Of a DNA stretch of 64,000 nucleotides, positions 1 to 64,000 are shown piece after piece. The DNA is from Chloroflexota bacterium (GTDB lineage Bacteria; Chloroflexota; Dehalococcoidia; Bin125). The notes below the pieces were generated by a model. That model ran no database searches, was not told the origin of the DNA, and worked only from the letters and a program-made list of their open reading frames with translations. The stretch covers positions 1 through 64,000 of the forward strand of contig QGNQ01000001.1 in NCBI GenBank assembly GCA_003228175.2, given 5' to 3'. How positions within the stretch are numbered: the stretch's first letter is position 1; every line of letters begins with the position of its first letter. Position numbers and translations under genes: made by a program.

Positions 1-3000
1 AGCTCCACCGGCATCTCTTCACCCACCGGCATGCCGTAGAAGAAGGCGGGCGTGGGCAGCACGCTGACATCGCCGAAGTCGCGCCGGAAGCTGTCGAACT
101 GGCGGTAGACCTCCGGGTAGAGCAGCGCGCTGAGCACTTCCCGATGCTCCGGCGCGCGGCCTGATTCGGCCTCCAACTCCGCCGCGACGGCGGGCAGGTC
201 GGCGGCCGGCAGGTTGCCGCCGGGTCGCCCCTCCAGCGGCGGTGTGCCACGCAGCACGATGCGTTGCACGTCCGCGGGCCATCCCCCGGGTGGGGTGCCC
301 AGCGACCCGGCCAGCATCTCGCGCACGGAGTCGGGGAAGTTGACGTCGTGATCGTCCGGCAGGTCCAGCACTTCCTCCGGCGTCATGCCGCTGACCAGCA
401 GGAACATCGCCATGTCGCCAACGACTTTGCTAGACGGGGTGACCTTGACGATGTCGCCGAAGAGCTGGTTGACGCGCGCGTACATCTCTTCCACTTCGGG
501 CCAGCGATGCCCCAGCCCCAGCCCGCGCGCCTGCTGTTGCAGGTTGGTGAACTGGCCGCCAGGGATCTCGTGCCGGTAGACATCCGCGTTGCCGGAGCGC
601 GGACCGATGTCGAAGGGGGCGTAGAACTCGCGCACGCTGGTCCAGTAGCGTGCGACGTCGCTGAGGGCAGTCTCATCGAGCTCCGTGGCGCGCGGGGTGT
701 GGGCCAGGGCGGCGACCATGGAGTTGAGGTTGGGCTGGCTGGTGCCGCCGCTGAGTGGCGAGACCGCGGCATCGACGATGTCGACGCCGGCCTCGGCCGC
801 CTTGAGGGCGGTGTTGGCGTTGATCCCGCTGGTGTCGTGCGTGTGCAGGTGGATCGGCAGGTCGATTTCTTTGCGCAGCTCGCGGACGAGCATCTCAGCG
901 GCGTAGGGCCGCGCCAGGCCGGCCATGTCTTTGATGCCCAGGATGTGGGCGCCCATGTCGCGCAGCTGGCGCGCCATCGTCACGTAGTAGTCCAAGTCGT
1001 ACTTGGGGCGGGCCGGATCGAGCAGGTCGCCGGTGTAGCAGATCGCGGGTTCGCAGACGGCCTCGGTTTCCAGCACCGCCTGCACCGAGACCTCCATGTT
1101 CTCGACACTGTTGAGCGAGTCGAAGATGCGGAAGATGTCGATGCCCTGGCGCGCGGCCTCCTGCACGAACTCCCGTACGACGTTGTCCGGGTAGCTGGTG
1201 TAGCCGACGGCGTTGGAGGCGCGCAGCAGCATTTGGAAGCAGATGTTGGGGATCCGCTCCCGCAGCAGGCGCAGGCGCTCCCAGGGGTCTTCGTGCAGGA
1301 AGCGCATCGAGGCGTCAAACGTCGCGCCGCCCCACATCTCCAGGCTGAAGAGGTTGGGCAGGCGCTGCGCGATCGCCTCCGCCGGCTGCAGGAGGTCGTG
1401 GGTGCGGACGCGCGTGGCCAGCAACGACTGGTGGGCGTCGCGCATCGTGGTGTCGGTGATCAGCAAGCGCTCCTGCGAGCGCGCCCACTGCGCGAAGCCC
1501 GTCGGTCCCAGCGCCTGCAACTGCTGGCGGCTGCCCGCGGGTGGGGACTCGCCCAGGCGGAACGCGACGGTCGGTGCCTCGTGCAGGGACTCCGACGCCG
1601 GTGGCGTGGCCACGGCCGGGTTGCCGTTGACAATGATGTCGCCCAGGTAGCGCAGCAGCCCGTGCGTCGACTCTTCCTGGTCCGGGAACGCCGTCAGCTC
1701 GGGCGTGGTGTCCAGGAAGTCCGTCGTGACGCCGCCGGCTTGGAATCGGGGGTGATTGACGACGTTGAGCAGGAAGGGAATGTTCGATTTAACGCCGCGG
1801 ATGCGGAACTCGCGCAGGGCCCGATCGGCGCGCCGCAGGGCGCGATCCAAGGTGCGGTCGGTCGTCGTCAGTTTGACCAGCAGGGAGTCGTAGTAGGGGC
1901 TGAGCTCCGCGCCGCTGTAGGCCGTCGCGCCGTCCAGGCGGATGCCGGGGCCGGCGGGCGAGCGATAGTTGGAGAGGCGGCCGTAGTCCGGCGCGAAGTT
2001 GTCCTCCGGGTCCTCCGTGGTGACGCGGCACTGGACGGAGAAGCCGCGCGGGACGAGCTCTTCCGGGGGCGGCAGCGCCAGCGGCTCCTGGTCGAAGGGG
2101 ATGCCCTGCGCGATCAGGATCTGCGAGCGCACGAGGTCCAGGCCAAGGGCCGCCTCCGTGACCGTGTGCTCCACCTGGATGCGCGGGTTGACCTCAATGA
2201 AGAACCACTCGTTCGTGTCGGCGTCAACGAGGAACTCCACGGTGCCGGCGTTGACGTAGTCGCTGGCTTTCGCCAGCGCGACGGCGGCCTCGTGCAGCTG
2301 CCGTCGCACGCCGTCGTCCAGGTTGGGCGCGGGCGCGATCTCGACAACTTTCTGGTGACGACGCTGCACGGAGCAATCGCGCTCGTGCAGGTGGCGCACG
2401 TGGCCGTGCGCATCGGCAAGGATCTGCACTTCGATGTGGCGCGCGCGCTGGATGTAGCGCTCCAGGAAGACGGCGCCGTTGCCGAAGGCGAGTTGCGCTT
2501 CCTTTTGCGCCTCCTCAAGCAGCGACGGCAGATCCTGGGGCCGCCGCACCACGCGCATGCCGCGGCCACCGCCACCGAAGGCGGCTTTGACGATCAGCGG
2601 AAAGCCGATCTGTTCGGCGGCGGCCAATGCCGCATCCGCCCCGGCGACCGGCTCGTCGATTCCCGGCACGACGGGAATGCCCGCCTGCTGTGCCAGTTTG
2701 CGCGCGGAGACCTTGTCGCCCAGGCTGTCCAGGATCTCCGCGGGAGGCCCAATGAAGACGATGCCAGCGTCCGTGCAGGCGCGCGCCAAGGCGCTGTTCT
2801 CGGCCAGGAAGCCGTAGCCGGGATGAATCGCGTCGACGCCGTGCTCTTTGGCCTGGCCAATGATGCCGGCGATATCCAGGTAGGCCGCGACGGGGCCCAT
2901 GCCCTCGCCGACCAAATAGGCCTCGTCGGCCTTGAAGCGGTGCAGGCTCAGTCGATCTTCCTGCGAGTAGATCGTCGAGGTACGGAGGCCCAGTTCGGCC

Positions 3001-3059
3001 CCGGCGCGCATGATCCGGATGGCGATCTCGCCGCGATTGGCGGCCAGCAACTTTTGCAT
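1..3059 (-). CDS. pyc: Pyruvate carboxylase, C-terminus cut by window edge
   Basis: Biotin-dependent carboxylation of pyruvate to oxaloacetate (anaplerosis), in the cytoplasm. The visible 1,019 codons hold an N-terminal biotin carboxylase (residues about 1-450): it starts MQKLLAANRGEIAIRI, then HPGYGF, a glycine-rich ATP loop (FGGGGRGM) and EVNPRIQVEHTVTE. A carboxyltransferase barrel follows from about residue 530 (DTTMRDAHQSLLATR, HTHDTSG, DAAVSPLSGGTSQPN), which is the pyruvate/oxaloacetate type, not the crotonase-fold type. The conserved post-barrel domain follows (FGDIVKVTPSSKVVGDMA). The C-terminal biotinyl domain (EAMKM) lies outside the window; full proteins are about 1,150 residues. 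The start fits the canonical first residues of biotin carboxylases. It is divergent from the MFS gene across a 172-bp region with two dyads. Confidence 0.95.
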   Translation of the reverse strand, partial: MQKLLAANRGEIAIRIMRAGAELGLRTSTIYSQEDRLSLHRFKADEAYLVGEGMGPVAAYLDIAGIIGQAKEHGVDAIHPGYGFLAENSALARACTDAGIVFIGPPAEILDSLGDKVSARKLAQQAGIPVVPGIDEPVAGADAALAAAEQIGFPLIVKAAFGGGGRGMRVVRRPQDLPSLLEEAQKEAQLAFGNGAVFLERYIQRARHIEVQILADAHGHVRHLHERDCSVQRRHQKVVEIAPAPNLDDGVRRQLHEAAVALAKASDYVNAGTVEFLVDADTNEWFFIEVNPRIQVEHTVTEAALGLDLVRSQILIAQGIPFDQEPLALPPPEELVPRGFSVQCRVTTEDPEDNFAPDYGRLSNYRSPAGPGIRLDGATAYSGAELSPYYDSLLVKLTTTDRTLDRALRRADRALREFRIRGVKSNIPFLLNVVNHPRFQAGGVTTDFLDTTPELTAFPDQEESTHGLLRYLGDIIVNGNPAVATPPASESLHEAPTVAFRLGESPPAGSRQQLQALGPTGFAQWARSQERLLITDTTMRDAHQSLLATRVRTHDLLQPAEAIAQRLPNLFSLEMWGGATFDASMRFLHEDPWERLRLLRERIPNICFQMLLRASNAVGYTSYPDNVVREFVQEAARQGIDIFRIFDSLNSVENMEVSVQAVLETEAVCEPAICYTGDLLDPARPKYDLDYYVTMARQLRDMGAHILGIKDMAGLARPYAAEMLVRELRKEIDLPIHLHTHDTSGINANTALKAAEAGVDIVDAAVSPLSGGTSQPNLNSMVAALAHTPRATELDETALSDVARYWTSVREFYAPFDIGPRSGNADVYRHEIPGGQFTNLQQQARGLGLGHRWPEVEEMYARVNQLFGDIVKVTPSSKVVGDMAMFLLVSGMTPEEVLDLPDDHDVNFPDSVREMLAGSLGTPPGGWPADVQRIVLRGTPPLEGRPGGNLPAADLPAVAAELEAESGRAPEHREVLSALLYPEVYRQFDSFRRDFGDVSVLPTPAFFYGMPVGEEMPVE

Positions 3060-3070
3060 GCAGGAACGAT

Positions 3071-3117
3071 AGCGGTCATGCCGCTCTCGTTGGCGGTCTG
3101 CCCATCCGTATGGGCAG
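3071..3117. promoter_or_regulatory. Dyad symmetries in the pyc/MFS divergent promoter region
   Basis: Two inverted repeats lie between the divergent starts. AGCGG-N5-CCGCT is at 3071-3085. A perfect 8-bp dyad, CTGCCCAT-N4-ATGGGCAG, is at 3098-3117. The second is followed on the + strand by TTTGTT, so it could form a terminator-like hairpin, but no + strand gene ends upstream. A repressor or activator operator shared by the divergent genes is the simpler reading. The factor is unknown. Confidence 0.35.
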
Positions 3118-3231
3118 TTTGTTACCTGGGGCATCGCGGCAGCTCGGGGCGGAAACCTAACGTTCGTCACGTACCCGCCCGCGCCTGCGTGGTTCCGACT
3201 GGCCAGGGCGGGCAGCGACGATGAGGAAACT

Positions 3232-4818
3232 ATGGACGCCGACACGATTTACGAGCGCCGCTGGAGGATTCTGGCCGTCACCTGCCTTTCGCTGGTGCTG
3301 GTGGTGGTCAGCGTTTCGTCGCTGAATGTGGCGCTGCCCACGATGCAGCGACAGCTCAACGCGTCGGCCTCCGATCTGCAGTGGATCGTCGACTCCTACG
3401 CGCTGGTGTTCGCGGGGCTGCTGCTGCCCGCTGGGGCGCTGGGCGACCGTTTCGGTCGCAAGAAGGCGCTACAGCTCGGGCTGGTGCTGTTCGCCGTGGC
3501 GGCCGGCCTGGGCTCGCTGGCCGAGAACCCCACGACGGTGATCATCTTTCGTTCGCTTATGGGTGTGGGGGCGGCGTTCATCATGCCGGCCACGCTGTCC
3601 ACCATCACCCATAGCTTCCCGGCGCATGAGCGCACGAAGGCGATCGCCATTTGGACGGGCTTCGCCGGCGCGGGTGGCGCGATTGGCCCGGTGACCAGTG
3701 GTCTGCTGCTGGAAGAGTTCGACTGGCCGTCGGTGTTCTTGGTGATCATCCCCTTCGCGGCGCTGGCGCTGGTGGCGGGCTTGTGGATTGTGCCCAACTC
3801 CAAGGACCCGGAGTCGTCGCCGCTGGACTTTGGCGGCGCGCTGCTCTCGATGGGTGGCCTGCTGGCGCTGCTCTATGCCGTGATCGAAGGGCCGGAAGTG
3901 GGCTGGTTGTCCCTTGAAACGCTGGGCCTGTTCGGCGTGGCGGTCGCGCTACTGGCGGGCTTCGTCGTCTGGGAGTTGCGCATCCCGCACCCCATGCTCG
4001 ATCCGCGGCTCTTCCGCAACCGCGCCTTCAGTGTGGGCAGTCTTACGATCACGCTGTCTTTCTTCGCGATGTTCGGCATGTTCTTCCTGCTCACGCTGTA
4101 CCTGCAGTTCGTGCAGGGGCATTCGCCGCTGGCGGCGGGCATCCGCACCTTGCCAATGGCCGGGGCGCTGATCCTGGTGGCCCCGCGCAGCGCGGTCTTG
4201 GTCGCCAAGGTGGGATCGAGACCGGTGATGGTCGCCGGGATGTTCATCATGTCGGCAGGGCTGTTCACGTTCCTGGCCTACGCGCCCGACACCGATTACG
4301 CGTTCATCGCGCTGTCGTTGGTCTTGATGGCGGCCGGGATGGGGCTGCTGATGCCCCCCTCCACGAGCGCCATCGTCGCCTCGGTGCCGGCCGCCAAGGC
4401 CGGCGTTGGATCGGCGATGAACGATCTCACGCGTGAGGTCGGCGGCGCCGTGGGGATCGCGGTCATGGGCAGCGTGGTCTCCTCAGCCTTCCGCTCCAGC
4501 ATCAACTCTGACCTGGGCGCATTGCCGGCGGCCGCGGCGGAGCGGGCGGAGGAGTCGATTGGGGCGGCCCTGGGCGTCGCGTCGACATTGGACGGCGCGG
4601 CCGCGGAGGCCTTGGTGGCGGCGGCGGACTCGGCCTTTGCGGACGCGCTGGGCGTCTCGATGCTGGTGGCCGGTGTGGTCGTGGTAGTGGGCGGGCTGGT
4701 CGCCTTGCTCTTCATGCCGCCCGGCGTCTACGAGCCGGATGAGTCGTGGGAGGAAGAGGAGGCGTCGCCCGACGGGGCGCTCCCCGGAGCCCCCACGCCG
4801 GAGCACGAGGGCGCATAG
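3232..4818 (+). CDS. MFS drug-efflux transporter, DHA2 (EmrB/QacA) type
   Basis: A 528-residue inner-membrane proton-coupled multidrug exporter. About 14 hydrophobic segments are visible. Motif A (GDRFGRKKAL) follows the second helix, and ALPTMQRQLNASASDLQWIVDSYAL in the first loop is characteristic of the DHA2 14-helix group. Motif C-like GAGGAIGPVTSGLL occurs in helix 5. The length is normal, and a GAGGAA ribosome-binding site lies just before the ATG. The cytoplasmic C-terminus is acidic. The gene is monocistronic, divergent from pyc. The substrate cannot be predicted. Confidence 0.92.
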   Translation: MDADTIYERRWRILAVTCLSLVLVVVSVSSLNVALPTMQRQLNASASDLQWIVDSYALVFAGLLLPAGALGDRFGRKKALQLGLVLFAVAAGLGSLAENPTTVIIFRSLMGVGAAFIMPATLSTITHSFPAHERTKAIAIWTGFAGAGGAIGPVTSGLLLEEFDWPSVFLVIIPFAALALVAGLWIVPNSKDPESSPLDFGGALLSMGGLLALLYAVIEGPEVGWLSLETLGLFGVAVALLAGFVVWELRIPHPMLDPRLFRNRAFSVGSLTITLSFFAMFGMFFLLTLYLQFVQGHSPLAAGIRTLPMAGALILVAPRSAVLVAKVGSRPVMVAGMFIMSAGLFTFLAYAPDTDYAFIALSLVLMAAGMGLLMPPSTSAIVASVPAAKAGVGSAMNDLTREVGGAVGIAVMGSVVSSAFRSSINSDLGALPAAAAERAEESIGAALGVASTLDGAAAEALVAAADSAFADALGVSMLVAGVVVVVGGLVALLFMPPGVYEPDESWEEEEASPDGALPGAPTPEHEGA

Positions 4819-4900
4819 GGCGAGCCGGGCCCGCCCCGCGACTTTCGCGATCGGGCGAGTCGGAACTCCGGCTGCCGTACCGGCGCTCGAGTCTCGCTCG

Positions 4901-5646
4901 CTACTCCGTCACGGTGATGTTCAGCGTGAACGTCCGCGCCGCCGGATCCTCTGGGGGGTCGAAGGGGCGGCGGTAGACGAGCTCGAGTGTCGTGGCGCCG
5001 GGCGCGAAGGCCATGAAGCGGAAAAGGAAGTGGCCGCCCACACCGGGGAGGGGCTCGTCTGAAGGGATGAAGTCGACGACAAAGCCGGGCTCACCCAGCG
5101 CCCCGACGACGCCGTTAACGCCGCCGACGATCTCCCACTGGAAGCCCGTCGTGGGGTTGCCGGCCAGCAGTACCTCCAGCGCTTCTCCCGGTCGCAGGCT
5201 GACGTCGTCGCCGCTCGAGCCCTCTCCCAGCACGTCTGGCGGGTCGATCGGCACCGCAACGGTCGTGGCCACGGACGCGATGATGAAGAGCCCGGTGCCG
5301 CGGTTGACCGAGATCGTTACGCGGACGCCGTTGGGCAAGGCGAGGTTGTCGACCTGCCAGTCGGAGGTCGCGGGGTCCAGCCACCAGATCGCGACCAGGT
5401 CGTCGTTGCCGCTGAGATCGCGCTGGAGGTTGTGGGCGCGCCGAACCAGCCCAGCAAGCTCGCGCCGGCCGGGACGGTGACGCGAACGGTGGCCGCGTTC
5501 GCAGAGATCGGCTCGGGCGTTTGGGCGCTGGCCATGGGGGCCGCGAGTCCGGCGACTGCCAGCACCACGAGCAGCAGGGCCGCCGCCAGGATCGGAACGC
5601 GGGGCCGGAGGGCTGGGAGGCTGGCAGACAGCGTTCGTGTGCGCAT
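4901..5646 (-). pseudogene. Secreted chagasin-like (I42) inhibitor with a beta domain, frameshifted
   Basis: From the ATG at 5646 the protein begins with an arginine-rich n-region and a hydrophobic signal peptide ending near ASAQT, then runs VRVTVPAGASLLGWFGAPTT. The reading continues only after a -1 shift near 5411-5425 (SGNDDLVAIWWLDPATSDW) and ends at 4901. The C-terminal half has the three loops of chagasin-family cysteine-protease inhibitors: NPTTGFQW, PGVGGHFLFRF and YRRPFD. The middle is an approximately 80-residue domain with WFGAP and WWLDPATSDW blocks, echoed in the secreted protein at the right edge of the window. Protein similarity holds on both sides of the break, so it is a recent mutation or a one-base assembly error. 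The intact form would be secreted or lipid-free surface-associated. Confidence 0.7.
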
Positions 5647-5734
5647 GGGTCCGTCCTTTCGGACGTTCGCGAGCAGGATAGAACCGGGACGGGTTTCGAC
5701 CCATGATCTGTGGGGTAGCGCGTGTTCCTCTGGG

Positions 5735-6385
5735 CTACTGCGACTGGGTCGCCTGCGAGGCGGCGGGGAGCGGGGTTGCGGCCGGCGCGGCCGCCGTTGC
5801 ACGCAGCGCCTTGACCGCGCGATGCAGCAGCGCCCGTGAGGCCTCTACGGATCGGCCGGTCTGCCGGGCGATCTCGACGTGGCTCAGGCCCACCAGGTGG
5901 CGCAGGACGAGCGCTTCCCGCTGGTCGTCCGGGAGGGCCAGGAGGGCGGTGCGCACCTGCGATAGCTCTTCGTTCCTGATGGCGGCGGCTTCGGGCTCGT
6001 GCTGGGGCGGGCCCGTGATTTCCGCGGCCTGCTCCAGGGGTTCGGTGGTAGGGCGGCGGGTCTGATCGATGGCGCGGTTGTGGGCGATGCGCATGAGCCA
6101 GGCGTCGAAGCGCTGCGGCTCCCGCAGACGAGGCAGCTGCTGCCAGGCCTCGACGAAGGTCTGCGCGACGGCGTCCTCCGTTCGGGCCTGGTCGTGGAGG
6201 ATGGCGCCGACGTAGCGGGAGACGGGTCCAACGCGTCGCCGGTAGAGAGATGCGAAGGCCTCAGTGTCTCCGCCGGCGGCGTCGCGGACGAGGCGGCGCA
6301 AGGCCGCCTCGTCCGTTGTGCGCTGCGTGGCCGTGGTCCCAGAGGGGTCTGCCACAACGACGGGCCGCGGGACGTGACTAGTCAT
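5735..6385 (-). CDS. ECF-family RNA polymerase sigma factor
   Basis: A protein of 216 residues. Region 2 (about residues 40-110) has FASLYRRRVGPVSRYVGAIL, AEDAVAQTF-like residues and FDAWLMRIAHNRAID. Region 4 (about 150-205) has LPDDQREALVLRHLVGLSH and the helix-turn-helix EIARQTGRSVEASRALLHRA. The start at 6385 is chosen because ATGACTAG there overlaps the stop that the upstream gene would use in its restored frame, an 8-bp overlap typical of translational coupling. In the sequence as given, this frame also continues upstream into the anti-sigma-like gene, giving one 591-codon reading frame (7510-5735). An alanine/proline-rich tail follows region 4. It directs RNA polymerase to target promoters that cannot be identified here. 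Confidence 0.88.
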   Translation of the reverse strand: MTSHVPRPVVVADPSGTTATQRTTDEAALRRLVRDAAGGDTEAFASLYRRRVGPVSRYVGAILHDQARTEDAVAQTFVEAWQQLPRLREPQRFDAWLMRIAHNRAIDQTRRPTTEPLEQAAEITGPPQHEPEAAAIRNEELSQVRTALLALPDDQREALVLRHLVGLSHVEIARQTGRSVEASRALLHRAVKALRATAAAPAATPLPAASQATQSQ

Positions 6386-7510
6386 CGTCGTCATCGTCGC
6401 CGTCCTTCCCGTTGTTGTCGTCATTCTGATCGTCATCGTCATCGGCGTCGTCATCGTTGCCGGAGCCGGAGTTCGAGTTGTCGTCGTCACCGCGCCGTCA
6501 TCGTTGCCAGAGCCGGAGTTCGAGTTGTCGTCGTCACCGGCGTCGTCATCGTTGCGTTCGTCTGTGCGGATCTCCGTCTCGACGCGGACACCACCGTCCT
6601 CGATTTCGGCCTTGAAGCGGATCCGCTGGCTGCCGTCGCGGAAGTCGACCCGCACTTCGCGACCGCCGTCTTCGACTTCAGTGTCGAAGGACCAGCCCGC
6701 GTTGGGGCTCACGCTGACGATGCGCAGGCTGCCGGTAGAGAGCTCCACGGTGACGCTGCCGGCGCGGTCGACGGTGAACGTCTGCGCGATGGGGGTCGCG
6801 CTGACGGGGATCGTCTGACGCTCGGCGTCGTCATCGGCGTCGTCATCACTGTCGTCATCGCCGGAGTCGTCGTCGCGGCCACTGGAGTCGGAGTCTTCAT
6901 CCTCACGGTCGTCCGCAGAGGCGCTCGCGTCGTCGGAATCCGCGCTGACGGCGGCGCTGACGGTGGCGGTCGCCGTGGCCACGGCCGCGACGACGGGCGC
7001 CGCGGAATCATCGCCCTCGGCGAGGCTGGCGAGGCTGGCTTGGACGCCGTTCAGCTGCCGCAGGAGCGTCTCGATCTCGGCCGGGCTGAGCTCGGCGAGG
7101 TCGTCGCCCGCTTCGATCTTGCGGACGAGTACCTGCACGAGGGCGTTGAGGTCGTCGCGCTCGCTCTGGCTCAGTTCGCCGTCCGCGAGGGCGTCCGTGG
7201 TCGCGACGGAGAGTTCGTCGGCCCGTTCCAGCAGACTGGCTTCGGCGCTGCCGTTGCCGATCGTGAGGAGGCCACCGAGGACCAAGCCGGTGACGGCAAC
7301 GCCGGCGGCGGCGGTGGCCATGAAGCGGGCGTGGCGGCGGAACGGGAAGATGCGGATGGGCCAGCGCGCGCGGGGCGGTGGGGGCAGCTCCGCGGCGACG
7401 CGATCCCAAGTCGCGTTCTGATCGATCGGTGGGGCGCTTTGCCAGAGAGCGTCGAGCGCCTGTGGCGGCTGTTCCGGGTCTGGATCGGGAGAGTGAGGCG
7501 GGGTGGGCAT
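6378..7510 (-). CDS. Membrane-anchored anti-sigma-like protein, frame broken in a coding repeat
   Basis: N-terminal cytoplasmic segment of about 60 residues (proline-rich, then WDRVAAELPPPPRARW), one membrane helix (about 66-88, ATAAAGVAVTGLVLGGLL), then an exported part. The exported part has a helical segment (ERADELSVATTDALADGELS), an Asp/Ser-rich linker (DDDSGDDDSDDDADDDAE) and a beta domain with AGWSFDTEVEDGGREVRVDF. It ends in an acidic N/S/G/D tail encoded by a tandem repeat. One repeat copy is 47 bp instead of 48, so the frame shifts near 6490 and runs into the sigma gene. With the base restored, the protein stops at TAG (6378-6380) after an Asp-rich end. Its topology and coupling to the sigma gene suggest an anti-sigma factor, but the usual order (sigma first) is reversed and no zinc-binding motif was seen. 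Confidence 0.6.
6451..6545 (-). repeat. Tandem coding repeat, 47 bp + 48 bp units
   Basis: Two near-identical units start at 6451 and 6498; a third partial copy of the first 10 bases starts at 6546. Read on the minus strand they encode acidic NDD..GDDDNSNSGSG blocks. The 48-bp unit preserves frame and the 47-bp unit does not. The loss is at GACGGCGC-GGT compared with GACGACGCCGGT in the sister unit. Confidence 0.9.
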
Positions 7511-7615
7511 GGGAAATCCAATCGTGCGGCCATCGCGGGTGTGGAGGCCTCTGATCAGATGGCGTGGGGTACGACGAAACGTGACGCGGGAGGACGATCG
7601 GATGTCGCCGGCGCC

Positions 7616-8959
7616 TCAGTCAGCGCTGCCCCCCAGCGTGCGCAGCGCGATCGCCTCCGCCAGGCAGGCGCGTTCGAGGTCGCCGAGATCTTGGCTCTCG
7701 TCCGGGCCGTGGATGCGACTGGTGGGGTCGCCGGCCCCCGTGAGCAGGATCGCCGCGCCCGGCGAGGCGGCCTGGAATGCGCCCACGAAGGGGATGGAGC
7801 CGCCGATGCCGATCTCCACGGCGTCGCGTCCCCAGGCCTCCGCGAAGCCGGCGCGGAAAGCGTCGTAGGCCGGGCCGTCGGTGTCGAGCGCGACGGGCTG
7901 GGCCGATGCGCCAGGGCTCACGGAGACCTGCGCCCCCCAGGGGCGTTGCGCCTCCAGGTGGGCGACCAAGGCGCGCATCGCGCGTTCGGGTTCGTCGCCC
8001 GGGGCGAGTCGCACGCTGATCTTGGCGCGAGCGACGGGCAGCAACTGATTGATCGCCTCCGCGATCGGCGGGGCGTCGATCGCGAGGACGGAGATGGCGG
8101 GTTGCGACCAGGTCCGGGAGGTGAGGGGCCCGTCGCCGATCAGTGCTGTCTCGGCTGGGGCGCCGGCCTGGACGCGCAGTTCGGCCTCGTCCAAGGCCAG
8201 GCCGCCCTCGTTGTGCGAGACGAGCCCAGCGACGGCCGGACGACCGTTGTCGTCGTGCAGGGAGGCGAGCACGCGCGCGAGCGCCATCAAGGCATCGGGG
8301 AACGCCCCGCCGAAGAGTCCGCTGTGCACGCCCTGTTCCAGCGTGCGCACTTCCACTTCGCAGTCGATCAGGCCGCGCAGCGTGGTGGTCAGGGCGGGCT
8401 CGCCGACGCGCCAGTTGGCGGAGTCCGCGATCACGATGGCATCGGCGGCCAGCGTCTGGGCGTAGCGGGCCAGGAAGTCGCTGAGGTGCAGCGAGCCGAT
8501 CTCCTCCTCGCCCTCCACGAACAGCTTCACGTTCACCGACAATTCGTCGCCCAGGGCCCGCAGGGCGGCGAGGTGTACAGCGACGCCGGCCTTGTCGTCG
8601 GAGGCGCCGCGACCGTAGAGGCGACCGTCCCGTTCGACCGGCTCGAACGGGTCAGAGCTCCACTGCGTCCGGTCCCCCGGCGGCTGCACATCATGGTGGG
8701 CGTAGAGCAGGACGGTCGGGCGATCCGCACCCAGCTGGCGCTCGCCGAAGACGGCCGGGTGTGCCCCCTCGACCTCGAGCAGGCGCACGTCCTGCAGTCC
8801 GGAGTCGCGCAGCAACTGGGCGGTGGCGGTTGCGCTCCGCCGGACCTCGGCCGGGTCGAAGCCGGGGGCGCTGACGGAGGGAATACGGATCAGGGACTCC
8901 AGCTCGTCGCGAGTGCGGGCGAAGTCGTTGCGGACACGGTCGCGCAGGTCCTGAGGCAT
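7616..8959 (-). CDS. M20-family dipeptidase/metallopeptidase
   Basis: A 447-residue zinc peptidase (PepV/CPG2-like dipeptidase group) acting on dipeptides or modified peptides in the cytoplasm. Metal-site motifs are in order: LLYAHHDVQPPGD, YGRGASDDKAG (bridging Asp), FVEGEEEIGS (catalytic and ligand Glu pair), DSANW and C-terminal HGPDES. The dimerisation domain sits between, beginning near LRGLIDCEVEVRT. The start at 8959 is chosen over longer upstream reading because it follows a GGAG-like site and because the extension would run through the HU gene. A perfect 8-bp hairpin separates it from HU. Confidence 0.93.
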   Translation of the reverse strand: MPQDLRDRVRNDFARTRDELESLIRIPSVSAPGFDPAEVRRSATATAQLLRDSGLQDVRLLEVEGAHPAVFGERQLGADRPTVLLYAHHDVQPPGDRTQWSSDPFEPVERDGRLYGRGASDDKAGVAVHLAALRALGDELSVNVKLFVEGEEEIGSLHLSDFLARYAQTLAADAIVIADSANWRVGEPALTTTLRGLIDCEVEVRTLEQGVHSGLFGGAFPDALMALARVLASLHDDNGRPAVAGLVSHNEGGLALDEAELRVQAGAPAETALIGDGPLTSRTWSQPAISVLAIDAPPIAEAINQLLPVARAKISVRLAPGDEPERAMRALVAHLEAQRPWGAQVSVSPGASAQPVALDTDGPAYDAFRAGFAEAWGRDAVEIGIGGSIPFVGAFQAASPGAAILLTGAGDPTSRIHGPDESQDLGDLERACLAEAIALRTLGGSAD

Positions 8960-9015
8960 GCGTCGCTCCTTGGCGGGCGCGATCCAGCGGATGTCGCGGG
9001 GGCGCAGATCGAACT

Positions 9016-9035
9016 GGCCCGCCAAAGGGCGGGCC
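9016..9035 (-). terminator. Hairpin between HU and the M20 peptidase
   Basis: Perfect 8-bp stem GGCCCGCC / GGCGGGCC with a 4-base loop, 40 bases after the HU stop. No T-run follows on the minus strand, so it may only attenuate or stabilise the HU transcript. Confidence 0.45.
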
Positions 9036-9074
9036 GGTTCATTGATGCTCGTGTCAGGCCCAGGCCCCAGCCGG

Positions 9075-9368
9075 CTAGACCTCGACGCGGTCCTTGAGGC
9101 CCTTGGCGGGCTTGAAGGCGACCACCTTCTTGGCGGCGATTTGAATCGTCGCGCCGGTAGCGGGGTTGCGACCCTCGCGCGCCTTGCGCTTGCGGGTCTC
9201 GAACTTGCCGAAGCCGGCAACCGAGACATCGCGATCGGCGTCGAGTTCGACGGCGATGATGCCTTTGCCGGACTCGGAGCTGAAGATCGACTCGACGACC
9301 TCCAGGGCCTTGGCCTGTGTCAGGTCCGTCTGCTTCGCCAGCTTCGCGGCCAGCTCGGTCTTGTTCAT
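9075..9368 (-). CDS. hup: HU-family nucleoid DNA-binding protein
   Basis: A 97-residue protein of standard HU length. It begins MNKTELAAKLAKQTDLTQAKA (helical dimerisation part), has GFGKFETRKRKAREGRNPATG (the beta-arm entry with the R-x-GRNP-x-TG signature) and ends VVAFKPAKGLKDRVEV. It binds and bends DNA without strong sequence preference. GAGAGGA lies about 8 bases before the ATG. It is probably transcribed on its own, given the hairpin downstream. Confidence 0.97.
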   Translation of the reverse strand: MNKTELAAKLAKQTDLTQAKALEVVESIFSSESGKGIIAVELDADRDVSVAGFGKFETRKRKAREGRNPATGATIQIAAKKVVAFKPAKGLKDRVEV

Positions 9369-9482
9369 GCGGGTGTCCTCTCGATCGGCCCTATCCGCCG
9401 GGCTTTTTCGGCGGTTCCAGCCGATTTCCAGTCACGATACGCGGCGCGCGGGCCGGGTCAAGCGCCGATGTCGTCCGCACGA

Positions 9483-9512
9483 CTGTCCGGTCCGCGTATA
9501 GCGGACCAGACA
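9483..9512. terminator. Long dyad upstream of HU
   Basis: GGTCCGC-GTATA-GCGGACC forms a perfect 7-bp stem, flanked outside by CTGTC and GACAG with small mismatches. It lies just past the stop (minus strand) of the kinase relic and about 115 bp upstream of HU. It may be that gene's old terminator or an HU operator. Confidence 0.35.
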
Positions 9513-9528
9513 GCGCCCGTGATTCGGC

Positions 9529-9650
9529 CTATTCACCCCGGATTAAGCGCTCCACTTCGGCGCGAGCGGGCATCGCTTCTTGCACGCCGGGCCGGGTCAC
9601 GGCCAGCGCCGCGGCCGCGTTGCCCAGCGCCACCGCGGCCGGCAGCGTCC
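9529..9650 (-). pseudogene. C-terminal relic of a PfkB/ribokinase-family kinase
   Basis: Read on the minus strand, the approximately 40 codons before the stop at 9529 give LPAAVALGNAAAALAVTRPG, then VQEAMPARAEVERLIRGE. This is the typical ribokinase-family C-terminal pattern (A-V-x-x-x-N-A-A-A-A-L-x-V-T-R-x-G ... P-x-R-x-E-V). Upstream of about 9650 the frame no longer resembles the kinase, and the catalytic GAGD region is absent. The rest of the gene has been lost. The identification rests on a short stretch. Confidence 0.45.
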
Positions 9651-9739
9651 TGGCGCCGGTCGCGGCTGCCGGGATCGCCGGTGTCCTGGTGCTGATGCTG
9701 GGCGCCAGCGCGCGCGTCGCGCTGCGTCGCCGGGCCTAG
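9645..9739 (+). pseudogene. Possible C-terminal relic of a membrane protein
   Basis: On the + strand, the last ~30 codons before TAG at 9737 read as a hydrophobic helix ending in a basic tail (GIAGVLVLMLGASARVALRRR). That is what the last helix of an inner-membrane protein looks like, and a strong hairpin follows. There is no credible coding upstream of about 9645, where the kinase relic on the other strand begins. Low-complexity high-GC sequence can mimic this, so the call is tentative. Confidence 0.25.
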
Positions 9740-9761
9740 TCCCGCACGATTCGGATCAACG

Positions 9762-9795
9762 GAGAAGGGCGGGGACGCAAGTCCCCGCCCTTCTC
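9762..9795. terminator. Strong 15-bp hairpin with GCAA loop
   Basis: Perfect stem GAGAAGGGCGGGGAC paired with its complement at 9781-9795, closing a GCAA (GNRA-type) tetraloop on the + strand. It sits between the + strand relic and the end of the SDR gene (stop at 9870, minus strand), so it may serve as a bidirectional terminator. No clear T-run is present on either side. Confidence 0.6.
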
Positions 9796-9869
9796 GTGTC
9801 TCCCCCGCCGGCCAACCTGAAGCGCCGAACAGATCCGACTCTGACCCCCCGAGTGAAGAAGCCCCAGAG

Positions 9870-10643
9870 TTAGAAAATCGAGAAGCCGCCGTCGATCTTG
9901 ATCACGTCGCCCGTGTGCCAGCGCGCGGCGTCGCTCATGAGGTACACGGCGATGGCGCCGAAGTCGTCCGGCGTCCCGTAGCGACGGAAGGGGATGCGCG
10001 GGATGACCGCCTGGTTGAACTTCTCGTTCTCGAACACGCGCTGCGTCATGGGCGTCTCCACCCAGCCCGGGATGACCGCGTTGGCGTTGATGTTGTATCG
10101 CGCCAGGCCAACGGCCAGGCCCAGCGTCATGGCGACGAGGCCGCCCTTCGTGGCGGCGTAGGCCTGCCCCTTGGGGGCGCCTTGAATCGCGGTGCCGCTG
10201 CTGGTCAGGATCAGGCTGCCGCCTTCCCCCTGATCGACCATCTGCTTACTGGCGGCGCGCAGCGTGAAGAAGGCGCCCGTGAGGTTGACGTCGATCACGC
10301 GTTGCCAGTCTTCAGTGGTGTGCTCGAAGAACGGCTTGTCGTTCTGATTGCCGATGCCCGCGTTCGCGAACAGCGCGTCGACGCGCCCATACTCCGCGAC
10401 GACCGCCGCGATCGAGTCGTTGACGGCGTGCTCATCGGAGACGTCGCATCGAATCGCCGAGGCGGAGGGGCTGATCTGCTGCAGCTCCGCCTGCGCGGCG
10501 GCGTTCTTGTCCGGGTTGGTGCCCCAGATGCTGACCTGCGCGCCGGCCTCCGCGACCGCCTTGGCGAAGCCCAGACCAATGCCGCTGTTGCCACCGGTGA
10601 TAACCGCGACCTTGCCCGTGAGATCGAATCCGTCGTATGCCAT
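9870..10643 (-). CDS. Short-chain dehydrogenase/reductase (SDR)
   Basis: A 257-residue classical SDR: an NAD(P)-dependent oxidoreductase of alcohol/ketone substrates. Cofactor motif TGGNSGIG is near residue 17, followed by NAG (ANAGIG), the catalytic Ser in LTSSGTAIQG, YAATK (catalytic Tyr and Lys), then PGWVETPM and the C-terminal DGGFSIF. The start has a strong AGGAGG site seven bases upstream. It is divergent from an enoyl-CoA hydratase, so a role in beta-oxidation-like chemistry is possible, but the substrate is unknown. Confidence 0.93.
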   Translation of the reverse strand: MAYDGFDLTGKVAVITGGNSGIGLGFAKAVAEAGAQVSIWGTNPDKNAAAQAELQQISPSASAIRCDVSDEHAVNDSIAAVVAEYGRVDALFANAGIGNQNDKPFFEHTTEDWQRVIDVNLTGAFFTLRAASKQMVDQGEGGSLILTSSGTAIQGAPKGQAYAATKGGLVAMTLGLAVGLARYNINANAVIPGWVETPMTQRVFENEKFNQAVIPRIPFRRYGTPDDFGAIAVYLMSDAARWHTGDVIKIDGGFSIF

Positions 10644-10865
10644 GTCATCCTCCTTCTGCGCCCGCCCCTTGGCTCCGGCGGGGCCGCGCCGTGCATTCGC
10701 CTCGCTGCGCAGTCTCGGGCAGACGCAGGCTGGGCGCCACGCAGAGGCGCGACGGGTGTCGGCGCCGGCGTCGTCAGGCGGGCACTGTTCCAGCCGCGGA
10801 GCGCTGGCTGTAGCCTTCGCATCGCGTTCGCGCCGCCGCGAGCGGGCGCTAGCAGGAGGTGCCGC

Positions 10866-11678
10866 ATGCCGGAAGAACGGGTGACGATTGAGGTGCGGGA
10901 CGGGGTCGCCGATGTGCGGCTCAACCGCCCGGAGAAGATGAACGCGCTGGACCCGGCGATGTTCGACGCCATCCGCGAGGCCGCGGCCTCGGTCTCCGCC
11001 GACGCGTCGATTCGCGCGGTGGTGCTCTCCGGCGCGGGACGGGCGTTCTGCGCCGGGCTCGACTTCCAATCCTTCCAGGCCATGGAGGGGCGGCCACCCC
11101 GCGAGAACACGGGCGACCTGTTGTCGAAGGGACCGCAGACGCGCGCCAACGCGGCGCAGTCGGTCGCCTGGGCCTGGCGCGAAGCGCCGATGCCCGTGAT
11201 CGCGGCGGTGCACGGGGTGGCGTTCGGCGGGGGCTTGCAGATCGCCCTCGGCGCCGACATCCGCTTCGTCGCGCCCGACGCGCGTCTCTCGATCATGGAG
11301 GGGCGCTGGGGGCTGGTGCCAGACATGGCCGGGACGCAGTTGCTGCGGCACGTGGCGCGCGAGGACTTCGTCAAGGAGCTGACCTACACGGCGCGAATCG
11401 TGCAGGGCGTGGAGGCGGTGGAGGTGGGGCTGGCGACGCACGTGTCGGAGGAGCCGCGGGAGGCCGCGCTGGCGCTCGCCCGAGAGATCGCGCAGAAGTC
11501 GCCGCACGCGGTGCGGGCGCAGAAGGCGCTGCTCAATCAATCGGTGGAGCTCGACGCGGCCACCGGGCTGGCGCTGGAGGCGTCGCTGCAAGCATCGTTG
11601 ATCGGGACACCGAACCAGCAGGAGGCAGTGCGTGCGAACCTGGAGAAGCGACCGGCGACCTACCAGGACCCGGGTTAG
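10866..11678 (+). CDS. Enoyl-CoA hydratase/isomerase (crotonase) family protein
   Basis: A 270-residue crotonase-fold enzyme. The oxyanion-hole motifs are present: SGAGRAFCAGLDFQSF near residue 60 and HGVAFGGGLQIALGADIRF near residue 115, followed by EGRWGLVPDMAGTQLL. The position usually held by the first hydratase Glu lies in IMEGRWGLVPD. AGGAGG precedes the ATG. It is followed after 6 bases by the MBL-fold hydrolase, so the two are probably co-transcribed. Substrate and exact reaction (hydratase, isomerase or hydrolase) are not determined. Confidence 0.9.
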   Translation: MPEERVTIEVRDGVADVRLNRPEKMNALDPAMFDAIREAAASVSADASIRAVVLSGAGRAFCAGLDFQSFQAMEGRPPRENTGDLLSKGPQTRANAAQSVAWAWREAPMPVIAAVHGVAFGGGLQIALGADIRFVAPDARLSIMEGRWGLVPDMAGTQLLRHVAREDFVKELTYTARIVQGVEAVEVGLATHVSEEPREAALALAREIAQKSPHAVRAQKALLNQSVELDAATGLALEASLQASLIGTPNQQEAVRANLEKRPATYQDPG

Positions 11679-11684
11679 ACCGGG

Positions 11685-12698
11685 ATGCCGAGTCGTGACT
11701 TCGACGAGTCGCTGACGCTGCCGGCCTCGCTCCAGGATGCCGGCATCCACCCGATCACGATGCCGATGCCGTTCGCGCTGCGACACGTGCACGCCTACGC
11801 GCTGGAGACCAACGACGGTTGGGCCCTGATCGACGCCGGCTTCCCCTCCAAGCAGGCGCTGGACATCTTCCGGACCGAGCTAACTCGAATTGTGGGCGAC
11901 CTGAGCCGCATCAACGCCGTCGTGGTCACCCACTTCCACCCCGATCACTCGGGCCTCGCGGGCTGGGTGCAGCGCGAGTCAGGGGCGCAGGTCTACATCC
12001 ACAAGCTGGACGCGGAGCGCCGCACGCAGATGCGGGACCGCGACCAGGAGTTGATCGACGGCAAGGGCAGCATCTTCGCGGAGAACCTCAACGACGGGCC
12101 CGGCCCGGACGAGCGTGTGTTCGATGTCTTCCGCAGCCAGATGGATGACATGGAGCTGCCGGAGACGGCCCCGACCTTGGTCGATGGCGACACGGAGATC
12201 GAAGTCGGGGGACGCGCCCTGCGACTGATCTGGACGCCCGGGCACACCCCCGGCCACCTCTGCGTCGCGGACCCGGCCGCGAATGTGCTGTTCAGTGGCG
12301 ACCACATTCTGGGTCGGATCACGCCGCACATCGGCCTCTGGACGGCGGACGGGACGAGCCCGCTGCACGAGTTTGAGGACTCGCTGCGCAAGGTCGAGGC
12401 GCTGGGCTTCGAGACGGTGCTGCCCGCCCATGAGGCGGTCGTGGAGCGACCGAACGAGCGCATCGGCGAGATTCTGGCGCACCACGTCGATCGCAAAGCG
12501 CAGGCGATCGAGGCCATCGAGTCGGGCGAATCGAACGTGTTGGGGATCGCGGCGCAGCTGTTCGCCAAGCGCTGGGACGTGCCGATGCAGCGGGCCTTCG
12601 CGATGGCGGAGACGCTGGCGCACTTGGAGGCGTTGGTCGTGGACGGGGCGCTGGCGCGAGAGGGCGTCGGAGCGGACGCGTCGTACCGGCTGGCCTGA
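11685..12698 (+). CDS. MBL-fold metallo-hydrolase
   Basis: A 337-residue metallo-beta-lactamase-fold hydrolase. The metal motif THFHPDHSG is near residue 86, further ligands are GHTPGH and SGDHIL, and a C-terminal helical extension (HHVDRKAQAIEAIESGESN) matches the LACTB2-like/winged-helix-tailed MBL group. Members act as thioesterases, ribonucleases or lactonases. The tight spacing to an enoyl-CoA hydratase favours a CoA-ester or lactone substrate (inference). Confidence 0.88.
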   Translation: MPSRDFDESLTLPASLQDAGIHPITMPMPFALRHVHAYALETNDGWALIDAGFPSKQALDIFRTELTRIVGDLSRINAVVVTHFHPDHSGLAGWVQRESGAQVYIHKLDAERRTQMRDRDQELIDGKGSIFAENLNDGPGPDERVFDVFRSQMDDMELPETAPTLVDGDTEIEVGGRALRLIWTPGHTPGHLCVADPAANVLFSGDHILGRITPHIGLWTADGTSPLHEFEDSLRKVEALGFETVLPAHEAVVERPNERIGEILAHHVDRKAQAIEAIESGESNVLGIAAQLFAKRWDVPMQRAFAMAETLAHLEALVVDGALAREGVGADASYRLA

Positions 12699-12721
12699 GG
12701 GCCAAACTCGGCTGCGACGGA

Positions 12722-13717
12722 CTAGCGCAGCAGCGACTCCAGGTAGGCCCCCACGGCGGCAGTGTCTCCCGGCGGCATCTGCACCATTTGCAGCTCGGCG
12801 CCCAGGGCGGAGCGCTCCTGTAGCTGCTCGCGCACGGAGTCGATCGGCCCAACCACCTGAATCTCCGCGACCATCTCGCGCGTGATCGCGTCCAACGACG
12901 CGTCCTTGTCGCGCGCCGCCCAGGCCTGGCGGGAGGCGCCGACCTCGGCCTCGAAGCCCTCGCGGGAGAGCATCTGCCAATAGAAGGAGCCCATGCGGTT
13001 GATGTAGAAGTGCAGCGGTGCGCGCGCGACCAGCCATTGCATGTCGTCGTTGCTGCCGTCGGTCACGTAGACGTTGGTGAACGGCGCGATCGTCACCGAC
13101 CCGGCCTCGCGCCCGGCGCCCGTCGAGGCGGTGTCGAGCTGCGCGCGCAGCCCGCCGAAGTGGGCCTTGGGCCAGTGGATGGGGTAGATGCCGTCGGCGA
13201 TCTCTCCGGTCTGCACGATCGACTTGGGGGTGATGGCCGCGATGTAGACGGGGATCTTGGTGCGGGGACGGTTGTAGTCCAGCTTGAAGCCGCGCTCCAG
13301 GTGGTAGAGCTCGCCCTCGTAGTTGAGCGCGTCCCCCGCGATGAGGATGTTGAAGATCTCGGTGTATTCCCGCAGCCGCTGCACAGGCCGCTCGAAGGGC
13401 ACACCGTGGAAGTGCTCAATCACCTGATTCCCGGAGGAGCCCAGGCCCATCACCATGCGACCGTCGGAGATCTGATCGAGCAGGCCGATCTCCTGCGCCA
13501 TCACCGCGGGCGAGCGCGAGAAGCAGTTGAGGATCGCCGGGCCCAGCTTGATCTTGCTGGTGTTGGCCGCCAGCAGGGTCAGCCAGGGCAGCACCGACGT
13601 GCCCCAGGCCTCGCCCCGCCCGACGAGTTCGTAGCCCAGGTCCTCCGCAATGCGGACCTTCGCCAATGAGTCTTTCCAGTCGGCCGCTTCCAGTCCTGCC
13701 ACGACGCCCAGGCGCAT
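12722..13717 (-). CDS. LLM-class (luciferase-like, probably F420-dependent) oxidoreductase
   Basis: A 331-residue TIM-barrel flavin/deazaflavin oxidoreductase. It begins MRLGVVAGLEAADWKDSLAK, with ADLGYELVGRGEAWG-like early residues, LDQISDGRMVMGLGSSGNQV, and PVYIAAITPKSIVQTGEIADG in the C-terminal half, all typical of the F420-dependent N5,N10-methylene-H4MPT reductase-like subgroup. It lies convergent with the MBL hydrolase (23-bp gap). The substrate is unknown, as for most of this family in F420-producing bacteria. Confidence 0.88.
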   Translation of the reverse strand: MRLGVVAGLEAADWKDSLAKVRIAEDLGYELVGRGEAWGTSVLPWLTLLAANTSKIKLGPAILNCFSRSPAVMAQEIGLLDQISDGRMVMGLGSSGNQVIEHFHGVPFERPVQRLREYTEIFNILIAGDALNYEGELYHLERGFKLDYNRPRTKIPVYIAAITPKSIVQTGEIADGIYPIHWPKAHFGGLRAQLDTASTGAGREAGSVTIAPFTNVYVTDGSNDDMQWLVARAPLHFYINRMGSFYWQMLSREGFEAEVGASRQAWAARDKDASLDAITREMVAEIQVVGPIDSVREQLQERSALGAELQMVQMPPGDTAAVGAYLESLLR

Positions 13718-13820
13718 ATCGGATCTCCGCTTCCATCAGCCGGCGCCACTCGGGCGTCGCGTCGGCGAGGCTATCACGGCCTGGGTCCAATCCGTGCTGG
13801 CCCGGTCCGTGTTGGTGAAG

Positions 13821-14795
13821 TCAGTCGGCTTCGAAGGCCCAGCGCTTGATCAGGTGGTGGGCGATGGCGATCGCGGGCGGGATGCGCAGCGCCGGCGTGT
13901 CGGCGCTGGCGCCCTTGTCGGGGTCGTAGTCCGCCTCGAAGAGGGCGCGGGTTTGGGCGCGACTGAACCAGCAGGCCTGCCCGATCTCGTCACCGTCGAC
14001 GGTGATATCCATCGTGCTGGCGCGGGCCCGGCAGCCCAGCATCAGCGAGCTGGGGAAGGGCCAGGGCTGCGACGACTCATAGGTCACGTCCGTGACCTCA
14101 ACGCCCACCTCTTCGAAGACTTCGCGCCGCACGGCCTCCTCAACGGTCTCGCCCTGGTCGATGAAACCGGCGACGCAGGTGAAGACCGGTGGGGGCGCGT
14201 CGGCGCTGTTCGGCTTGGCCCGCCCAGCCAGCAGGCAGCGGTCGTGACCGTCGTGGACCAGGGTGATCACCACCGGGTCGGTGCGGGGGAAATGCTGCTT
14301 CTGGCAACGGGTGCAGACGCGCTGGGCGCCGCCCTGCCGTGGCGCGGTGGCTGCGCCGCAGTTGGGGCAGAAGCCGTGTCGGGCGTGCCAATCGACGAGC
14401 GAGCGCGCCTGCGCCGCCAGCCCCGATTCCTCCGTGGCGAGCTCTGGCGCCACCCCGCGCAGGTCGCGGTAGGCGGCGCCTTCCGGCAGCGGCAGCACGG
14501 CCGGCGCGTCCTCAAGCGCGCTCACATCGAGGGCGAAGTGGGGGACGCCGTCGCGCAGGCCCAGCAAGTGCTGCTCGCCGTCGACGACGGCCAGCTGATC
14601 GGGCCTGAGCCAGATCAGGGCTGCGGCGGCGCCGGCGTGGTCAATGGGGAATCGCAGCTGCCAGATCGGCAGGATGCGGCGGCGGGGGTCATCACGCTGG
14701 GCCTGTAGCCAGGCGTCGTCTTTGCGCTCATTGGCGGCCCGGTTCAGGGGATTGCCGGCGAACAGATTGCGGTCTGAGTCGGGCGTGGGAGGCAT
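13821..14795 (-). CDS. nudC: NAD(+)/NADH diphosphatase (deNADding Nudix hydrolase)
   Basis: A 324-residue protein with the NudC layout: an N-terminal domain, a zinc ribbon (CPNCG ... CTRC), the Nudix box GFIDQGETVEEAVRREVFEE and the NudC-specific QPWPFPSSLMLG motif that follows it. It hydrolyses NAD(H) to NMN(H) and AMP and can remove NAD caps from RNA 5' ends. The ATG at 14795 fits family length; the longer open frame upstream overlaps the CoA-transferase gene on the other strand and is not coding. Divergent from that gene by about 105 bp. Confidence 0.94.
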   Translation of the reverse strand: MPPTPDSDRNLFAGNPLNRAANERKDDAWLQAQRDDPRRRILPIWQLRFPIDHAGAAAALIWLRPDQLAVVDGEQHLLGLRDGVPHFALDVSALEDAPAVLPLPEGAAYRDLRGVAPELATEESGLAAQARSLVDWHARHGFCPNCGAATAPRQGGAQRVCTRCQKQHFPRTDPVVITLVHDGHDRCLLAGRAKPNSADAPPPVFTCVAGFIDQGETVEEAVRREVFEEVGVEVTDVTYESSQPWPFPSSLMLGCRARASTMDITVDGDEIGQACWFSRAQTRALFEADYDPDKGASADTPALRIPPAIAIAHHLIKRWAFEAD

Positions 14796-14900
14796 GGGGG
14801 CCGAGTGTAGCGGCCCGCGCAGCTCATCTCGGCGGTAGACTCTCGGCTTGCGGCCGCTTCCCGATCCGTTGGGCGCGTCGCCACCCGGGAGGAACGAACG

Positions 14901-16103
14901 ATGGCGGCTCCGCTGGCAGGTATTCGGGTCGTGGAAGTCGCGAACTGGCTGGCGGCACCCAGCGCCGCGGCGATGATGCGCGACTTGGGCGCTGATGTGA
15001 TCAAGGTCGAGCCGCCCGACGGCGACGCCTACCGCGGCGTGCTGCAGGGCCTGGAGTTGGATCACAACTACCCCTTCGAGCTGGACAACCGCGGCAAGCG
15101 ATCGATCGCGCTGGCGCTCGACAAGCCGGGCGCGTCGGAACTCGTGCGCCGCTTGGCGGGCACGGCGGACATCTTCATCACCAATCTGGTGCAGCCGCGA
15201 CGGCAGCGCTTCGGCCTGACCGACGCCGATCTGCGCGCCGCCTTCCCGGGCCTGATCTACGTCTCCTTCTCCGGCTACGGCTCCGAGGGCCCCGACGCGG
15301 CGCGGGCCGGCTTCGACTACACGGCCTTCTGGGCGCGTTCCGGGATCTGGGCGCTGATGGGCGATGCGTCGGGCCCGCCCGCCCTCTCGCGCTCCGGCCA
15401 AGGCGACCACACCACGGCGATGAACTTGCTCGCCGCGACGCTGGTCGCGCTGCGACTCAAGGAGCAAACGGGCGAGGGGCAGACCGTGGAGGTGACGCTA
15501 CAGCGCACGGGGCTGTGGACGATCGGCGCGGACGTCTCGCAGGCGCTGGTCACGAAGCAGCAGCTCGACCGCTTCGACCGGCGGGAGATGCGCAACCCGC
15601 TGGCCGGCTCGTACGAGACCCGCGACGGTCGCTGGCTACTGCTGATGATGCCCGCCTCTGACAACTATTGGGCGCCGTTCTGCCGCATGGTGGGACGCGA
15701 GGAGTGGATCGAAGACCCGCAGTACGCCGATGTTCTGGCGCGCCGCGATCACGGAGTGGAACTGTCGCCGCTGGTGCAGGAGATCTTCCTCACCGACGAC
15801 CTGGCCGGCTGGCGCGAACGCCTCGACACGGCGGGCCTGATCTGGGGTCCGGGCGCGGAGCTGCCGGAGGTCGTGGAGGACCCGCAGCTGCGGGTCATGG
15901 GCGCCTTCGAGACCATCGAGCACCCAGACCCGGCCGTCGGCAGCTTCGAGACACTCGCGACGCCGTTCCGGATCACGGATGCGGACATCGCCGTGCGCGG
16001 ACCGGCGCCGGAGATCGGCCAGCACACCTACGAGGTGCTGGAGGAACTGGGCGTGACCACGGACGAGGTCGCGGAGCTGGCCCTGGCCGGAGTCTTGGGC
16101 TGA
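14901..16103 (+). CDS. Family III CoA-transferase (CaiB/BaiF)
   Basis: A 400-residue protein that begins MAAPLAGIRVVEVANWLAAP and continues GADVIKVEPPDGD, NRGKRSIAL, SGYGSEGPD and GEGQTVEVTLQ, the normal order for the formyl-CoA transferase/CaiB/AMACR family. The catalytic aspartate expected before the G-x-LAAL helix is present (GQGDHTTAMN, Asp169). It would transfer CoA between carboxylic acids, or racemise/dehydrate a CoA ester. The length is typical, and it shares a divergent region with nudC. Confidence 0.92.
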   Translation: MAAPLAGIRVVEVANWLAAPSAAAMMRDLGADVIKVEPPDGDAYRGVLQGLELDHNYPFELDNRGKRSIALALDKPGASELVRRLAGTADIFITNLVQPRRQRFGLTDADLRAAFPGLIYVSFSGYGSEGPDAARAGFDYTAFWARSGIWALMGDASGPPALSRSGQGDHTTAMNLLAATLVALRLKEQTGEGQTVEVTLQRTGLWTIGADVSQALVTKQQLDRFDRREMRNPLAGSYETRDGRWLLLMMPASDNYWAPFCRMVGREEWIEDPQYADVLARRDHGVELSPLVQEIFLTDDLAGWRERLDTAGLIWGPGAELPEVVEDPQLRVMGAFETIEHPDPAVGSFETLATPFRITDADIAVRGPAPEIGQHTYEVLEELGVTTDEVAELALAGVLG

Positions 16104-16104
16104 G

Positions 16105-16809
16105 CTACTCGCGCCGCGCAATGATCGTCACATAGTCCAGCGCCGATTCAGCGGCGGCGCGTTCCGCTTCCACCATGCCGCGGATCTCGGCCGCCAAGCC
16201 CGCCTCGCCCTCCCGCTCGACGCGATCGGCGGTCGACCGTAGCGGCGCCAGATACGCGATCCAGTCCTCCAGCAGATGCGCGTGCTGCGAGAGCGGCCGC
16301 AGCCCTGCGACCCGCAGCATCTGCAGGTAGCCGGGCAGGGCCGGGAGCTCCGCCATCTCGGTCGGCAGATCGCTGGGCGCGCCGTCGCGCAGGAACGCAT
16401 CGGACACCGCGACGATGCCGCCCGGCCGCGTGATCCGCGACAGCTCGTGCAGCGATCCGGGCAGCCCCAGGATGGAGGGCGCCCCCAAGCAGGAGGCGGC
16501 GTCGCAGGCGCCGTCCGGCAGCGGCAGTTGCGTACCCTCCGCCACGATCGCCCCGACGCGCGCGGCGAGGCCGCGTTCCTGCACGGCGGCGCCCGCCGCA
16601 ACGACGAAGGCGCGCATCAGGTCGAAGGCCAGCACGCGGGCCTCAAGCCCCGCCGCGAGCGCGCAGGCGGTGACGCCCTTGCCCGCCGCGACATCGGCGA
16701 TCAGCAGCGGGCCCGGCAGCGCCGTGCAGGCCTCACGAAACAGCGTGGTGCTGCGGTTCGTGCCCACGGTCATCGCCTGCTGCCCCGCGAATGCGCCGAC
16801 GTAGTCCAT
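16105..16809 (-). CDS. Class I SAM-dependent methyltransferase
   Basis: A 234-residue Rossmann-fold methyltransferase. Motif I is IADVAAGKGVTACALAAG (near residue 38), then an acidic residue at LAFDLM, motif post-I EGTQLPLPDGACDAASC, and RITRPGGIVAVSDAF (motif III-like). It resembles UbiE/arsenite-methyltransferase-like enzymes but lacks features fixing the substrate. It is separated from the crotonase gene upstream by 14 bases and probably shares its transcript. Confidence 0.85.
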   Translation of the reverse strand: MDYVGAFAGQQAMTVGTNRSTTLFREACTALPGPLLIADVAAGKGVTACALAAGLEARVLAFDLMRAFVVAAGAAVQERGLAARVGAIVAEGTQLPLPDGACDAASCLGAPSILGLPGSLHELSRITRPGGIVAVSDAFLRDGAPSDLPTEMAELPALPGYLQMLRVAGLRPLSQHAHLLEDWIAYLAPLRSTADRVEREGEAGLAAEIRGMVEAERAAAESALDYVTIIARRE

Positions 16810-16823
16810 CCGGCGGCCCGCCC

Positions 16824-17624
16824 CTACTGGTTGAAGCGCGGCTCGCGCTTCTCGGCGAACGCGGCGATCGCCTCTTCGTGGTCGGGGCCGGTGCGGGCCT
16901 CCGCCGTCGCCGCGCCCTCGCTGGCCACCGCCGACTCCCAGGGCGCGTTGACGTTGGCCTGCAGCTGCTGCTTGGCCAGCATCACGACCCGCGTCGGCCC
17001 CTCGGCGATCTCCGTGGCCAGAGCGATCGCCGCAGGCAGCAGCTCCTCCGGCGGATAGATGCGGTTCACGAGGCCCATCTCAAGCGCCTCTTGGGCGGAA
17101 ACGAAGCGCCCCGTGAGGCTCATCTCGTTGGCCCAGCCGGTGCCAACGATGTGCGGCAGCAGCGTGGTCGAGGCGACTTTCGGGAGCAGCCCCACGCGCA
17201 CGAAGCGCATCGACATCCGCGCCGCCGTCGAGGCGAGCCGGATCGCGCAGGGCAGGGTGAAGGTCAGGCCCATGCCCACCGCGACGCCGTTGAAGGCCAC
17301 CACGATCGGCTTCGTCGCGTGCACCGCGGCGATCCAGTTCGAGGCAATGTCGCCCTGGCGGCGACCCGGCGCGATGTCGCCCTGACTGCCGCCTGCGGCG
17401 CCGGGGCCTTGGAACTGCTCGACGAAGTCGGCGCCGGCCGAGAAGGCGCGCCCCTCGCCCGTCAGGACGATCGCGCCGATCGCCGGGTCCTGGGCCCACG
17501 CGTTCAGGCAGGCGACCGCCTCCGCGATCATCGTGGGGGTCCAGGCGTTGAGCTTCTCGGGGCGGTTGAGCCGCAGGATGCCAACCCGGCCCTGGCTCTC
17601 CGTCGTGATGGTCTCGTAGGTCAT
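16824..17624 (-). CDS. Enoyl-CoA hydratase/isomerase family protein
   Basis: A 266-residue crotonase-fold protein beginning MTYETITTESQGRVGILRLN. GRAFSAGADFVEQF supplies the first oxyanion-hole segment and AFNGVAVGMGLTFTLPCAIRLAS the second. AARMSMRFVRVGLLPKVAST is where the catalytic Glu pair sits in true hydratases; here those positions are not Glu, pointing to an isomerase/other crotonase activity or a different mechanism. The C-terminus EEAIAAFAEKREPRFNQ is typical of the family. Probably co-transcribed with the methyltransferase. Confidence 0.9.
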   Translation of the reverse strand: MTYETITTESQGRVGILRLNRPEKLNAWTPTMIAEAVACLNAWAQDPAIGAIVLTGEGRAFSAGADFVEQFQGPGAAGGSQGDIAPGRRQGDIASNWIAAVHATKPIVVAFNGVAVGMGLTFTLPCAIRLASTAARMSMRFVRVGLLPKVASTTLLPHIVGTGWANEMSLTGRFVSAQEALEMGLVNRIYPPEELLPAAIALATEIAEGPTRVVMLAKQQLQANVNAPWESAVASEGAATAEARTGPDHEEAIAAFAEKREPRFNQ

Positions 17625-17664
17625 GCCAGCACCTCCTCTCGCCGCTTCCGTGCGCTCGGTTCGA

Positions 17665-18633
17665 TCATTCGATGCGGATCACGGCCTTGCCCGCGATCTC
17701 GCGATTCCACAGCGCCTGCGCCGTCTGGGAGAAGTCGGCCCAGGCGGCTTCGCGCTCGATCGGTGGGTCCAGGATGCCGGCGCGGACGAACTCGACCAGG
17801 CGAGCGAGGCCCAGCGCGGCGGGCCAGCGCATCAACTCGTGGAAGAGGATGAAGCCGTAGAGGCGCGCTCCGCCCGTCGCGTACATCTGGGAGACGTTGA
17901 ACGTCGTCTCCTGGCCGGACGAGTTGCCGTAGTTCACGCAGACGCCCTCCGGAGCCAGCATGGTCAGCGACTGCGCCAGCGAGGCGCCGCCGACCGACTC
18001 CAGGATCGCGTCGTAGGGGCCGTGTGCGCCCGCCTCGGCAAGATCCTCGCCGATGACGACGGCGTGTGCCCCGGCCTCCCGCACGATCTCCTCGCGCTCC
18101 GGCCGGCGGACGGCGGCGACAACGTGGGCGCCGCCGAAGCTGGCCAGCTGCACGGCCAGGTGCCCCACCCCGCCCGATGCGCCGTCGACAAGGATGTTGC
18201 GACCGAGCAGGTCGCCGCAGATGTCCAGCGCGTAGAGCGCGGTCAGGCCCGCGACGGGCAGCGTGGCGGCCTGCGCGAAGCTGACATCGTCGGGCAGGGG
18301 CGCGAGTGCATGGGTGGAGACGACGACTTCCCGGGCCCAGGCGCCGGAGCGCAGGAAGCCCACGACGCGCTCGCCCTGCGGCAGCCCGGATCCGTCGGCC
18401 GCGGCTTGGGTCACGACGCCCGCCAGATCCCACCCGGGACGGAAGCCGTCGGCGGCCCCGGTCAAGGCGTTGCGCACCTCGCCCAAGTTCAGCGAGGTGG
18501 CGCGGACGGCGATGCGGGCCTGGTTGGGCTGCGGATCGGGCCTGGGGACGGGCTGGATGCGCAGCCGCCCGCCGACGGCGGCGTCCACCACGATCGCTTC
18601 GTTGGGCGCTTCCTGGGGCGGAACCTGGGGCAT
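17665..18633 (-). CDS. Zinc-type alcohol dehydrogenase/quinone oxidoreductase family protein
   Basis: A 322-residue MDR-superfamily NADPH-dependent oxidoreductase. GroES-like N-terminal part (ATSLNLGEVRNAL, GWDLAGVV), then the nucleotide-binding fold with DGASGGVGHLAVQLASFGGA. Structural/catalytic zinc cysteines are absent, as in quinone oxidoreductases. The start at 18633 (MPQVPPQEAPNE) is preferred to the ATG 31 codons upstream because GGAGG lies seven bases before it and the extension is an Arg-rich tract unlike the family. Confidence 0.88.
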   Translation of the reverse strand: MPQVPPQEAPNEAIVVDAAVGGRLRIQPVPRPDPQPNQARIAVRATSLNLGEVRNALTGAADGFRPGWDLAGVVTQAAADGSGLPQGERVVGFLRSGAWAREVVVSTHALAPLPDDVSFAQAATLPVAGLTALYALDICGDLLGRNILVDGASGGVGHLAVQLASFGGAHVVAAVRRPEREEIVREAGAHAVVIGEDLAEAGAHGPYDAILESVGGASLAQSLTMLAPEGVCVNYGNSSGQETTFNVSQMYATGGARLYGFILFHELMRWPAALGLARLVEFVRAGILDPPIEREAAWADFSQTAQALWNREIAGKAVIRIE

Positions 18634-18763
18634 CAGTCGCCTCCGATCTGCTGGGGCTATGGCGCGAAGGATAGCGAGGCGCTTGACGAGGGCGCGCAGA
18701 GTCCGGAGGATGACCGGGCGTGCCATCGCCGGAGGGACCGATCGCTAATCACCGGAGACGAAC

Positions 18764-19297
18764 ATGAGCAACGAAATCAGCCTGGCCGCCGAACTCGCGG
18801 CCATGACGGCAGGGGTGCTGGAGCAGTCCGCACACGCCGTCGAGGACCTCAACCTCGACCAGATGCACTACAAGGCGGGCGAGGACTGCAACTCCCTCGG
18901 CTTCGACGCCTGGCACGTGGCGCGAACCGCCGACAACCTGATCTTCTTCGCCTTTGAGCGCGAGAAGCCGGTCTGGCTGCAACAGGCTCTGAACGAGGCC
19001 TGGGACCTGCCCAAGGCGGACCAGGGCACGGGCATGGACGGCAACGACGCCCGCTCCCTGCGCTTCCCGGAGGGCGCCAAGATGGCCCAGTACTGCCGCG
19101 ACGTGAAGGACGCGATCGTGCCCAAGATCGCCGCCATGAGCGACGAGTACCTGGCCAGCACCATCACGATCAAGCCGCAAGGTGAGATGACCCGGGCACG
19201 GATCATTGGCCAGGTGGTGATCGCCCACGGCTCGGCCCACAACGGCATGATCAACACGCAGCGCACAGCGATGGGCGTCGGCGGCCTGGGCATCTAA
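18764..19297 (+). CDS. DinB-like four-helix-bundle protein
   Basis: A 177-residue protein. A metal-binding His pattern typical of the DinB/YfiT-like superfamily is visible: DAWHVARTADN in helix 2 and HGSAHNGMINTQR near the end. Members are putative metal-dependent (bacillithiol/mycothiol-type) transferases or stress proteins; the function of this one is unknown. It is divergent from the quinone oxidoreductase gene and 10 bases before the SMP-30 gene, with which it probably forms a transcript. Confidence 0.75.
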   Translation: MSNEISLAAELAAMTAGVLEQSAHAVEDLNLDQMHYKAGEDCNSLGFDAWHVARTADNLIFFAFEREKPVWLQQALNEAWDLPKADQGTGMDGNDARSLRFPEGAKMAQYCRDVKDAIVPKIAAMSDEYLASTITIKPQGEMTRARIIGQVVIAHGSAHNGMINTQRTAMGVGGLGI

Positions 19298-19307
19298 GGC
19301 CCGCTCA

Positions 19308-20159
19308 ATGCCCGACCCGGAGATCGCGGTTCTGCTGGACGACCTGGTCTTCCCCGAGGGCCCGCGCTGGCACGACGGTCGGCTGGTGTTCTCCGACATG
19401 CACGCGCAGGAGGTCGTCGCGGTCGCGCCGGACGGTGATCGCACGGTCCTGGCGCAGGTCCCCAACAACCCCTCCGGTCTGGGCTGGCTGCCTAATGGTC
19501 GACTGCTGGTCGTCTCCATGGAGGATCGGCGGGTGCTGCGGCAGGAGCCCGATGGGGCGCTCGTCGAGCACGCCGATCTGTCGGCGCTGGCGACGGGGAG
19601 TTGCAACGACATGGTTGTCGATGCGGCCGGTCGCGCCTACGTGGGGCACTTCGGATTCGATTTGCACGGCGGCTCGGACTTCCAGGAGGCGTCACTCATC
19701 GTGGTGACGCCGGACGGCGCGGCGACGGTCGCAGCGGGGGAGTTGGGCTTCCCCAACGGCACCGTGATCACGCCCGACGGCGGCACGATGATCGTTGCCG
19801 AATCGTTCGCGGGGCGGTTGACGGCCTTCGAGATCGGCGCGGACGGCGCGCTGAGCAACCGTCGCGTGTGGGCAGAGTTAGGCGTCCCGCCGGACGGCAT
19901 CTGTTTGGACGCGGAGGGATGCATCTGGGTGGCGGTGCCGCGACCGGGCGGCTTCCTGCGTGTGGCGCAGGGTGGCGAAGTGCGGCAGCGTGTGGAACTC
20001 GACGGATTCGGCGGATTCGCGTGCATGCTGGGTGGGGCGGATCGGCGGACGCTCTTTCTGTTGGAGGCGCGCACGTCAACTCCGGCGAAGATCGAAGGTC
20101 GCGGCAACGGCCGTATCCGCACCATGCGGGTTGATGTGCCGGGGGCGGGCCGGCCCTAA
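19308..20159 (+). CDS. SMP-30/gluconolactonase/LRE-like beta-propeller hydrolase
   Basis: A 283-residue six-bladed propeller protein. VFPEGPRWHDGRLVFSDMHA is the first metal-ligand region (Glu of FPEGP), SCNDMVVDAAGRAYVGHFGF the Asn/Asp ligand region, and FPNGTVITPDGGTMIVAESF the next. Such enzymes hydrolyse lactones or related esters with a divalent metal. The length is typical. It sits downstream of the DinB-like gene. Confidence 0.9.
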   Translation: MPDPEIAVLLDDLVFPEGPRWHDGRLVFSDMHAQEVVAVAPDGDRTVLAQVPNNPSGLGWLPNGRLLVVSMEDRRVLRQEPDGALVEHADLSALATGSCNDMVVDAAGRAYVGHFGFDLHGGSDFQEASLIVVTPDGAATVAAGELGFPNGTVITPDGGTMIVAESFAGRLTAFEIGADGALSNRRVWAELGVPPDGICLDAEGCIWVAVPRPGGFLRVAQGGEVRQRVELDGFGGFACMLGGADRRTLFLLEARTSTPAKIEGRGNGRIRTMRVDVPGAGRP

Positions 20160-20209
20160 GCGTCGTCTGGGCAGGTGCGGAGTGAGCGCGCGGCGCCTGT
20201 CGCGGCTGC

Positions 20210-21010
20210 CTACGACGTGGTTTGCTCCTCAAGGACCCACGCGGGCGAGGGCCCCCGCGTGGAGATGATCGGGTGGCACTCGCAGCTCAGCGCTTGCAGC
20301 CCCGCGCGATCCTGGATCGCGACGAGACCGCGGCCGCCGGGGGCGATCGATCCCTTCGCCGCGAGTTCCTTGAGGCCCAGTGTCACGCTGGGCCGATGCA
20401 CGCCCAAGGTCTGTGACAGTTGGTCATGGGTGATGGGGATGGTGGTCACGCCGTCCAGGCGGTCCTGCAGCAGCAGTAACCAGCAGGCGGCGCGCTCCGT
20501 CACAGAGTGGAAGCGCGAGCAGACCACGTGCTGCATGACGACCCGGACCAGGTGGCGGCACCAGAGCATGAACTCCAGCGTCGCATCCTGGCGGTGCAGG
20601 ATGGTTTCGCGGACCGTCGTGATCGGCGCCACGATGGCCTCGCCGCTCAGCAGCACGCTGACTTCGGTCCAGAGCCCGCCCTGTTCGTCTTCGAGCGAGG
20701 TGATGCCGCCCAGCATGCCCTTCGCCCCCACGTGCCCGCCGACGACGGAGGCGCCGTTCTTGGCATGGTGCAGCCCCACGATCAGGCCGCTGAGCGGAAA
20801 GATGCCGTGCGACATTGGCGTGCCGGCCTCGAAGAGGAGCGTCTTCGATTCCAGCCGCACGAGGCTGGCGTCCGTGAGCAGTTCGCGCAACGTGTCGTCC
20901 CGGCAACCGGACAGGAAGCGATTGCGCTGAGCACTCTCGAACAGCTCCGCGTCGCTGCGGGGCGGGCCGGACAGAAAGCTTGGCGGGGTGCTCAGAATCG
21001 TGGTCGTCAT
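20210..21010 (-). CDS. Crp/Fnr-family transcriptional regulator
   Basis: A 266-residue protein. The N-terminal cyclic-nucleotide-binding-like beta roll spans about residues 30-150 (LLFEAGTPMSHGIFPLSGLI, VGAKGMLGG). The C-terminal winged helix has FHSVTERAACWLLLLQDRLD followed by the recognition segment THDQLSQTLGVHRPSVTLGL. No Fnr-type cysteine cluster is visible, and the cAMP phosphate-binding GE...RSA motif is not intact, so the effector is unknown. It is a single gene on the minus strand. A GTGA-N6-TCAC box elsewhere in the window (38584) is a possible target. Confidence 0.9.
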   Translation of the reverse strand: MTTTILSTPPSFLSGPPRSDAELFESAQRNRFLSGCRDDTLRELLTDASLVRLESKTLLFEAGTPMSHGIFPLSGLIVGLHHAKNGASVVGGHVGAKGMLGGITSLEDEQGGLWTEVSVLLSGEAIVAPITTVRETILHRQDATLEFMLWCRHLVRVVMQHVVCSRFHSVTERAACWLLLLQDRLDGVTTIPITHDQLSQTLGVHRPSVTLGLKELAAKGSIAPGGRGLVAIQDRAGLQALSCECHPIISTRGPSPAWVLEEQTTS

Positions 21011-21301
21011 CTCGCGGCACTACCGATCAGGCCCCGGCGACTCCGACCGGGTTGGCGGGAGTCTATCCCTTCGCGGGGCGCGCATGTCTCCAGTACGTGT
21101 CCAGCGCCCCGCGGCGATTCATGGGATAGGCGTGATCGGTCCCGCCGCCGGGCGGGTTCGGCCCCTGCTCGCGGATGGGCGGGCGTTGGGACCGGCGGTT
21201 CCGACGTGACAGGATGGGTGGCGCGGTGTCAGACTGCCGTTCCCAGAATCGGCTGGCCGCCCGCGTCCCGCGGCCTAATCGCGACCAGAGGAGACATTCG
21301 T

Positions 21302-22852
21302 ATGGACAACAACGTTGGCCGATTTCTCACCCGCCGGGCCGCGCTCTCGCCGCATCAGGACGGCCTGATCGACGCCGATACGGGGCGGCGGTTCAGCTTC
21401 CGCGAGTGGAACCTGCGATCCAACCGCACCGCCAACGCGCTCACGGGCCTGGGGATCCGGCCCGGCGATCGCGTCGCGCTGCTGGTCATGAACAGCGTCG
21501 AGTTCGCCGAGACGTTCTTCGCGATCGCCAAGCTGGGCGCGGTCTGCGTGCCCCTCAACCTGCGCCTGACACCGGCGGAGCTGGCCTACATCCTGCGCGA
21601 CTCCGGGTCGCAGACCTTGCTCTTCAGCGCCGAGCTGGCGCCCGTCGCGACGGCGCTGCACGGGATGGAGGGCGGCGACGCGGGCACGTCGGTCGCGCGC
21701 TGGATCGGGATCGGCCTGGAGGAGCGGCCGCAGTGGGCGCTGAGCTACGAGGAGCTGCAATCGGCGGCCCCGGACGCCGAGCCCGCCATCGGCGCCGCCG
21801 AGGATGACCTGCTCTACATCATGTACACCTCCGGCACCACGGGCCTGCCCAAGGGCGCGGTCCACACCCACAACACCGCGACCTGGGGCGTGCTCACGAT
21901 CCAGGCCACATCCGACTCCCGTCACGGCGACCGCTACCTGCTCTCGCTGCCGCTCTTCCACGTGGGCGCCCTCACGCCCATGACCGCCAACGTCGTCGGC
22001 GCGGTCACCAACGTAGTCATGCGCACCTTCGATCCGAAGCGCGCCTGGCAGCTGATCCAGGACGAGCGCATCACGATCATGCTCAAGGTCCCGGCGATGC
22101 TGAACTTCATGCTGCAGGTCTATGACCCGGCCACGATCAAGCATCCCGACCTGCGCTTCTGCTGGAGCGGCGCCGCGCCGCTGCCGGTCGCGCTGATCGA
22201 GGCCTACGCTAAGATCGGCATCCCCGTGCATCAGATCTACGGCCTCACCGAGACCTGCGGACCGGCCTGCCTGATCACCGGCGACGACGCCCTCGCCAAA
22301 GCCGGCTCGACCGGGCCTGCCTTCTTCCACACCGAAGTACGGGTGGTGGGCGAGGACGGCAACGACGTCGCGCCGGGCGAGTTCGGCGAAGTCGCGATCC
22401 GCGGCAAGCACATCATGAAGGAGTACTGGCGACAGCCGGAGGCGACGGCCCAGGCGATCCGCGACGGCTGGTTCTTCAGTGGCGACGGCGCAACCATCGA
22501 CGAGGACGGCTTCCTCTACATCCAGGACCGCATCAAGGACATGATCATCTCCGGTGGGGAGAACGTCTACCCGGCTGAAGTCGAGGGGGTACTGCTGCAG
22601 CACCCGGACATCATCGACGCGGCCGTGATTGGGCAGCCCAGCGCCAAGTGGGGCGAGTCCGGCCTCGCCATCGTGCGACGCAAGGACGAGGCGCTGGAGG
22701 CGGCGGCCGTGCTGGCCTTCGTGTCGGACAAGCTGGCGCGCTTCAAGCAGCCCGTCGCCGTGGAGTTCGTCGACGAAGTGCCGCGCAACCCGTCGGGCAA
22801 AATCCTCAAGCGTGTCCTGCGCGAGCAGTTCCCCGGGCCGGCCGCGGAGTAG
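21302..22852 (+). CDS. Acyl-CoA synthetase (AMP-forming, long/medium-chain type)
   Basis: A 516-residue ANL-superfamily ligase: carboxylate + ATP + CoA to acyl-CoA + AMP. ATP loop YIMYTSGTTGLPKGAV is near residue 175, then YGLTETCGPA, DRIKDMIISGGENVYPAEVE (hinge and acyl-binding) and the C-terminal catalytic lysine motif NPSGKILKRVL. The start at 21302 follows an AGAGGAGA ribosome-binding site and removes a long non-coding extension that overlaps the Crp gene. About 290 bp separate it from the divergent Crp/Fnr gene; no further feature was seen there. Confidence 0.95.
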   Translation: MDNNVGRFLTRRAALSPHQDGLIDADTGRRFSFREWNLRSNRTANALTGLGIRPGDRVALLVMNSVEFAETFFAIAKLGAVCVPLNLRLTPAELAYILRDSGSQTLLFSAELAPVATALHGMEGGDAGTSVARWIGIGLEERPQWALSYEELQSAAPDAEPAIGAAEDDLLYIMYTSGTTGLPKGAVHTHNTATWGVLTIQATSDSRHGDRYLLSLPLFHVGALTPMTANVVGAVTNVVMRTFDPKRAWQLIQDERITIMLKVPAMLNFMLQVYDPATIKHPDLRFCWSGAAPLPVALIEAYAKIGIPVHQIYGLTETCGPACLITGDDALAKAGSTGPAFFHTEVRVVGEDGNDVAPGEFGEVAIRGKHIMKEYWRQPEATAQAIRDGWFFSGDGATIDEDGFLYIQDRIKDMIISGGENVYPAEVEGVLLQHPDIIDAAVIGQPSAKWGESGLAIVRRKDEALEAAAVLAFVSDKLARFKQPVAVEFVDEVPRNPSGKILKRVLREQFPGPAAE

Positions 22853-22983
22853 CCGCGCGGCGAAGCACGCGCGATCGGCAAGGCGCACATCGCAAGGCCG
22901 CGCTTCGCGGGGCGGCTCGTTCGCGCCGGTCCGCATAGGCTGCGCTTGCGCGCTCGCCGGCGAGCGTGGGGGGCACGATTTCG

Positions 22984-24186
22984 ATGATGCACCGATTGGT
23001 CCGGCGCCAGCGGATGCACGCGCCCGGCGGGCAGACCGTCACCTTCGTAGAGCTCTTCTTCGATCTGGTCTTCGTCTTCGCGCTGACGGAGATCACCAGC
23101 TTCACCGCAGAACATCTGGACGCCGGCGGGGTGGCGCGCGCGGTGCTAATCCTCTGGTTCGTGTGGTGGGGTTGGAGCCAGTGGACCTGGGCGCTGAACT
23201 CGGCCGATACGGACCACGGGGGGATTCGCCTGGTCACGTTGCTGGCGACCGCGATCGCGTTTCTAATGGCCGTGTCCGTGGCGGACGCGTTCCACGACGG
23301 CGGCGGCGGATGGTTCGTGCTGCCGTACGTCGGCGTGCGGGCGCTGGGGCTGATGCTGTACGCGCGGGTGGCCACAGAGCGCGACGGGCACCTCACGCCC
23401 GTGCTGCTGTTCGCGGGGACATCCAGCGCGGGCTTGCTGGCGGCGCTGATCGGCGGCTTCGTCGATGCCGACGCACGGGTCTGGTGGTGGCTGGCCGCAG
23501 CGGTGCTGGAGTTGGCGGCGGCCGGTGTCTCGGCCAAGTCGGAGCAGTGGCACTTGCACGTGCCGCACTTCACGGAGCGGCACGGGCTGATCGTGATCAT
23601 CGCCTTGGGGGAGTCGCTGATCGTGGCGGCGGCAGGCGTGGCGGGGGCGGAGCGCAGCAATGAGTTGATGGCCGTGGCGATCGGGGCGCTGGTGGTGACC
23701 TGCCTGATGTGGTGGACCTATTTCGGCTGGTTCCGTGAGGGGTTGGAGGTGCGCTTTCGGGAGGCGCAGGGGAGTGCGCAGTCGCTTTTCGCGCGCGATG
23801 TCTACAGCCTCCTGCATTTATTGTTGGTAGCGGGCATCGTGGCGATGGCAGTGGGCTTCGAAGAGATGGTGCACCACCCGAACGACCCGGTGGCCCCGGA
23901 AGTGCTGGGCGCTCTGGGGGTCGGCGCGGGGCTCTTCCTGGGGGCCTCCGCGCTGGCCTGGGCGCGGGCCAGGCGCAAGTTGCTGTGGGTGCGCCTGATC
24001 GCCCCGGCCGGGCTGGCGCCGCTGCTGGTTGTCGCGACGGACTTGGCCCCCTGGTTGGTCTTGACGCTGGTCGCGCTGGCCTTCGCTTGTGTCGTGGTGG
24101 TGGAGGAGATCCGGCCTCCCGACGCAGAAGTACCCCCCGACGCAGACGTAGAGGCCCCGCCTATCGAGCACGCCGAGCACGACTAG
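22984..24186 (+). CDS. Low-temperature-requirement A (LtrA) family membrane protein
   Basis: A 400-residue polytopic protein of about 12 hydrophobic segments with the LtrA signature: VTFVELFFDLVFVFALTEIT near the N-terminus, then FVWWGWSQWTWALN and ERHGLIVIIALGESLIV in the middle. The molecular function of the family is unknown. The ATG at 22984 (MMHRLVRR) lies ten bases after GGGGGG; a GTG six codons upstream is possible. A short acidic cytoplasmic tail ends the protein 15 bases before a 54-bp direct repeat. Confidence 0.9.
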   Translation: MMHRLVRRQRMHAPGGQTVTFVELFFDLVFVFALTEITSFTAEHLDAGGVARAVLILWFVWWGWSQWTWALNSADTDHGGIRLVTLLATAIAFLMAVSVADAFHDGGGGWFVLPYVGVRALGLMLYARVATERDGHLTPVLLFAGTSSAGLLAALIGGFVDADARVWWWLAAAVLELAAAGVSAKSEQWHLHVPHFTERHGLIVIIALGESLIVAAAGVAGAERSNELMAVAIGALVVTCLMWWTYFGWFREGLEVRFREAQGSAQSLFARDVYSLLHLLLVAGIVAMAVGFEEMVHHPNDPVAPEVLGALGVGAGLFLGASALAWARARRKLLWVRLIAPAGLAPLLVVATDLAPWLVLTLVALAFACVVVVEEIRPPDAEVPPDADVEAPPIEHAEHD

Positions 24187-24200
24187 CCAGGTCCCTACGA

Positions 24201-24254
24201 GGCGGGCGCGATCTCTACGACGCGACCCGTCCGCGCCGACTCCCGCGCGGCGTC
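24201..24254. repeat. Left copy of a 54-bp direct repeat
   Basis: 51 of 54 bases match 25180-25233 (differences at offsets 10, 24 and 26). Read on the minus strand it encodes DAARESART..VVEIAPAS and a stop, i.e. the C-terminus of the neighbouring Gfo/Idh/MocA gene, although no other part of such a gene is present here. Confidence 0.9.
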
Positions 24255-24273
24255 GGGCAACGGAAGGCCCGAA

Positions 24274-25140
24274 GTGCCCAATAGCCGTGAACTAGCAGCG
24301 CTGTTCTGGCTCGGGATACTCGCGATCGTCGTACTGCGGCGCCCGGACGGTCGCCGCAGTTTCCGTGCCTTCATGACGGCGCTGTTCTCGATGAAGCTTG
24401 CCCTGATTCTGGTGCTGTTTCTGGTTCTTGTGTCGGGACTCTGTGCAATCGGGCGGCTGGTTGGGATCTGGGCCTTCGAGCTCACCACGGACACCGAGGT
24501 CTGGATGTCGTCCGTTGGGTTTATCTTGCTCTTTAGCATCGATGGTGCAGCAACGGACTCATTGCTCTTCCCGAAGGTGATCCTTCGATCCCTCGAGGTC
24601 ACCGCGATCCTCGGATTCGTCCTGAACATGTTCGTCTTCAGCTTCTATGTGGAGGTGGTGATCCCGCCCCTGATCTTTCTCTTCGCGGGGATATCAGCTT
24701 TCGCGGCGTCGAAGCCCGAGTACAGGGCCACCAAGAAGATCGCGGATGTCGTCCTTTCGCTGGCCGGCATCGCCGTACTCGCGTTCGCTGGGGTTCGGCT
24801 CGTCGGGGAGTGGCAAGAGATTGAGCTTGTTGAGACCCTGCGCGCCCTTGTTCTTCCAGTCTGGCCAACGATCGGGATCATCCCCTTCGTCTACATCGTC
24901 GCTGTTTTCGCGACCTACGAGCTGATCCTTCTCCGGATGAGCATCGCGGCGCGCCGGCCGAGCGTTCCGTGGGCCGTCCGCCTCGCGGTGATCATCAGTT
25001 TCCGATTGTCTCTCAGTGAGCTAAGGGGCGTTAGTGTCCGGTCGCTCCGGGAAATCGGGTCTTCGGTTTCGTTCACTGAAGCGCGGGTCCAGATCGGACA
25101 CGCCCGCAGAAACAGTTCGGCTTCGAATTCCGGCGTGTGA
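24274..25140 (+). CDS. Uncharacterised polytopic membrane protein (cassette cargo)
   Basis: A 288-residue protein I do not recognise. Seven or so hydrophobic segments are visible (ELAALFWLGILAIVVL, MKLALILVLFLVLVSGLCAI, SVGFILLFSIDG, TAILGFVLNMFVFSFYVEVV, PPLIFLFAGISAFAA, VLSLAGIAVLAFAGVRLV, IIPFVYIVAVFATYELILL) with a basic C-terminal tail. Translation probably starts at GTG 24274, six bases after GGAAGG. Base composition is clearly below its neighbours, which suggests recent acquisition. It is the only gene between the two 54-bp repeats. Confidence 0.65.
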   Translation: MPNSRELAALFWLGILAIVVLRRPDGRRSFRAFMTALFSMKLALILVLFLVLVSGLCAIGRLVGIWAFELTTDTEVWMSSVGFILLFSIDGAATDSLLFPKVILRSLEVTAILGFVLNMFVFSFYVEVVIPPLIFLFAGISAFAASKPEYRATKKIADVVLSLAGIAVLAFAGVRLVGEWQEIELVETLRALVLPVWPTIGIIPFVYIVAVFATYELILLRMSIAARRPSVPWAVRLAVIISFRLSLSELRGVSVRSLREIGSSVSFTEARVQIGHARRNSSASNSGV

Positions 25141-25147
25141 GCCAGGT

Positions 25148-25165
25148 TCCGGCTTACAAGCCGGA
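25148..25165. terminator. Short hairpin after the cassette gene
   Basis: TCCGGCT-TACA-AGCCGGA forms a perfect 7-bp stem, 8 bases past the stop of the membrane-protein gene and 32 bases before the right repeat copy. It may terminate the cassette transcript, but no T-run follows. Confidence 0.4.
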
Positions 25166-25176
25166 GCGGCGACGAG

Positions 25177-26283
25177 TTAGGCGGGCGCAATCTCTACGAC
25201 GCCATCCGTCCGCGCCGACTCCCGCGCGGCGTCCAGCAGGAGTTGCGCGCGTAGGCCGTCGTGGAAGTTCGGCGAGGGCGACGTGCCCTCCAGGATCCCG
25301 CGTTCGAAGTCCCGCAGGAGGCGGCGCGAGGCGGCGATGATCTCGATCTCGGGCAGCGGTTCGATGTCGCCGGGCAGGGGCAGCGGCGGGCTCTCCTCGC
25401 CGGGGGCCGCGCCCGGTCCCGCCTCGATGTCGATCGGTGGGGTATGGGTGACGGGGCCGGGGGAGAAAAGCCCGCTGGGGCCGTGATGGGCGATGGTGCC
25501 GCCGGGGCCCGTGATATGCAGGTCGCCGAAGCTGGGGCTGCGCGCGCTCCAGATCATCGCCACCGTGGCCGCCGCGCCGGACTCGAAGGTCAGGGTGGCG
25601 GAGAGGAAGTCGTCCGCGTCCGATTGCAGCCGTTCGCCCGACTCCGGGTCGATGCGCAGCGGCTCGTGCACCGCGACGTGCGCGTAGATGCTGGTGATCT
25701 CGCCCATCCAGCCGCGCAGGGCGTCGAAGTAGTGCGAGCCCTGTTCGTTCAGCGCGCCGCCGCCCATCTCCAGCCGCGAGCGCCAGTTGAGACCGTCGGC
25801 GGGCATGTTGCGCGCGAAGTAGAGCGTCGCGACGGCCGACTGCGGCCGACCGATCTTGCCCTCCTCGATCAGGCGGCTGATGTGTAGCCGGTGCACGGCG
25901 TGGCGAAACTCGAAGTTGACCATGCAGGTGCGGTCGGTCGCGGCCGCCGCGTCCACCATGTCCTGCGCCTCGGCGGTGGTCATCGCGAAGGGCTTCTCGG
26001 CCAGCACGTGCTTACCGGCCTGCAGCGCCGCCAGCACGATCTCGCGGTGCGTGGAGGTGGGTGTGGAGACGACCACCGCGTCGATGTCGTCACGGTTGAC
26101 CAGCGCCTGGTAGTCGTTTGTGTGGTGGGGGATGCTGAGCTTGCCGGCGATCTCCGCCGCCCGTTCCGCGCGTCGCGAGAACAGCGCCACGATCTCCCAG
26201 CCCTCCGCGCGCAGGGCGGGCGCGGTGACGCGAGTGCCGAATCCGGAGCCCAGGATGGCGATGCGCTTGTTGATTGGTGGCAT
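25177..26283 (-). CDS. Gfo/Idh/MocA-family oxidoreductase
   Basis: A 368-residue NAD(P)-dependent oxidoreductase. The Rossmann N-terminal part has RIAILGSGFGTRVTAPAL (residues about 6-23), VVVSTPTSTHREIVLAAL and the family signature KHVLAEKPFA. The C-terminal domain has GGGALNEQGSHYFDALRGW with the catalytic-type His. Family members act on sugars, inositols or related polyols. The start at 26283 fits the Rossmann motif position. Its last 54 bases are duplicated at 24201-24254. Confidence 0.92.
   Translation of the reverse strand: MPPINKRIAILGSGFGTRVTAPALRAEGWEIVALFSRRAERAAEIAGKLSIPHHTNDYQALVNRDDIDAVVVSTPTSTHREIVLAALQAGKHVLAEKPFAMTTAEAQDMVDAAAATDRTCMVNFEFRHAVHRLHISRLIEEGKIGRPQSAVATLYFARNMPADGLNWRSRLEMGGGALNEQGSHYFDALRGWMGEITSIYAHVAVHEPLRIDPESGERLQSDADDFLSATLTFESGAAATVAMIWSARSPSFGDLHITGPGGTIAHHGPSGLFSPGPVTHTPPIDIEAGPGAAPGEESPPLPLPGDIEPLPEIEIIAASRRLLRDFERGILEGTSPSPNFHDGLRAQLLLDAARESARTDGVVEIAPA
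25180..25233. repeat. Right copy of the 54-bp direct repeat
   Basis: Coincides with the 3' end of the Gfo/Idh/MocA coding sequence; 51/54 identical to 24201-24254. Four bases (GTTA) present just left of this copy are absent from the left copy. Confidence 0.9.
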
Positions 26284-26407
26284 GAGTCTTCTCCAGTGGC
26301 GCAGTATACGGCGCGCCGCGGCGCCGGGCATCAAGGTTGCCAAGCTCGTTGGGCCGGGCGAGAATGCGCGCGGGAAGAAGTACTTCGATGCGGAAGAGGT
26401 GGAGACA

Positions 26408-27256
26408 ATGACGGACTTCGCGATCGGCACATTCGCGACGGACTACACGCTGCAGCCAGCCGAGCTGGCGAAGGCCGTCGAGGAGCGCGGCTTCGAAGGC
26501 CTGTTCTTCGCGGAGCACACGCACATCCCCGTCAGCCGGGACACGCCCTACCTGCTGGGCGGCGACCTGCCCAAGGAGTACTGGCACTCCCACGATCTCT
26601 TCGTCTCGATGACGGCCGCCGCCGTGGCGACGACCACGCTCAAGGTGGGGAGCTCGATCTGTCTGGTCACGGAGCACGATGAGTTCAACCTGGCCAAGGC
26701 CTGCGCGTCGTTGGACATGATCTCGGGCGGCCGCCTCGTTCTGGGGATCGGCGCGGGCTGGAATGCCGAGGAGATGGCGGAGCACGGCGTGCCGTTCAAG
26801 GACCGCTGGAAGGTGACGCGGGAGCGCGTCCTGGCGATGCGGCAACTGTGGACCCAGGACGAGGCCGAGTTCCACGGCGAGTTCGTCAACTTCGAGAAGG
26901 CCTGGGCCTACCCCAAGCCGTCGACGCCCGGCGGGCCACCGATCCTCATGGGTGCGGGCTCCAAGTGGACGCCGGATCGCGTGGTGGAGTACTGCGACGG
27001 CTGGATGCCGATCGATGGCTTCAACGACATCGAGCAGGGCCTGGAACAGCTCAAGGCGTCGGCCGATCGCGCCGGACGGCCCTTCGAGGAGCTGATCTTC
27101 TCCCCCAACTCCGCCCCCAGTCCCCAGCGCATCACCGAACTCGTGGAGCTGGGCGCCGACCGGGTGACTCTGTTCTTCCCCTCAATGGATGACCACAGCG
27201 CCCAGCGTCAGCGTCTGGACCACTACGCCGACGTCGTGCGACAGGTGACGGGCTAG
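26408..27256 (+). CDS. LLM-class F420-dependent oxidoreductase
   Basis: A 282-residue luciferase-like barrel protein with FEGLFFAEHTHIPV early, LDMISGGRLVLGIGAGWNAEEMAEHGV (a hallmark of the F420-dependent subgroup annotated from actinobacterial homologues) and PPILMGAGSKWTPDRVVEYCDGWMP. The start MTDFAIGTFATDY is preceded by GGTGGAGA. It is divergent from the Gfo/Idh/MocA gene (124 bp) and ends just before a GC hairpin. Confidence 0.9.
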   Translation: MTDFAIGTFATDYTLQPAELAKAVEERGFEGLFFAEHTHIPVSRDTPYLLGGDLPKEYWHSHDLFVSMTAAAVATTTLKVGSSICLVTEHDEFNLAKACASLDMISGGRLVLGIGAGWNAEEMAEHGVPFKDRWKVTRERVLAMRQLWTQDEAEFHGEFVNFEKAWAYPKPSTPGGPPILMGAGSKWTPDRVVEYCDGWMPIDGFNDIEQGLEQLKASADRAGRPFEELIFSPNSAPSPQRITELVELGADRVTLFFPSMDDHSAQRQRLDHYADVVRQVTG

Positions 27257-27262
27257 CCGCCG

Positions 27263-27279
27263 CCGACGGCATGCGTCGG
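27263..27279. terminator. Hairpin between convergent genes
   Basis: CCGACG-GCATG-CGTCGG, a perfect 6-bp stem beginning seven bases after the LLM oxidoreductase stop. No T-run is present. Confidence 0.35.
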
Positions 27280-27377
27280 ACGCGTGGGAGTTTGTCGAGC
27301 GACGCAACTGCTATTCTCGGGCGCTGAAGCTGGCCCCGGCCCGTTCGTCGCATCCCGCTTGTGGTCGCTCGCGGTGA

Positions 27378-28025
27378 TTACGAACTAGGCCCCTGGGTAG
27401 TGAGTGCGAGCCCCACTTGGACTGCCGCGCCTCCGATCGTGTTCCCAACAGCGGCCTGGGCCACCGATGAGGCGGCGCCGGTTTGGACGTGCCTACCTAT
27501 CGCGCCGGCAAGTCGTCTCAGACCACCGACCTCTTCATGCGCGGCGAGACGCGCCTCCTCCCGCGACCCGACAGTGCCAGCGAGAAGTTCGACTAGGCGG
27601 TCGATCGCGTCGATGGCCTCGCGGGCGATTGCTTCCTCCCGGGAAGACTTTTCGACCTTGAGGAGATCCTCCCGGGCACTTTCTAGGGCGCGTATTGCGG
27701 ATAGACGGCGCTCCGCGTTGAGGATCACGAAGTGGCGGGCAGGCTCGATCTGCTGAGGCTCAGGTGTTCCGCCCGGGTCAACTTCCGGGAAGAACTGATT
27801 CGCTAGGTTCTTGCCTTCGTTCGTCAAGGAGTACAAGAAACGCCGACGATCCGAAGGGTCCCGCGAAGTCTCGACCAGACCTGCTTCTCGGAGCTCGTAG
27901 AGACGGCGCCGCAGTATTCCGCCGTAGGGGAGTGCACCGATGCCTTCGAGTTGATTCGTCGTCCGCACGCCGTTGCGTAGGGCGTGCAGGATCGTCGACT
28001 TCACCGGCGACAAGCCGCCTGGCAT
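27378..28025 (-). CDS. PadR-like winged-helix transcriptional regulator
   Basis: A 215-residue protein. The N-terminal winged helix (about residues 5-80) has VKSTILHALRNGVRTTNQLEG, GGILRRRLYELREAGLVETSR and FLYSLTNEGKNLANQFF. A long charged helical, probably coiled-coil, segment follows (ERRLSAIRALESAREDLLKV, REEAIAREAIDAIDRLVELL), then an Ala/Gly-rich C-terminus. It begins 8 bases after the ABC ATPase stop, so it is likely the last gene of that operon and may regulate it. Part of it is lower in GC than its neighbours (one line is 28/60 by hand count). Confidence 0.7.
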   Translation of the reverse strand: MPGGLSPVKSTILHALRNGVRTTNQLEGIGALPYGGILRRRLYELREAGLVETSRDPSDRRRFLYSLTNEGKNLANQFFPEVDPGGTPEPQQIEPARHFVILNAERRLSAIRALESAREDLLKVEKSSREEAIAREAIDAIDRLVELLAGTVGSREEARLAAHEEVGGLRRLAGAIGRHVQTGAASSVAQAAVGNTIGGAAVQVGLALTTQGPSS

Positions 28026-28033
28026 TCTCCGCC

Positions 28034-29038
28034 CTAGTCCTTGGCCCAGGGCTGGCGTTGGGCCGGGGGTGGGCGGAAGTCCGGTTCGACAGGCAGCGAA
28101 GCCGGCGGGGCTTCCTGCGCCGCGGGCGGAGCGACGGGGGCCGGTTCGGCAGTCCCGGCGCCGGCCGCCGTGGAGTCGGGCTGTGGCCGCGGCTCGGGGC
28201 CATCTTCGTGTAGCGGCGGGGCGTTCACCGTCTCGGAGTTCAACGGTGTCGCGCCCGACGGGTCGATCAGCCCCTCCCCGGGGGTGTCCACTCCAGCCGT
28301 GATGTCGCGCTCGTGATGGCCCAGCAGGCGGCCGTCGGCCATCTCCTCGACCCGGTCGGCGTACTCCAGAACCGTGCGGTCGTGGGTCGCGGCGAGGATC
28401 GTCACGCCGCTGTCGCGTACGAGGTCCTGCAAGAGCTGGAAGATGGCGCGCGCGTTGGTGTGGTCCAGCTCGCCGGTCGGCTCGTCGGCCACGATCAGCG
28501 CCGGCCGGTTGGCCAGCGCCCGCGCGATCGCGACGCGCTGCTGCTCGCCGCCGGAGAGTTCGTAGGGCCGGTGGTCGCTGCGGGCGTGCAGGTCCACGAG
28601 GTGCAGCAGTTCCGTGGCGCGCTCGCGTCGCTCCTTCAGGCCCATGCCCGCGATGCGCAGCGCCACCTCCACGTTCTCGTAGGCGGAGAGCAGCGGCAGC
28701 AGGCCGAAGGACTGGAAGACGAAGCCGATCGTGTGGCGCCGGATCTCGAGCAACTGCGGTTCGGAGGCCGTGGTGATGTCGTGCCCAGCGAGCTTGACGG
28801 TGCCGCTGTCCGGGTGGTCCAGACCGGCGAGCAAGTTGAGCAGGGTGGTCTTGCCCGAGCCCGATCGACCCATCAGAGCGACGAACTCGCCGCGGCCGAC
28901 GTGCAGCGATACGTCGCGCACGGCCAGGACATCCTCGCTACCGACGCGGAACTGCCGCGAGACATTCTGCGCATCGACGATCGTGTGCAGGACGTCGGCG
29001 GGGGGGACGGGCGCGGCCAGGGGACGATCGGCGGTCAT
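28034..29038 (-). CDS. ABC exporter ATP-binding protein with long Pro-rich tail
   Basis: A 334-residue MacB/LolD-type ATPase. Walker A GRSGSGKTTLLNLLAGLD is near residue 58, Q-loop FVFQSFGLLP, signature [15 protein letters not shown], Walker [14 protein letters not shown] and switch ATHDRTV. After about residue 245 an approximately 90-residue Pro/Ala/Glu-rich tail, unusual for the family, follows. Its ATG overlaps the stop of the preceding ATPase gene (ATGA), so the two are translationally coupled and may form a heterodimeric motor for the adjacent permease. Confidence 0.9.
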   Translation of the reverse strand: MTADRPLAAPVPPADVLHTIVDAQNVSRQFRVGSEDVLAVRDVSLHVGRGEFVALMGRSGSGKTTLLNLLAGLDHPDSGTVKLAGHDITTASEPQLLEIRRHTIGFVFQSFGLLPLLSAYENVEVALRIAGMGLKERRERATELLHLVDLHARSDHRPYELSGGEQQRVAIARALANRPALIVADEPTGELDHTNARAIFQLLQDLVRDSGVTILAATHDRTVLEYADRVEEMADGRLLGHHERDITAGVDTPGEGLIDPSGATPLNSETVNAPPLHEDGPEPRPQPDSTAAGAGTAEPAPVAPPAAQEAPPASLPVEPDFRPPPAQRQPWAKD

Positions 29039-29997
29039 GCGCCGCTCCCCGGGCCCGGCCCCCGTGTGCTGGGGTCGTTGTCGCGGCTGATGGTGACGCG
29101 GCCGTCGTCCAGGCGCACGCTGACGTGGTTGCCCAGCCGGGCCGCCTCGCGCAGCTCTTTGGGGATCTGCAACCGGCCGGTGCGATCGACGACGGCGAAC
29201 TCGTGCCGCACGGTGCGGGGGGCGCCACTGACCGGCGTCTCTACGCGGTTGTACGTCTCGGTCGCGATGCGGCCGTCGCGGATCGTGACGACGCGCGGGA
29301 CGCGATCGGCGATGTGGTCGTCGTGGGTGACGATGACCACAGTCACGCCGAAGCGGTGGTTGAGGTCCGTGAACAGGTCGAAGATCTGATCGCCCGTGTG
29401 GCTGTCGAGTTCGCCGGTGGGCTCGTCGGCCAGCAGCAGCGGCGGGTTGTTGGCCAGCGCGACGGCGATCGAGACGCGCTGCTGCTCGCCGCCGGACAGC
29501 TGCTCCGGTCGCGACTTGGCCCGATGCGTCAGGCTCACGGCCTCCAGCAGCGCGGCCGTCCGCTCGCGGATCGCTTTGCGCGACATGCCGGTCACCACCA
29601 TGGGCAGCTCGATGTTTTGGGCGGCCGTCAGGTAGGGGATCAGATTGCGCCCGGTCTGCTGCCAGACGAAGCCGACTTGCACGCGGCGGTAGTCGACGAG
29701 GTCCGCTTCTTCCATGGTGAGCAAGTCGCGGCCGTCAACCTGGACGGAGCCGGCGCTGGGCAGCTCCAGCCCGGCCAGCACGCTGAGCAACGTGGACTTG
29801 CCGGAGCCGGACGCGCCGACCAGCGCGAGCATCTCGCCCCGCTCGATGTGCAGGTCCAGGCCGCGCAGCGCGACCACCTCCAGCGTCGCGACTTTGTAGA
29901 TCTTGAAAACGTCCTCGCAGACCACGTGCCAATCCGGACCGCTGGGGCGCAGCGAGTCGGAGTCGGGGCGGGGGCGGGTGGGGGGTGGTGTGGTCAT
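29035..29997 (-). CDS. ABC exporter ATP-binding protein with C-terminal AbrB-like domain
   Basis: A 320-residue MacB/LolD-type ATPase: Walker [20 protein letters not shown]-loop [10 protein letters not shown], signature [15 protein letters not shown], Walker [15 protein letters not shown], switch THDD. Residues about 265-310 ([20 protein letters not shown], then [19 protein letters not shown]) look like a SpoVT/AbrB swapped-hairpin domain, normally DNA-binding or dimerising. It starts two bases after the permease stop and overlaps the second ATPase by 4 bases, so permease and ATPases form one operon. The fused domain could dimerise the ATPase or link transport to gene control (inference). Confidence 0.88.
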
Positions 29998-29999
29998 AG

Positions 30000-32900
30000 T
30001 TACTCGCCCAGGCGCAGAACGCGATACAGCGCCAGTCGCGCGTGGAGGGCGACCACCACGCCGATGGCGACGAGGAAGACCGCGCCCAGGATGCCGTACG
30101 CGATGCCGATCGTACCCCAGTCCGTGGCGAGGACGAAGGGCGGCACGACTTCCTCACCGCGTTCGGTGACACCCAGGAACTCCAGCATGAGAATGCCCAG
30201 CCGCGATCCGACCAGCGTTCCCGAGGCCATGGCGAGCACGACGATGAAGATCTGCTCGAACGAGACGACGGCCAGGATCTGGCGCATCGAGAACCCCATC
30301 GTGCGCAGGATCGCGAACTCCAGCGCCCGCGTGCGCGCCGCGGCGAGCGACGAGACCAGGAAGCCCAGCGAGCTGAGGATCAGCACGGAAGCGAAGGAGA
30401 GGAAGAGCAGGCCGTCCCAGCCCGCCGCCGTCAGGGGATCCTCGTCCTGCGCTTCCCGCAGGGCCGCCGTGTCGAACACTGTGGGCTCGCCGAACTCGCC
30501 CGCCTCGATCGCGGCCCGCAGGCTGGCCAGCCCGGCCGCGTCCGTGGGGTCGAGCCAGATCTCGTTGGGCGCGACGACGCCGGTGCGGCTGGCGTTGCGG
30601 TTCAGGAAGACACTGAGGCGATCGGCGTCGGCGATCAGCATGCCGTCGTCGCTGCGCGGATCGAACGTGGGGAAGAGCGCAAAGGCGCCCACGATGCGCA
30701 TCGGGATCGTGCCCCCGCTGATGAACGGCCGGACCAAATCGCCGATCGTGAGTCCGGTCGTGTCCAGGAGCGCTTGGTTGGCGAGCACGTCCAAGGGCAC
30801 GCCTTGGTCCGTGGGACGAATCCCCCGGGCGGCGATCGCGAAAGAGCGGTCCCAGGTGTACTGCGCCGCGGTGCGGCCCGAGATCACGTCGCGGCGTTCA
30901 GCGCTGAATCGCTCCGAGCGCCCCCGCGCGTCGGGTTCCAGGATCGGCTCCCAAAGCTCGATCTGCTCGAAGTCGTCGATCACGATCGCATCGTCGAACG
31001 GTTGGCCCAGCGGGCCTGGTGTGGGGCTGACCTGGAGGTCGTCCCAGACCACTTCTCCCGCGGCCAGGCGCACGCGAGTGGTGCGCTGCAGCAGAATGGC
31101 GGTGACGCGTTTCTCGCCCGGGGCGAGGCCGTCCAGGGAGGTGCTGAGAAACTGCCACTGGGAGCGCAGCAGCGTGTCACTGAGCTTCAAGTCGTGGTAG
31201 CGCCCGCTGGCGTCCAGAACACGGAGTGAGACGGTGCCCGCCTCCACGAGTTCCAGCAGCGCGTAGATCCCGATCCGCCGCGCGCCCGCTGGCACCACGA
31301 CGCTTGGTACCACGATGCCCGGCGCCCCGCCGCCAGGGCCTGCGACCGCGTCCCCTCGCAACGGCGCCAGGAGCTCGTCCAGAGACCCTTCGGAGAGGTC
31401 TTCACGGAACCAGGCGATGCCGGGAAGACGTTGCGAGTCCAGGCCCAGCAGCGTCGCCTCCGTCGTCTCGCGACCGATTTGCACGCGGGCCTGGCTGCGC
31501 GTCACCGCGGCGGCGCTGCCCACGTCCTCACGATCAGCGAACGCCGTCGCCAGGGCGTCCGGCCCCAGATCCGCGTCCGCATTGATATCGGCCAGGCGCA
31601 GGGGCGCGCCGGCGAGATAGGCGGCGCGATCATCGAAGGAGCGCTCCAGCGTCGCTCCGAAAGTCGCGGCGAACATCCCGATCGCGGTGGCGAGCAGGAG
31701 CAGCAGCACCAGCCGCGAATGCCCCAGGGGCGCGCGCATCAGCTGCCAGATGCCGAGCTGGACGGCGGTGCCGCTGAAGCGGGACGTGAGTGCGTCGACG
31801 GCGCGCAACAGCAGCGGGAAGAGGCGCAGGAAGACGACGGCCACGGTGACCAGGAAGACGGCCGGCGCGAGCAGCAGCAGCGGGTCGTAGTTGAGATCGC
31901 CAAAGAGCTCCTCAGTCACCAGCGAATCGGAGTTCTGCAGCTGAAAGAACAGCAGCGCCGCCACGACGACGATCACCAGGTCCAGGTAATAGCGGTGGAA
32001 GGCGGAGGCCGTGTCCGGGCGGGAGAGCGACTGCTTGTACTGGATGATGCTGCGGCGGCCGGCGCGGATCGCGGGGATCAGCAACGCGAAGAACGAGAGC
32101 ACTGCGCCCAGACCAGCCCAGGCGTAGACGGTGGGGGTAAGACGCACATCGAGCAGCTGGCCGCCGCTGAGCCCGTCGAAGGCGGGTGTGAGCCCCAGCC
32201 CCGCAACCGCCCCCAATGCCAGCAGCGGCCCCAGCGCGAAGCCGAGCGCTGCCAGCAGCATGCCCTCCACACCGTAGATGCCGAGAATATGGTTGGACCC
32301 CGCGCCACGACTCTTCAGCAGCGCGACTTCGCCGGCCTGCCGATCGACCAGCAAGGCCGCCACCATGACGAGGTAGTAGAGAACGATCGCGACGATCTGG
32401 AGCGTCATCACGAGCAGCGGTACCTGCGCGAAGAACTCTTTCTCCGAGAAGGCCGCGAGGGCCGTGGGCAACTCCGTCTCCACGCGGGAGCGATCGATCC
32501 CGGCGCCGACCGCCCGCTCCAGGGCGCGCAAGCTCGCCGCCAGGGGCTTCGCGTCGGCGGCGTCAATCAGATCGAGGTCGAAGTAGGCCAGATTTTCGAT
32601 GCGGCCGTCGATGTCGGCGATATGCGCGGGCAACACCTCGAGCAGCGTCGCTTCGGCCGTGAAGAAGAGGTAGGTCTGCCAGTTGCGGGTGTCGATGAAG
32701 AACTGATCCGTGCGCCGGCCCCAGTACTCGTCGCTTGGGTCCACACGGCTGAGGATGCCCACGATGGTCACGCCAACGGGGGGCAGGTCACTGCGCCAGA
32801 ACGGGTGCAGGTCGAACGTGTCGCCCAACCCCACCCCAAAGAGGCGCGCGGCTTCGCTGCCAATCGCGACTTCGATCAGGGGCGCGTTCTGCGGCGTCGT

Positions 32901-33389
32901 CCCGGCCTCCGCGGTGGGCAGGCGGCCCGCGTCGATGTTGATGTGTGGGTCCAGCCCCGTGAAGTACTGCAGGTTGGAGCGCACCCGGTCCGGTTCCTCC
33001 GTGCGTGGCGCGCCGGGGTCGGTCAGGAAGAACGTGGACGAGACGACGCGTTGGCTGCTGCCGCTGAGGAATTGGTCGATCCGGCCGAGCCGCTCCTGGA
33101 CAACCTCCTGACGCCGATCGAAGGACGCGGGGGCGAGATTGTGTGTGCTCGACGAGATCGCGAGATCCAGCTCCACCTTCTCCTGCCGCGAGAGATCCAC
33201 GTCGATGCCGAGCTCACGCAGGGCGTTGCGATAGATCTCCGTCGCGGACATCAGCCCCACGGCCAAAATCACGCCGATGATCACCGCTGAGAGCAACCGG
33301 CGATGGCCCGACGCGCGCCGCAAGACGAGCCCAAACACTGTGCGCATCACCACGAAGGTGGCGCTGGGGGAGAGGCGCGGCAGTCGCAT
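30000..33389 (-). CDS. Giant FtsX/MacB-type ABC permease with embedded jelly-roll-like segment
   Basis: About 1,129 residues. An N-terminal membrane helix (LLSAVIIGVILAVGLMSATEIY) leads into a large extracytoplasmic domain (MacB-PCD-like), a helix group (about 350-530), a second membrane-anchored half with another large extracytoplasmic domain (about 590-930) and a C-terminal FtsX helix trio (LLFLSFASVLILSSLGFLVS, ILRTMGFSMRQILAVV). Residues about 696-810 (GTVSLRVLDASGRYHDLKL ... EVVWDDLQVSPTPG) have the alternating pattern of a carbohydrate-binding-type jelly roll ending in a W/I-DDL strand. The start at 33389 is tentative; 33347 is possible. It would couple to the two ATPases downstream for export or envelope remodelling. 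Confidence 0.85.
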   Translation of the reverse strand: MRLPRLSPSATFVVMRTVFGLVLRRASGHRRLLSAVIIGVILAVGLMSATEIYRNALRELGIDVDLSRQEKVELDLAISSSTHNLAPASFDRRQEVVQERLGRIDQFLSGSSQRVVSSTFFLTDPGAPRTEEPDRVRSNLQYFTGLDPHINIDAGRLPTAEAGTTPQNAPLIEVAIGSEAARLFGVGLGDTFDLHPFWRSDLPPVGVTIVGILSRVDPSDEYWGRRTDQFFIDTRNWQTYLFFTAEATLLEVLPAHIADIDGRIENLAYFDLDLIDAADAKPLAASLRALERAVGAGIDRSRVETELPTALAAFSEKEFFAQVPLLVMTLQIVAIVLYYLVMVAALLVDRQAGEVALLKSRGAGSNHILGIYGVEGMLLAALGFALGPLLALGAVAGLGLTPAFDGLSGGQLLDVRLTPTVYAWAGLGAVLSFFALLIPAIRAGRRSIIQYKQSLSRPDTASAFHRYYLDLVIVVVAALLFFQLQNSDSLVTEELFGDLNYDPLLLLAPAVFLVTVAVVFLRLFPLLLRAVDALTSRFSGTAVQLGIWQLMRAPLGHSRLVLLLLLATAIGMFAATFGATLERSFDDRAAYLAGAPLRLADINADADLGPDALATAFADREDVGSAAAVTRSQARVQIGRETTEATLLGLDSQRLPGIAWFREDLSEGSLDELLAPLRGDAVAGPGGGAPGIVVPSVVVPAGARRIGIYALLELVEAGTVSLRVLDASGRYHDLKLSDTLLRSQWQFLSTSLDGLAPGEKRVTAILLQRTTRVRLAAGEVVWDDLQVSPTPGPLGQPFDDAIVIDDFEQIELWEPILEPDARGRSERFSAERRDVISGRTAAQYTWDRSFAIAARGIRPTDQGVPLDVLANQALLDTTGLTIGDLVRPFISGGTIPMRIVGAFALFPTFDPRSDDGMLIADADRLSVFLNRNASRTGVVAPNEIWLDPTDAAGLASLRAAIEAGEFGEPTVFDTAALREAQDEDPLTAAGWDGLLFLSFASVLILSSLGFLVSSLAAARTRALEFAILRTMGFSMRQILAVVSFEQIFIVVLAMASGTLVGSRLGILMLEFLGVTERGEEVVPPFVLATDWGTIGIAYGILGAVFLVAIGVVVALHARLALYRVLRLGE

Positions 33390-33499
33390 CAGGGCCGCCC
33401 GCTTCCGGGCCTGCGGCCCGATAGACTCAGGGTCGCGCCCAGCGCTGCCAGGGGCGGCCCGGTGGGCCTGGTACGGATGAGAGAGCGGAGCATCGAGCG

Positions 33500-33922
33500 A
33501 TGATCGCACGGATAAGCGCGATTGGGCCGTTTGGCGTGCTGCTCCTGGGCGTTGCCGGGATCGTCTTCGCGGCGACGCTGGTGCTGGGCTGGCAGATCAA
33601 CGATGAGGACAACCCCGCCGCGAATCGGGTCTTCGATGGGGAAAGCCTGCGCGACGACACACCCGTCGCCGATGTTGCCGGCACCGTGAACGATGTCGCC
33701 GGGGATCTGGTCTCCGTGCGGGTGGGCGAAGAGCTGGTGCCGGTGCGCGTCAGCGCGGATGCGGTGATTCAACAGCTCGTCCCAATCACACCGGCCGACG
33801 TTCAGCCTGGGGATTGGCTGATTGTGGGCGGGACAGACGACAACGTGCACACCCTGATCCTGCAAGCCGCGGTGGTGGCGGGCCCGTACCAGGTGATCCT
33901 CCCGGCAGGGGCGACGCGATGA
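33500..33922 (+). CDS. Small membrane-anchored protein with beta-rich exported domain
   Basis: A 140-residue protein I cannot assign to a named family with certainty. One N-terminal helix (GVLLLGVAGIVFAATLVLG) anchors a domain rich in beta strands: DVAGTVNDVAGDLVSVRVGE, LVPVRVSADAVIQQL and GDWLIVGGTDD, a pattern like DUF5666/OB-type small domains. Its stop overlaps the start of the next gene by ATGA. The pair lies in opposite orientation between the two giant permease genes, with its promoter in the 110-bp divergent gap facing the second permease. Confidence 0.72.
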   Translation: MIARISAIGPFGVLLLGVAGIVFAATLVLGWQINDEDNPAANRVFDGESLRDDTPVADVAGTVNDVAGDLVSVRVGEELVPVRVSADAVIQQLVPITPADVQPGDWLIVGGTDDNVHTLILQAAVVAGPYQVILPAGATR

Positions 33923-34455
33923 AGCCGCGCAGCTGGCAGGGCGTGGCGGGCTGGCTGATCGTTCTGCTGGGGGTCGGTGTGGGCGGCTGGTTCCTGGGCG
34001 CGGAGGTGGTCGCAAACGAGGCGCAACGCCCCCCCACGGTCGTCGTGCAGTCGGTCGACGTGGCGGCTCCCGCTGCGGGCCAGACGGGCGTGGGCGCGGG
34101 CGTCATTCTCCCAATCGGCGGTCTCAGCCCGTTCGGGCATCCGGACGGGCTGCTGGGACGGCAGGTGCTGATCGGCCGGGTGGTCTCTGTCGACGCGGAC
34201 AGCCTGATCGTCGACTGGGCGGGGGGGCGGACGGTCTTGCGCTTCGCGGAGGACTCTGACCTGCTGCTGCGACTGTCGGCCGACTCCAGCCTCCCGATCG
34301 AGCCCGGCGCCGCCATCGCGCTGCTCGTGGATGAGGCGGGTGGGGAGATCGTCGCCCGATCGGGCCTGGTCCTGCCCGAGGGCAGCCGGCCGCAGAACCA
34401 GGACCAGCGCTTCCCCGGCACGATCTTCCCGGACCCCGAGCCGGAGTCGTCCTAG
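33919..34455 (+). CDS. Second small membrane-anchored beta-domain protein
   Basis: A 178-residue protein. An N-terminal helix (GVAGWLIVLLGVGVGGWFLG) is followed by a linker and a domain with GRQVLIGRVVSVDADSLIVD and AGGRTVLRFAEDSDLLLRLS, again a small DUF5666-like beta fold, and a Pro/Glu-rich acidic end. It resembles its upstream neighbour in architecture, and the two are translationally coupled, so a heteromeric pair is likely. The location suggests an accessory role for the adjacent ABC permeases (inference from context only). Confidence 0.72.
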   Translation: MKPRSWQGVAGWLIVLLGVGVGGWFLGAEVVANEAQRPPTVVVQSVDVAAPAAGQTGVGAGVILPIGGLSPFGHPDGLLGRQVLIGRVVSVDADSLIVDWAGGRTVLRFAEDSDLLLRLSADSSLPIEPGAAIALLVDEAGGEIVARSGLVLPEGSRPQNQDQRFPGTIFPDPEPESS

Positions 34456-34493
34456 CGTTGAAGCCAGCCCTCCACGGTTGTTCCTGGCGCGCC

Positions 34494-37400
34494 TCATACG
34501 GCGAGTCGCAGTGCGCGCGTGATCGACTCGCGGATGAACAGTCGCCAGGCGACGGCGACGCCCACGCCGAGCACTCCCACCAAGACGAGATACGAGATGC
34601 CGACCGTGGACCAGTCCGTGGTCAGCAGGAAGGGCGGCAGCACCCGGTCGCCTTCTTCATTGACTTCCAGAAAGCGCAGCATCAGCCGGCCAATGCGGTC
34701 GCCCAGGAACGTGCCCAGCCCCAGCCCAACGATCGCGACGATGCTGTATTCGACGATCAGCTGGGCCAGCAGGCTGCCGCGGCCAATGCCCAGTGTGCGC
34801 AGCACGGCCATCTCCAGCATCCGCTCATGCGCCGTGAAGATGACGCTGACCAGAAACGCCACAATGATCAGGATGCCGACCGCGATGAAGGAGACCAGCA
34901 GGATGCCGCTGCCCCCGGCCGCGACCAGGGGATCGTCGGCGGCCGCGTCGACCTGCGCGGGCTGATCGGTCACCCCCAGCCCGTTGCCCAGCGCCGTCAG
35001 CGCCAGGATGGTGCGCTCACGCAGGCCCGGATCGCTGGGACCGTTCACCCAGACCTCGCTGATCGTGACGCCGTCGCGGAAGGTCAGCGTGGATCCCACG
35101 TGGTAGAGGTCGGCCACGTCCGCGATGAGGAAGCCAGCCTCATCGTTGGGATCCAAGGTGGGGAAGAAGTCGACGGCATCGATGATGCGCACGTCGATAC
35201 TGAAGGCGCCCAGCCGGAAGGGCGCAAGATCGCCCACAGCCAAGGCGTGGGCGCGCAGGAAGGACGTGCTGGCGACCACGTTGAGGGCGCAAACGCCATC
35301 CCCGTCGCAGAGGTTGGGAGCGGGCAGGTAGAGCCCGCGACGGCCGGGGGAAACGCCGGGCGTCCAGCGGTACTCCATTGCGCCGTTGCCCGTTCGCGCC
35401 ACGCCGTCTGTGCGCCGTTCGAAGCTGTCCGCGGCGTCGGCGGCGCTGAGCGGCTGCAGCCGCCAGGGTCTCGCGCCGGACTCGAAGCCCTCCAACAGCA
35501 CGCGTTCCCCGTCCGTAGTGATCGCCGTGAGATCGTCGATCAGGACCGTGCCCGATTCCGAGATGCTGCGATTCTGCGCCTCCGTATAGGTGATGGCGTG
35601 GAGCGTGAACGGTGGTTGCGCGCGTAGCACCACGGATCGGTCCAGGGCCGGACCGCGCAACTCCTCCCAGGCGCCGCTCGTCTCGGGCGTGCCCAGCAGG
35701 GCGCGGAAGAATCGACCGTCCGCATCGCGAATCTGGAGCCAGAACGTGAGGTCCGTGCGCTCCTCGCTGACCTGCACGGCGATGCTGAGCTCGGCGGCGT
35801 CGTCCGGGATCGCGATCCCGCCCAGGCTGGGCGACGGCGCAAGTCGCGGCAGCATCTCGGCCGGCGGCCGCTCCGTGAAGTCGTCGCGGAACCAGAGGAA
35901 CGACGCAGCCCGCGCGCTTTCCAGGCCCAGGAGTTGCACCCGGCCGCTGACGCCGCCGCTTCCGGTGCGGGAGATGTTGCCCAAGCGGCGGATGGCGAGC
36001 GCGGAAGGGCTGTTGCCAGGGAGCGTGGCGAGTTGCTGCCGCAGGACCCCGGGTGGTTGCGGATCGAGAAAGACGCGGAGGTCGGCGCCGGCGACGTAGC
36101 GCTCCCGCTCCTCGAATGAGCGCTCCACGGTGCCCCCGTACGACGCCGCGAAGGTGCCCAGCGCCGCCGCCAGCATCAGCAGCAGGCTGAGCCGAGCGAT
36201 GGGTCCGGGGTTGCGGACGGCCTGTCGCAGCGCCGCCGCGATCGGCATCGCGATGCGGTCGCGCGTGAGCCAGGCGATGCCGCGCAGGACCACGGGCAGC
36301 AGCCGCAGCACCAACACGATCGCGATCAGGCCGATCAGCGCCGGCGCGATCAGCACGAGCGGGTCCGTCGCGAGGCCGCCCACGGTGTCGCGCGTGAAGA
36401 CCGCGTCGCGCGCGGAGACCGCCCAGACCAAGAAGCCCGCCACCGCCAGGAAGGCGATGTCCAAGTAGTAGCGCTGAATCACCGAGGCGCCGGCGGGCCG
36501 GGCCGCCACATAGCGCGCGGCGCCGGGCCGGACGTGGGCCGCCACTGTGACCGGGATCAGCACCGCCGCGACAGCGATCGCCGCGCCGGCCAGCGCCAGC
36601 GCCCAGGCCTGCGGCGTAAGCGCCATCGGAATCCAGTCGTTGCCGGTGACGTCCTCGAACGCGCCCAGAAAGCCAAGCGCGCTAATCGCGCCCGCCGCGA
36701 TCAGCGGCGCAACGACAGCGGCCAGCAGCACGATCGGCGTGAGCTGCACCACGTACAGCCCCAGCACCTGGATCAGCGAAGCGCCGCGGCCGCGCAGCAG
36801 GATGATCTCGTCCGTCTCGCGGCTGATCAGCAGCCGCGCCATGACGACGATGAAGAAGAAGACGATCGCAATCACCTGGATGAGGATCAACAGGATCGGC
36901 ACGACGCTGAAATCGCGTTGCTCCTCGAAGCGAGTGAGCGCGTTCTCCAGGCGCGTCGAGACCGTGCCGCCCACCGTCGTCACGTCGTCGCGCAGGGCCT
37001 CCACGCGCGCGATGTCGGCGGGGATGCCAACGCTGTCGAACGCCGCGATGGGCACGAGATCCTGCACGCGTGACCGCACCCCGTAGCCGGGCATGAACTG
37101 GGCCAGCGTTTGGCTGAAGGCGTCGGAATGCACGAACAACGCGGCCCCGGAGAAGAGGCCGAAGTGCGCCGTCGGGATGGGCGACCTGAGCGAGACGATG
37201 CTTGCGCTCCAGAACGGGTCGTCCGGATTCGCCGCCTCGAAGATGCCGACCACTTCAATCGGGATGCGCAGCGTCACGATCGCGCTGGTCTCGCAGGGCT
37301 CCGCATTGGGCGGCGGGCTTCCGTCGGGCAGCGGCGGCTCGCGGTCGCACTCGTCGTACGCGTCCGCGATTGTGATCGTGTCGCCCACAGACAGACCCGC

Positions 37401-37925
37401 GAAATCGGCATGCCGCCGCGGCACTGCCACCTCAATCGGGCCGTCCAGCTGCACCAGGCCGATCTCGGGGTTGAAGCGCAGCGAGGGGAGTTCGGGCGCG
37501 CGCCCTTCGAAGACCGCGTGCGATTCCCAGCCCTCAATGGCGGAGAAGCCCGCGGAGAGGTTGACGTTGGGCCCCAGGTCGTTGCCGCCCAAGAGATGAA
37601 ATTCACCCACGTACTGCGCGCGGACGCGCGTGCCCGGCGTCGCCAGGTCGCCGAAGTGCGCGTCCAGGCTGGCCTCGACGAAGTCCAGCACCGCATCGTT
37701 GCGCTCGCCGCCCAGCAGCGCCGGCGCAACGTTCACCTGCACGGTCGCCGTCTCGCCGGTCGCGCGACGCAGGTCGAAGTCGAGGCCCAGATCCGTCAGC
37801 GCGCGCGTGTAGAGCGTCGTGGAGGCCATCAGCACGCTGGCGATGAGGATGCCGAAGCCAACGACGCTGAGCAGCCGCCAGTTCGCGCGCGCGCGGAGGT
37901 AGAGGAGTCGGAGGGTAGTTTTCAC
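34494..37925 (-). CDS. Giant FtsX/MacB-type ABC permease, paralogue
   Basis: A 1,143-residue protein with the same architecture as the 30000-33389 permease: helix 1 (LLSVVGFGILIASVLMASTTLY), a first extracytoplasmic domain (about 45-330) with an FEAANPDDPFWS block matching SRVDPSDEYWG in the paralogue, helices (PILLILIQVIAIVFFFIVVM), and a second half beginning near LRQAVRNPGPIARLSLLLML. The jelly-roll-like segment is at about 703-815 (TFWLQIRDADGRFFRALLG ... SGTVLIDDLTAI), followed by C-terminal helices (SGILLVSFIAVGILIIVAFL, LRTLGIGRGSLLAQ). It has no ATPase of its own next to it and may share the two downstream, making a heterodimeric exporter. It is convergent with the small anchored pair. 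Confidence 0.85.
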   Translation of the reverse strand: MKTTLRLLYLRARANWRLLSVVGFGILIASVLMASTTLYTRALTDLGLDFDLRRATGETATVQVNVAPALLGGERNDAVLDFVEASLDAHFGDLATPGTRVRAQYVGEFHLLGGNDLGPNVNLSAGFSAIEGWESHAVFEGRAPELPSLRFNPEIGLVQLDGPIEVAVPRRHADFAGLSVGDTITIADAYDECDREPPLPDGSPPPNAEPCETSAIVTLRIPIEVVGIFEAANPDDPFWSASIVSLRSPIPTAHFGLFSGAALFVHSDAFSQTLAQFMPGYGVRSRVQDLVPIAAFDSVGIPADIARVEALRDDVTTVGGTVSTRLENALTRFEEQRDFSVVPILLILIQVIAIVFFFIVVMARLLISRETDEIILLRGRGASLIQVLGLYVVQLTPIVLLAAVVAPLIAAGAISALGFLGAFEDVTGNDWIPMALTPQAWALALAGAAIAVAAVLIPVTVAAHVRPGAARYVAARPAGASVIQRYYLDIAFLAVAGFLVWAVSARDAVFTRDTVGGLATDPLVLIAPALIGLIAIVLVLRLLPVVLRGIAWLTRDRIAMPIAAALRQAVRNPGPIARLSLLLMLAAALGTFAASYGGTVERSFEERERYVAGADLRVFLDPQPPGVLRQQLATLPGNSPSALAIRRLGNISRTGSGGVSGRVQLLGLESARAASFLWFRDDFTERPPAEMLPRLAPSPSLGGIAIPDDAAELSIAVQVSEERTDLTFWLQIRDADGRFFRALLGTPETSGAWEELRGPALDRSVVLRAQPPFTLHAITYTEAQNRSISESGTVLIDDLTAITTDGERVLLEGFESGARPWRLQPLSAADAADSFERRTDGVARTGNGAMEYRWTPGVSPGRRGLYLPAPNLCDGDGVCALNVVASTSFLRAHALAVGDLAPFRLGAFSIDVRIIDAVDFFPTLDPNDEAGFLIADVADLYHVGSTLTFRDGVTISEVWVNGPSDPGLRERTILALTALGNGLGVTDQPAQVDAAADDPLVAAGGSGILLVSFIAVGILIIVAFLVSVIFTAHERMLEMAVLRTLGIGRGSLLAQLIVEYSIVAIVGLGLGTFLGDRIGRLMLRFLEVNEEGDRVLPPFLLTTDWSTVGISYLVLVGVLGVGVAVAWRLFIRESITRALRLAV

Positions 37926-38017
37926 TCAGGTCCCGTGTCGGCGGGCCTGAGTGTATCGCCACGTCGGTCTAGAGGGGCGGGCGCGCGACGGCTCCCGGGA
38001 GAGCAGTCGCCGCGGAG

Positions 38018-38052
38018 CGGGCTAGAGAACCGCCGTGGGGCGGGCTAGAGAA
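38018..38052. repeat. 12-bp direct repeat at a gene end
   Basis: CGGGCTAGAGAA occurs at 38018-38029 and 38041-38052. The second copy contains the stop codon of the membrane-protein gene; the first lies just beyond it. Confidence 0.7.
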
Positions 38053-38527
38053 AGGCCTCGTAGAGCCCGCCCACCGCGACGCCGAAGAGCAAGTGCAGCA
38101 TCAGGAAGCCCATCGCCGTCATCGGTCCCATGTTGAGCGCAAAGGGGCCCGGGTTCTCCATCTCCCCCTTAGCGACGAGCGGGTGCAGGAGCGGCATCAT
38201 GCCCATCATCATGCCGCTGATTACCCAGTGGCCCAGGCCGAAGAGCAGCCCCCACAGCACCAGGTCGGCGTTGATGCCAGTCACCTCAAACAGCCCCACG
38301 TGCACGAAAGCGAAGAGCACGCTGGCGCCCGCGTGCATCATCCCGCCGGCCAGGTAGGCGGCGGGGAGCGGCAGGCGCATGGGCGTCATCGTCCCCAGCA
38401 GCAGCAGCAGGTCCATGCGCATCTGCTGGGGCGCCATCGCCCGGCCCATGTACAGCGGCACCACCATGATCAGCCCACCCAGCAGTCCCGCCCCAATGAT
38501 CGCCGCGACATCGTATTCAAGGTCCAT
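38045..38527 (-). CDS. Methionine-rich small membrane protein, unknown function
   Basis: A 160-residue protein with four hydrophobic segments: AAIIGAGLLGGLIMVVPLYM, AYLAGGMMHAGASVLFAFVH, LVLWGLLFGLGHWVISGMM and MGFLMLHLLFGVAVGGLY. Many Met residues and His residues face the membrane (MMHAG, GHWVISGMMMGMMPLLHP), which could bind metal or heme, but no family was recognised. It is divergent from uppP with a Crp-like palindrome between them. Confidence 0.72.
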   Translation of the reverse strand: MDLEYDVAAIIGAGLLGGLIMVVPLYMGRAMAPQQMRMDLLLLLGTMTPMRLPLPAAYLAGGMMHAGASVLFAFVHVGLFEVTGINADLVLWGLLFGLGHWVISGMMMGMMPLLHPLVAKGEMENPGPFALNMGPMTAMGFLMLHLLFGVAVGGLYEAFL

Positions 38528-38583
38528 CAGCCCGCCCCCGCTTCCCTCTGAGTCGAGGCTAGAGAGGCGGCGGCGTCGCGACC

Positions 38584-38597
38584 GTGACGCTCGTCAC
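38584..38597. promoter_or_regulatory. Crp/Fnr-like palindrome
   Basis: GTGA-CGCTCG-TCAC matches the core spacing of Crp/Fnr sites and lies in the divergent region between the membrane-protein gene (start 38527) and uppP (start 38708). A Crp/Fnr regulator is encoded at 20210-21010. One such 8-base match in 64 kb is not unlikely by chance. Confidence 0.25.
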
Positions 38598-38707
38598 GTG
38601 TCGGGGTCGGATCGCACCACGACTCGGGCGCCGAACGCAAGACCCCCCCCGATGGCCCCAGCGCGACCGCCGCGCGACGATAGGCCCCGAGAGGGGCGCC
38701 ACGATCG

Positions 38708-39535
38708 ATGTCCATTCTTGAAGTCGTCGCGCTCGCGATCGTGCAGGGCCTGACGGAGTTCCTGCCCATCAGCAGCAGCGGTCACATCGTCCTGGGCGTC
38801 TGGGTCCTGGATATCGAAGACCCGGGCGTCGCCTTCGACGTGGCCGTGCACCTGGGCACGCTGTCGGCCGTGCTCGTCGCCTTCCGACGCGAGTTCTGGT
38901 CGATCGCCCGGGAGCTGCTGCCCGCCGGCCGCGGCCCCACGGTCGCCCGGGCGGACGGCATCTCCGGCCCGCGCCGGCTCCAACTGCTGGTCATCGCTTC
39001 CATCCCGCTGGCGATCGTGGGGCTGGCGATTCGCGACGAACTCGACGGGGAGCTGCGTGACCCCACCTGGGTTGGCGTCTTCCTGATCGGCACGGGCGTG
39101 ATGCTCTGGGCGGCCGATCGCTTTGGGCGACGCCAGCGCGACTTGGAGTCGATCGGCCCGGGCGACGCCCTGCGCGTCGGCATCATGCAGGCGTTCGCGG
39201 TCCTGCCCGGGGTCTCACGCTCAGGGATGTGTATGGCGGCCGGGATGCTCGAGCATCTATCGCGCGAGAGCGCGGCGCTGTTCGCCTTCTACCTGGCCGC
39301 GCCGGCGATAGGCGGCGCGGGGTTGTGGGCGGCCTACAAGCTGGCGACGGATGGGGCCGAGGCAGGCGTCAGCCTGGGCGAGATGGCGCTGGGTGCGGCC
39401 GTCTCATTCATTGTGGCGCTCGTCGCGATTCGAGCGCTGCTGGCGCTGGTGCGCATGCATTCACTGCGGGTGTTCGTCGTCTACTGCCTGTTGGCGGGCA
39501 CGGCAGTGCTCATCGCGCGGGCGTCTGGGCTCTGA
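38708..39535 (+). CDS. uppP: Undecaprenyl-diphosphatase
   Basis: A 275-residue inner-membrane enzyme (BacA type) that dephosphorylates undecaprenyl diphosphate, recycling the lipid carrier of cell-wall synthesis; it can confer bacitracin tolerance. Both signatures are present: QGLTEFLPISSSGHIVLG near residue 14 and LPGVSRSGMCMAAGML near residue 165. About eight hydrophobic segments and the length are typical. The presence of this enzyme fits an organism with a lipid II-type wall. Confidence 0.96.
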   Translation: MSILEVVALAIVQGLTEFLPISSSGHIVLGVWVLDIEDPGVAFDVAVHLGTLSAVLVAFRREFWSIARELLPAGRGPTVARADGISGPRRLQLLVIASIPLAIVGLAIRDELDGELRDPTWVGVFLIGTGVMLWAADRFGRRQRDLESIGPGDALRVGIMQAFAVLPGVSRSGMCMAAGMLEHLSRESAALFAFYLAAPAIGGAGLWAAYKLATDGAEAGVSLGEMALGAAVSFIVALVAIRALLALVRMHSLRVFVVYCLLAGTAVLIARASGL

Positions 39536-39551
39536 GCCGGGACATCGTCAA

Positions 39552-40361
39552 CTAGGACGCGCTCTCTGCCAGCAAGAACGCGGCGATGCGCGGCAGGGCG
39601 GCGGGGTCCTGGCGCAGGAAGGCGTGGCCGCCGTCGAACATCGCCAGCTCGGCCTGGGGGATCTGGCGGCAGAGGGCGTCTTGATTGGCGGGTGGGGCAA
39701 TGCCGTCGAAGCGGCCGCCGCAGACCAGCACGGGCATGCGGAGCTCCGGCAGGCGGTCGTACGCATCGAGTTGGGCGCGCGCTTGCAGCTGGGCGGTCGC
39801 CCCGATCGCCCGGCGCGGTTCCTTGGCGCTGACGGCCGCGTTGGCCAGCGCCTCGAGCCGCAGCGCCTCGACCTGGTCCGGGTGCGCGTCCTGCCAGGCC
39901 TGATCGCGGCGAGTGTCGGAGATGGGCAGCAGGTGGTCGAAACGGTCCTCGGGGCTGAGGCCGTCGAGCGTATGTAGCGGGTAGGAGGCGCGGCCGGCCC
40001 CGCCGCTGGAGGTGCAGTTGAGCACCAGCCGGTCGACGCGCTGGGGATGCCGCAGTGCCAGCACCTGCGCCACCATGCCGCCGAAGGAGGTCCCCATCAC
40101 GGCGCAGTGGTCCCACTCCAGCGTGTCCAGCAGGGCCGCGGCGTCGTCCGCGTAGTCCTCCATCGTGTAGGGCGGATCGGGGATCGTGGTCCGGCCCAGC
40201 CCGCGCTGGTCGTACTGCAGCAGCGTGAACTGCTGGGCGAGCGGGCCCACGTTGCCGGCGCGTCGCAGGTCACCGCCGGTACCGCTGATCGCGAGCAGGC
40301 GCGGCCCCTGCCCCTGCATTTCGACGTACATGCGCAGGTCACCAACGTCGGCGAAGGGCAT
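39552..40361 (-). CDS. Alpha/beta-fold hydrolase
   Basis: A 269-residue serine hydrolase. Oxyanion region ISGTGGDLRRAGN, nucleophile elbow CAVMGTSFGGMVAQVLAL (Ser of G-T-S-F-G), acid in VCGGRFDGIAPP and His in AMFDGGHAFLRQ. It resembles enol-lactonase/epoxide-hydrolase-like enzymes (PcaD-type layout) but the substrate is open. Convergent with uppP (16-bp gap), and followed upstream on the same strand by the E2-like gene. Confidence 0.92.
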   Translation of the reverse strand: MPFADVGDLRMYVEMQGQGPRLLAISGTGGDLRRAGNVGPLAQQFTLLQYDQRGLGRTTIPDPPYTMEDYADDAAALLDTLEWDHCAVMGTSFGGMVAQVLALRHPQRVDRLVLNCTSSGGAGRASYPLHTLDGLSPEDRFDHLLPISDTRRDQAWQDAHPDQVEALRLEALANAAVSAKEPRRAIGATAQLQARAQLDAYDRLPELRMPVLVCGGRFDGIAPPANQDALCRQIPQAELAMFDGGHAFLRQDPAALPRIAAFLLAESAS

Positions 40362-40398
40362 CGGTCTCTCCAGGCGCGGACGCTCGCAGGTCGACGGA

Positions 40399-41610
40399 TC
40401 AGGCCAGAAGCAGTCGTGCGGGCTGCTCCAAATATTGCCGCAGGCTCGCCAGGAAGTCCACTGCCGCGGCTGTCTCGATAGAGGGCGCGGTCACGAGGCT
40501 GAGCGTCAGGAAGGCGCGGCGCTCGATCCCCGATGCGCCGGCGAACGACGGCCGCTGCGCGACGCGCCCCAATCCCAGGCTCGCGATGGATGAGGCGGGC
40601 AGGACGGGCGTCACGGCGTCGATCCCCCGCGACCCGAGATCAACGATCGTGAAGCGCTCGGGGTCCGTCGCGTCTCCATCGCCAGCGGCGTTCAGGCGGG
40701 AGACGAGCGCCTCCAGGGGCAGGGCGTCGGCGTCGTTGATGGTGCTGCTGACCAGCGAACCCCCGTCGAAGAACTCGAAGCTGATTCGCACGCCCGACGC
40801 CTCCGCCTGCCCCGACGCGCGCAGCAGGGCTGGATCGCCGCGTAGCGCCAGGGCGACGGCGCGAATGACGAGGTGGCCGGGCGTTGGCCGTCGGTCGTGT
40901 TCCGCCCAGACCTCTTCGAGTTCGCCGATCAGGGCCGCCGCGCGGGTGAAGTCGACCTCCAGGCTGAGGACCAACTGCCCGGGCACGAGGCGCGGCTCGG
41001 CGATCTCGGTGCTGGGCATGGGATCGTCGTCGCGCGTCAGCCCGGCTTCGCGGGCGCTGCGCAGGGCCTCAGCGCTGGCGTTGGCCGGAGCGAGTCCGCC
41101 GGTCGCGTGAGGCGGGCCGGCCTGCGCAGCACGAACGACATCGTCACGCAGGACCCGACCGCCCAGCCCGCTGCCGCTCACCGCGCTCAAGTCAATCTGG
41201 TGCTCCACGGCGAGGCGCTTCACAGCAGGGGAGACGCGCCCGGTGTCGGTCGTGGCCACGGGCAGGGGGACGGACAGAGGGGCCGCGTCTGGCGCGGCGA
41301 GATCGATCGCCGCCGCGACGGGCGCCGATGCGCCCACTTGGATCGGCGGCTGCTCACCGGCGGCGAGCAGATACGCGACGACATCGCCCGCGTTGGGCGT
41401 CGCGCCGCTCTGCGCGATCACGTGCAGCCGCCCCGACGCTTCGGCAACGACTTCCGAGAGCCCCTGCGCCGTCGCGACGGAGAACAGCCGCGCTCCGCGG
41501 CTGACCCAGGCGCCGGGCTCCACGTGCCATTGCTGGATGGTGCACTTCGCGCCGGGCAGGCCCGGTGGTGGGGTGGGTCCGAGCGTGGGCAGGACGACCG
41601 CAGACGGCAT
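40399..41610 (-). CDS. Degenerate E2-like (lipoyl-domain acyltransferase) protein
   Basis: A 403-residue protein with the three parts of a 2-oxoacid dehydrogenase E2: an N-terminal lipoyl-domain-like part (1-83, beginning MPSAVVLPTLG), a peripheral-subunit-binding domain (about 128-165, RVSPAVKRLAVEHQIDLSAV) and a C-terminal catalytic-fold part (about 205-403). The lipoyl site is altered: the usual ETDKA reads ATAQG, so the lipoyl Lys is Gln49. The C-terminal HRxxDG active-site motif is also missing (LTLSLVTAPSIETAAAVDFL). It is therefore unlikely to be a working E2; a structural or regulatory role is possible. No E1 or E3 genes are adjacent. Confidence 0.78.
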   Translation of the reverse strand: MPSAVVLPTLGPTPPPGLPGAKCTIQQWHVEPGAWVSRGARLFSVATAQGLSEVVAEASGRLHVIAQSGATPNAGDVVAYLLAAGEQPPIQVGASAPVAAAIDLAAPDAAPLSVPLPVATTDTGRVSPAVKRLAVEHQIDLSAVSGSGLGGRVLRDDVVRAAQAGPPHATGGLAPANASAEALRSAREAGLTRDDDPMPSTEIAEPRLVPGQLVLSLEVDFTRAAALIGELEEVWAEHDRRPTPGHLVIRAVALALRGDPALLRASGQAEASGVRISFEFFDGGSLVSSTINDADALPLEALVSRLNAAGDGDATDPERFTIVDLGSRGIDAVTPVLPASSIASLGLGRVAQRPSFAGASGIERRAFLTLSLVTAPSIETAAAVDFLASLRQYLEQPARLLLA

Positions 41611-41717
41611 GACGCCTCCTGGAGTCCGACCCCCGCACGACGATACCAGCGCCGGTCGGGGCGTTGCATCATGCTGGGTCCGGGCGCGGATCGGGTGGGG
41701 CGTATTCCGGCGGGGCG

Positions 41718-42755
41718 TTAGGGCAGGCGCGGCGCAACCTCGTCCGCGAAGAGCCGCATCGAGGCCAGCACCCGCTCGTGCGGGATGCGCCCACCGAAGG
41801 CGAACCAGGCCATCAGGTGGCCGAAGCCGTGGCAGTCATGCAGGGCCGTCAGCCGCTCCACGACGCGGTCCGGATCGCCTACGGCGCTGTCGCTCGTGAT
41901 CGACTCCTCGAACGTGATCGAGCCGAAACGCTCGGCAAGCGGGACGCGTCGGGTGGAGCCGTCCGGATTGCCCGTCAGTCCGGCCCGAATCACGCGCGCG
42001 ACCTCCCGGTAGTAGCTGAGGTGCGATGCCTCCGCGTCGCGTTCGGCCAGCTCGTTCGATTCGGCGACGTGGACGGGCGCCATCAGCGCGATGTCTCCGG
42101 CCGGGGCGTTGGGCCGGGCGGATCGGTAACGTCGGCTGCGGGCGCTGATCTGATCGGGTGTCGCCGTGAGGGTCGACATCATCACGGGGATGTCGAGCGC
42201 GATCGCGGTCTCCACCGATTCGTCGCTGTTCGCCGCCATCAACAGCGGCGGGTGCGGTTGCTGCAACGGCTTCGGCACCACGTTGACGTTCTCATAGCTG
42301 AAGTGCGCGCCCGTAAAGCTGAACGGCTCCGGGCCCCAGGCCCGGCGTACGATCTCCAGCGACTCCTCGAAGCGGGACTGCCGCTCATCCAGCGCACGGC
42401 CGAAGCCGGCGTAGTGCTGCGGGATGCTGCCGCGTCCCACACCGAGCCGCAAGCGGCCCCGGCTGAGCTGGTCCAGCATCGCCGTCTCTTCCGCCAGGCG
42501 CAGGGGGTCGTGCAGGGGCAGCAGCGAGACCGCCGTGCCGATGCCGATACGTTGGGTCCGTTGCGTAGCGGCGGCGGCGACCAGGAACGGCGACGGCATG
42601 ACGCCGTAGTTGGCCTCGAAGTGCAGCTCCGCCAGCCAGGCCACCTGGAAACCAAGGCGGTCGGCCAGTTCGATCTGCCGCAGCGTCTCCTCATAGCGGT
42701 CGTCCGCGCGCTGCTCGGGCCAGACGGGGAGTTGGAAGAAGAGTCCGATCTCCAT
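41718..42755 (-). CDS. LLM-class (bacterial luciferase-like) monooxygenase
   Basis: A 345-residue protein beginning MEIGLFFQLPVW, with FQVAWLAELHF, IGIGTAVSLLPLHDPLRLAEE, LDQLSRGRLRLGVGRGSIP and PHPPLLMAANSDESVETA. The ALLPLxxPLRxAE and GVGRGxxP blocks are typical of the FMN-dependent luciferase/alkane-monooxygenase-like subgroup rather than the F420 one. The ATG at 42755 is preferred to one 8 codons upstream because the barrel starts there. Next to carboxyltransferase and CoA-transferase genes, it may oxygenate a hydrophobic substrate before CoA activation (inference). Confidence 0.9.
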   Translation of the reverse strand: MEIGLFFQLPVWPEQRADDRYEETLRQIELADRLGFQVAWLAELHFEANYGVMPSPFLVAAAATQRTQRIGIGTAVSLLPLHDPLRLAEETAMLDQLSRGRLRLGVGRGSIPQHYAGFGRALDERQSRFEESLEIVRRAWGPEPFSFTGAHFSYENVNVVPKPLQQPHPPLLMAANSDESVETAIALDIPVMMSTLTATPDQISARSRRYRSARPNAPAGDIALMAPVHVAESNELAERDAEASHLSYYREVARVIRAGLTGNPDGSTRRVPLAERFGSITFEESITSDSAVGDPDRVVERLTALHDCHGFGHLMAWFAFGGRIPHERVLASMRLFADEVAPRLP

Positions 42756-42814
42756 GCGCCGGAGTCTAGACGCCCGCACCGGCAGACATCGGCGTCGCGA
42801 CGCTCGGCCCGCCG

Positions 42815-44392
42815 CTAGGGCCGGACCCCCACCTTCGACACCATGCCCAGCTGCGTCGACAGGGTCTCGTACGCTAGCTCCAGGAAGCGGTGTACGTAGG
42901 ACCGCGTCTGTCGCGGGTCGATGATGTCCTCGATCCCGAACGCCTCCGCTGTGCGGAAGGGGTTGCGGAACTGCAGCAGGTGATCCTCGATCTCTTTGCG
43001 CCGCGCGTCCGGATCGGGGGCCGCCTCGATCTCCCGCTTGTAGGCCGCCGCAACGCCGCCCTCGATCGGGATCGACCCCCAGTCGCCCGAGGGCCAGCCC
43101 ACGCGGTAGTTGATCGAGCCGACGTTGGCCGTCGCCTGTCCCGCCATGCCGAAGTTCTTGCGCGTGATCACGGTGAACACCGGCACCTTCACCAGGTAGG
43201 TGGCCCAGTAGGCGCGCATGCCGTGCCGCAGCGTGCCCGTGCGCTCCGCCTGCACGCCCAGCATGAAGCCGGGCACGTCCGCCAGGAAGACGATGGGGAT
43301 GTGGAAGTGATCGCAGAGCTCCACGAAGTGCCCCTGCTTATCGGCAGAGGTGGCCGTCATCGCGCCCGCCAGCATTTTCGGGTTGTTCGCCACGATGCCC
43401 ACCGTGTAGCCGCCCACCCGCGCCAAGATCGTGTGCACCGAGGTCGCGAACTCCGGCTGCACCTCGAAGTAGTCACCGTCATCGACGATCAACTCCACCA
43501 CGCGACGCATGTTGTAAGCGCGGGTCCGGGCCCGCGGCACAATCGAGAGCAGCTCTTCCTCTTCGCGGTCGGCCGGGTCGTTGCTCGGCAGGACCGGCGG
43601 CTGCTGGTAGACGTTCTGCGGGAAGTAGCTGAGGAACTTCTGCATCTGCGCGATCGCGTCAAGCTCGTCGCTGGCCCGATTATCGATCGCGCCGGAGGCC
43701 ATCACGTGCACGTCGGGGCCGCCCAACTCGTCCTTCGTGACGTCCGCGCCCAGCGCGCGCTTGACCAGCGGCGGCCCGCCCGCGAACAGCGCGCCCTGGG
43801 GCGTCATCACCACGAAGTGCCCCAGCATTGCGTGCGCCGCGACACCGCCCGCCGTCGCGCCCGAGACGGCGTAGACCACGGGGACCTCCTGGCCGGCGCG
43901 AATGTCGGGGCCAAAGACATCGAAGGAGCTGGGCAGGTGCCCGTGGCCGTCGCCCTCGGCCGCGACGTTCGCCCCGGCGCCCTCGTGGAACAGCATCAGC
44001 GGCACGCGATACTCCCGCGCCATGTCGGCCAGGAACAGGTTCTTGAAGCGCTCCTGTGTGCTGATGTCGGCGGCGCCGCCACCGACCGTGAAGTCGTTGC
44101 CGCCCACGACCACCCGTCGCCCGCCGACCGTCGCCAGCCCGCCGATGTAGGGCAGCGGCGTGAAGTCGAGGAACGTGCCGTTGTCGTAGCTGCCGTACCC
44201 CGCCAGGCCACCAATCTCGTGAAAGCTGCCCGGGTCGACGAGCGCGTCGATGCGCTCCCGTACGGTCAGCTTGCCAAGCGCGTGCTGCTTATCGACGCGT
44301 TCTTTGCCGCCCAGCTTCTTCGCCAGCGTGCGCCGATGATTGAGCTCGTCGACTTCCGGCTGCCAATTCGTGGGTGCTGCGCTGTCGGACAT
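42815..44392 (-). CDS. Acyl-CoA carboxylase, carboxyltransferase (beta) subunit
   Basis: A 525-residue crotonase-fold carboxyltransferase of the propionyl/methylmalonyl-CoA type. N-terminal half: KLTVRERIDALVDPGSFHEI, GGNDFTVGGGAADI, GATAGGVAAHAMLGHFVVMT. C-terminal half: YTVGIVANNPKMLAGAMTA, FLADVPGFMLGVQAERTG, NFGMAGQATANVGS. It transfers CO2 from biotin to an acyl-CoA. No biotin carboxylase or carrier gene is adjacent; the required partner may be one encoded elsewhere. It is divergent (about 220 bp) from the CoA-transferase operon. Confidence 0.93.
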   Translation of the reverse strand: MSDSAAPTNWQPEVDELNHRRTLAKKLGGKERVDKQHALGKLTVRERIDALVDPGSFHEIGGLAGYGSYDNGTFLDFTPLPYIGGLATVGGRRVVVGGNDFTVGGGAADISTQERFKNLFLADMAREYRVPLMLFHEGAGANVAAEGDGHGHLPSSFDVFGPDIRAGQEVPVVYAVSGATAGGVAAHAMLGHFVVMTPQGALFAGGPPLVKRALGADVTKDELGGPDVHVMASGAIDNRASDELDAIAQMQKFLSYFPQNVYQQPPVLPSNDPADREEEELLSIVPRARTRAYNMRRVVELIVDDGDYFEVQPEFATSVHTILARVGGYTVGIVANNPKMLAGAMTATSADKQGHFVELCDHFHIPIVFLADVPGFMLGVQAERTGTLRHGMRAYWATYLVKVPVFTVITRKNFGMAGQATANVGSINYRVGWPSGDWGSIPIEGGVAAAYKREIEAAPDPDARRKEIEDHLLQFRNPFRTAEAFGIEDIIDPRQTRSYVHRFLELAYETLSTQLGMVSKVGVRP

Positions 44393-44612
44393 GGGGACTC
44401 CGTTCGCTGGGGGAGGGGTGGGGTGGGGCCAGAGCCGTTAGGGTCTCACGCCGCGGCCCCTCGCCCAGCGTCCAGTACGCGATGTTGACCCCGTCGTCGG
44501 TGCGGCAGTACTGGATCGGCGGCGCTTCGCTTATCCGGTGAGTCTAGGGCACGCCCGCCCAATTGACCCGACTCCCCTCCGCCGTGAGCATGACGACCGA
44601 AGTGGAGTCCCC

Positions 44613-45824
44613 ATGCCGCTCGCCTTGGATGCTGTCCGTGTGCTCGACCTCAGCGACAACGTCGCCGGGGCGTACGCGTCCAAGCTCTTCGCCATGGCGG
44701 GCGCGGACGTGGTCGTCGTCGAGCCGCCGGGCGGCAGTCCCCTGCGGCAGGCCCCGCCCCTGATTCGTACGCCGCAGCCCGGCGCCGCGCCCCAGAGCGC
44801 CGCCTTTGCCTACCTGCACGCCTACAAGCGCGGCATCGGCCTGGAGGTGGAGACGCCCGACGGTCGCGCCGCCCTGCAGCGTCTCGCCGGCAGCGCCGAC
44901 CTCGTGATCAGCTCCTGCAACGGCGACCCCGACGCCGCTCTGGCCCGCGACGCCCAGCTCCGCGACGCGAACCCCCGGCTCGTGCACTGCCTCGTCAGTG
45001 GTTACGGCCTGACCGGCCCCTACCGGCGATTCGTCAGCAGCGACCTGACCGACTGGGCGGCCGGCGGCTACCTGGCGATCACGGGCTTCCCCGATCGCGA
45101 GCCCTTGCAGGGCGGCGGGCCCTGGTGCGGCTACGCGACGGGGCTGACCGCCGCGATCGGCGCCCTCTCGGCGATGACCGGCGCGCGACAGTCGGGCCGC
45201 GGCCAGCTCGTCGATATCGGCGCCATGGAGGCCATGGCGTCGGCCCACCAGTGGTCGCTCGTGCTGTTCAGCCACCTGGGATTCGTCAAGCAGCGCGGCG
45301 GCAACCGGCATCTGGAGTCGCACCATCCCATGGGTCTGCAGCAGGTCAAAGACGGCTGGGTGGTGCTGGGCACGGCGACGCAGGCGCAGTACGAGGCGAT
45401 GTGCATCGCCATGGACAAGCCGGAGTTGATCGTCGATGAGCGCTATCTGAGCGGTGGTCTGCGGATCGATCGCGCGGACGACTTCGACGCCCAGATCGCG
45501 CCTTGGCTGCAAGCGCGCACCCGGGAGCAGGCAGTGGCGGAAATGCAGGCCGCGCGGGTGCCCTGCGGCAAAGTGCTGGCCTTGGACGAGACGCTCGTCG
45601 ACGCCCAACTGGAGGCGCGCGCCTTCTGGGTCACGCCCGAGCGCTTCGGCATGGACGCGAAGATGCCCGGCGTCGCCGTCCGCATCGGTGGGCAGGCGCC
45701 CGCGTTTCGCGAAGCCCCGGCCTACGGCGCCGATACCCGGGCGCTGCTGCGGGAGGCCGGGCTGGCAGAGCCGGAGATCGATCGGCTGGTCGCGTCCAAG
45801 GTCGCGCTGGAGGCGGCATCATGA
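44613..45824 (+). CDS. Family III CoA-transferase-like subunit lacking the catalytic Asp
   Basis: A 403-residue CaiB/BaiF-fold protein: VRVLDLSDNVAGAYASKLF, GADVVVVEPPGG, YKRGIGLEVET, SGYGLTGPYRRF, GRGQLVDIGAMEAM. At the position of the catalytic Asp (five residues before the helix leading into the G-x-L-x-A/M segment) the sequence is PWCGYATGLTAAIGAL, so Asp is Gly173. It overlaps the next gene by ATGA, and that partner keeps the Asp. The pair resembles the two halves of the 850-residue protein at 48691. A two-subunit precedent is BbsEF (benzylsuccinate CoA-transferase). ATG 44613 is chosen at the start of the fold. Confidence 0.85.
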   Translation: MPLALDAVRVLDLSDNVAGAYASKLFAMAGADVVVVEPPGGSPLRQAPPLIRTPQPGAAPQSAAFAYLHAYKRGIGLEVETPDGRAALQRLAGSADLVISSCNGDPDAALARDAQLRDANPRLVHCLVSGYGLTGPYRRFVSSDLTDWAAGGYLAITGFPDREPLQGGGPWCGYATGLTAAIGALSAMTGARQSGRGQLVDIGAMEAMASAHQWSLVLFSHLGFVKQRGGNRHLESHHPMGLQQVKDGWVVLGTATQAQYEAMCIAMDKPELIVDERYLSGGLRIDRADDFDAQIAPWLQARTREQAVAEMQAARVPCGKVLALDETLVDAQLEARAFWVTPERFGMDAKMPGVAVRIGGQAPAFREAPAYGADTRALLREAGLAEPEIDRLVASKVALEAAS

Positions 45825-47158
45825 CGGGCGTGCTCGACGGGATTCGCGCGATCGAGTTCGGCATGGCCTGGGCCGGCCCCCTGGCGATGCGCTTCCTGGG
45901 CGACCTGGGCGCCGACGTGATCAAGATCGAGCGTCGTGACGACCGTGGCGCCGGGCTCGGCGGCGGCAGCGAGGCGGTCGCGCGCGCAGAGCGGGACGAA
46001 TGGGAGTGGGGCCGCCTCCCGGGTCCCACCTTCCGCGCCGGCGTCTACCCCAATGCGGACCCAGGCGAGCGGCCTTGGAACCGCGCCGGCACCTTCAACA
46101 AGCTGCATCGCAACAAGCGCGCCCTCTGCATGGATCTGAAGACGCCCGCCGGCTGGGACGCCTTCGAGCGCCTCGTGCGCTCCGCCGACATCCTCTTCGA
46201 CAACTTCAGCCCACGCGGTGTGCTCAGCCTCGGCATCGATGCGGCCGCGATGCACGCCCTCAACCCGCGGCTGATCCGCGTCTCGATGTCCGGCTACGGC
46301 GCGACGGGCCCGGACCGCAACAACGTCTCCTACGGGCCGATTCTGGAGGGCGCATCGGGCCTGGTCTCCGCGACCGGGTACCCCGATGGCGGCCCGATCA
46401 AAGAGGGGCACGCCTACCCCGACCCGATCGGCGGGCTGCACGGCGCATTCGGCATTCTGGCCGCCCTCTGGGAGCGCGAGCGCACGGGCCTCGGCACCAC
46501 CATCGAGATCTCCCAGCTCGAAACCTACGCGGCGATCGGGGGGGAGTTACTGCTCCAGACCTCGGTCGAGGGTGCGCCCGCGCCTCGCGGCAATCGTTCC
46601 CGGCGCTACGCACCGCAGGGCGTCTATCGCTGCGCCGCCGATCCCGGGATCGGCAATCCGGACATCGATCGGGACGACGCCTGGCTCGCGATCACGATCC
46701 GCTCCGACACCGACTGGGCCGCGCTGGTCGAGGAGATTGGCGCGGCGGAACTGCGAGACCCCAGCTATGCGGCCGTCGACGGTCGTCGCGCCGCACAGGA
46801 CGCCATCGATGCGGCCATCGGCGGGTGGACCCGCGACGGCGACAAGCACGCCCTGGCGGCGCGCCTGCAGGTCCGCGGCATCGCCGCCGCCGCCGTCATG
46901 ACGAACAAGGACCTAGTCGAGGATCCCCAGCTCAACGACCGCGGCCTGATCGTGGAGTGGGACCAGCCGGAGGTGGGGCCGCGTCGCTACGCGGGCTTCC
47001 CGATCCACTTCTCGGAGTGGGCGCCGCCCGAAATGCGACCGACGCCCGGGCTGGGCCAGGACAACCAGGAGATCCTGCGCGAGCTCGGCTTCGACGATGG
47101 CGAGATCGCGCAGATGCAGTCGGACGGCGTCATCGCCACCACACCCACGCCCAGCTAG
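45821..47158 (+). CDS. Family III CoA-transferase, catalytic subunit of a coupled pair
   Basis: A 445-residue CaiB/BaiF protein: LDGIRAIEFGMAWAGPLAM, LGDLGADVIKIERRD, FNKLHRNKRALCMDLKTP, SGYGATGPDRN. The catalytic Asp is in AYPDPIGGLHGAFGILAAL (Asp201). A Gly/Arg-rich stretch of about 35 residues inserted after the first strand (near residues 45-80) is unusual. The GNRSRRYAPQGVYRC block matches GNRSRRFAPHGLFPG in the C-terminal half of the 850-residue fusion downstream. Its start codon overlaps the stop of the Asp-less partner, giving a probable heteromer. Confidence 0.9.
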   Translation: MTGVLDGIRAIEFGMAWAGPLAMRFLGDLGADVIKIERRDDRGAGLGGGSEAVARAERDEWEWGRLPGPTFRAGVYPNADPGERPWNRAGTFNKLHRNKRALCMDLKTPAGWDAFERLVRSADILFDNFSPRGVLSLGIDAAAMHALNPRLIRVSMSGYGATGPDRNNVSYGPILEGASGLVSATGYPDGGPIKEGHAYPDPIGGLHGAFGILAALWERERTGLGTTIEISQLETYAAIGGELLLQTSVEGAPAPRGNRSRRYAPQGVYRCAADPGIGNPDIDRDDAWLAITIRSDTDWAALVEEIGAAELRDPSYAAVDGRRAAQDAIDAAIGGWTRDGDKHALAARLQVRGIAAAAVMTNKDLVEDPQLNDRGLIVEWDQPEVGPRRYAGFPIHFSEWAPPEMRPTPGLGQDNQEILRELGFDDGEIAQMQSDGVIATTPTPS

Positions 47159-47319
47159 CGGAGTTGGGGTCTCGTCCCGCCGGCTGCGACACGGCCGCCC
47201 AGCGGTCCAGCAGGTCGTCCAGATAGCGACGCCGCTCCGGGCTGAACGGCGCATCCGCCAGCGCCCGTCGCACAACGATCGCCCCAGCGACTAGCATCCG
47301 TCGCACGACAGGAGGCCCC

Positions 47320-48612
47320 ATGCCCGGAGCGCTCGACGGAATCAAGGTGCTGGAGTTCTCGCAGCTGATCGCCGGCCCGGTGACCGGCCTCAACCTGGCC
47401 GACCTGGGCGCGGAGGTCATCAAGCTGGAGCCACCCACGGGCGACACAGCCCGCGCCATCGGCGCCTTCCTCCCCCACGAGAGCAAGCTCTTTCACGCGC
47501 TCAATCGGGGCAAGCGCAGCGTCGTCATCAACGCCCACACGCCGCCGGGCCGCGACCTGATCCATCGCCTGGTCCCTTCCTTCGATGTCTTCCTGATCAA
47601 TGCGCGTCCCGGGGCTGCGCTGCGCCTGGGCATGGACTACGGCGCCCTGCGACCGCTGCGGCCCGACCTCATCTACCTGGAGAACACGGGCTTCGGGGAG
47701 GCCGGACCCAGCGCCGACCGGCCCGCGACGGACCTGCTCGCCCAGGCCTACAGCGGCCTCATCGTGGGCTTCGGCAAGGTCGACGACGCCGGCGCTCCGA
47801 CCACAATCACCAACACGGCGCCGCTGGACTACGCGACGGGGGTGAGTGGCGCACTGGCGGTCTGCGCGGCGCTGTTTCATCGGGAGCGGACGGGTCAGGG
47901 GCAGCGGGTCGTGACCAACCTGCTCTCCACGGCGATGGCCTTCCAGAGCCCCTCGGTCGCGGAGCTTCCGGTCGTCGATGCGATCGTGCGCGAGCCCATG
48001 CTCGCGAAGGTGCTGGCCGTGCGCGACGCGGGCGGGACCTACCCAGAGATGCTGCAGGCCCGGCAGGAGGCGTCGCATCAGCTGGGCGCCGCGACGTTCC
48101 TGTACTACGGCGGTTACAACACCAAGGACGGCGCCATCGTCCTGGGCTCGGCGACGGCCGCGACGCGCGCCCAGATCCGCACGGCGCTGGGCATCGATGA
48201 CGACCCCACCGCCGACCCGCAGTTCAACGCGCTCGATTCGGCCAACGACCCCATCGTCGACGCAATGAAGGCGCGCCTCCGGGCGCTCTTCCTGTCGCGC
48301 ACCACAGCCGACTGGATGACGGCGCTGGACGCCGCGGATGCGCCCGCGGCGGCGGTGAATCTGCCGGAGCAGGTGTCGCGCGACCCCCAGGTAGAGGCGG
48401 CGGGCCTGATGATCGATCTGGAGCATCCGCTGACTGGGCCGGAGCGCATGGTCGGTTCGCAGATCAGTATGTCGGCCACCAGCACTGGCGCGGCGCGACC
48501 GTCGCCCGCGTTGGATGCGGACACGGATGCCTTCCTGGCCGAGGCCGGCTTGCCCCCGGACGAGATCGCGGCCCTGCGCGAGTCCGGCGTCACGGGCATC
48601 CCCGCCGACTGA
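47320..48612 (+). CDS. Family III CoA-transferase (CaiB/BaiF)
   Basis: A 430-residue protein: LDGIKVLEFSQLIAGPVTGL, LGAEVIKLEPPTGD, NRGKRSVVINAHTP, NTGFGEAGPSADRP. The catalytic Asp is present in TAPLDYATGVSGALAV (Asp170). A C-terminal region with ERMVGSQISMSA fits family length. It is a conventional single-domain enzyme. It follows the coupled pair after 161 bp in the same direction, so it may share their transcript; 78 bp separate it from the fusion gene. Confidence 0.92.
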   Translation: MPGALDGIKVLEFSQLIAGPVTGLNLADLGAEVIKLEPPTGDTARAIGAFLPHESKLFHALNRGKRSVVINAHTPPGRDLIHRLVPSFDVFLINARPGAALRLGMDYGALRPLRPDLIYLENTGFGEAGPSADRPATDLLAQAYSGLIVGFGKVDDAGAPTTITNTAPLDYATGVSGALAVCAALFHRERTGQGQRVVTNLLSTAMAFQSPSVAELPVVDAIVREPMLAKVLAVRDAGGTYPEMLQARQEASHQLGAATFLYYGGYNTKDGAIVLGSATAATRAQIRTALGIDDDPTADPQFNALDSANDPIVDAMKARLRALFLSRTTADWMTALDAADAPAAAVNLPEQVSRDPQVEAAGLMIDLEHPLTGPERMVGSQISMSATSTGAARPSPALDADTDAFLAEAGLPPDEIAALRESGVTGIPAD

Positions 48613-48690
48613 GTGCGCTGCCCGTCGGCAGGCGAAGGATGAACCCTCGCTCTCCGGGGTGTAGCCTCCGACGCCGGAGGTCCGACGCTT

Positions 48691-51243
48691 ATGCCCGACG
48701 CAGCAACCGCCCACATCGATGATTCCTTCCCCAACGGCGCATTCCCGGACGGCCCCCTGTCCGACGTCACGATCCTTGACCTCAGCGACGAGGCGACGGT
48801 GCAGGGCGCGCGCATGCTGGCCGAGCTCGGCGCCGACGTGGTGCGCGTGGAGGACAGCGCTGGCGACGCCGTGCGCTCGCGTCCGCCCTACCTGGCCGGC
48901 CCCGCCGGTCGCCCCCCTGGTGACGAAGATGGGGATGTCGAGCGGTCATTGGCCCACCTGTTATTCAACGGCGGCAAGCGCTCCCTGGCGCTCGATCTGG
49001 AGCGACGCGCGTCCTGGGGGGTGATCGCCCGGCTCTTGCCGGCGGTCGATGTCGTGATTGGGCCGCTGAACGTGCCCCAGGCCGGGCGCTCCTTCTTCGA
49101 CGACCTGCGCGCCGCCGGCGCCGCCGGCCCCGCCTTCGTCGAGACGATCTTCCGGCGCGGCGGCCCGGACGGCATCGCCACGGACCACGTCGCCACCGAC
49201 CTGATCGCGATGGCCGCCGGCGGGCACATCACCCTCAACGGCCAGACGGGCGAGCCGCCGCACTACCCGGCCGGGCAGCTCGCCTACCGGCAGGCCTCAA
49301 TGACCGCCGCCGAGGCGGCCATCGCCCTGCTGCGCGCCGCCCGGATCGGCCACCCCGGTGGCCACGTCGTGGTGTCCCTGCAAGAGGCGGTCAACCTGAC
49401 GACGCTCCAGACCGCCAACGCCAACTACTGGCACTGGCGCGGGGAGGTGCCCAGCCGGCACCGCGCGATCTCCAGCGGCGCCGCCTACCGCAGTCGCGAC
49501 GGCAAGTGGACCTCGTTCACCGTGCATCCGCCCAACTGGTTCAAGTTCACCGACTGGGTGGAGCAGACGATCGGCGATACCACCCTGCGCGGTCCTCAGT
49601 GGGAGAACATGCAGTACCGCGCCGACCACACCAAGGACGCGGTCGGCATCGTGGAACGGCTCTGCGCCGCCATCGATCAGGCGGATCTCTGCCGCGAAGG
49701 ACAGGCCCGGGGCCTGCTCGTGATGCCCGTCAACGACGTGCCGGACCTCGCCGTCAACGAGCACCTCAACGCGCGCCACTTCTTCCACGACATCGAAGAC
49801 CCCATCGTCGACGCAACGCTGCGCCTCCCGCGCACACCCTTCCTGTCCGACCGCTGGCAGAGCCCGACGCGTCGCGCCCCCGCCCTGGGCGAGCACACGA
49901 GCGAGGCGCTGGCCGGCCTGGGCGGACTCAGCGTCGCCGAGATCGAGGCGCTGTTCGAGGACGGGATCGCCAGCGGCATGCACCCCCCGGAGGACGCCTC
50001 GTTGCCCAAGCAACGCTCGCGAGTGGCGTCGCCCACGGCCGGCGCCAACGCCGATCCCCGGCAGCCGCTGGCCGGGGTCCGCGTGGTCGACTTCACCTGG
50101 GCGATCGCGGGCACCCTCTGCACCCGCCTGCTGGCCGACCTCGGCGCCGACGTGATCAAGCTGGAGTCCGACTACCGCACGGACCCGATTCGCTACATCG
50201 GTGTGCAACCCAGCGACGAGATGAGCTACGACACGAACGGCCAATTCAACGACGTCAACGCCAACAAGCGCGCGGTCACGCTGAACCTCAACTCGCCCCA
50301 GGGCATGGCCGCCGCGCGCGATCTGCTGGCCACCGCGGATGTCGTGACGTCCAACTACACGCCGGACCGGCTCGACAAGTGGGGCATCGGCTACGAGGGC
50401 CTGTCCGCCATCAAGCCCGATGTGATCCTGGCCAATATGGCCGTGATGGGGACCTTCGGGCCGCACAAGGACTGGCGCTCCTACGGCAACGGCATTGTCG
50501 CGATGTCGGGCTTGGCGGCCCTGACCGGCCTCCCAGACACGCAGCCCTTGGGCCTGGGCACCTTGCACACGGATTTCACCGTGCCGTACTACGGCGCCGC
50601 CCTGATCATCTCCGCCCTGCTGCAGCGCGACCGCACCGGCCACGGGCAGTCCCTGGAGCTCTCCCAGTTCGAGTCGGCGCTGCACCTGCTCGACACCGAG
50701 CTGGTCGAGTACCTCAACAACGGGGTCGCGCCGCAGCGGCTGGGCAACCGATCGCGGCGTTTCGCCCCGCACGGGCTCTTCCCCGGCGCCGCCACCGACA
50801 CCTGGGTCGCGGTCGTCTGCCGGGACGACGCCGATTGGGCGCGGCTGCTGCAAGTGATCGATCGACCGGACCTGGCCGCAGTCAGCGACCGCTGGGCCCA
50901 GGAGGACCGCATTGAGGAGGCGCTGGCGGCCTGGACGGCGGGACGCGACCACTGGACCGCCGCCGCCGTCCTCCAGGCCGCCGGTGTCCCCGCCAGCCCC
51001 GTCGAGACGCTCGAGGATCTGCTCACCCGCGACGCGGCCATGCGAGCCGATTACCGCGAGCTGGATCTGGAGATCGGCGTCACCGCGATGGTCCAGGAGG
51101 AGCCGATCCTCTGGAACGGCGAACGACTGCGGCTGCATCGGGCGCCCAAGTGGGGCGAGCACACTATCGAAGTCCTGCAGGGCGAGCTGGGCTTCAGCGA
51201 CGAGCGCATCGCGGAGCTGGCCGCCGACAACGCGCTCTGGTGA
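48691..51243 (+). CDS. Fused double-domain family III CoA-transferase
   Basis: An 850-residue protein made of two complete CaiB/BaiF domains. N-terminal domain (about 20-410): VTILDLSDEATVQGARMLAE, GADVVRVED, GGKRSLALDLE; the catalytic Asp position is Tyr199 (GQLAYRQASMTAAEAA). C-terminal domain (about 455-850): LAGVRVVDFTWAIAGTLCTR, LGADVIKLESD, ANKRAVTLNLNSP, and Asp628 in LHTDFTVPYYGAALI. So one half is catalytic and the other is not, as in the separately encoded pair at 44613-47158. Normal members are ~400-residue homodimers with interlocked chains; a fused chain could form a pseudo-dimer. Confidence 0.9.
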   Translation: MPDAATAHIDDSFPNGAFPDGPLSDVTILDLSDEATVQGARMLAELGADVVRVEDSAGDAVRSRPPYLAGPAGRPPGDEDGDVERSLAHLLFNGGKRSLALDLERRASWGVIARLLPAVDVVIGPLNVPQAGRSFFDDLRAAGAAGPAFVETIFRRGGPDGIATDHVATDLIAMAAGGHITLNGQTGEPPHYPAGQLAYRQASMTAAEAAIALLRAARIGHPGGHVVVSLQEAVNLTTLQTANANYWHWRGEVPSRHRAISSGAAYRSRDGKWTSFTVHPPNWFKFTDWVEQTIGDTTLRGPQWENMQYRADHTKDAVGIVERLCAAIDQADLCREGQARGLLVMPVNDVPDLAVNEHLNARHFFHDIEDPIVDATLRLPRTPFLSDRWQSPTRRAPALGEHTSEALAGLGGLSVAEIEALFEDGIASGMHPPEDASLPKQRSRVASPTAGANADPRQPLAGVRVVDFTWAIAGTLCTRLLADLGADVIKLESDYRTDPIRYIGVQPSDEMSYDTNGQFNDVNANKRAVTLNLNSPQGMAAARDLLATADVVTSNYTPDRLDKWGIGYEGLSAIKPDVILANMAVMGTFGPHKDWRSYGNGIVAMSGLAALTGLPDTQPLGLGTLHTDFTVPYYGAALIISALLQRDRTGHGQSLELSQFESALHLLDTELVEYLNNGVAPQRLGNRSRRFAPHGLFPGAATDTWVAVVCRDDADWARLLQVIDRPDLAAVSDRWAQEDRIEEALAAWTAGRDHWTAAAVLQAAGVPASPVETLEDLLTRDAAMRADYRELDLEIGVTAMVQEEPILWNGERLRLHRAPKWGEHTIEVLQGELGFSDERIAELAADNALW

Positions 51244-51253
51244 TCGGCCCCAG

Positions 51254-51658
51254 TCAGGCGGCAGCCGATTGATCCGGGTCGTCCAGATCGCTCGCTGACC
51301 GCGGCGGATCGTCCGTCGCGTCCAGGGCGCGGCGCAGCGTATCGCGCAGCTCCGACGCCCCCACGGCGGCGCCACCGATCGCGGCCGGACTCATCTCCGC
51401 GATCGTGTCGACGTAGCGCTCCACGATCTCCGGATCCTGCGTCGCCAGCAGCGCCAGCTGATTGAAGACCGTCAGCATGATCCCGCCCGGGGGCGTGTCG
51501 GACTCCACCGCCTGCTGCCCCACGACGTAGAACCACTGCCACAGCTGCAGCACGCGCTGATGCGCGGGCCGCGAGGTGCTGATCGGCACCGGCACGACGT
51601 TGAAGGGCCGATCATCGTCCTCCGGGAGGGGGGCGCGGGGTGCGGGGTCGGACGGCAT
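51254..51658 (-). CDS. Hypothetical protein, no recognised family
   Basis: A 134-residue soluble protein with a predicted helical core: RVLQLWQWFYVVGQQAVESD, IMLTVFNQLALLATQDPEIV and ERYVDTIAEM, and a Ser/Asp-rich C-terminus. I do not recognise it. It is convergent with the fused CoA-transferase (10-bp gap). A GTG one codon before the chosen ATG is also possible. About 330 bp upstream of it, before the LPQTG gene, contain no gene that I can support. Confidence 0.55.
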   Translation of the reverse strand: MPSDPAPRAPLPEDDDRPFNVVPVPISTSRPAHQRVLQLWQWFYVVGQQAVESDTPPGGIMLTVFNQLALLATQDPEIVERYVDTIAEMSPAAIGGAAVGASELRDTLRRALDATDDPPRSASDLDDPDQSAAA

Positions 51659-51991
51659 CACGGACGCCTGTCATGGTGCGGACGGGCCGCTTGCTCCATC
51701 GTGACGCGCGCGCTGTCCCCTGTCGGCCCGCGGGCATAGGGGCCACCCCCGATCTGTCGTCGTGGGACGGCGCATCCCCGCCCCCCGCGACGATTTCGGC
51801 CGGACGACCCTCGCACTTCTCACATCCGGCGTCACAGTGCGATCACCGTCGCGGGCGTTTTACCTCGGGTTTTCCCCCACCTGCTGACAGATCAACGGCG
51901 CTGCCGCACAGTGGCCCACCGCCGCAGATGCGGACGCATTGATCGGATGCGCCGTGCTCAGCCGTGCGGCACCGAAGGGTCTGGAACGTAC

Positions 51992-53164
51992 ATGCACGTT
52001 CATTGGCATCTCGCCCCGCACCACCGCTTCCTGCTCATCAGCGCGACGGTGATCATGGCGTTAACCGCCCTGTTCGCCGCCTCGTTGCTGGGCACCGATC
52101 TGCTGCGACGTACGCACGCGGAACAGTCCCCGGACGGCTGTATCTCCAACGACTTCGTGCTCAACGTCCAGAAGAGCCTGACCTTCTTCAGCGACACCAC
52201 GGCGATCAGCTACACCGTGCTGGCCGGCAATCCCGATACCAGCGGCGTCGGCTGCGACTTGGGCGGGGTCGATCTGTCCCTGACCACGCCCGATGGCATC
52301 GTGCACACGATCGGTGTCGGCCTCGCGTTCCCCATCGGCACCGCGGTGACCGTCGTCGGTGACGCCGCCTATCTGCCCTCGACGACCGCGCCGGCCTCCA
52401 ACGGCTGGTTCGGATACAACGGCGTCTCCTGGGTCGCGGTCGCGGATGCGTCCGGTGTGCTCCTCAACAACCCCGTCCAGGACGACCCCTGGGAGGTGCG
52501 CAAGACCGTCAGCGTGCTGCGCGCCAGCATGTCGCTGTCGGCCGTCGTGGCGCCGCCCGGTGCGGTGCCGGCCGGGACGCCGGTGGTGGTGACCTTCGTG
52601 GAGGCCAACGACGGGATCGTGCAGTTAGAAAATGTGACCGTCACTTCGCCGCAGTGCGCGGTGACGCCGCTGCTCAACGGGGGCGTCAACCAGGGCGACC
52701 TGAACGCGAACGGTCTGCTGGACCCCGGCGAGAGCTGGATCTTCTCCTGCACCCTCATCGTGCAAGAGACGATGGACGTCACCGGCAACGGCGCCGGGCG
52801 CCTCGTGAACAGCACACTGGTCATCGATCCCAGCAACGACCCGGATGAGCGTGCGACGGTGCGCATCCTGGTGATCCCCCCAGAGAACCCCCCAGAGGAT
52901 CCCCCGGAGGATCCGCCCGTGGATCTCCCGCCGGTGGGCGATGATCCGATCCCCGAAAACGACCCCGACGGCGACACGCCCACGGAGGTCGAGCCGGAGA
53001 GTGACCCCCCGGGCGGCCTGCCGCAAACGGGCAGCGGCGGCATCGCCGGGCTGAGCGGCGTGGAGCCGGTGGCTTACGGCGCCATTGTGATGGGGCTCGC
53101 CACGCTTGGATTCGCAGTTCTCCTCCGCCGGGTGGCGGGAAGGGGCGGGGTGTGGCGCGACTAA
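51992..53164 (+). CDS. Cell-wall-anchored surface protein with LPQTG sorting signal
   Basis: A 390-residue protein. An N-terminal signal/anchor (FLLISATVIMALTALFAASLLG) is followed by two beta-rich segments; the second (SAVVAPPGAVPAGTPVVVTF and following) is DUF11/CARDB-like. A calcium-loop-like DLNANGLLDPGESW starts at Asp236. A Pro/Glu/Asp-rich spacer (NPPEDPPEDPPVDLPP) precedes LPQTG (343-347), a hydrophobic stretch and a terminal RR-x-AGRGG. This is a textbook sortase signal, so the protein should be covalently attached to peptidoglycan. No sortase gene is in the window. ATG 51992 begins directly before the signal. Confidence 0.85.
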   Translation: MHVHWHLAPHHRFLLISATVIMALTALFAASLLGTDLLRRTHAEQSPDGCISNDFVLNVQKSLTFFSDTTAISYTVLAGNPDTSGVGCDLGGVDLSLTTPDGIVHTIGVGLAFPIGTAVTVVGDAAYLPSTTAPASNGWFGYNGVSWVAVADASGVLLNNPVQDDPWEVRKTVSVLRASMSLSAVVAPPGAVPAGTPVVVTFVEANDGIVQLENVTVTSPQCAVTPLLNGGVNQGDLNANGLLDPGESWIFSCTLIVQETMDVTGNGAGRLVNSTLVIDPSNDPDERATVRILVIPPENPPEDPPEDPPVDLPPVGDDPIPENDPDGDTPTEVEPESDPPGGLPQTGSGGIAGLSGVEPVAYGAIVMGLATLGFAVLLRRVAGRGGVWRD

Positions 53165-53252
53165 GGGAGCTCAGGACCCCGGAGCCGCGACACACCCCGC
53201 CTGACCTCCGCACGCGCCATCTGGAAGGGCATCAGGCCAAGGCCGGCAGCGG

Positions 53253-54086
53253 TTAGTCCCCGTCCGGCCGTCGCCCCTCCGCCAGGCCGCGGAGCCCATC
53301 GATCAGCGTGCGCGAGAACAGGCCGGACACCGCGGCGATGCTCGCCACCCCGAACGTGTTGAGATCCGGCAGATTCGATCCTTCGCCCAGCAGCGCGGCG
53401 CGCAGGATCCAGACCGTGCCAATCGCGACGCCGGCGCCGACCAGCGGCCGGATCAGGTACCACAGCCACCAGCGATCGTCGAAGCGGTCGCGCCCCACGT
53501 ACGTCGCCGCCGTCCGCAGTCCCGCCAAGCAGCCGAAGAAGACGCCGATGCTGGCGACAAAGATCAACAGCAGCTCCTCCCCACCCACCTGCCAGTCCAG
53601 GCCCAGCAAGATGTTGGGCCGCAGCGCCGCCACAGTCTCCGGATCGTTGTCGGTCAGCGCCCGCACATCGGACCACTGGCTCACGGCCGCCAGCAGCCCC
53701 GCAATGCCGAAGGCCAGCAGGTACATCGCCAAGATCGGCGCCGACCAAGGATCCGGGTCTGGCTTCACCCGCACCCGATCGCGACTGTCGATCGGCGCGG
53801 CCAGCGCGCCCTCCACAGCGGAGGGCAGGATGCGCACCGCGAACGCGTGCCGGGTCGTCAAGACGGGGCCCAGGTAGCGCAGGCTCAGTGTGGCAAGGTT
53901 GGGCGACTGGATAGCGACGCTTTCGATGGAGACGCCGAGCGGTGCGCCCAGCAGTGCGAAGTCGGCGGCGCTGGCCGTGGCATCGAAGCTTGCGTCGCGC
54001 AGCGCGAATGTGATCGTCGCCCCGTCCAGGTCGTCGTAGCGCAGGCGCGAGGGATTCGTGCCGCGGATGCTGGCGCTGGGCGGCAT
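53253..54086 (-). CDS. Membrane protein with N-terminal exported-type beta domain
   Basis: A 277-residue protein not assigned to a family. Residues about 1-105 form a beta-rich segment (DDLDGATITFALRDASFDATA, SPNLATLSLRYLGPVLTTRH) without a signal peptide. The C-terminal half has four hydrophobic segments: LAMYLLAFGIAGLLAAVSQW, LLLIFVASIGVFFGCLAGL, LIRPLVGAGVAIGTVWILRA and FGVASIAAVSGLFSRTLIDG. A similar four-helix unit is found in bacterial membrane proteins of unknown role. Single gene on the minus strand, divergent from the acyl-CoA dehydrogenase. Confidence 0.7.
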   Translation of the reverse strand: MPPSASIRGTNPSRLRYDDLDGATITFALRDASFDATASAADFALLGAPLGVSIESVAIQSPNLATLSLRYLGPVLTTRHAFAVRILPSAVEGALAAPIDSRDRVRVKPDPDPWSAPILAMYLLAFGIAGLLAAVSQWSDVRALTDNDPETVAALRPNILLGLDWQVGGEELLLIFVASIGVFFGCLAGLRTAATYVGRDRFDDRWWLWYLIRPLVGAGVAIGTVWILRAALLGEGSNLPDLNTFGVASIAAVSGLFSRTLIDGLRGLAEGRRPDGD

Positions 54087-54268
54087 AGCGGCTCCTTCTG
54101 CCCGGCCGCGGGAACGGATCCGCGACGTGGCGCTGGCGGGATCGGACCCACACCTCGTGCGCCCAGGATAATCACTACATAACGGTCGTCAAGGGGCTAG
54201 CACGGCGCGAGGCTGTCGGCGCACTGGCGGTCCCGGCTGCAGCACCTATCCTCGCGGCGGAGGAGCAC

Positions 54269-55435
54269 ATGGACTTCGGACTGACAGAAACGCAAGAAGA
54301 CGTGCGCCGCAACGTGAAAGCGGTCTGTGATCGCTTCGACGATGCCTACTGGAGCGACCACGATGACACCGGCGATTTCCCCGTCGAGTTCACCGACGCG
54401 ATCGCCGCCGGCGGCTGGCTGGGCATCGCCATGCCGGAGGCGCACGGCGGCGCCGGGCTGGGCGTCGCCGAGGCCGCGGTGATGATGCACACGGTCGCCA
54501 ACTCGTCGGGGGCGATGGCCGCCGCCTCCTCACTGCACATCAACATTTTTGGCCCCCACCCGATCGTCGTCTTCGGGACCGACGAGCAGCGCGAACGCTG
54601 GCTGCCCGATCTGATTCACGGTCGCGCACGGACCTGCTTCGGCGTGACCGAGCCAACAGCCGGCCTCAACACGACGCACGTCCAGACCCGCGCGACGCGG
54701 GACGGCGATCAGTACATCGTGGACGGGCAGAAGATCTGGACCAGCACGGCCCAAGAGGCCGATAAAATCCTGCTGCTCGCCCGCACGACGCCCATGGACG
54801 AGACCGAACGCCCCATCGACGGGCTCAGCCTCTTCTACACCAACCTCAATCGGGACCACGTCACGGTGCGCGAGATCGCCAAGATGGGGCGCCACGCGGT
54901 GGACTCCAACGAGGTCTTCTTTGACGGCATGCCGGTGCCACTGGGCGACCGCATCGGCGAGGAGGGCAAAGGCTTCCGTTACCTGCTGCACTCGCTCAAT
55001 CCGGAGCGCGTGCTGGTGGCTTCGGAGTCGATTGGGATCGGGCAGAACGCGCTGGAGCGCGCCGCGAATTACGCGCGCGAACGCGTCGTCTTCGGCCGGC
55101 CCATCGGACAGAATCAGGCGATTCAGCACCCCCTGGCGGAGAGCTGGGCGGAGCTGCAGGCGGCCTGGCTGATGACGCAGCGCGCCGCCTGGATGTACGA
55201 CCAAGAACAGCCCTGTGGCCCGGAGGCGAACGGCGCAAAGTACCTCGCTGCGGAGGCTGGCAAGCGCGCCTGCGAACGCGCCATCATTACCCACGGCGGT
55301 CTGGGCTACGCCAAGGAAATGCAGGTGGAGCGACTGTTCCGCGAATCACTGATCAACTGGATCGCGCCGGTCAGCCCGCATCTCGCGCTGTGCAACATCG
55401 CGGAGAAGGCGCTGAATCTGCCCAAGTCGTACTGA
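54269..55435 (+). CDS. Acyl-CoA dehydrogenase
   Basis: A 388-residue FAD-dependent enzyme catalysing alpha,beta-dehydrogenation of acyl-CoA. MDFGLTETQEDVRRNVKAVC starts the N-terminal helical domain; TCFGVTEPTAGLNTTHVQTRA and IVDGQKIWTSTAQEADKILL form the FAD/substrate beta domain; ERVLVASESIGIGQNALERA and ITHGGLGYAKEMQVERLFRE lie in the C-terminal helical domain. Electrons pass to ETF. The length is normal and the start directly follows GGAGGAG. It stands alone on the + strand. Confidence 0.94.
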   Translation: MDFGLTETQEDVRRNVKAVCDRFDDAYWSDHDDTGDFPVEFTDAIAAGGWLGIAMPEAHGGAGLGVAEAAVMMHTVANSSGAMAAASSLHINIFGPHPIVVFGTDEQRERWLPDLIHGRARTCFGVTEPTAGLNTTHVQTRATRDGDQYIVDGQKIWTSTAQEADKILLLARTTPMDETERPIDGLSLFYTNLNRDHVTVREIAKMGRHAVDSNEVFFDGMPVPLGDRIGEEGKGFRYLLHSLNPERVLVASESIGIGQNALERAANYARERVVFGRPIGQNQAIQHPLAESWAELQAAWLMTQRAAWMYDQEQPCGPEANGAKYLAAEAGKRACERAIITHGGLGYAKEMQVERLFRESLINWIAPVSPHLALCNIAEKALNLPKSY

Positions 55436-55545
55436 GCCCAGCACACGGCTGATCAGAAACGGCGACCCCACCGCGCAGGGCGCTCCGCTAGGATTCCCTG
55501 GCTCCCGTCCGTGGGCGGGGGCCAGCGATCCGACCACGCGAATTC

Positions 55546-55617
55546 AGATGGGGCCAAGACAGCTGGGGCCAATACGGATGGGCCAATACAGATCGGCCAA
55601 GAGAGATGGGCCAATAC
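55546..55617 (+). repeat. 14-bp tandem repeats in the 5' leader of the DUF169 gene
   Basis: Four 14-bp units (starting at 55562, 55576, 55590 and 55604) follow a longer 16-bp variant at 55546. The consensus is near AGATGGGCCAATAC. The last unit ends 14 bases before the ATG. The GATGGGCCAA core recurs once more at about 56397, after the gene. Confidence 0.8.
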
Positions 55618-55631
55618 AGATAGGGACGACG

Positions 55632-56384
55632 ATGACAGATTGGCAAGCGCTCGACGGTCGGCTGCGGGAGGCCCTGGGCCTCTCCGTGCCGCCAATCGCG
55701 ATCACATTTCGTGCCCCCGGTGACGCCCCCGTCGCGCCGGCCTTCGGCGCGCCCATGCCAGATGTCGCGCCGGCCTTCGGCGCGCCCATGCCGGACGCCA
55801 CACCGGACGGGCGCACGGGCAGCGTCGCCGCGGGCTGCGTCTTCTGGATGGAGGGCGCCGACGCGACCTTCACCACCGTCGCCGCCGATCACGGCAACTG
55901 CAGCGTGGGCAGCGTCACGCATGGCTTCAAGACGTTGCAGGAGGTGGCCGGCAACGCGGATGTGGCTGCGCTGCTGGAGTCCAACTGGGTGACGATGGAG
56001 GTCGTGCCACAGATTCCCGTCGTCAAGCAGCAGCCCGCGGCGGTGGTCTACGGACCGCTGCTTGAGACCCCGGTCGATCCGGACGTCGTGCTGCTCCGCG
56101 TCACGGGCCGGCAGCTGATGGTGCTGCACGATGCGATTCCGGAGTTGCGCATCGAGGGCAAGCCGCAGTGCCACATCGTTGCGATCGCGAAGGAACAGGG
56201 CCAAGTCGCCGCCAGCGTCGGCTGCCAGCTCAGCCGCGTACGCACGGCCATGCCGAACGCGGAGATGACCTGCGCCATCCCGTCGGGTCGGCTGGAGAAC
56301 GTGATTGAGCGCGTCGAAGCCGCCGCCACGGCGGATCGAGCGGTGGCGGCTTACGCGGCTGACGACATGGTGCGCTTCAGCTAG
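55632..56384 (+). CDS. DUF169-family protein
   Basis: A 250-residue protein resembling the DUF169 family: GLSVPPIAITFRA near the start, CVFWMEGADATFTTVAADHGNCSVGSVTHG with the paired Cys, VVYGPLLETP in the middle and GCQLSRVRTAMPNAEMTCAIPSGRL with a further Cys. The family is uncharacterised; its Cys residues suggest metal or cofactor binding. An 11-residue segment (VAPAFGAPMPD) is tandemly duplicated by a 33-bp repeat. The ATG at 55632 is chosen because upstream codons come from the 14-bp leader repeats. Confidence 0.82.
   Translation: MTDWQALDGRLREALGLSVPPIAITFRAPGDAPVAPAFGAPMPDVAPAFGAPMPDATPDGRTGSVAAGCVFWMEGADATFTTVAADHGNCSVGSVTHGFKTLQEVAGNADVAALLESNWVTMEVVPQIPVVKQQPAAVVYGPLLETPVDPDVVLLRVTGRQLMVLHDAIPELRIEGKPQCHIVAIAKEQGQVAASVGCQLSRVRTAMPNAEMTCAIPSGRLENVIERVEAAATADRAVAAYAADDMVRFS
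55731..55796 (+). repeat. 33-bp in-frame tandem duplication in the DUF169 gene
   Basis: Units 55731-55763 and 55764-55796 differ at two bases and each encodes VAPAFGAPMPD, so the reading frame and an 11-residue loop are duplicated. Confidence 0.92.
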
Positions 56385-56536
56385 TTCGCGCTAGCGATGG
56401 GCCAAGGGGGCTTCGTCGCCGATCCCCGCTCCATCGGTTCAGATGGGGAGGGTGCCAGGGGGAGAGGTCCTCCCGCACCCAGCCGACGCGCTTCCGCCCT
56501 GCGCTCCATTCCCGCTAGCCCCCTCGCCGGGCTGGG

Positions 56537-56758
56537 CTAGCCCGTCGAGCGACGGGCCTGCCGCGCCTGCGACGCCCCCTCGACGGCCTGGCGACAGGGA
56601 TCGCACAGGAACACGGAGCGAATGCTGCCGCGGTCGATCATCCGGGGGCGCCCGTCCAGATTCGGGACGAGGCGCGTCTGCACCAGATCGAGCTGGTGGC
56701 CGCGCTCCTCGATCCGGCCAGCGCAGATGTCGCACACGGTCGTGAACATGGCTGTCAC
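56537..56758 (-). CDS. Small zinc-ribbon protein
   Basis: A 73-residue protein with CDIC near the N-terminus and CDPC near residue 52, a treble-clef or zinc-ribbon arrangement, separated by a basic segment (LVPNLDGRPRMIDRGSIRSV). It ends in an Ala/Arg-rich tail. No known family is obvious; small proteins of this kind often bind nucleic acid or partner proteins. Flanked by non-coding stretches with short repeats. Confidence 0.65.
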   Translation of the reverse strand: MTAMFTTVCDICAGRIEERGHQLDLVQTRLVPNLDGRPRMIDRGSIRSVFLCDPCRQAVEGASQARQARRSTG

Positions 56759-56949
56759 TTCCCGCCCCGAGGGCGCTAGCGCACCGTGCCTGCGGCGCAG
56801 TTCTCGCTATCCCTATGGTCGGTTGGATGAGCCCCGCGCCTCAACCGGTCGTACGAGCCGGTCGTCGGATCGAGGGACATCGCCGGCGATCCTGCGGGAA
56901 TCGCCCTAGAGGTCGCGCCGCGCGGCTTCCACCGCGACGTGTGTGCGGC

Positions 56950-56983
56950 CCCCACCGGATCATGCAGCCCCACCGGATCATGC
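56950..56983. repeat. 18-bp-spaced tandem repeat
   Basis: CCCCACCGGATCATGC occurs at 56950-56965 and 56968-56983. It lies in a 326-bp stretch (56759-57084) with no gene I can support. Confidence 0.8.
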
Positions 56984-57042
56984 GGCATGCAGCGCGGACT
57001 TCGCCCTCACCCGCTCCCAGCAACGCACAAGCGACCACCCCT

Positions 57043-57072
57043 CAGGTCGCACATTGGCAGGTCGCACACTGG
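57043..57072. repeat. 15-bp tandem repeat before the carboxylase stop
   Basis: CAGGTCGCACATTGG (57043-57057) is followed at once by CAGGTCGCACACTGG (57058-57072), one mismatch. It is a few bases past the stop of the acyl-CoA carboxylase gene (minus strand). Confidence 0.85.
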
Positions 57073-57084
57073 TCCGGGCCCCGC

Positions 57085-60000
57085 CTACCAGGTGTCGATA
57101 TTCGGTCGCTTCTTCTCGGTGCGTGGCGCCGGGGCGGGCATGGCGCGCAGCGCGTTGCTGATCCAAACGCGACTGTCAGCCGGGTCGATCACATCGTCCA
57201 CTTCGAAGAACGAGGCAGTGCTGATCGCCTTACCGTGGGTGTAGGCCTTGGCCACCATGGACTCGTACTTTTCGCGACGCTCGTCCACATCTTCGATCGC
57301 CGCCAGCTCTTTGCGGTAGCCCAGCTTGATCTGCCCCTCCAGCCCCATCCCACCGAACTCCGCCGTAGGGAACGTCACGGTGAAGAACGGCGCCCGCGCG
57401 CCGCCGCCCACCATCGCCGCCGCGCCCAGTCCGTAGGACTTGCGCACGACAATCGAGAAGATCGGCACGCTCAGGTTCGCGCCAATGTTGAACAGGCGGC
57501 AGCAGTGCCGGACCAGCGCGGTCTTCTCCACCTCGGGGCCCACCAGCATCCCGGGCGTGTCGACCAGGCTGAGGACGGGGATGTCGAACGCGTCGCACAG
57601 TTGTAGGAAGCGCGCACCCTTGTCGGAGCCGTCGCTGTCGATCGCCCCGGCCAGATGCCCCGGGTTATTGGCCATGACCCCCAGCGGACGCCCCTCCACG
57701 CGGATCAACGCGGTGATCATCCCGGCCCCAAAGCCGCGCCGGATCTCCAGCACCGATCCCACATCCGCGATCCCCTCGATCACCTGTCGCATGTCGTACA
57801 TGCGCAACCGGTTCTCCGGCACAACGTGGCGCAGTGCCCGCGCGTCCGGGGCCTCCCAGTCGCTCAGCGGGCCCTGGAAGTACGAGAGGTACTGCTTCGC
57901 CGCCGCCACAGCGGCCTCTTCATCCGCGACCGCGATGTCTACCACCCCGTTCGCCACCTGCACCTCCATCGGCCCCACCTCTTCCGGCCGGAAGACGCCC
58001 AGGCCCCCGCCTTCGATCATCGCCGGGCCGCCCATGCCAATCGTCGAGCCCTCCGTGGCGATCACGACATCACAACAGCCCAGGATCGCCGCGTTGCCCG
58101 CGAAGCAACGACCGTTCGTGATCCCGATCATCGGGACCAGGCCGCTGAGCTGGGACCAGAGCGTGAAGGCCCGCACGTCCAGGCCGGCGGGCGTAAAGCT
58201 GTCGCTGTCACCCGGGCGGCCACCGCCGCCCTCGGCAAAGAAGACCACGGGCAGCCGCCACTTCTCGGCCAGCTCAAACATGCGGTCCTTCTTGTAGTGG
58301 TTCTTCATGCCCTGCGTGCCGGCCAGCACCGTGTAGTCGTAGGACAAGACCATCGTGCGGGCCGCGTCGTCCGGGAAGTGGCCGCCGTTGACCCGGCCAA
58401 TGCCGGCCACCATGCCGTCGGCGGGGGTCTCGGTGATCAACTCGTCCAGCGGGGCCCGCAGCCGCCGCCCGGCGACAACGAGCGCGCCGTATTCCACGAA
58501 GGAGTCCGCATCCACCAGGTCCGCCAGGTTCTCCCGCACGGTCCGAAAGCCGCGCGCGTGTCGCTTCGCGATGGCCTCCTCGCGGTATTCATCGCGGGTC
58601 AGATTGTGCCGGTCGTAGACCTCCTGGAGGTCCGGGCGGATGCGGTCCAGATCGACCGCCTCCTCTTGTGGTCCGCCACCTTCGCCCACATCCGCCTCTT
58701 CAATGAAGACCAGCGCATGCCCGTCGAAGATCGTGTCCCCAGGAGAGACGCCGACGGCGCGCACGTAGCCGCTGCGGTCGGCGGCGATCACGTGCTCCAT
58801 CTTCATCGCTTCCATGATCACGACCTGCTGACCGGCATGGACGATGTCGCCCTCCGTGACCAGAACGCTGACCACCGTCCCCTGCATCGGCGCCAGGACC
58901 GGCAGCGACCCCTCAGGCCCCGCCACCTCTCGTCGCTGCGGCCTGTTCGTCGAGGTCGGGCCCAAATCGGCCGCGTCGGCCGTCTCGTTCTGGCCGTGCG
59001 CGAGGACGGCGAGCGGGTCCGTGCTGTCGATGCGGGCGCCGGCGAAGCCCGCCCCGGTGGGTCCGGCGGGGGCAACGCTCGCGACGAATCGATCGCTGCT
59101 CGCCGGCGCCTCGTCCCCCACCAGATCGTCCAGATGGTCCTCCACGAAACGGGTGTAGACCCGCCCCGCCGCGACATCCGGGTGGGCGAGTAGCCGCTGC
59201 AGGAAGGGGATGTTCGTGCCGACGCCCTCAATCTGGAACTCGCTGAGCGCCCGCACCGCGCGTCTCACCACGCGCGAGAAGTCGCCGTCGCGCGAGTGCA
59301 CGATCACTTTGGCCAGCAGGGAGTCGAAGGCGGGGCTCGTCGTGTAGCCCACGTACCCGAACGTATCGACGCGCACGCCGGGACCGGTGGGCGGGGCGAA
59401 CGCGCTCAGCGCGCCGCCTTGGGGGTGCGTTTCGCCCGTCGGGGTGATCGTTTCCATGTTGACGCGCGCTTGGATCGCATAGCCGCTGGGCGGGCCGACC
59501 TCCGCCTGCGAGAGGCGCAACTCGTCGAAGGACTCGCCCCCGGCCAGGCGCAGCTGGATCTGCACGAGGTCCAGGCCGGTCACCGCCTCCGTGACGGTGT
59601 GCTCGAACTGCAGACGGGCGTTGGCCTCAATAAAGGCGAAGACCTGACTGCCCTCCGCCGCGTCGACGAGGAACTCGAAGGTGCCCAGGCTCTGGTAGCT
59701 GGCGCTGCGCGCCAGGCGGACGGCCGCGTCGATGATCTGGTCGCGCAGCCCCGGCGCAAGGTTGGGCGCCGGGGCGAACTCCATCACCTTCTGGAAGCGA
59801 CGCTGGATGCTGCACTCGCGTTCGCCCAACTGCAGGATGCCGCCACGACCGTCGCCCACCACTTGCACCTCAATATGGCGCTCCCGCGGGACGTACTGCT
59901 CCAAGTACAGGTCGTCGTTCCCGAAGGCCGCCGCCGCCTCGGAGCGGCACCGCTGCGAAGGCAGCGTCGATCTCGTCGCTCTGGAAGACCGCACGCGTGC

Positions 60001-60502
60001 CGCGGCCGCCGCCGCCCGCGACCGCCTTGATGATCACCGCGGCGCCCGCCCCCAGGCTGTCGAAAAACTCGTGCGCATCGGCCGGACTGGCCGCGTGCTC
60101 CGTGCCCGGCAGCACGGGGATATCGCTGCGCAGCGCCGCCCCGCGCGCGGCCACCTTGTTGCCGAACAGTTCCAGCTGGTCCACGGTGGGCCCAACGAAC
60201 AGGACGCCACGATCCGCGCAGCGGCGCGCCAGCTCCGGGTTCTCCGAGAGGAAGCCGTAACCGGGATGCAGGGCGTCGCAGCCGCTGGATTCAGCCGCAG
60301 CCACGATCTCCGCGATGTCCAGATACGCCGACGGCCCACTGCCACTCAGCGCCACGACCTGATCGGCGTGCTTCGTGTGCAACGACTGTGCGTCGTCCTG
60401 GGAGTGGACGGCGACCGTCTCGATGCCCAAGTCCGTCGCGGCCCGGAGGATGCGGATGCCGATCTCGCCGCGGTTGGCGACGAGCAAGCGATTCAGTGTC
60501 AT
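57085..60502 (-). CDS. Single-chain acyl-CoA carboxylase (BC-BCCP-CT), one-base frameshift
   Basis: With one base removed near 59953 the gene encodes about 1,138 residues. Biotin carboxylase: LLVANRGEIGIRILRAATDL, HPGYGFLSENPE, AVAGGGGRGT, FIEANARLQFEHTVTE. Biotin carrier: MQGTVVSVLVTEGDIVHAGQ and EAMKMEHV. Carboxyltransferase: MVLSYDYTVLAGTQGMKNHY, FFAEGGGGRPGD, LGVMANNPGHLAGAIDSDG and LVDTPGMLVGPEVEK. All three activities on one chain match single-chain long-chain acyl-CoA carboxylases. At the break, FAAVPLRG in one frame is replaced by ARCRSEAAAAFGNDD in the other; similarity on both sides is intact, so a recent indel or assembly error is likely. Confidence 0.88.
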
Positions 60503-60622
60503 GGCGTCCCTGCCCTGCACAAGTCAGATACAGGGATCGTAGTGGGCAAACGGGATAAGCGGCGTTAGGGCGCCCCCGACGTTCCGGCCCCGGCCCGACT
60601 GCCCCCAGCGCCCAACGACGGC

Positions 60623-61846
<1,224 letters not shown>

Positions 61847-61871
61847 CGGCTGACGCGTCGACGGGTGGGCG

Positions 61872-62684
61872 TCAGCGGTTGTGGAAGACGGGCGCTCGGC
61901 GCTCGAAGAACGCCGATACGGCCTCCGTCTGGTCTTCAGTGCCGCCACTGCGCACGTGGCGCTCCGCCTCGCCGTCCAGCGCCTCCGAGAACGACAGCCG
62001 ATCCGCCTCGTTGAGATTGCGCTTGATGTGTTGCAGCGAGATCGGCGCGCGGTCGTGCAGCCGCTGGGCGATCTCGCCCACGCGCTCCAGGAACGCATCG
62101 GCCGGGAAGACGTCGGAGACCAGGCCGATCTGCAGCGCCTGCTGAGCGTCAAGGGTGTCGCCCAGCAGGTACAGCTCGCGCGCTTTGGCGGGCCCCACGA
62201 TGCGCGGCAGCGTCCACGTGCCGCCGAAGTCGCCCGACAGTCCCACGTTGCCGAAGGCGGTCAGGAACTTGGCCGAATCGGCCGCATAGCGCAGGTCGGC
62301 GGCGCAGGCCCAGGCCAGACCCGCCCCGGCCACGGCGCCATTGATCGCGGCGATCGTGACTTTGCGCATCTCGCGCAGCATCTGCGAGGTCTGCATGTAC
62401 GTGCGCAGAATGCTGATCCGCGCCTCCGTCGGCCCCTCGCCCAGGGTCCCGCTGGCACGCAGATCCCCGCCCGCGCAGAACCCACGCCCCGCCCCTGTCA
62501 GGATCACCACGCGAACGCTGTCGTCGTTGTTGGCTGCGATGATCCCCGCCCGCGTCGCGTCCATCAGTGGACCATCCATCGCGTTGAGCGCTTCCGGACG
62601 ATTCAGCGTGATCGTGGCGATGCCGTCCTGCACGGCATACCGGGCCGGCGCGTCCGGATCGTTGCTGGGGGTGGGATCGAGCAT
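61872..62684 (-). CDS. Enoyl-CoA hydratase/isomerase family protein
   Basis: A 270-residue crotonase-fold protein: GIATITLNRPEALNAMDGPL, LTGAGRGFCAGGDLRASGTL (oxyanion hole), AINGAVAGAGLAWACAADLRY, and NVGLSGDFGGTWTLPRIVG. The residues at the second catalytic Glu position are GDFGG, so it may be an isomerase-type member rather than a standard hydratase. First gene of a likely two-gene operon with the acyl-CoA dehydrogenase, consistent with successive beta-oxidation steps. Confidence 0.92.
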   Translation of the reverse strand: MLDPTPSNDPDAPARYAVQDGIATITLNRPEALNAMDGPLMDATRAGIIAANNDDSVRVVILTGAGRGFCAGGDLRASGTLGEGPTEARISILRTYMQTSQMLREMRKVTIAAINGAVAGAGLAWACAADLRYAADSAKFLTAFGNVGLSGDFGGTWTLPRIVGPAKARELYLLGDTLDAQQALQIGLVSDVFPADAFLERVGEIAQRLHDRAPISLQHIKRNLNEADRLSFSEALDGEAERHVRSGGTEDQTEAVSAFFERRAPVFHNR

Positions 62685-62859
62685 GGGTACGGCCTTTCGG
62701 GTCGCGCGGCCGTTCAGCCTCGCGCAGCGCTGTCGCTGGCGATGCTAGCTCACGGGCCCCGTTCGCGCGGGCTCCCTCCGCCCGGAACCCCCGGCCAACG
62801 GAACTCCGCCGGCACCCGCTACGCTGCCACCGAATCGCCCTTGATGGGAGGAGCGCGTC

Positions 62860-63408
62860 GTGGCCCTGCCGGTGACATTGCAATCCGACGAACGACTGGT
62901 GCTACGCAAGCGCCGCCACATGCTGTTCTTGACCTGGCAGATGGGCAGGGTCCTGCTCAGCGGCCTGATCCCAATCATCGTGCTGCTGATCGCGGTCGAT
63001 CAGATCACGGGCTTGGACGGCAACAACGGCACGATTACAGGCCTCGTCGCCGCCGTCTGGGGCGGCTTCTGGTTGGTCGTCGCCTACTTCACCTGGTACC
63101 GATACAACCGCGACGAGTGGGTCGTCACGAATCAACGGCTGATCGATTCCATCAAACACCACTGGTTCCACCACCAGATCTCGTCGGCCGACCTGATCCA
63201 GATCGAGGACATGTCCGTCAACCGCTCCGGCCTCCTGCAAACCATGTTCAACTTCGGCGATCTGCGCTGTCAGACGGCCGGCGCAACCCAGAACTTCGTC
63301 CTTCGTGGCATCCCGGACCCGGCCGGCGTGCTGGGCATCGTCGACGCCGAGCGCGACGCGGCACGGCGCGAGTTGGCGCACGGCATTGCGTCGGGTAGCA
63401 CCACCTAA
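62860..63408 (+). CDS. PH-domain (bPH2/DUF304-type) membrane protein
   Basis: A 182-residue protein. Two adjacent hydrophobic segments (VLLSGLIPIIVLLIAVDQI and TGLVAAVWGGFWLVVAYFTW) follow a basic N-terminus. The rest is a bacterial PH-like domain (YNRDEWVVTNQRLIDSIKHH, SADLIQIEDMSVNRSGLLQT, FNFGDLRCQTAGATQNFVL). The function of this group is unknown. It is 70 bp before the secreted protein that runs off the window. Confidence 0.85.
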   Translation: MALPVTLQSDERLVLRKRRHMLFLTWQMGRVLLSGLIPIIVLLIAVDQITGLDGNNGTITGLVAAVWGGFWLVVAYFTWYRYNRDEWVVTNQRLIDSIKHHWFHHQISSADLIQIEDMSVNRSGLLQTMFNFGDLRCQTAGATQNFVLRGIPDPAGVLGIVDAERDAARRELAHGIASGSTT

Positions 63409-63433
63409 TCGCCCGCGGGCCAGACCAGACCAT

Positions 63434-63459
63434 CAGTCAGCACGAACAGTCAGCACGAA
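63434..63459. repeat. Perfect 13-bp tandem repeat
   Basis: CAGTCAGCACGAA occurs twice without a gap, 19 bases before the ATG of the last gene. Confidence 0.9.
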
Positions 63460-63478
63460 ATTCGGCGAAGGATCCTCC

Positions 63479-64000
63479 ATGATGCTCGCTCCCCCCAAAT
63501 CGATTCTGGCGGCGCTGCTGCTGGGCGCGCTGGCGCTCACGATCGCGCTCTTCAGCACCTCCAGCCCAACCGGCGCGCAGGGCCTCAACGACGGCGAATC
63601 GGTCCAATTGCACCAGGGCGGCAATCTCGTCTCGTACCTCGGCCCCACGTCGCCCGTTGAGGTGGCGCTCAACGACGCCCTGATCTACGTCGACGTGGTC
63701 TGGTCGTTCCAGGCGCCCGTGCAGGAGTGGGCGCTGTGGTCGCCGGTGCTGCCGTCGGCGGTGCAAGGCATCAGCGAACTCGTCCAGAACGACGCCTACT
63801 TCATCTTCGTCTCGCAAGCCCTCACCTGGACCTTCCCCTTCCCGTTGCCACAAAGCTGCGCGGAACAGGCGGATCTGCGCGCGCAGCAGGCCGGCAGCTT
63901 CCCGGTCTTCTTCCTGATCGAGCCGGTCGAGTTCGCCGGCAACGCACCGGCCGTCTGTTCAGTGGACCGCGACCTGCCCGGCGTCGACCTGATCGCCGAG
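63479..64000 (+). CDS. Secreted protein, partial at the right edge
   Basis: The first 174 codons are visible. A signal peptide (SILAALLLGALALTIALFST, cleaved near TGAQG) is followed by HQGGNLVSYLGPTSPVEVAL, IYVDVVWSFQAPVQEWALWS and NDAYFIFVSQALTWTF. The same domain type (hydrophobic W/Y-GP strand, W-x(6-10)-W block, then a -FIxxS strand) is seen in the frameshifted inhibitor gene at 4901-5646. A Cys pair (SCAEQ, VCSVD) may be disulfide-bonded. The start could also be the next ATG. Function unknown. Confidence 0.75.
   Translation, partial: MMLAPPKSILAALLLGALALTIALFSTSSPTGAQGLNDGESVQLHQGGNLVSYLGPTSPVEVALNDALIYVDVVWSFQAPVQEWALWSPVLPSAVQGISELVQNDAYFIFVSQALTWTFPFPLPQSCAEQADLRAQQAGSFPVFFLIEPVEFAGNAPAVCSVDRDLPGVDLIAE

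Follow-up and report, generated by a model that had tools for sequence, protein, structure and literature searches.

Introduction

BbsEF is the single solved two-subunit CoA-transferase of family III (CaiB/BaiF family). Its two subunits are homologous, with BbsE carrying a Tyr and BbsF the Asp residue D178 at the catalytic position. A second published strand comprises the two-domain CoA-transferases of the PtmU4 and DddD type, in which the domains are arranged in tandem and a conserved Asp lies in the C-terminal one; 2,401 proteins of this kind were known in 2017 (PMC6006322), and this large group is mostly uncharacterized. The genes described here join both strands. On the other hand, Frc, YfdW, CaiB and SUGCT resemble the F part in fold, catalytic Asp and interlocked dimer architecture, but, unlike the units in question, they consist of two identical chains with an Asp in each.

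A further precedent is the expansion of this family in SAR202 bacteria. The sections of that account considered here describe many CaiB/BaiF paralogues in SAR202 genomes, for a subset of which DddD is the best characterized match, and propose an ATP-free activation of carboxylic acids derived from oxidative catabolism; those sections draw no distinction between halves with and without the Asp or between fused and split pairs (PMC5395668). BbsEF, the two-domain enzymes of the DddD and PtmU4 type and the SAR202 expansion have already been published and the novelty of our data is modest. What looks fresh is to see E-F fusions and split pairs of the BbsEF type joined in a single co-evolving branch.

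CoA-transferase genes of the window

The analyzed DNA, hereafter called the window, is a stretch of 64,000 nucleotides from a Chloroflexota bacterium. Between positions 44613 and 51243 it contains four genes on the forward strand whose products gave full-length matches to the PF02515 profile (272-462 bits at a cut-off of 23.3). The first gene (44613..45824) encodes an E-type, i.e. Asp-less, subunit of 403 amino acids in which Gly173 replaces the catalytic Asp (PF02515, 6e-81). It overlaps by four bases (ATGA), in a different frame, with the gene of its F-type, catalytic partner (45821..47158), a protein of 445 amino acids with Asp201 (7e-89). After a gap of 161 bases, a single-domain CaiB/BaiF CoA-transferase follows (47320..48612; 430 amino acids, Asp170), assigned by PF02515 and the alignment. 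It is located outside the E and F clades described below and would be of the ordinary homodimer type. Another 78 bases separate it from a fused E-F CoA-transferase of 850 amino acids (48691..51243) with two PF02515 stretches, an E half at approximately 17-425 (Tyr199), a linker at 425-453 and an F half at approximately 457-850 (Asp628). A preliminary description of the locus had counted six CaiB/BaiF domains. This number is reached only if another single-domain gene with the catalytic Asp at 14901..16103 (forward strand, PF02515) is included, while the run itself holds five.

The catalytic column was inspected in an alignment of the window proteins with BbsE, BbsF, 4ed9 and YfdW. The coordinates and the four residues given previously for the coupled genes and the fusion proved to be correct. 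Asp is present in the products of 45821 and 47320 and in the C-terminal half of the fusion (HTDFTVPY). It is absent from the product of 44613 (GGPWCGYATGL) and from the N-terminal half of the fusion (AYRQAS), each of which has an Asp-bearing partner. At the same column, BbsE was found to possess Tyr and BbsF Asp178. The coupled genes show the BbsEF-type arrangement of adjoining homologous Asp-less and Asp-bearing subunits in the order E-F, and the fusion shows the tandem PF02515 domains with a conserved C-terminal Asp that characterize two-domain type III enzymes (PMC6006322), to which it is likened by description. A block of the type GNRSRR-AP had also been used to link the fusion halves to their separate counterparts. 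To some extent the block is common to the whole family, with GN..AP being present in 4ed9 too, but its GN is strongly F-type (91% versus 20% at the Asn column).

Phylogeny of the E and F parts

A first tree was calculated with IQ-TREE from 63 rows. With the exception of both halves of one fusion (C8), the E parts together with BbsE and the F parts together with BbsF each formed one clade (100/100 in both cases), as had been predicted for Asp-less and Asp-bearing halves. Ordinary CaiB/BaiF proteins, YfdW and 4ed9 were placed outside both clades. The halves of fusion 48691 grouped with the separate counterparts and not with each other, in agreement with the proposed heteromeric lineage in which an Asp-bearing partner is matched with an Asp-less one, as separate chains or in fused form; the citation of BbsEF as its precedent was appropriate too. 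Neither of the two observations named in the preliminary description as contrary to such a lineage was made. In the alignment of the window proteins, no Asp or Glu was found near Gly173 or Tyr199 that could represent a relocated catalytic residue, and constraining the two halves of fusion 48691 as sisters cost 169 log units and was rejected (p-AU 1e-91).

By contrast, the notion of a single pair that became fused was not borne out, because the local pair and the local fusion belong to different sub-branches. The pair 44613/45821 is nearest to two other fusions of the same genome (C3:116643 and C61:12000), while fusion 48691 is nearest to the fusions C70 and C66 and to a homologue from a Dehalococcoidia bacterium. 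Descent of the fusion from the pair was rejected, as each is nearer to other genes than to its neighbour. Neither is a recent version of the other.

A scan of named genomes, Chloroflexota genomes and plasmids yielded 61 E/F units, retrieved with E or fusion queries and classified by profiles seeded in the genome of the window; in the contig scan, single-domain relatives swamp the matches beyond the first thirty or so loci. The units originate from Chloroflexota, Alpha-, Beta- and Deltaproteobacteria, Actinomycetota, Bacillota and others. In the 18 fusions among them, E without exception precedes F; of the 43 split units, 37 show the same order. Split pairs in the order F-E (L113, L116, L212 and, in the genome of the window, C1:99216-101947) have in common a motif of the type GWGYSY-D at the catalytic Asp and possibly constitute a sub-lineage.

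Combined with the units of the genome of the window and BbsEF, the sample gave a set of 80 units. In the corresponding tree, E and F again formed one clade each, the C8 fusion excepted, and at least eleven changes between the fused and split formats were required on either of the two trees. The distances in the two trees were correlated (r 0.75, against at most 0.22 in 2,000 permutations) and the nearest neighbour was the same for 53 of 79 units, a correlation that is also expected from co-inherited neighbours without contact. Repeated fusion and splitting amounts to a natural experiment on the contribution that a homologous, catalytically dead subunit makes to an enzyme, and this co-evolving branch may merit a short comparative study.

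The C8 fusion (frame 9396-11783, L056) comprises 796 residues, the two columns being occupied by Leu and Asp. Its assignment to the E/F branch was rejected since it lies outside both clades on long branches. Relatives with 42% identity were detected on Sphingomonas, Embleya and Mycolicibacterium replicons, and it probably represents a second, independent two-domain family.

BbsEF itself groups with a pair from a Variovorax plasmid; the window genes are relatives at the level of the branch, not orthologues. On plasmid 3 of Variovorax sp. SRS16 (L071), a single operon contains an E-F fusion as well as a split E/F pair, along with genes for a thiolase, an OB-fold protein, an enoyl-CoA hydratase and a MaoC protein. 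This operon resembles a benzylsuccinate-type beta-oxidation cluster, and the side-by-side placement of fusion and split pair is the same as in the window.

Residue patterns and predicted structures

In the set of 80 units, Asp occupied the catalytic column in 80 of 80 F parts, in 28 of 28 unpaired single-domain proteins and in 8 of 80 E parts. The E parts with Asp are scattered, requiring about six changes on the tree; loss of the Asp in E is not absolute. Otherwise, E varies widely at this position (Y, Q, G, L, S, E, P and others). Among further columns, N99 has been lost from E but not from F or the single-domain proteins, F retains N230 and P237 close to the glycine-rich loop whereas E varies there, and P39 and G41 are kept in E and single-domain proteins and lost from F. 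Such a complementary loss of columns would be the pattern expected of two subunits with one common working site.

It is improbable, on the other hand, that the E parts are themselves catalytic, by means of another residue or in another CoA-ester reaction (racemase, lyase or hydrolase-like), giving each unit two different active sites. General family residues have been preserved in E (Lys70 in 99%, Arg45 in 97% and Gly41 in 99%), some E units possess the Asp, and DddD exemplifies a two-domain member with an added lyase step (PMC6006322). However, the column residue varies more than one that had taken over catalysis should, E has lost N99, N230 and P237 along with further columns that F retains, and neither Gly173 nor Tyr199 has an acidic residue close by. 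Moreover, the PDB entry 9fol is entitled as BbsEF with a D178-CoA adduct; by its numbering this D178 belongs to BbsF and it aligns with Asp628.

A model of fusion 48691, built on 13 sequences, reached a pLDDT of 85 and a pTM of 0.90, with low confidence for the linker 425-453. Its best solved matches were the F chains of BbsEF (9fn0; TM 0.91 on target), followed by the E chain (0.81), and the separate halves specifically matched 9fn0_A (BbsE, 4e-33) and 9fn0_B (BbsF, 9e-63) in the PDB. The predicted halves match chains of interlocked enzymes. The product of 44613 modelled alone showed good local confidence, but its lobes were arranged unlike those of solved chains (rmsd about 21 Å, TM 0.5). 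This poor fit, compared to the good fit of the fusion, would be expected if E needs a partner, the lone model being uninformative on the dimer.

From the sequences, residues, clades, co-divergence and predicted fold we infer the assembly, the single active site per unit, the role of E and the substrates. Two homologous chains, or the two halves of one chain, would interlock to a dimer-like unit with a single working active site. The acyl-anhydride and Asp-CoA thioester intermediates would form at the Asp of the F part. E, whose own Asp was presumably lost (Gly, Tyr, His, Ser or others), would act as an obligatory structural partner and probably also line one side of the substrate pocket. Fusion, which arose or was lost many times, would fix the ratio at 1:1. 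The CoA donor would most likely be succinyl-CoA or a similar compound, and the acceptors a variety of carboxylic acids made in oxidative catabolism. As a whole, we regard it as probable that the pair and fusion 48691 are different members of one E:F heteromeric branch of family III CoA-transferases.

It is conceivable that BbsEF-type pairs and most E-F two-domain fusions even make up one old heteromeric system spread over many phyla, consisting of a pseudo-enzyme E and a catalytic F, repeatedly fused and split and much multiplied in some Chloroflexota, with a changeable E tuning the substrate range. Taken in all its parts, this wider proposal is tentative and falls somewhat short of being probable.

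Conservation of the pair and the fusion

The pair was found in 14 relatives belonging to another genus of the same family, where the E genes are 50-54% identical. All 14 possess two genes with a short overlap of varied sequence, and Ser, Thr or Gly, never Asp, occurs at position 173. Homologues of the fusion were detected in 16 other genomes; they have kept Asp628 and carry Tyr or His at position 199. Identity to the fusion amounts to 79% for a homologue in the same genus and approximately 50% in other genera. Due to this conservation across the relatives of both pair and fusion, the pattern of residues represents a stable character, neither a mutation nor a sequencing fault.

The assumption that the E gene is merely a decaying duplicate, with F being an ordinary homodimer and coupling or fusion incidental, appears very unlikely. 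E indeed diverges faster than F and has longer end branches, and for three E genes of the wide sample (L224, L225, L226) no F was detected within several kb. The statement that every Asp-less unit has a nearby F is therefore nearly but not wholly true, and the partner of these three, if any, must be located elsewhere in the genome. However, the E genes are intact in the 14 relatives with their overlap retained, the E branch extends over many phyla, and F is almost always accompanied by an adjoining or fused E. Furthermore, P39 and G41 have disappeared from F though homodimeric single-domain proteins and E have kept them. That a sequencing or assembly frameshift has cut one fusion gene into the split pair, as an overlap of only four bases in different frames might suggest, can practically be dismissed, since the two genes are separate in the relatives too, where their short overlaps differ in sequence, and 43 of the 61 units elsewhere are split as well.

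E/F units across the genome

The genome containing the window (2.45 Mb, 85% complete) gave 66 matches in a profile search with PF02515. Like the related SAR202 genomes, as far as described in the sections of that account considered here (PMC5395668), it harbors many CaiB/BaiF paralogues. Thirteen two-domain fusions, two of them truncated at contig ends, and seven adjacent pairs were identified. The E partner is Asp-less in 19 of these 20 units, whereas the F partner is Asp-bearing in all 20, and the remaining unpaired full-length domains possess the Asp without exception. Every E partner adjoins, or is fused to, an F. Halves of E/F units account for about 40 of the approximately 60 domains, which refines the picture of a SAR202-like expansion. 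For annotation, it follows that an Asp-less CaiB/BaiF gene should be interpreted jointly with the adjacent gene or second domain that bears the Asp.

Some loci deviate. In the C14 fusion (C14:23545-26106, L068), which also counts among the eight E parts with Asp, the N-terminal E half carries this residue despite its position inside the Asp-less clade. An F-type domain without a partner sits at the end of contig C34. On C40, CaiB/BaiF fragments lie in several frames at about 770-1391 and 9144-10226 (L064), one with an internal TAA; they are decaying or misassembled copies.

Genetic neighbourhood

Upstream of the run, the genes for an acyl-CoA carboxylase carboxyltransferase subunit (42815..44392; PF01039, 4e-100) and a luciferase-like monooxygenase (41718..42779; PF00296, 1e-61) are located on the reverse strand. 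A promoter scan of the divergent intergenic region between the carboxyltransferase gene and the CoA-transferase run (44393..44612) revealed no sigma-70-like promoter. Further neighbours are an E2-like acyltransferase and a hydrolase, and acyl-CoA dehydrogenases are encoded farther off. Unlike BbsEF, the window genes have no benzylsuccinate (bbs) operon nearby and include a fused form, and a context related to sulfur transfer (PtmU4) or DMSP cleavage (DddD) is likewise lacking. By analogy, the neighbours fit a role in activating carboxylic acids of oxidative catabolism without ATP. An acyl-CoA carboxylase run composed of biotin carboxylase, biotin carrier and carboxyltransferase domains lies at 57085-60520 on the reverse strand. 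It exhibits a frame change within the ATP-binding domain, profile positions 2-68 being matched in one frame and 68-210 in the next, which reflects either a pseudogene or an assembly error.
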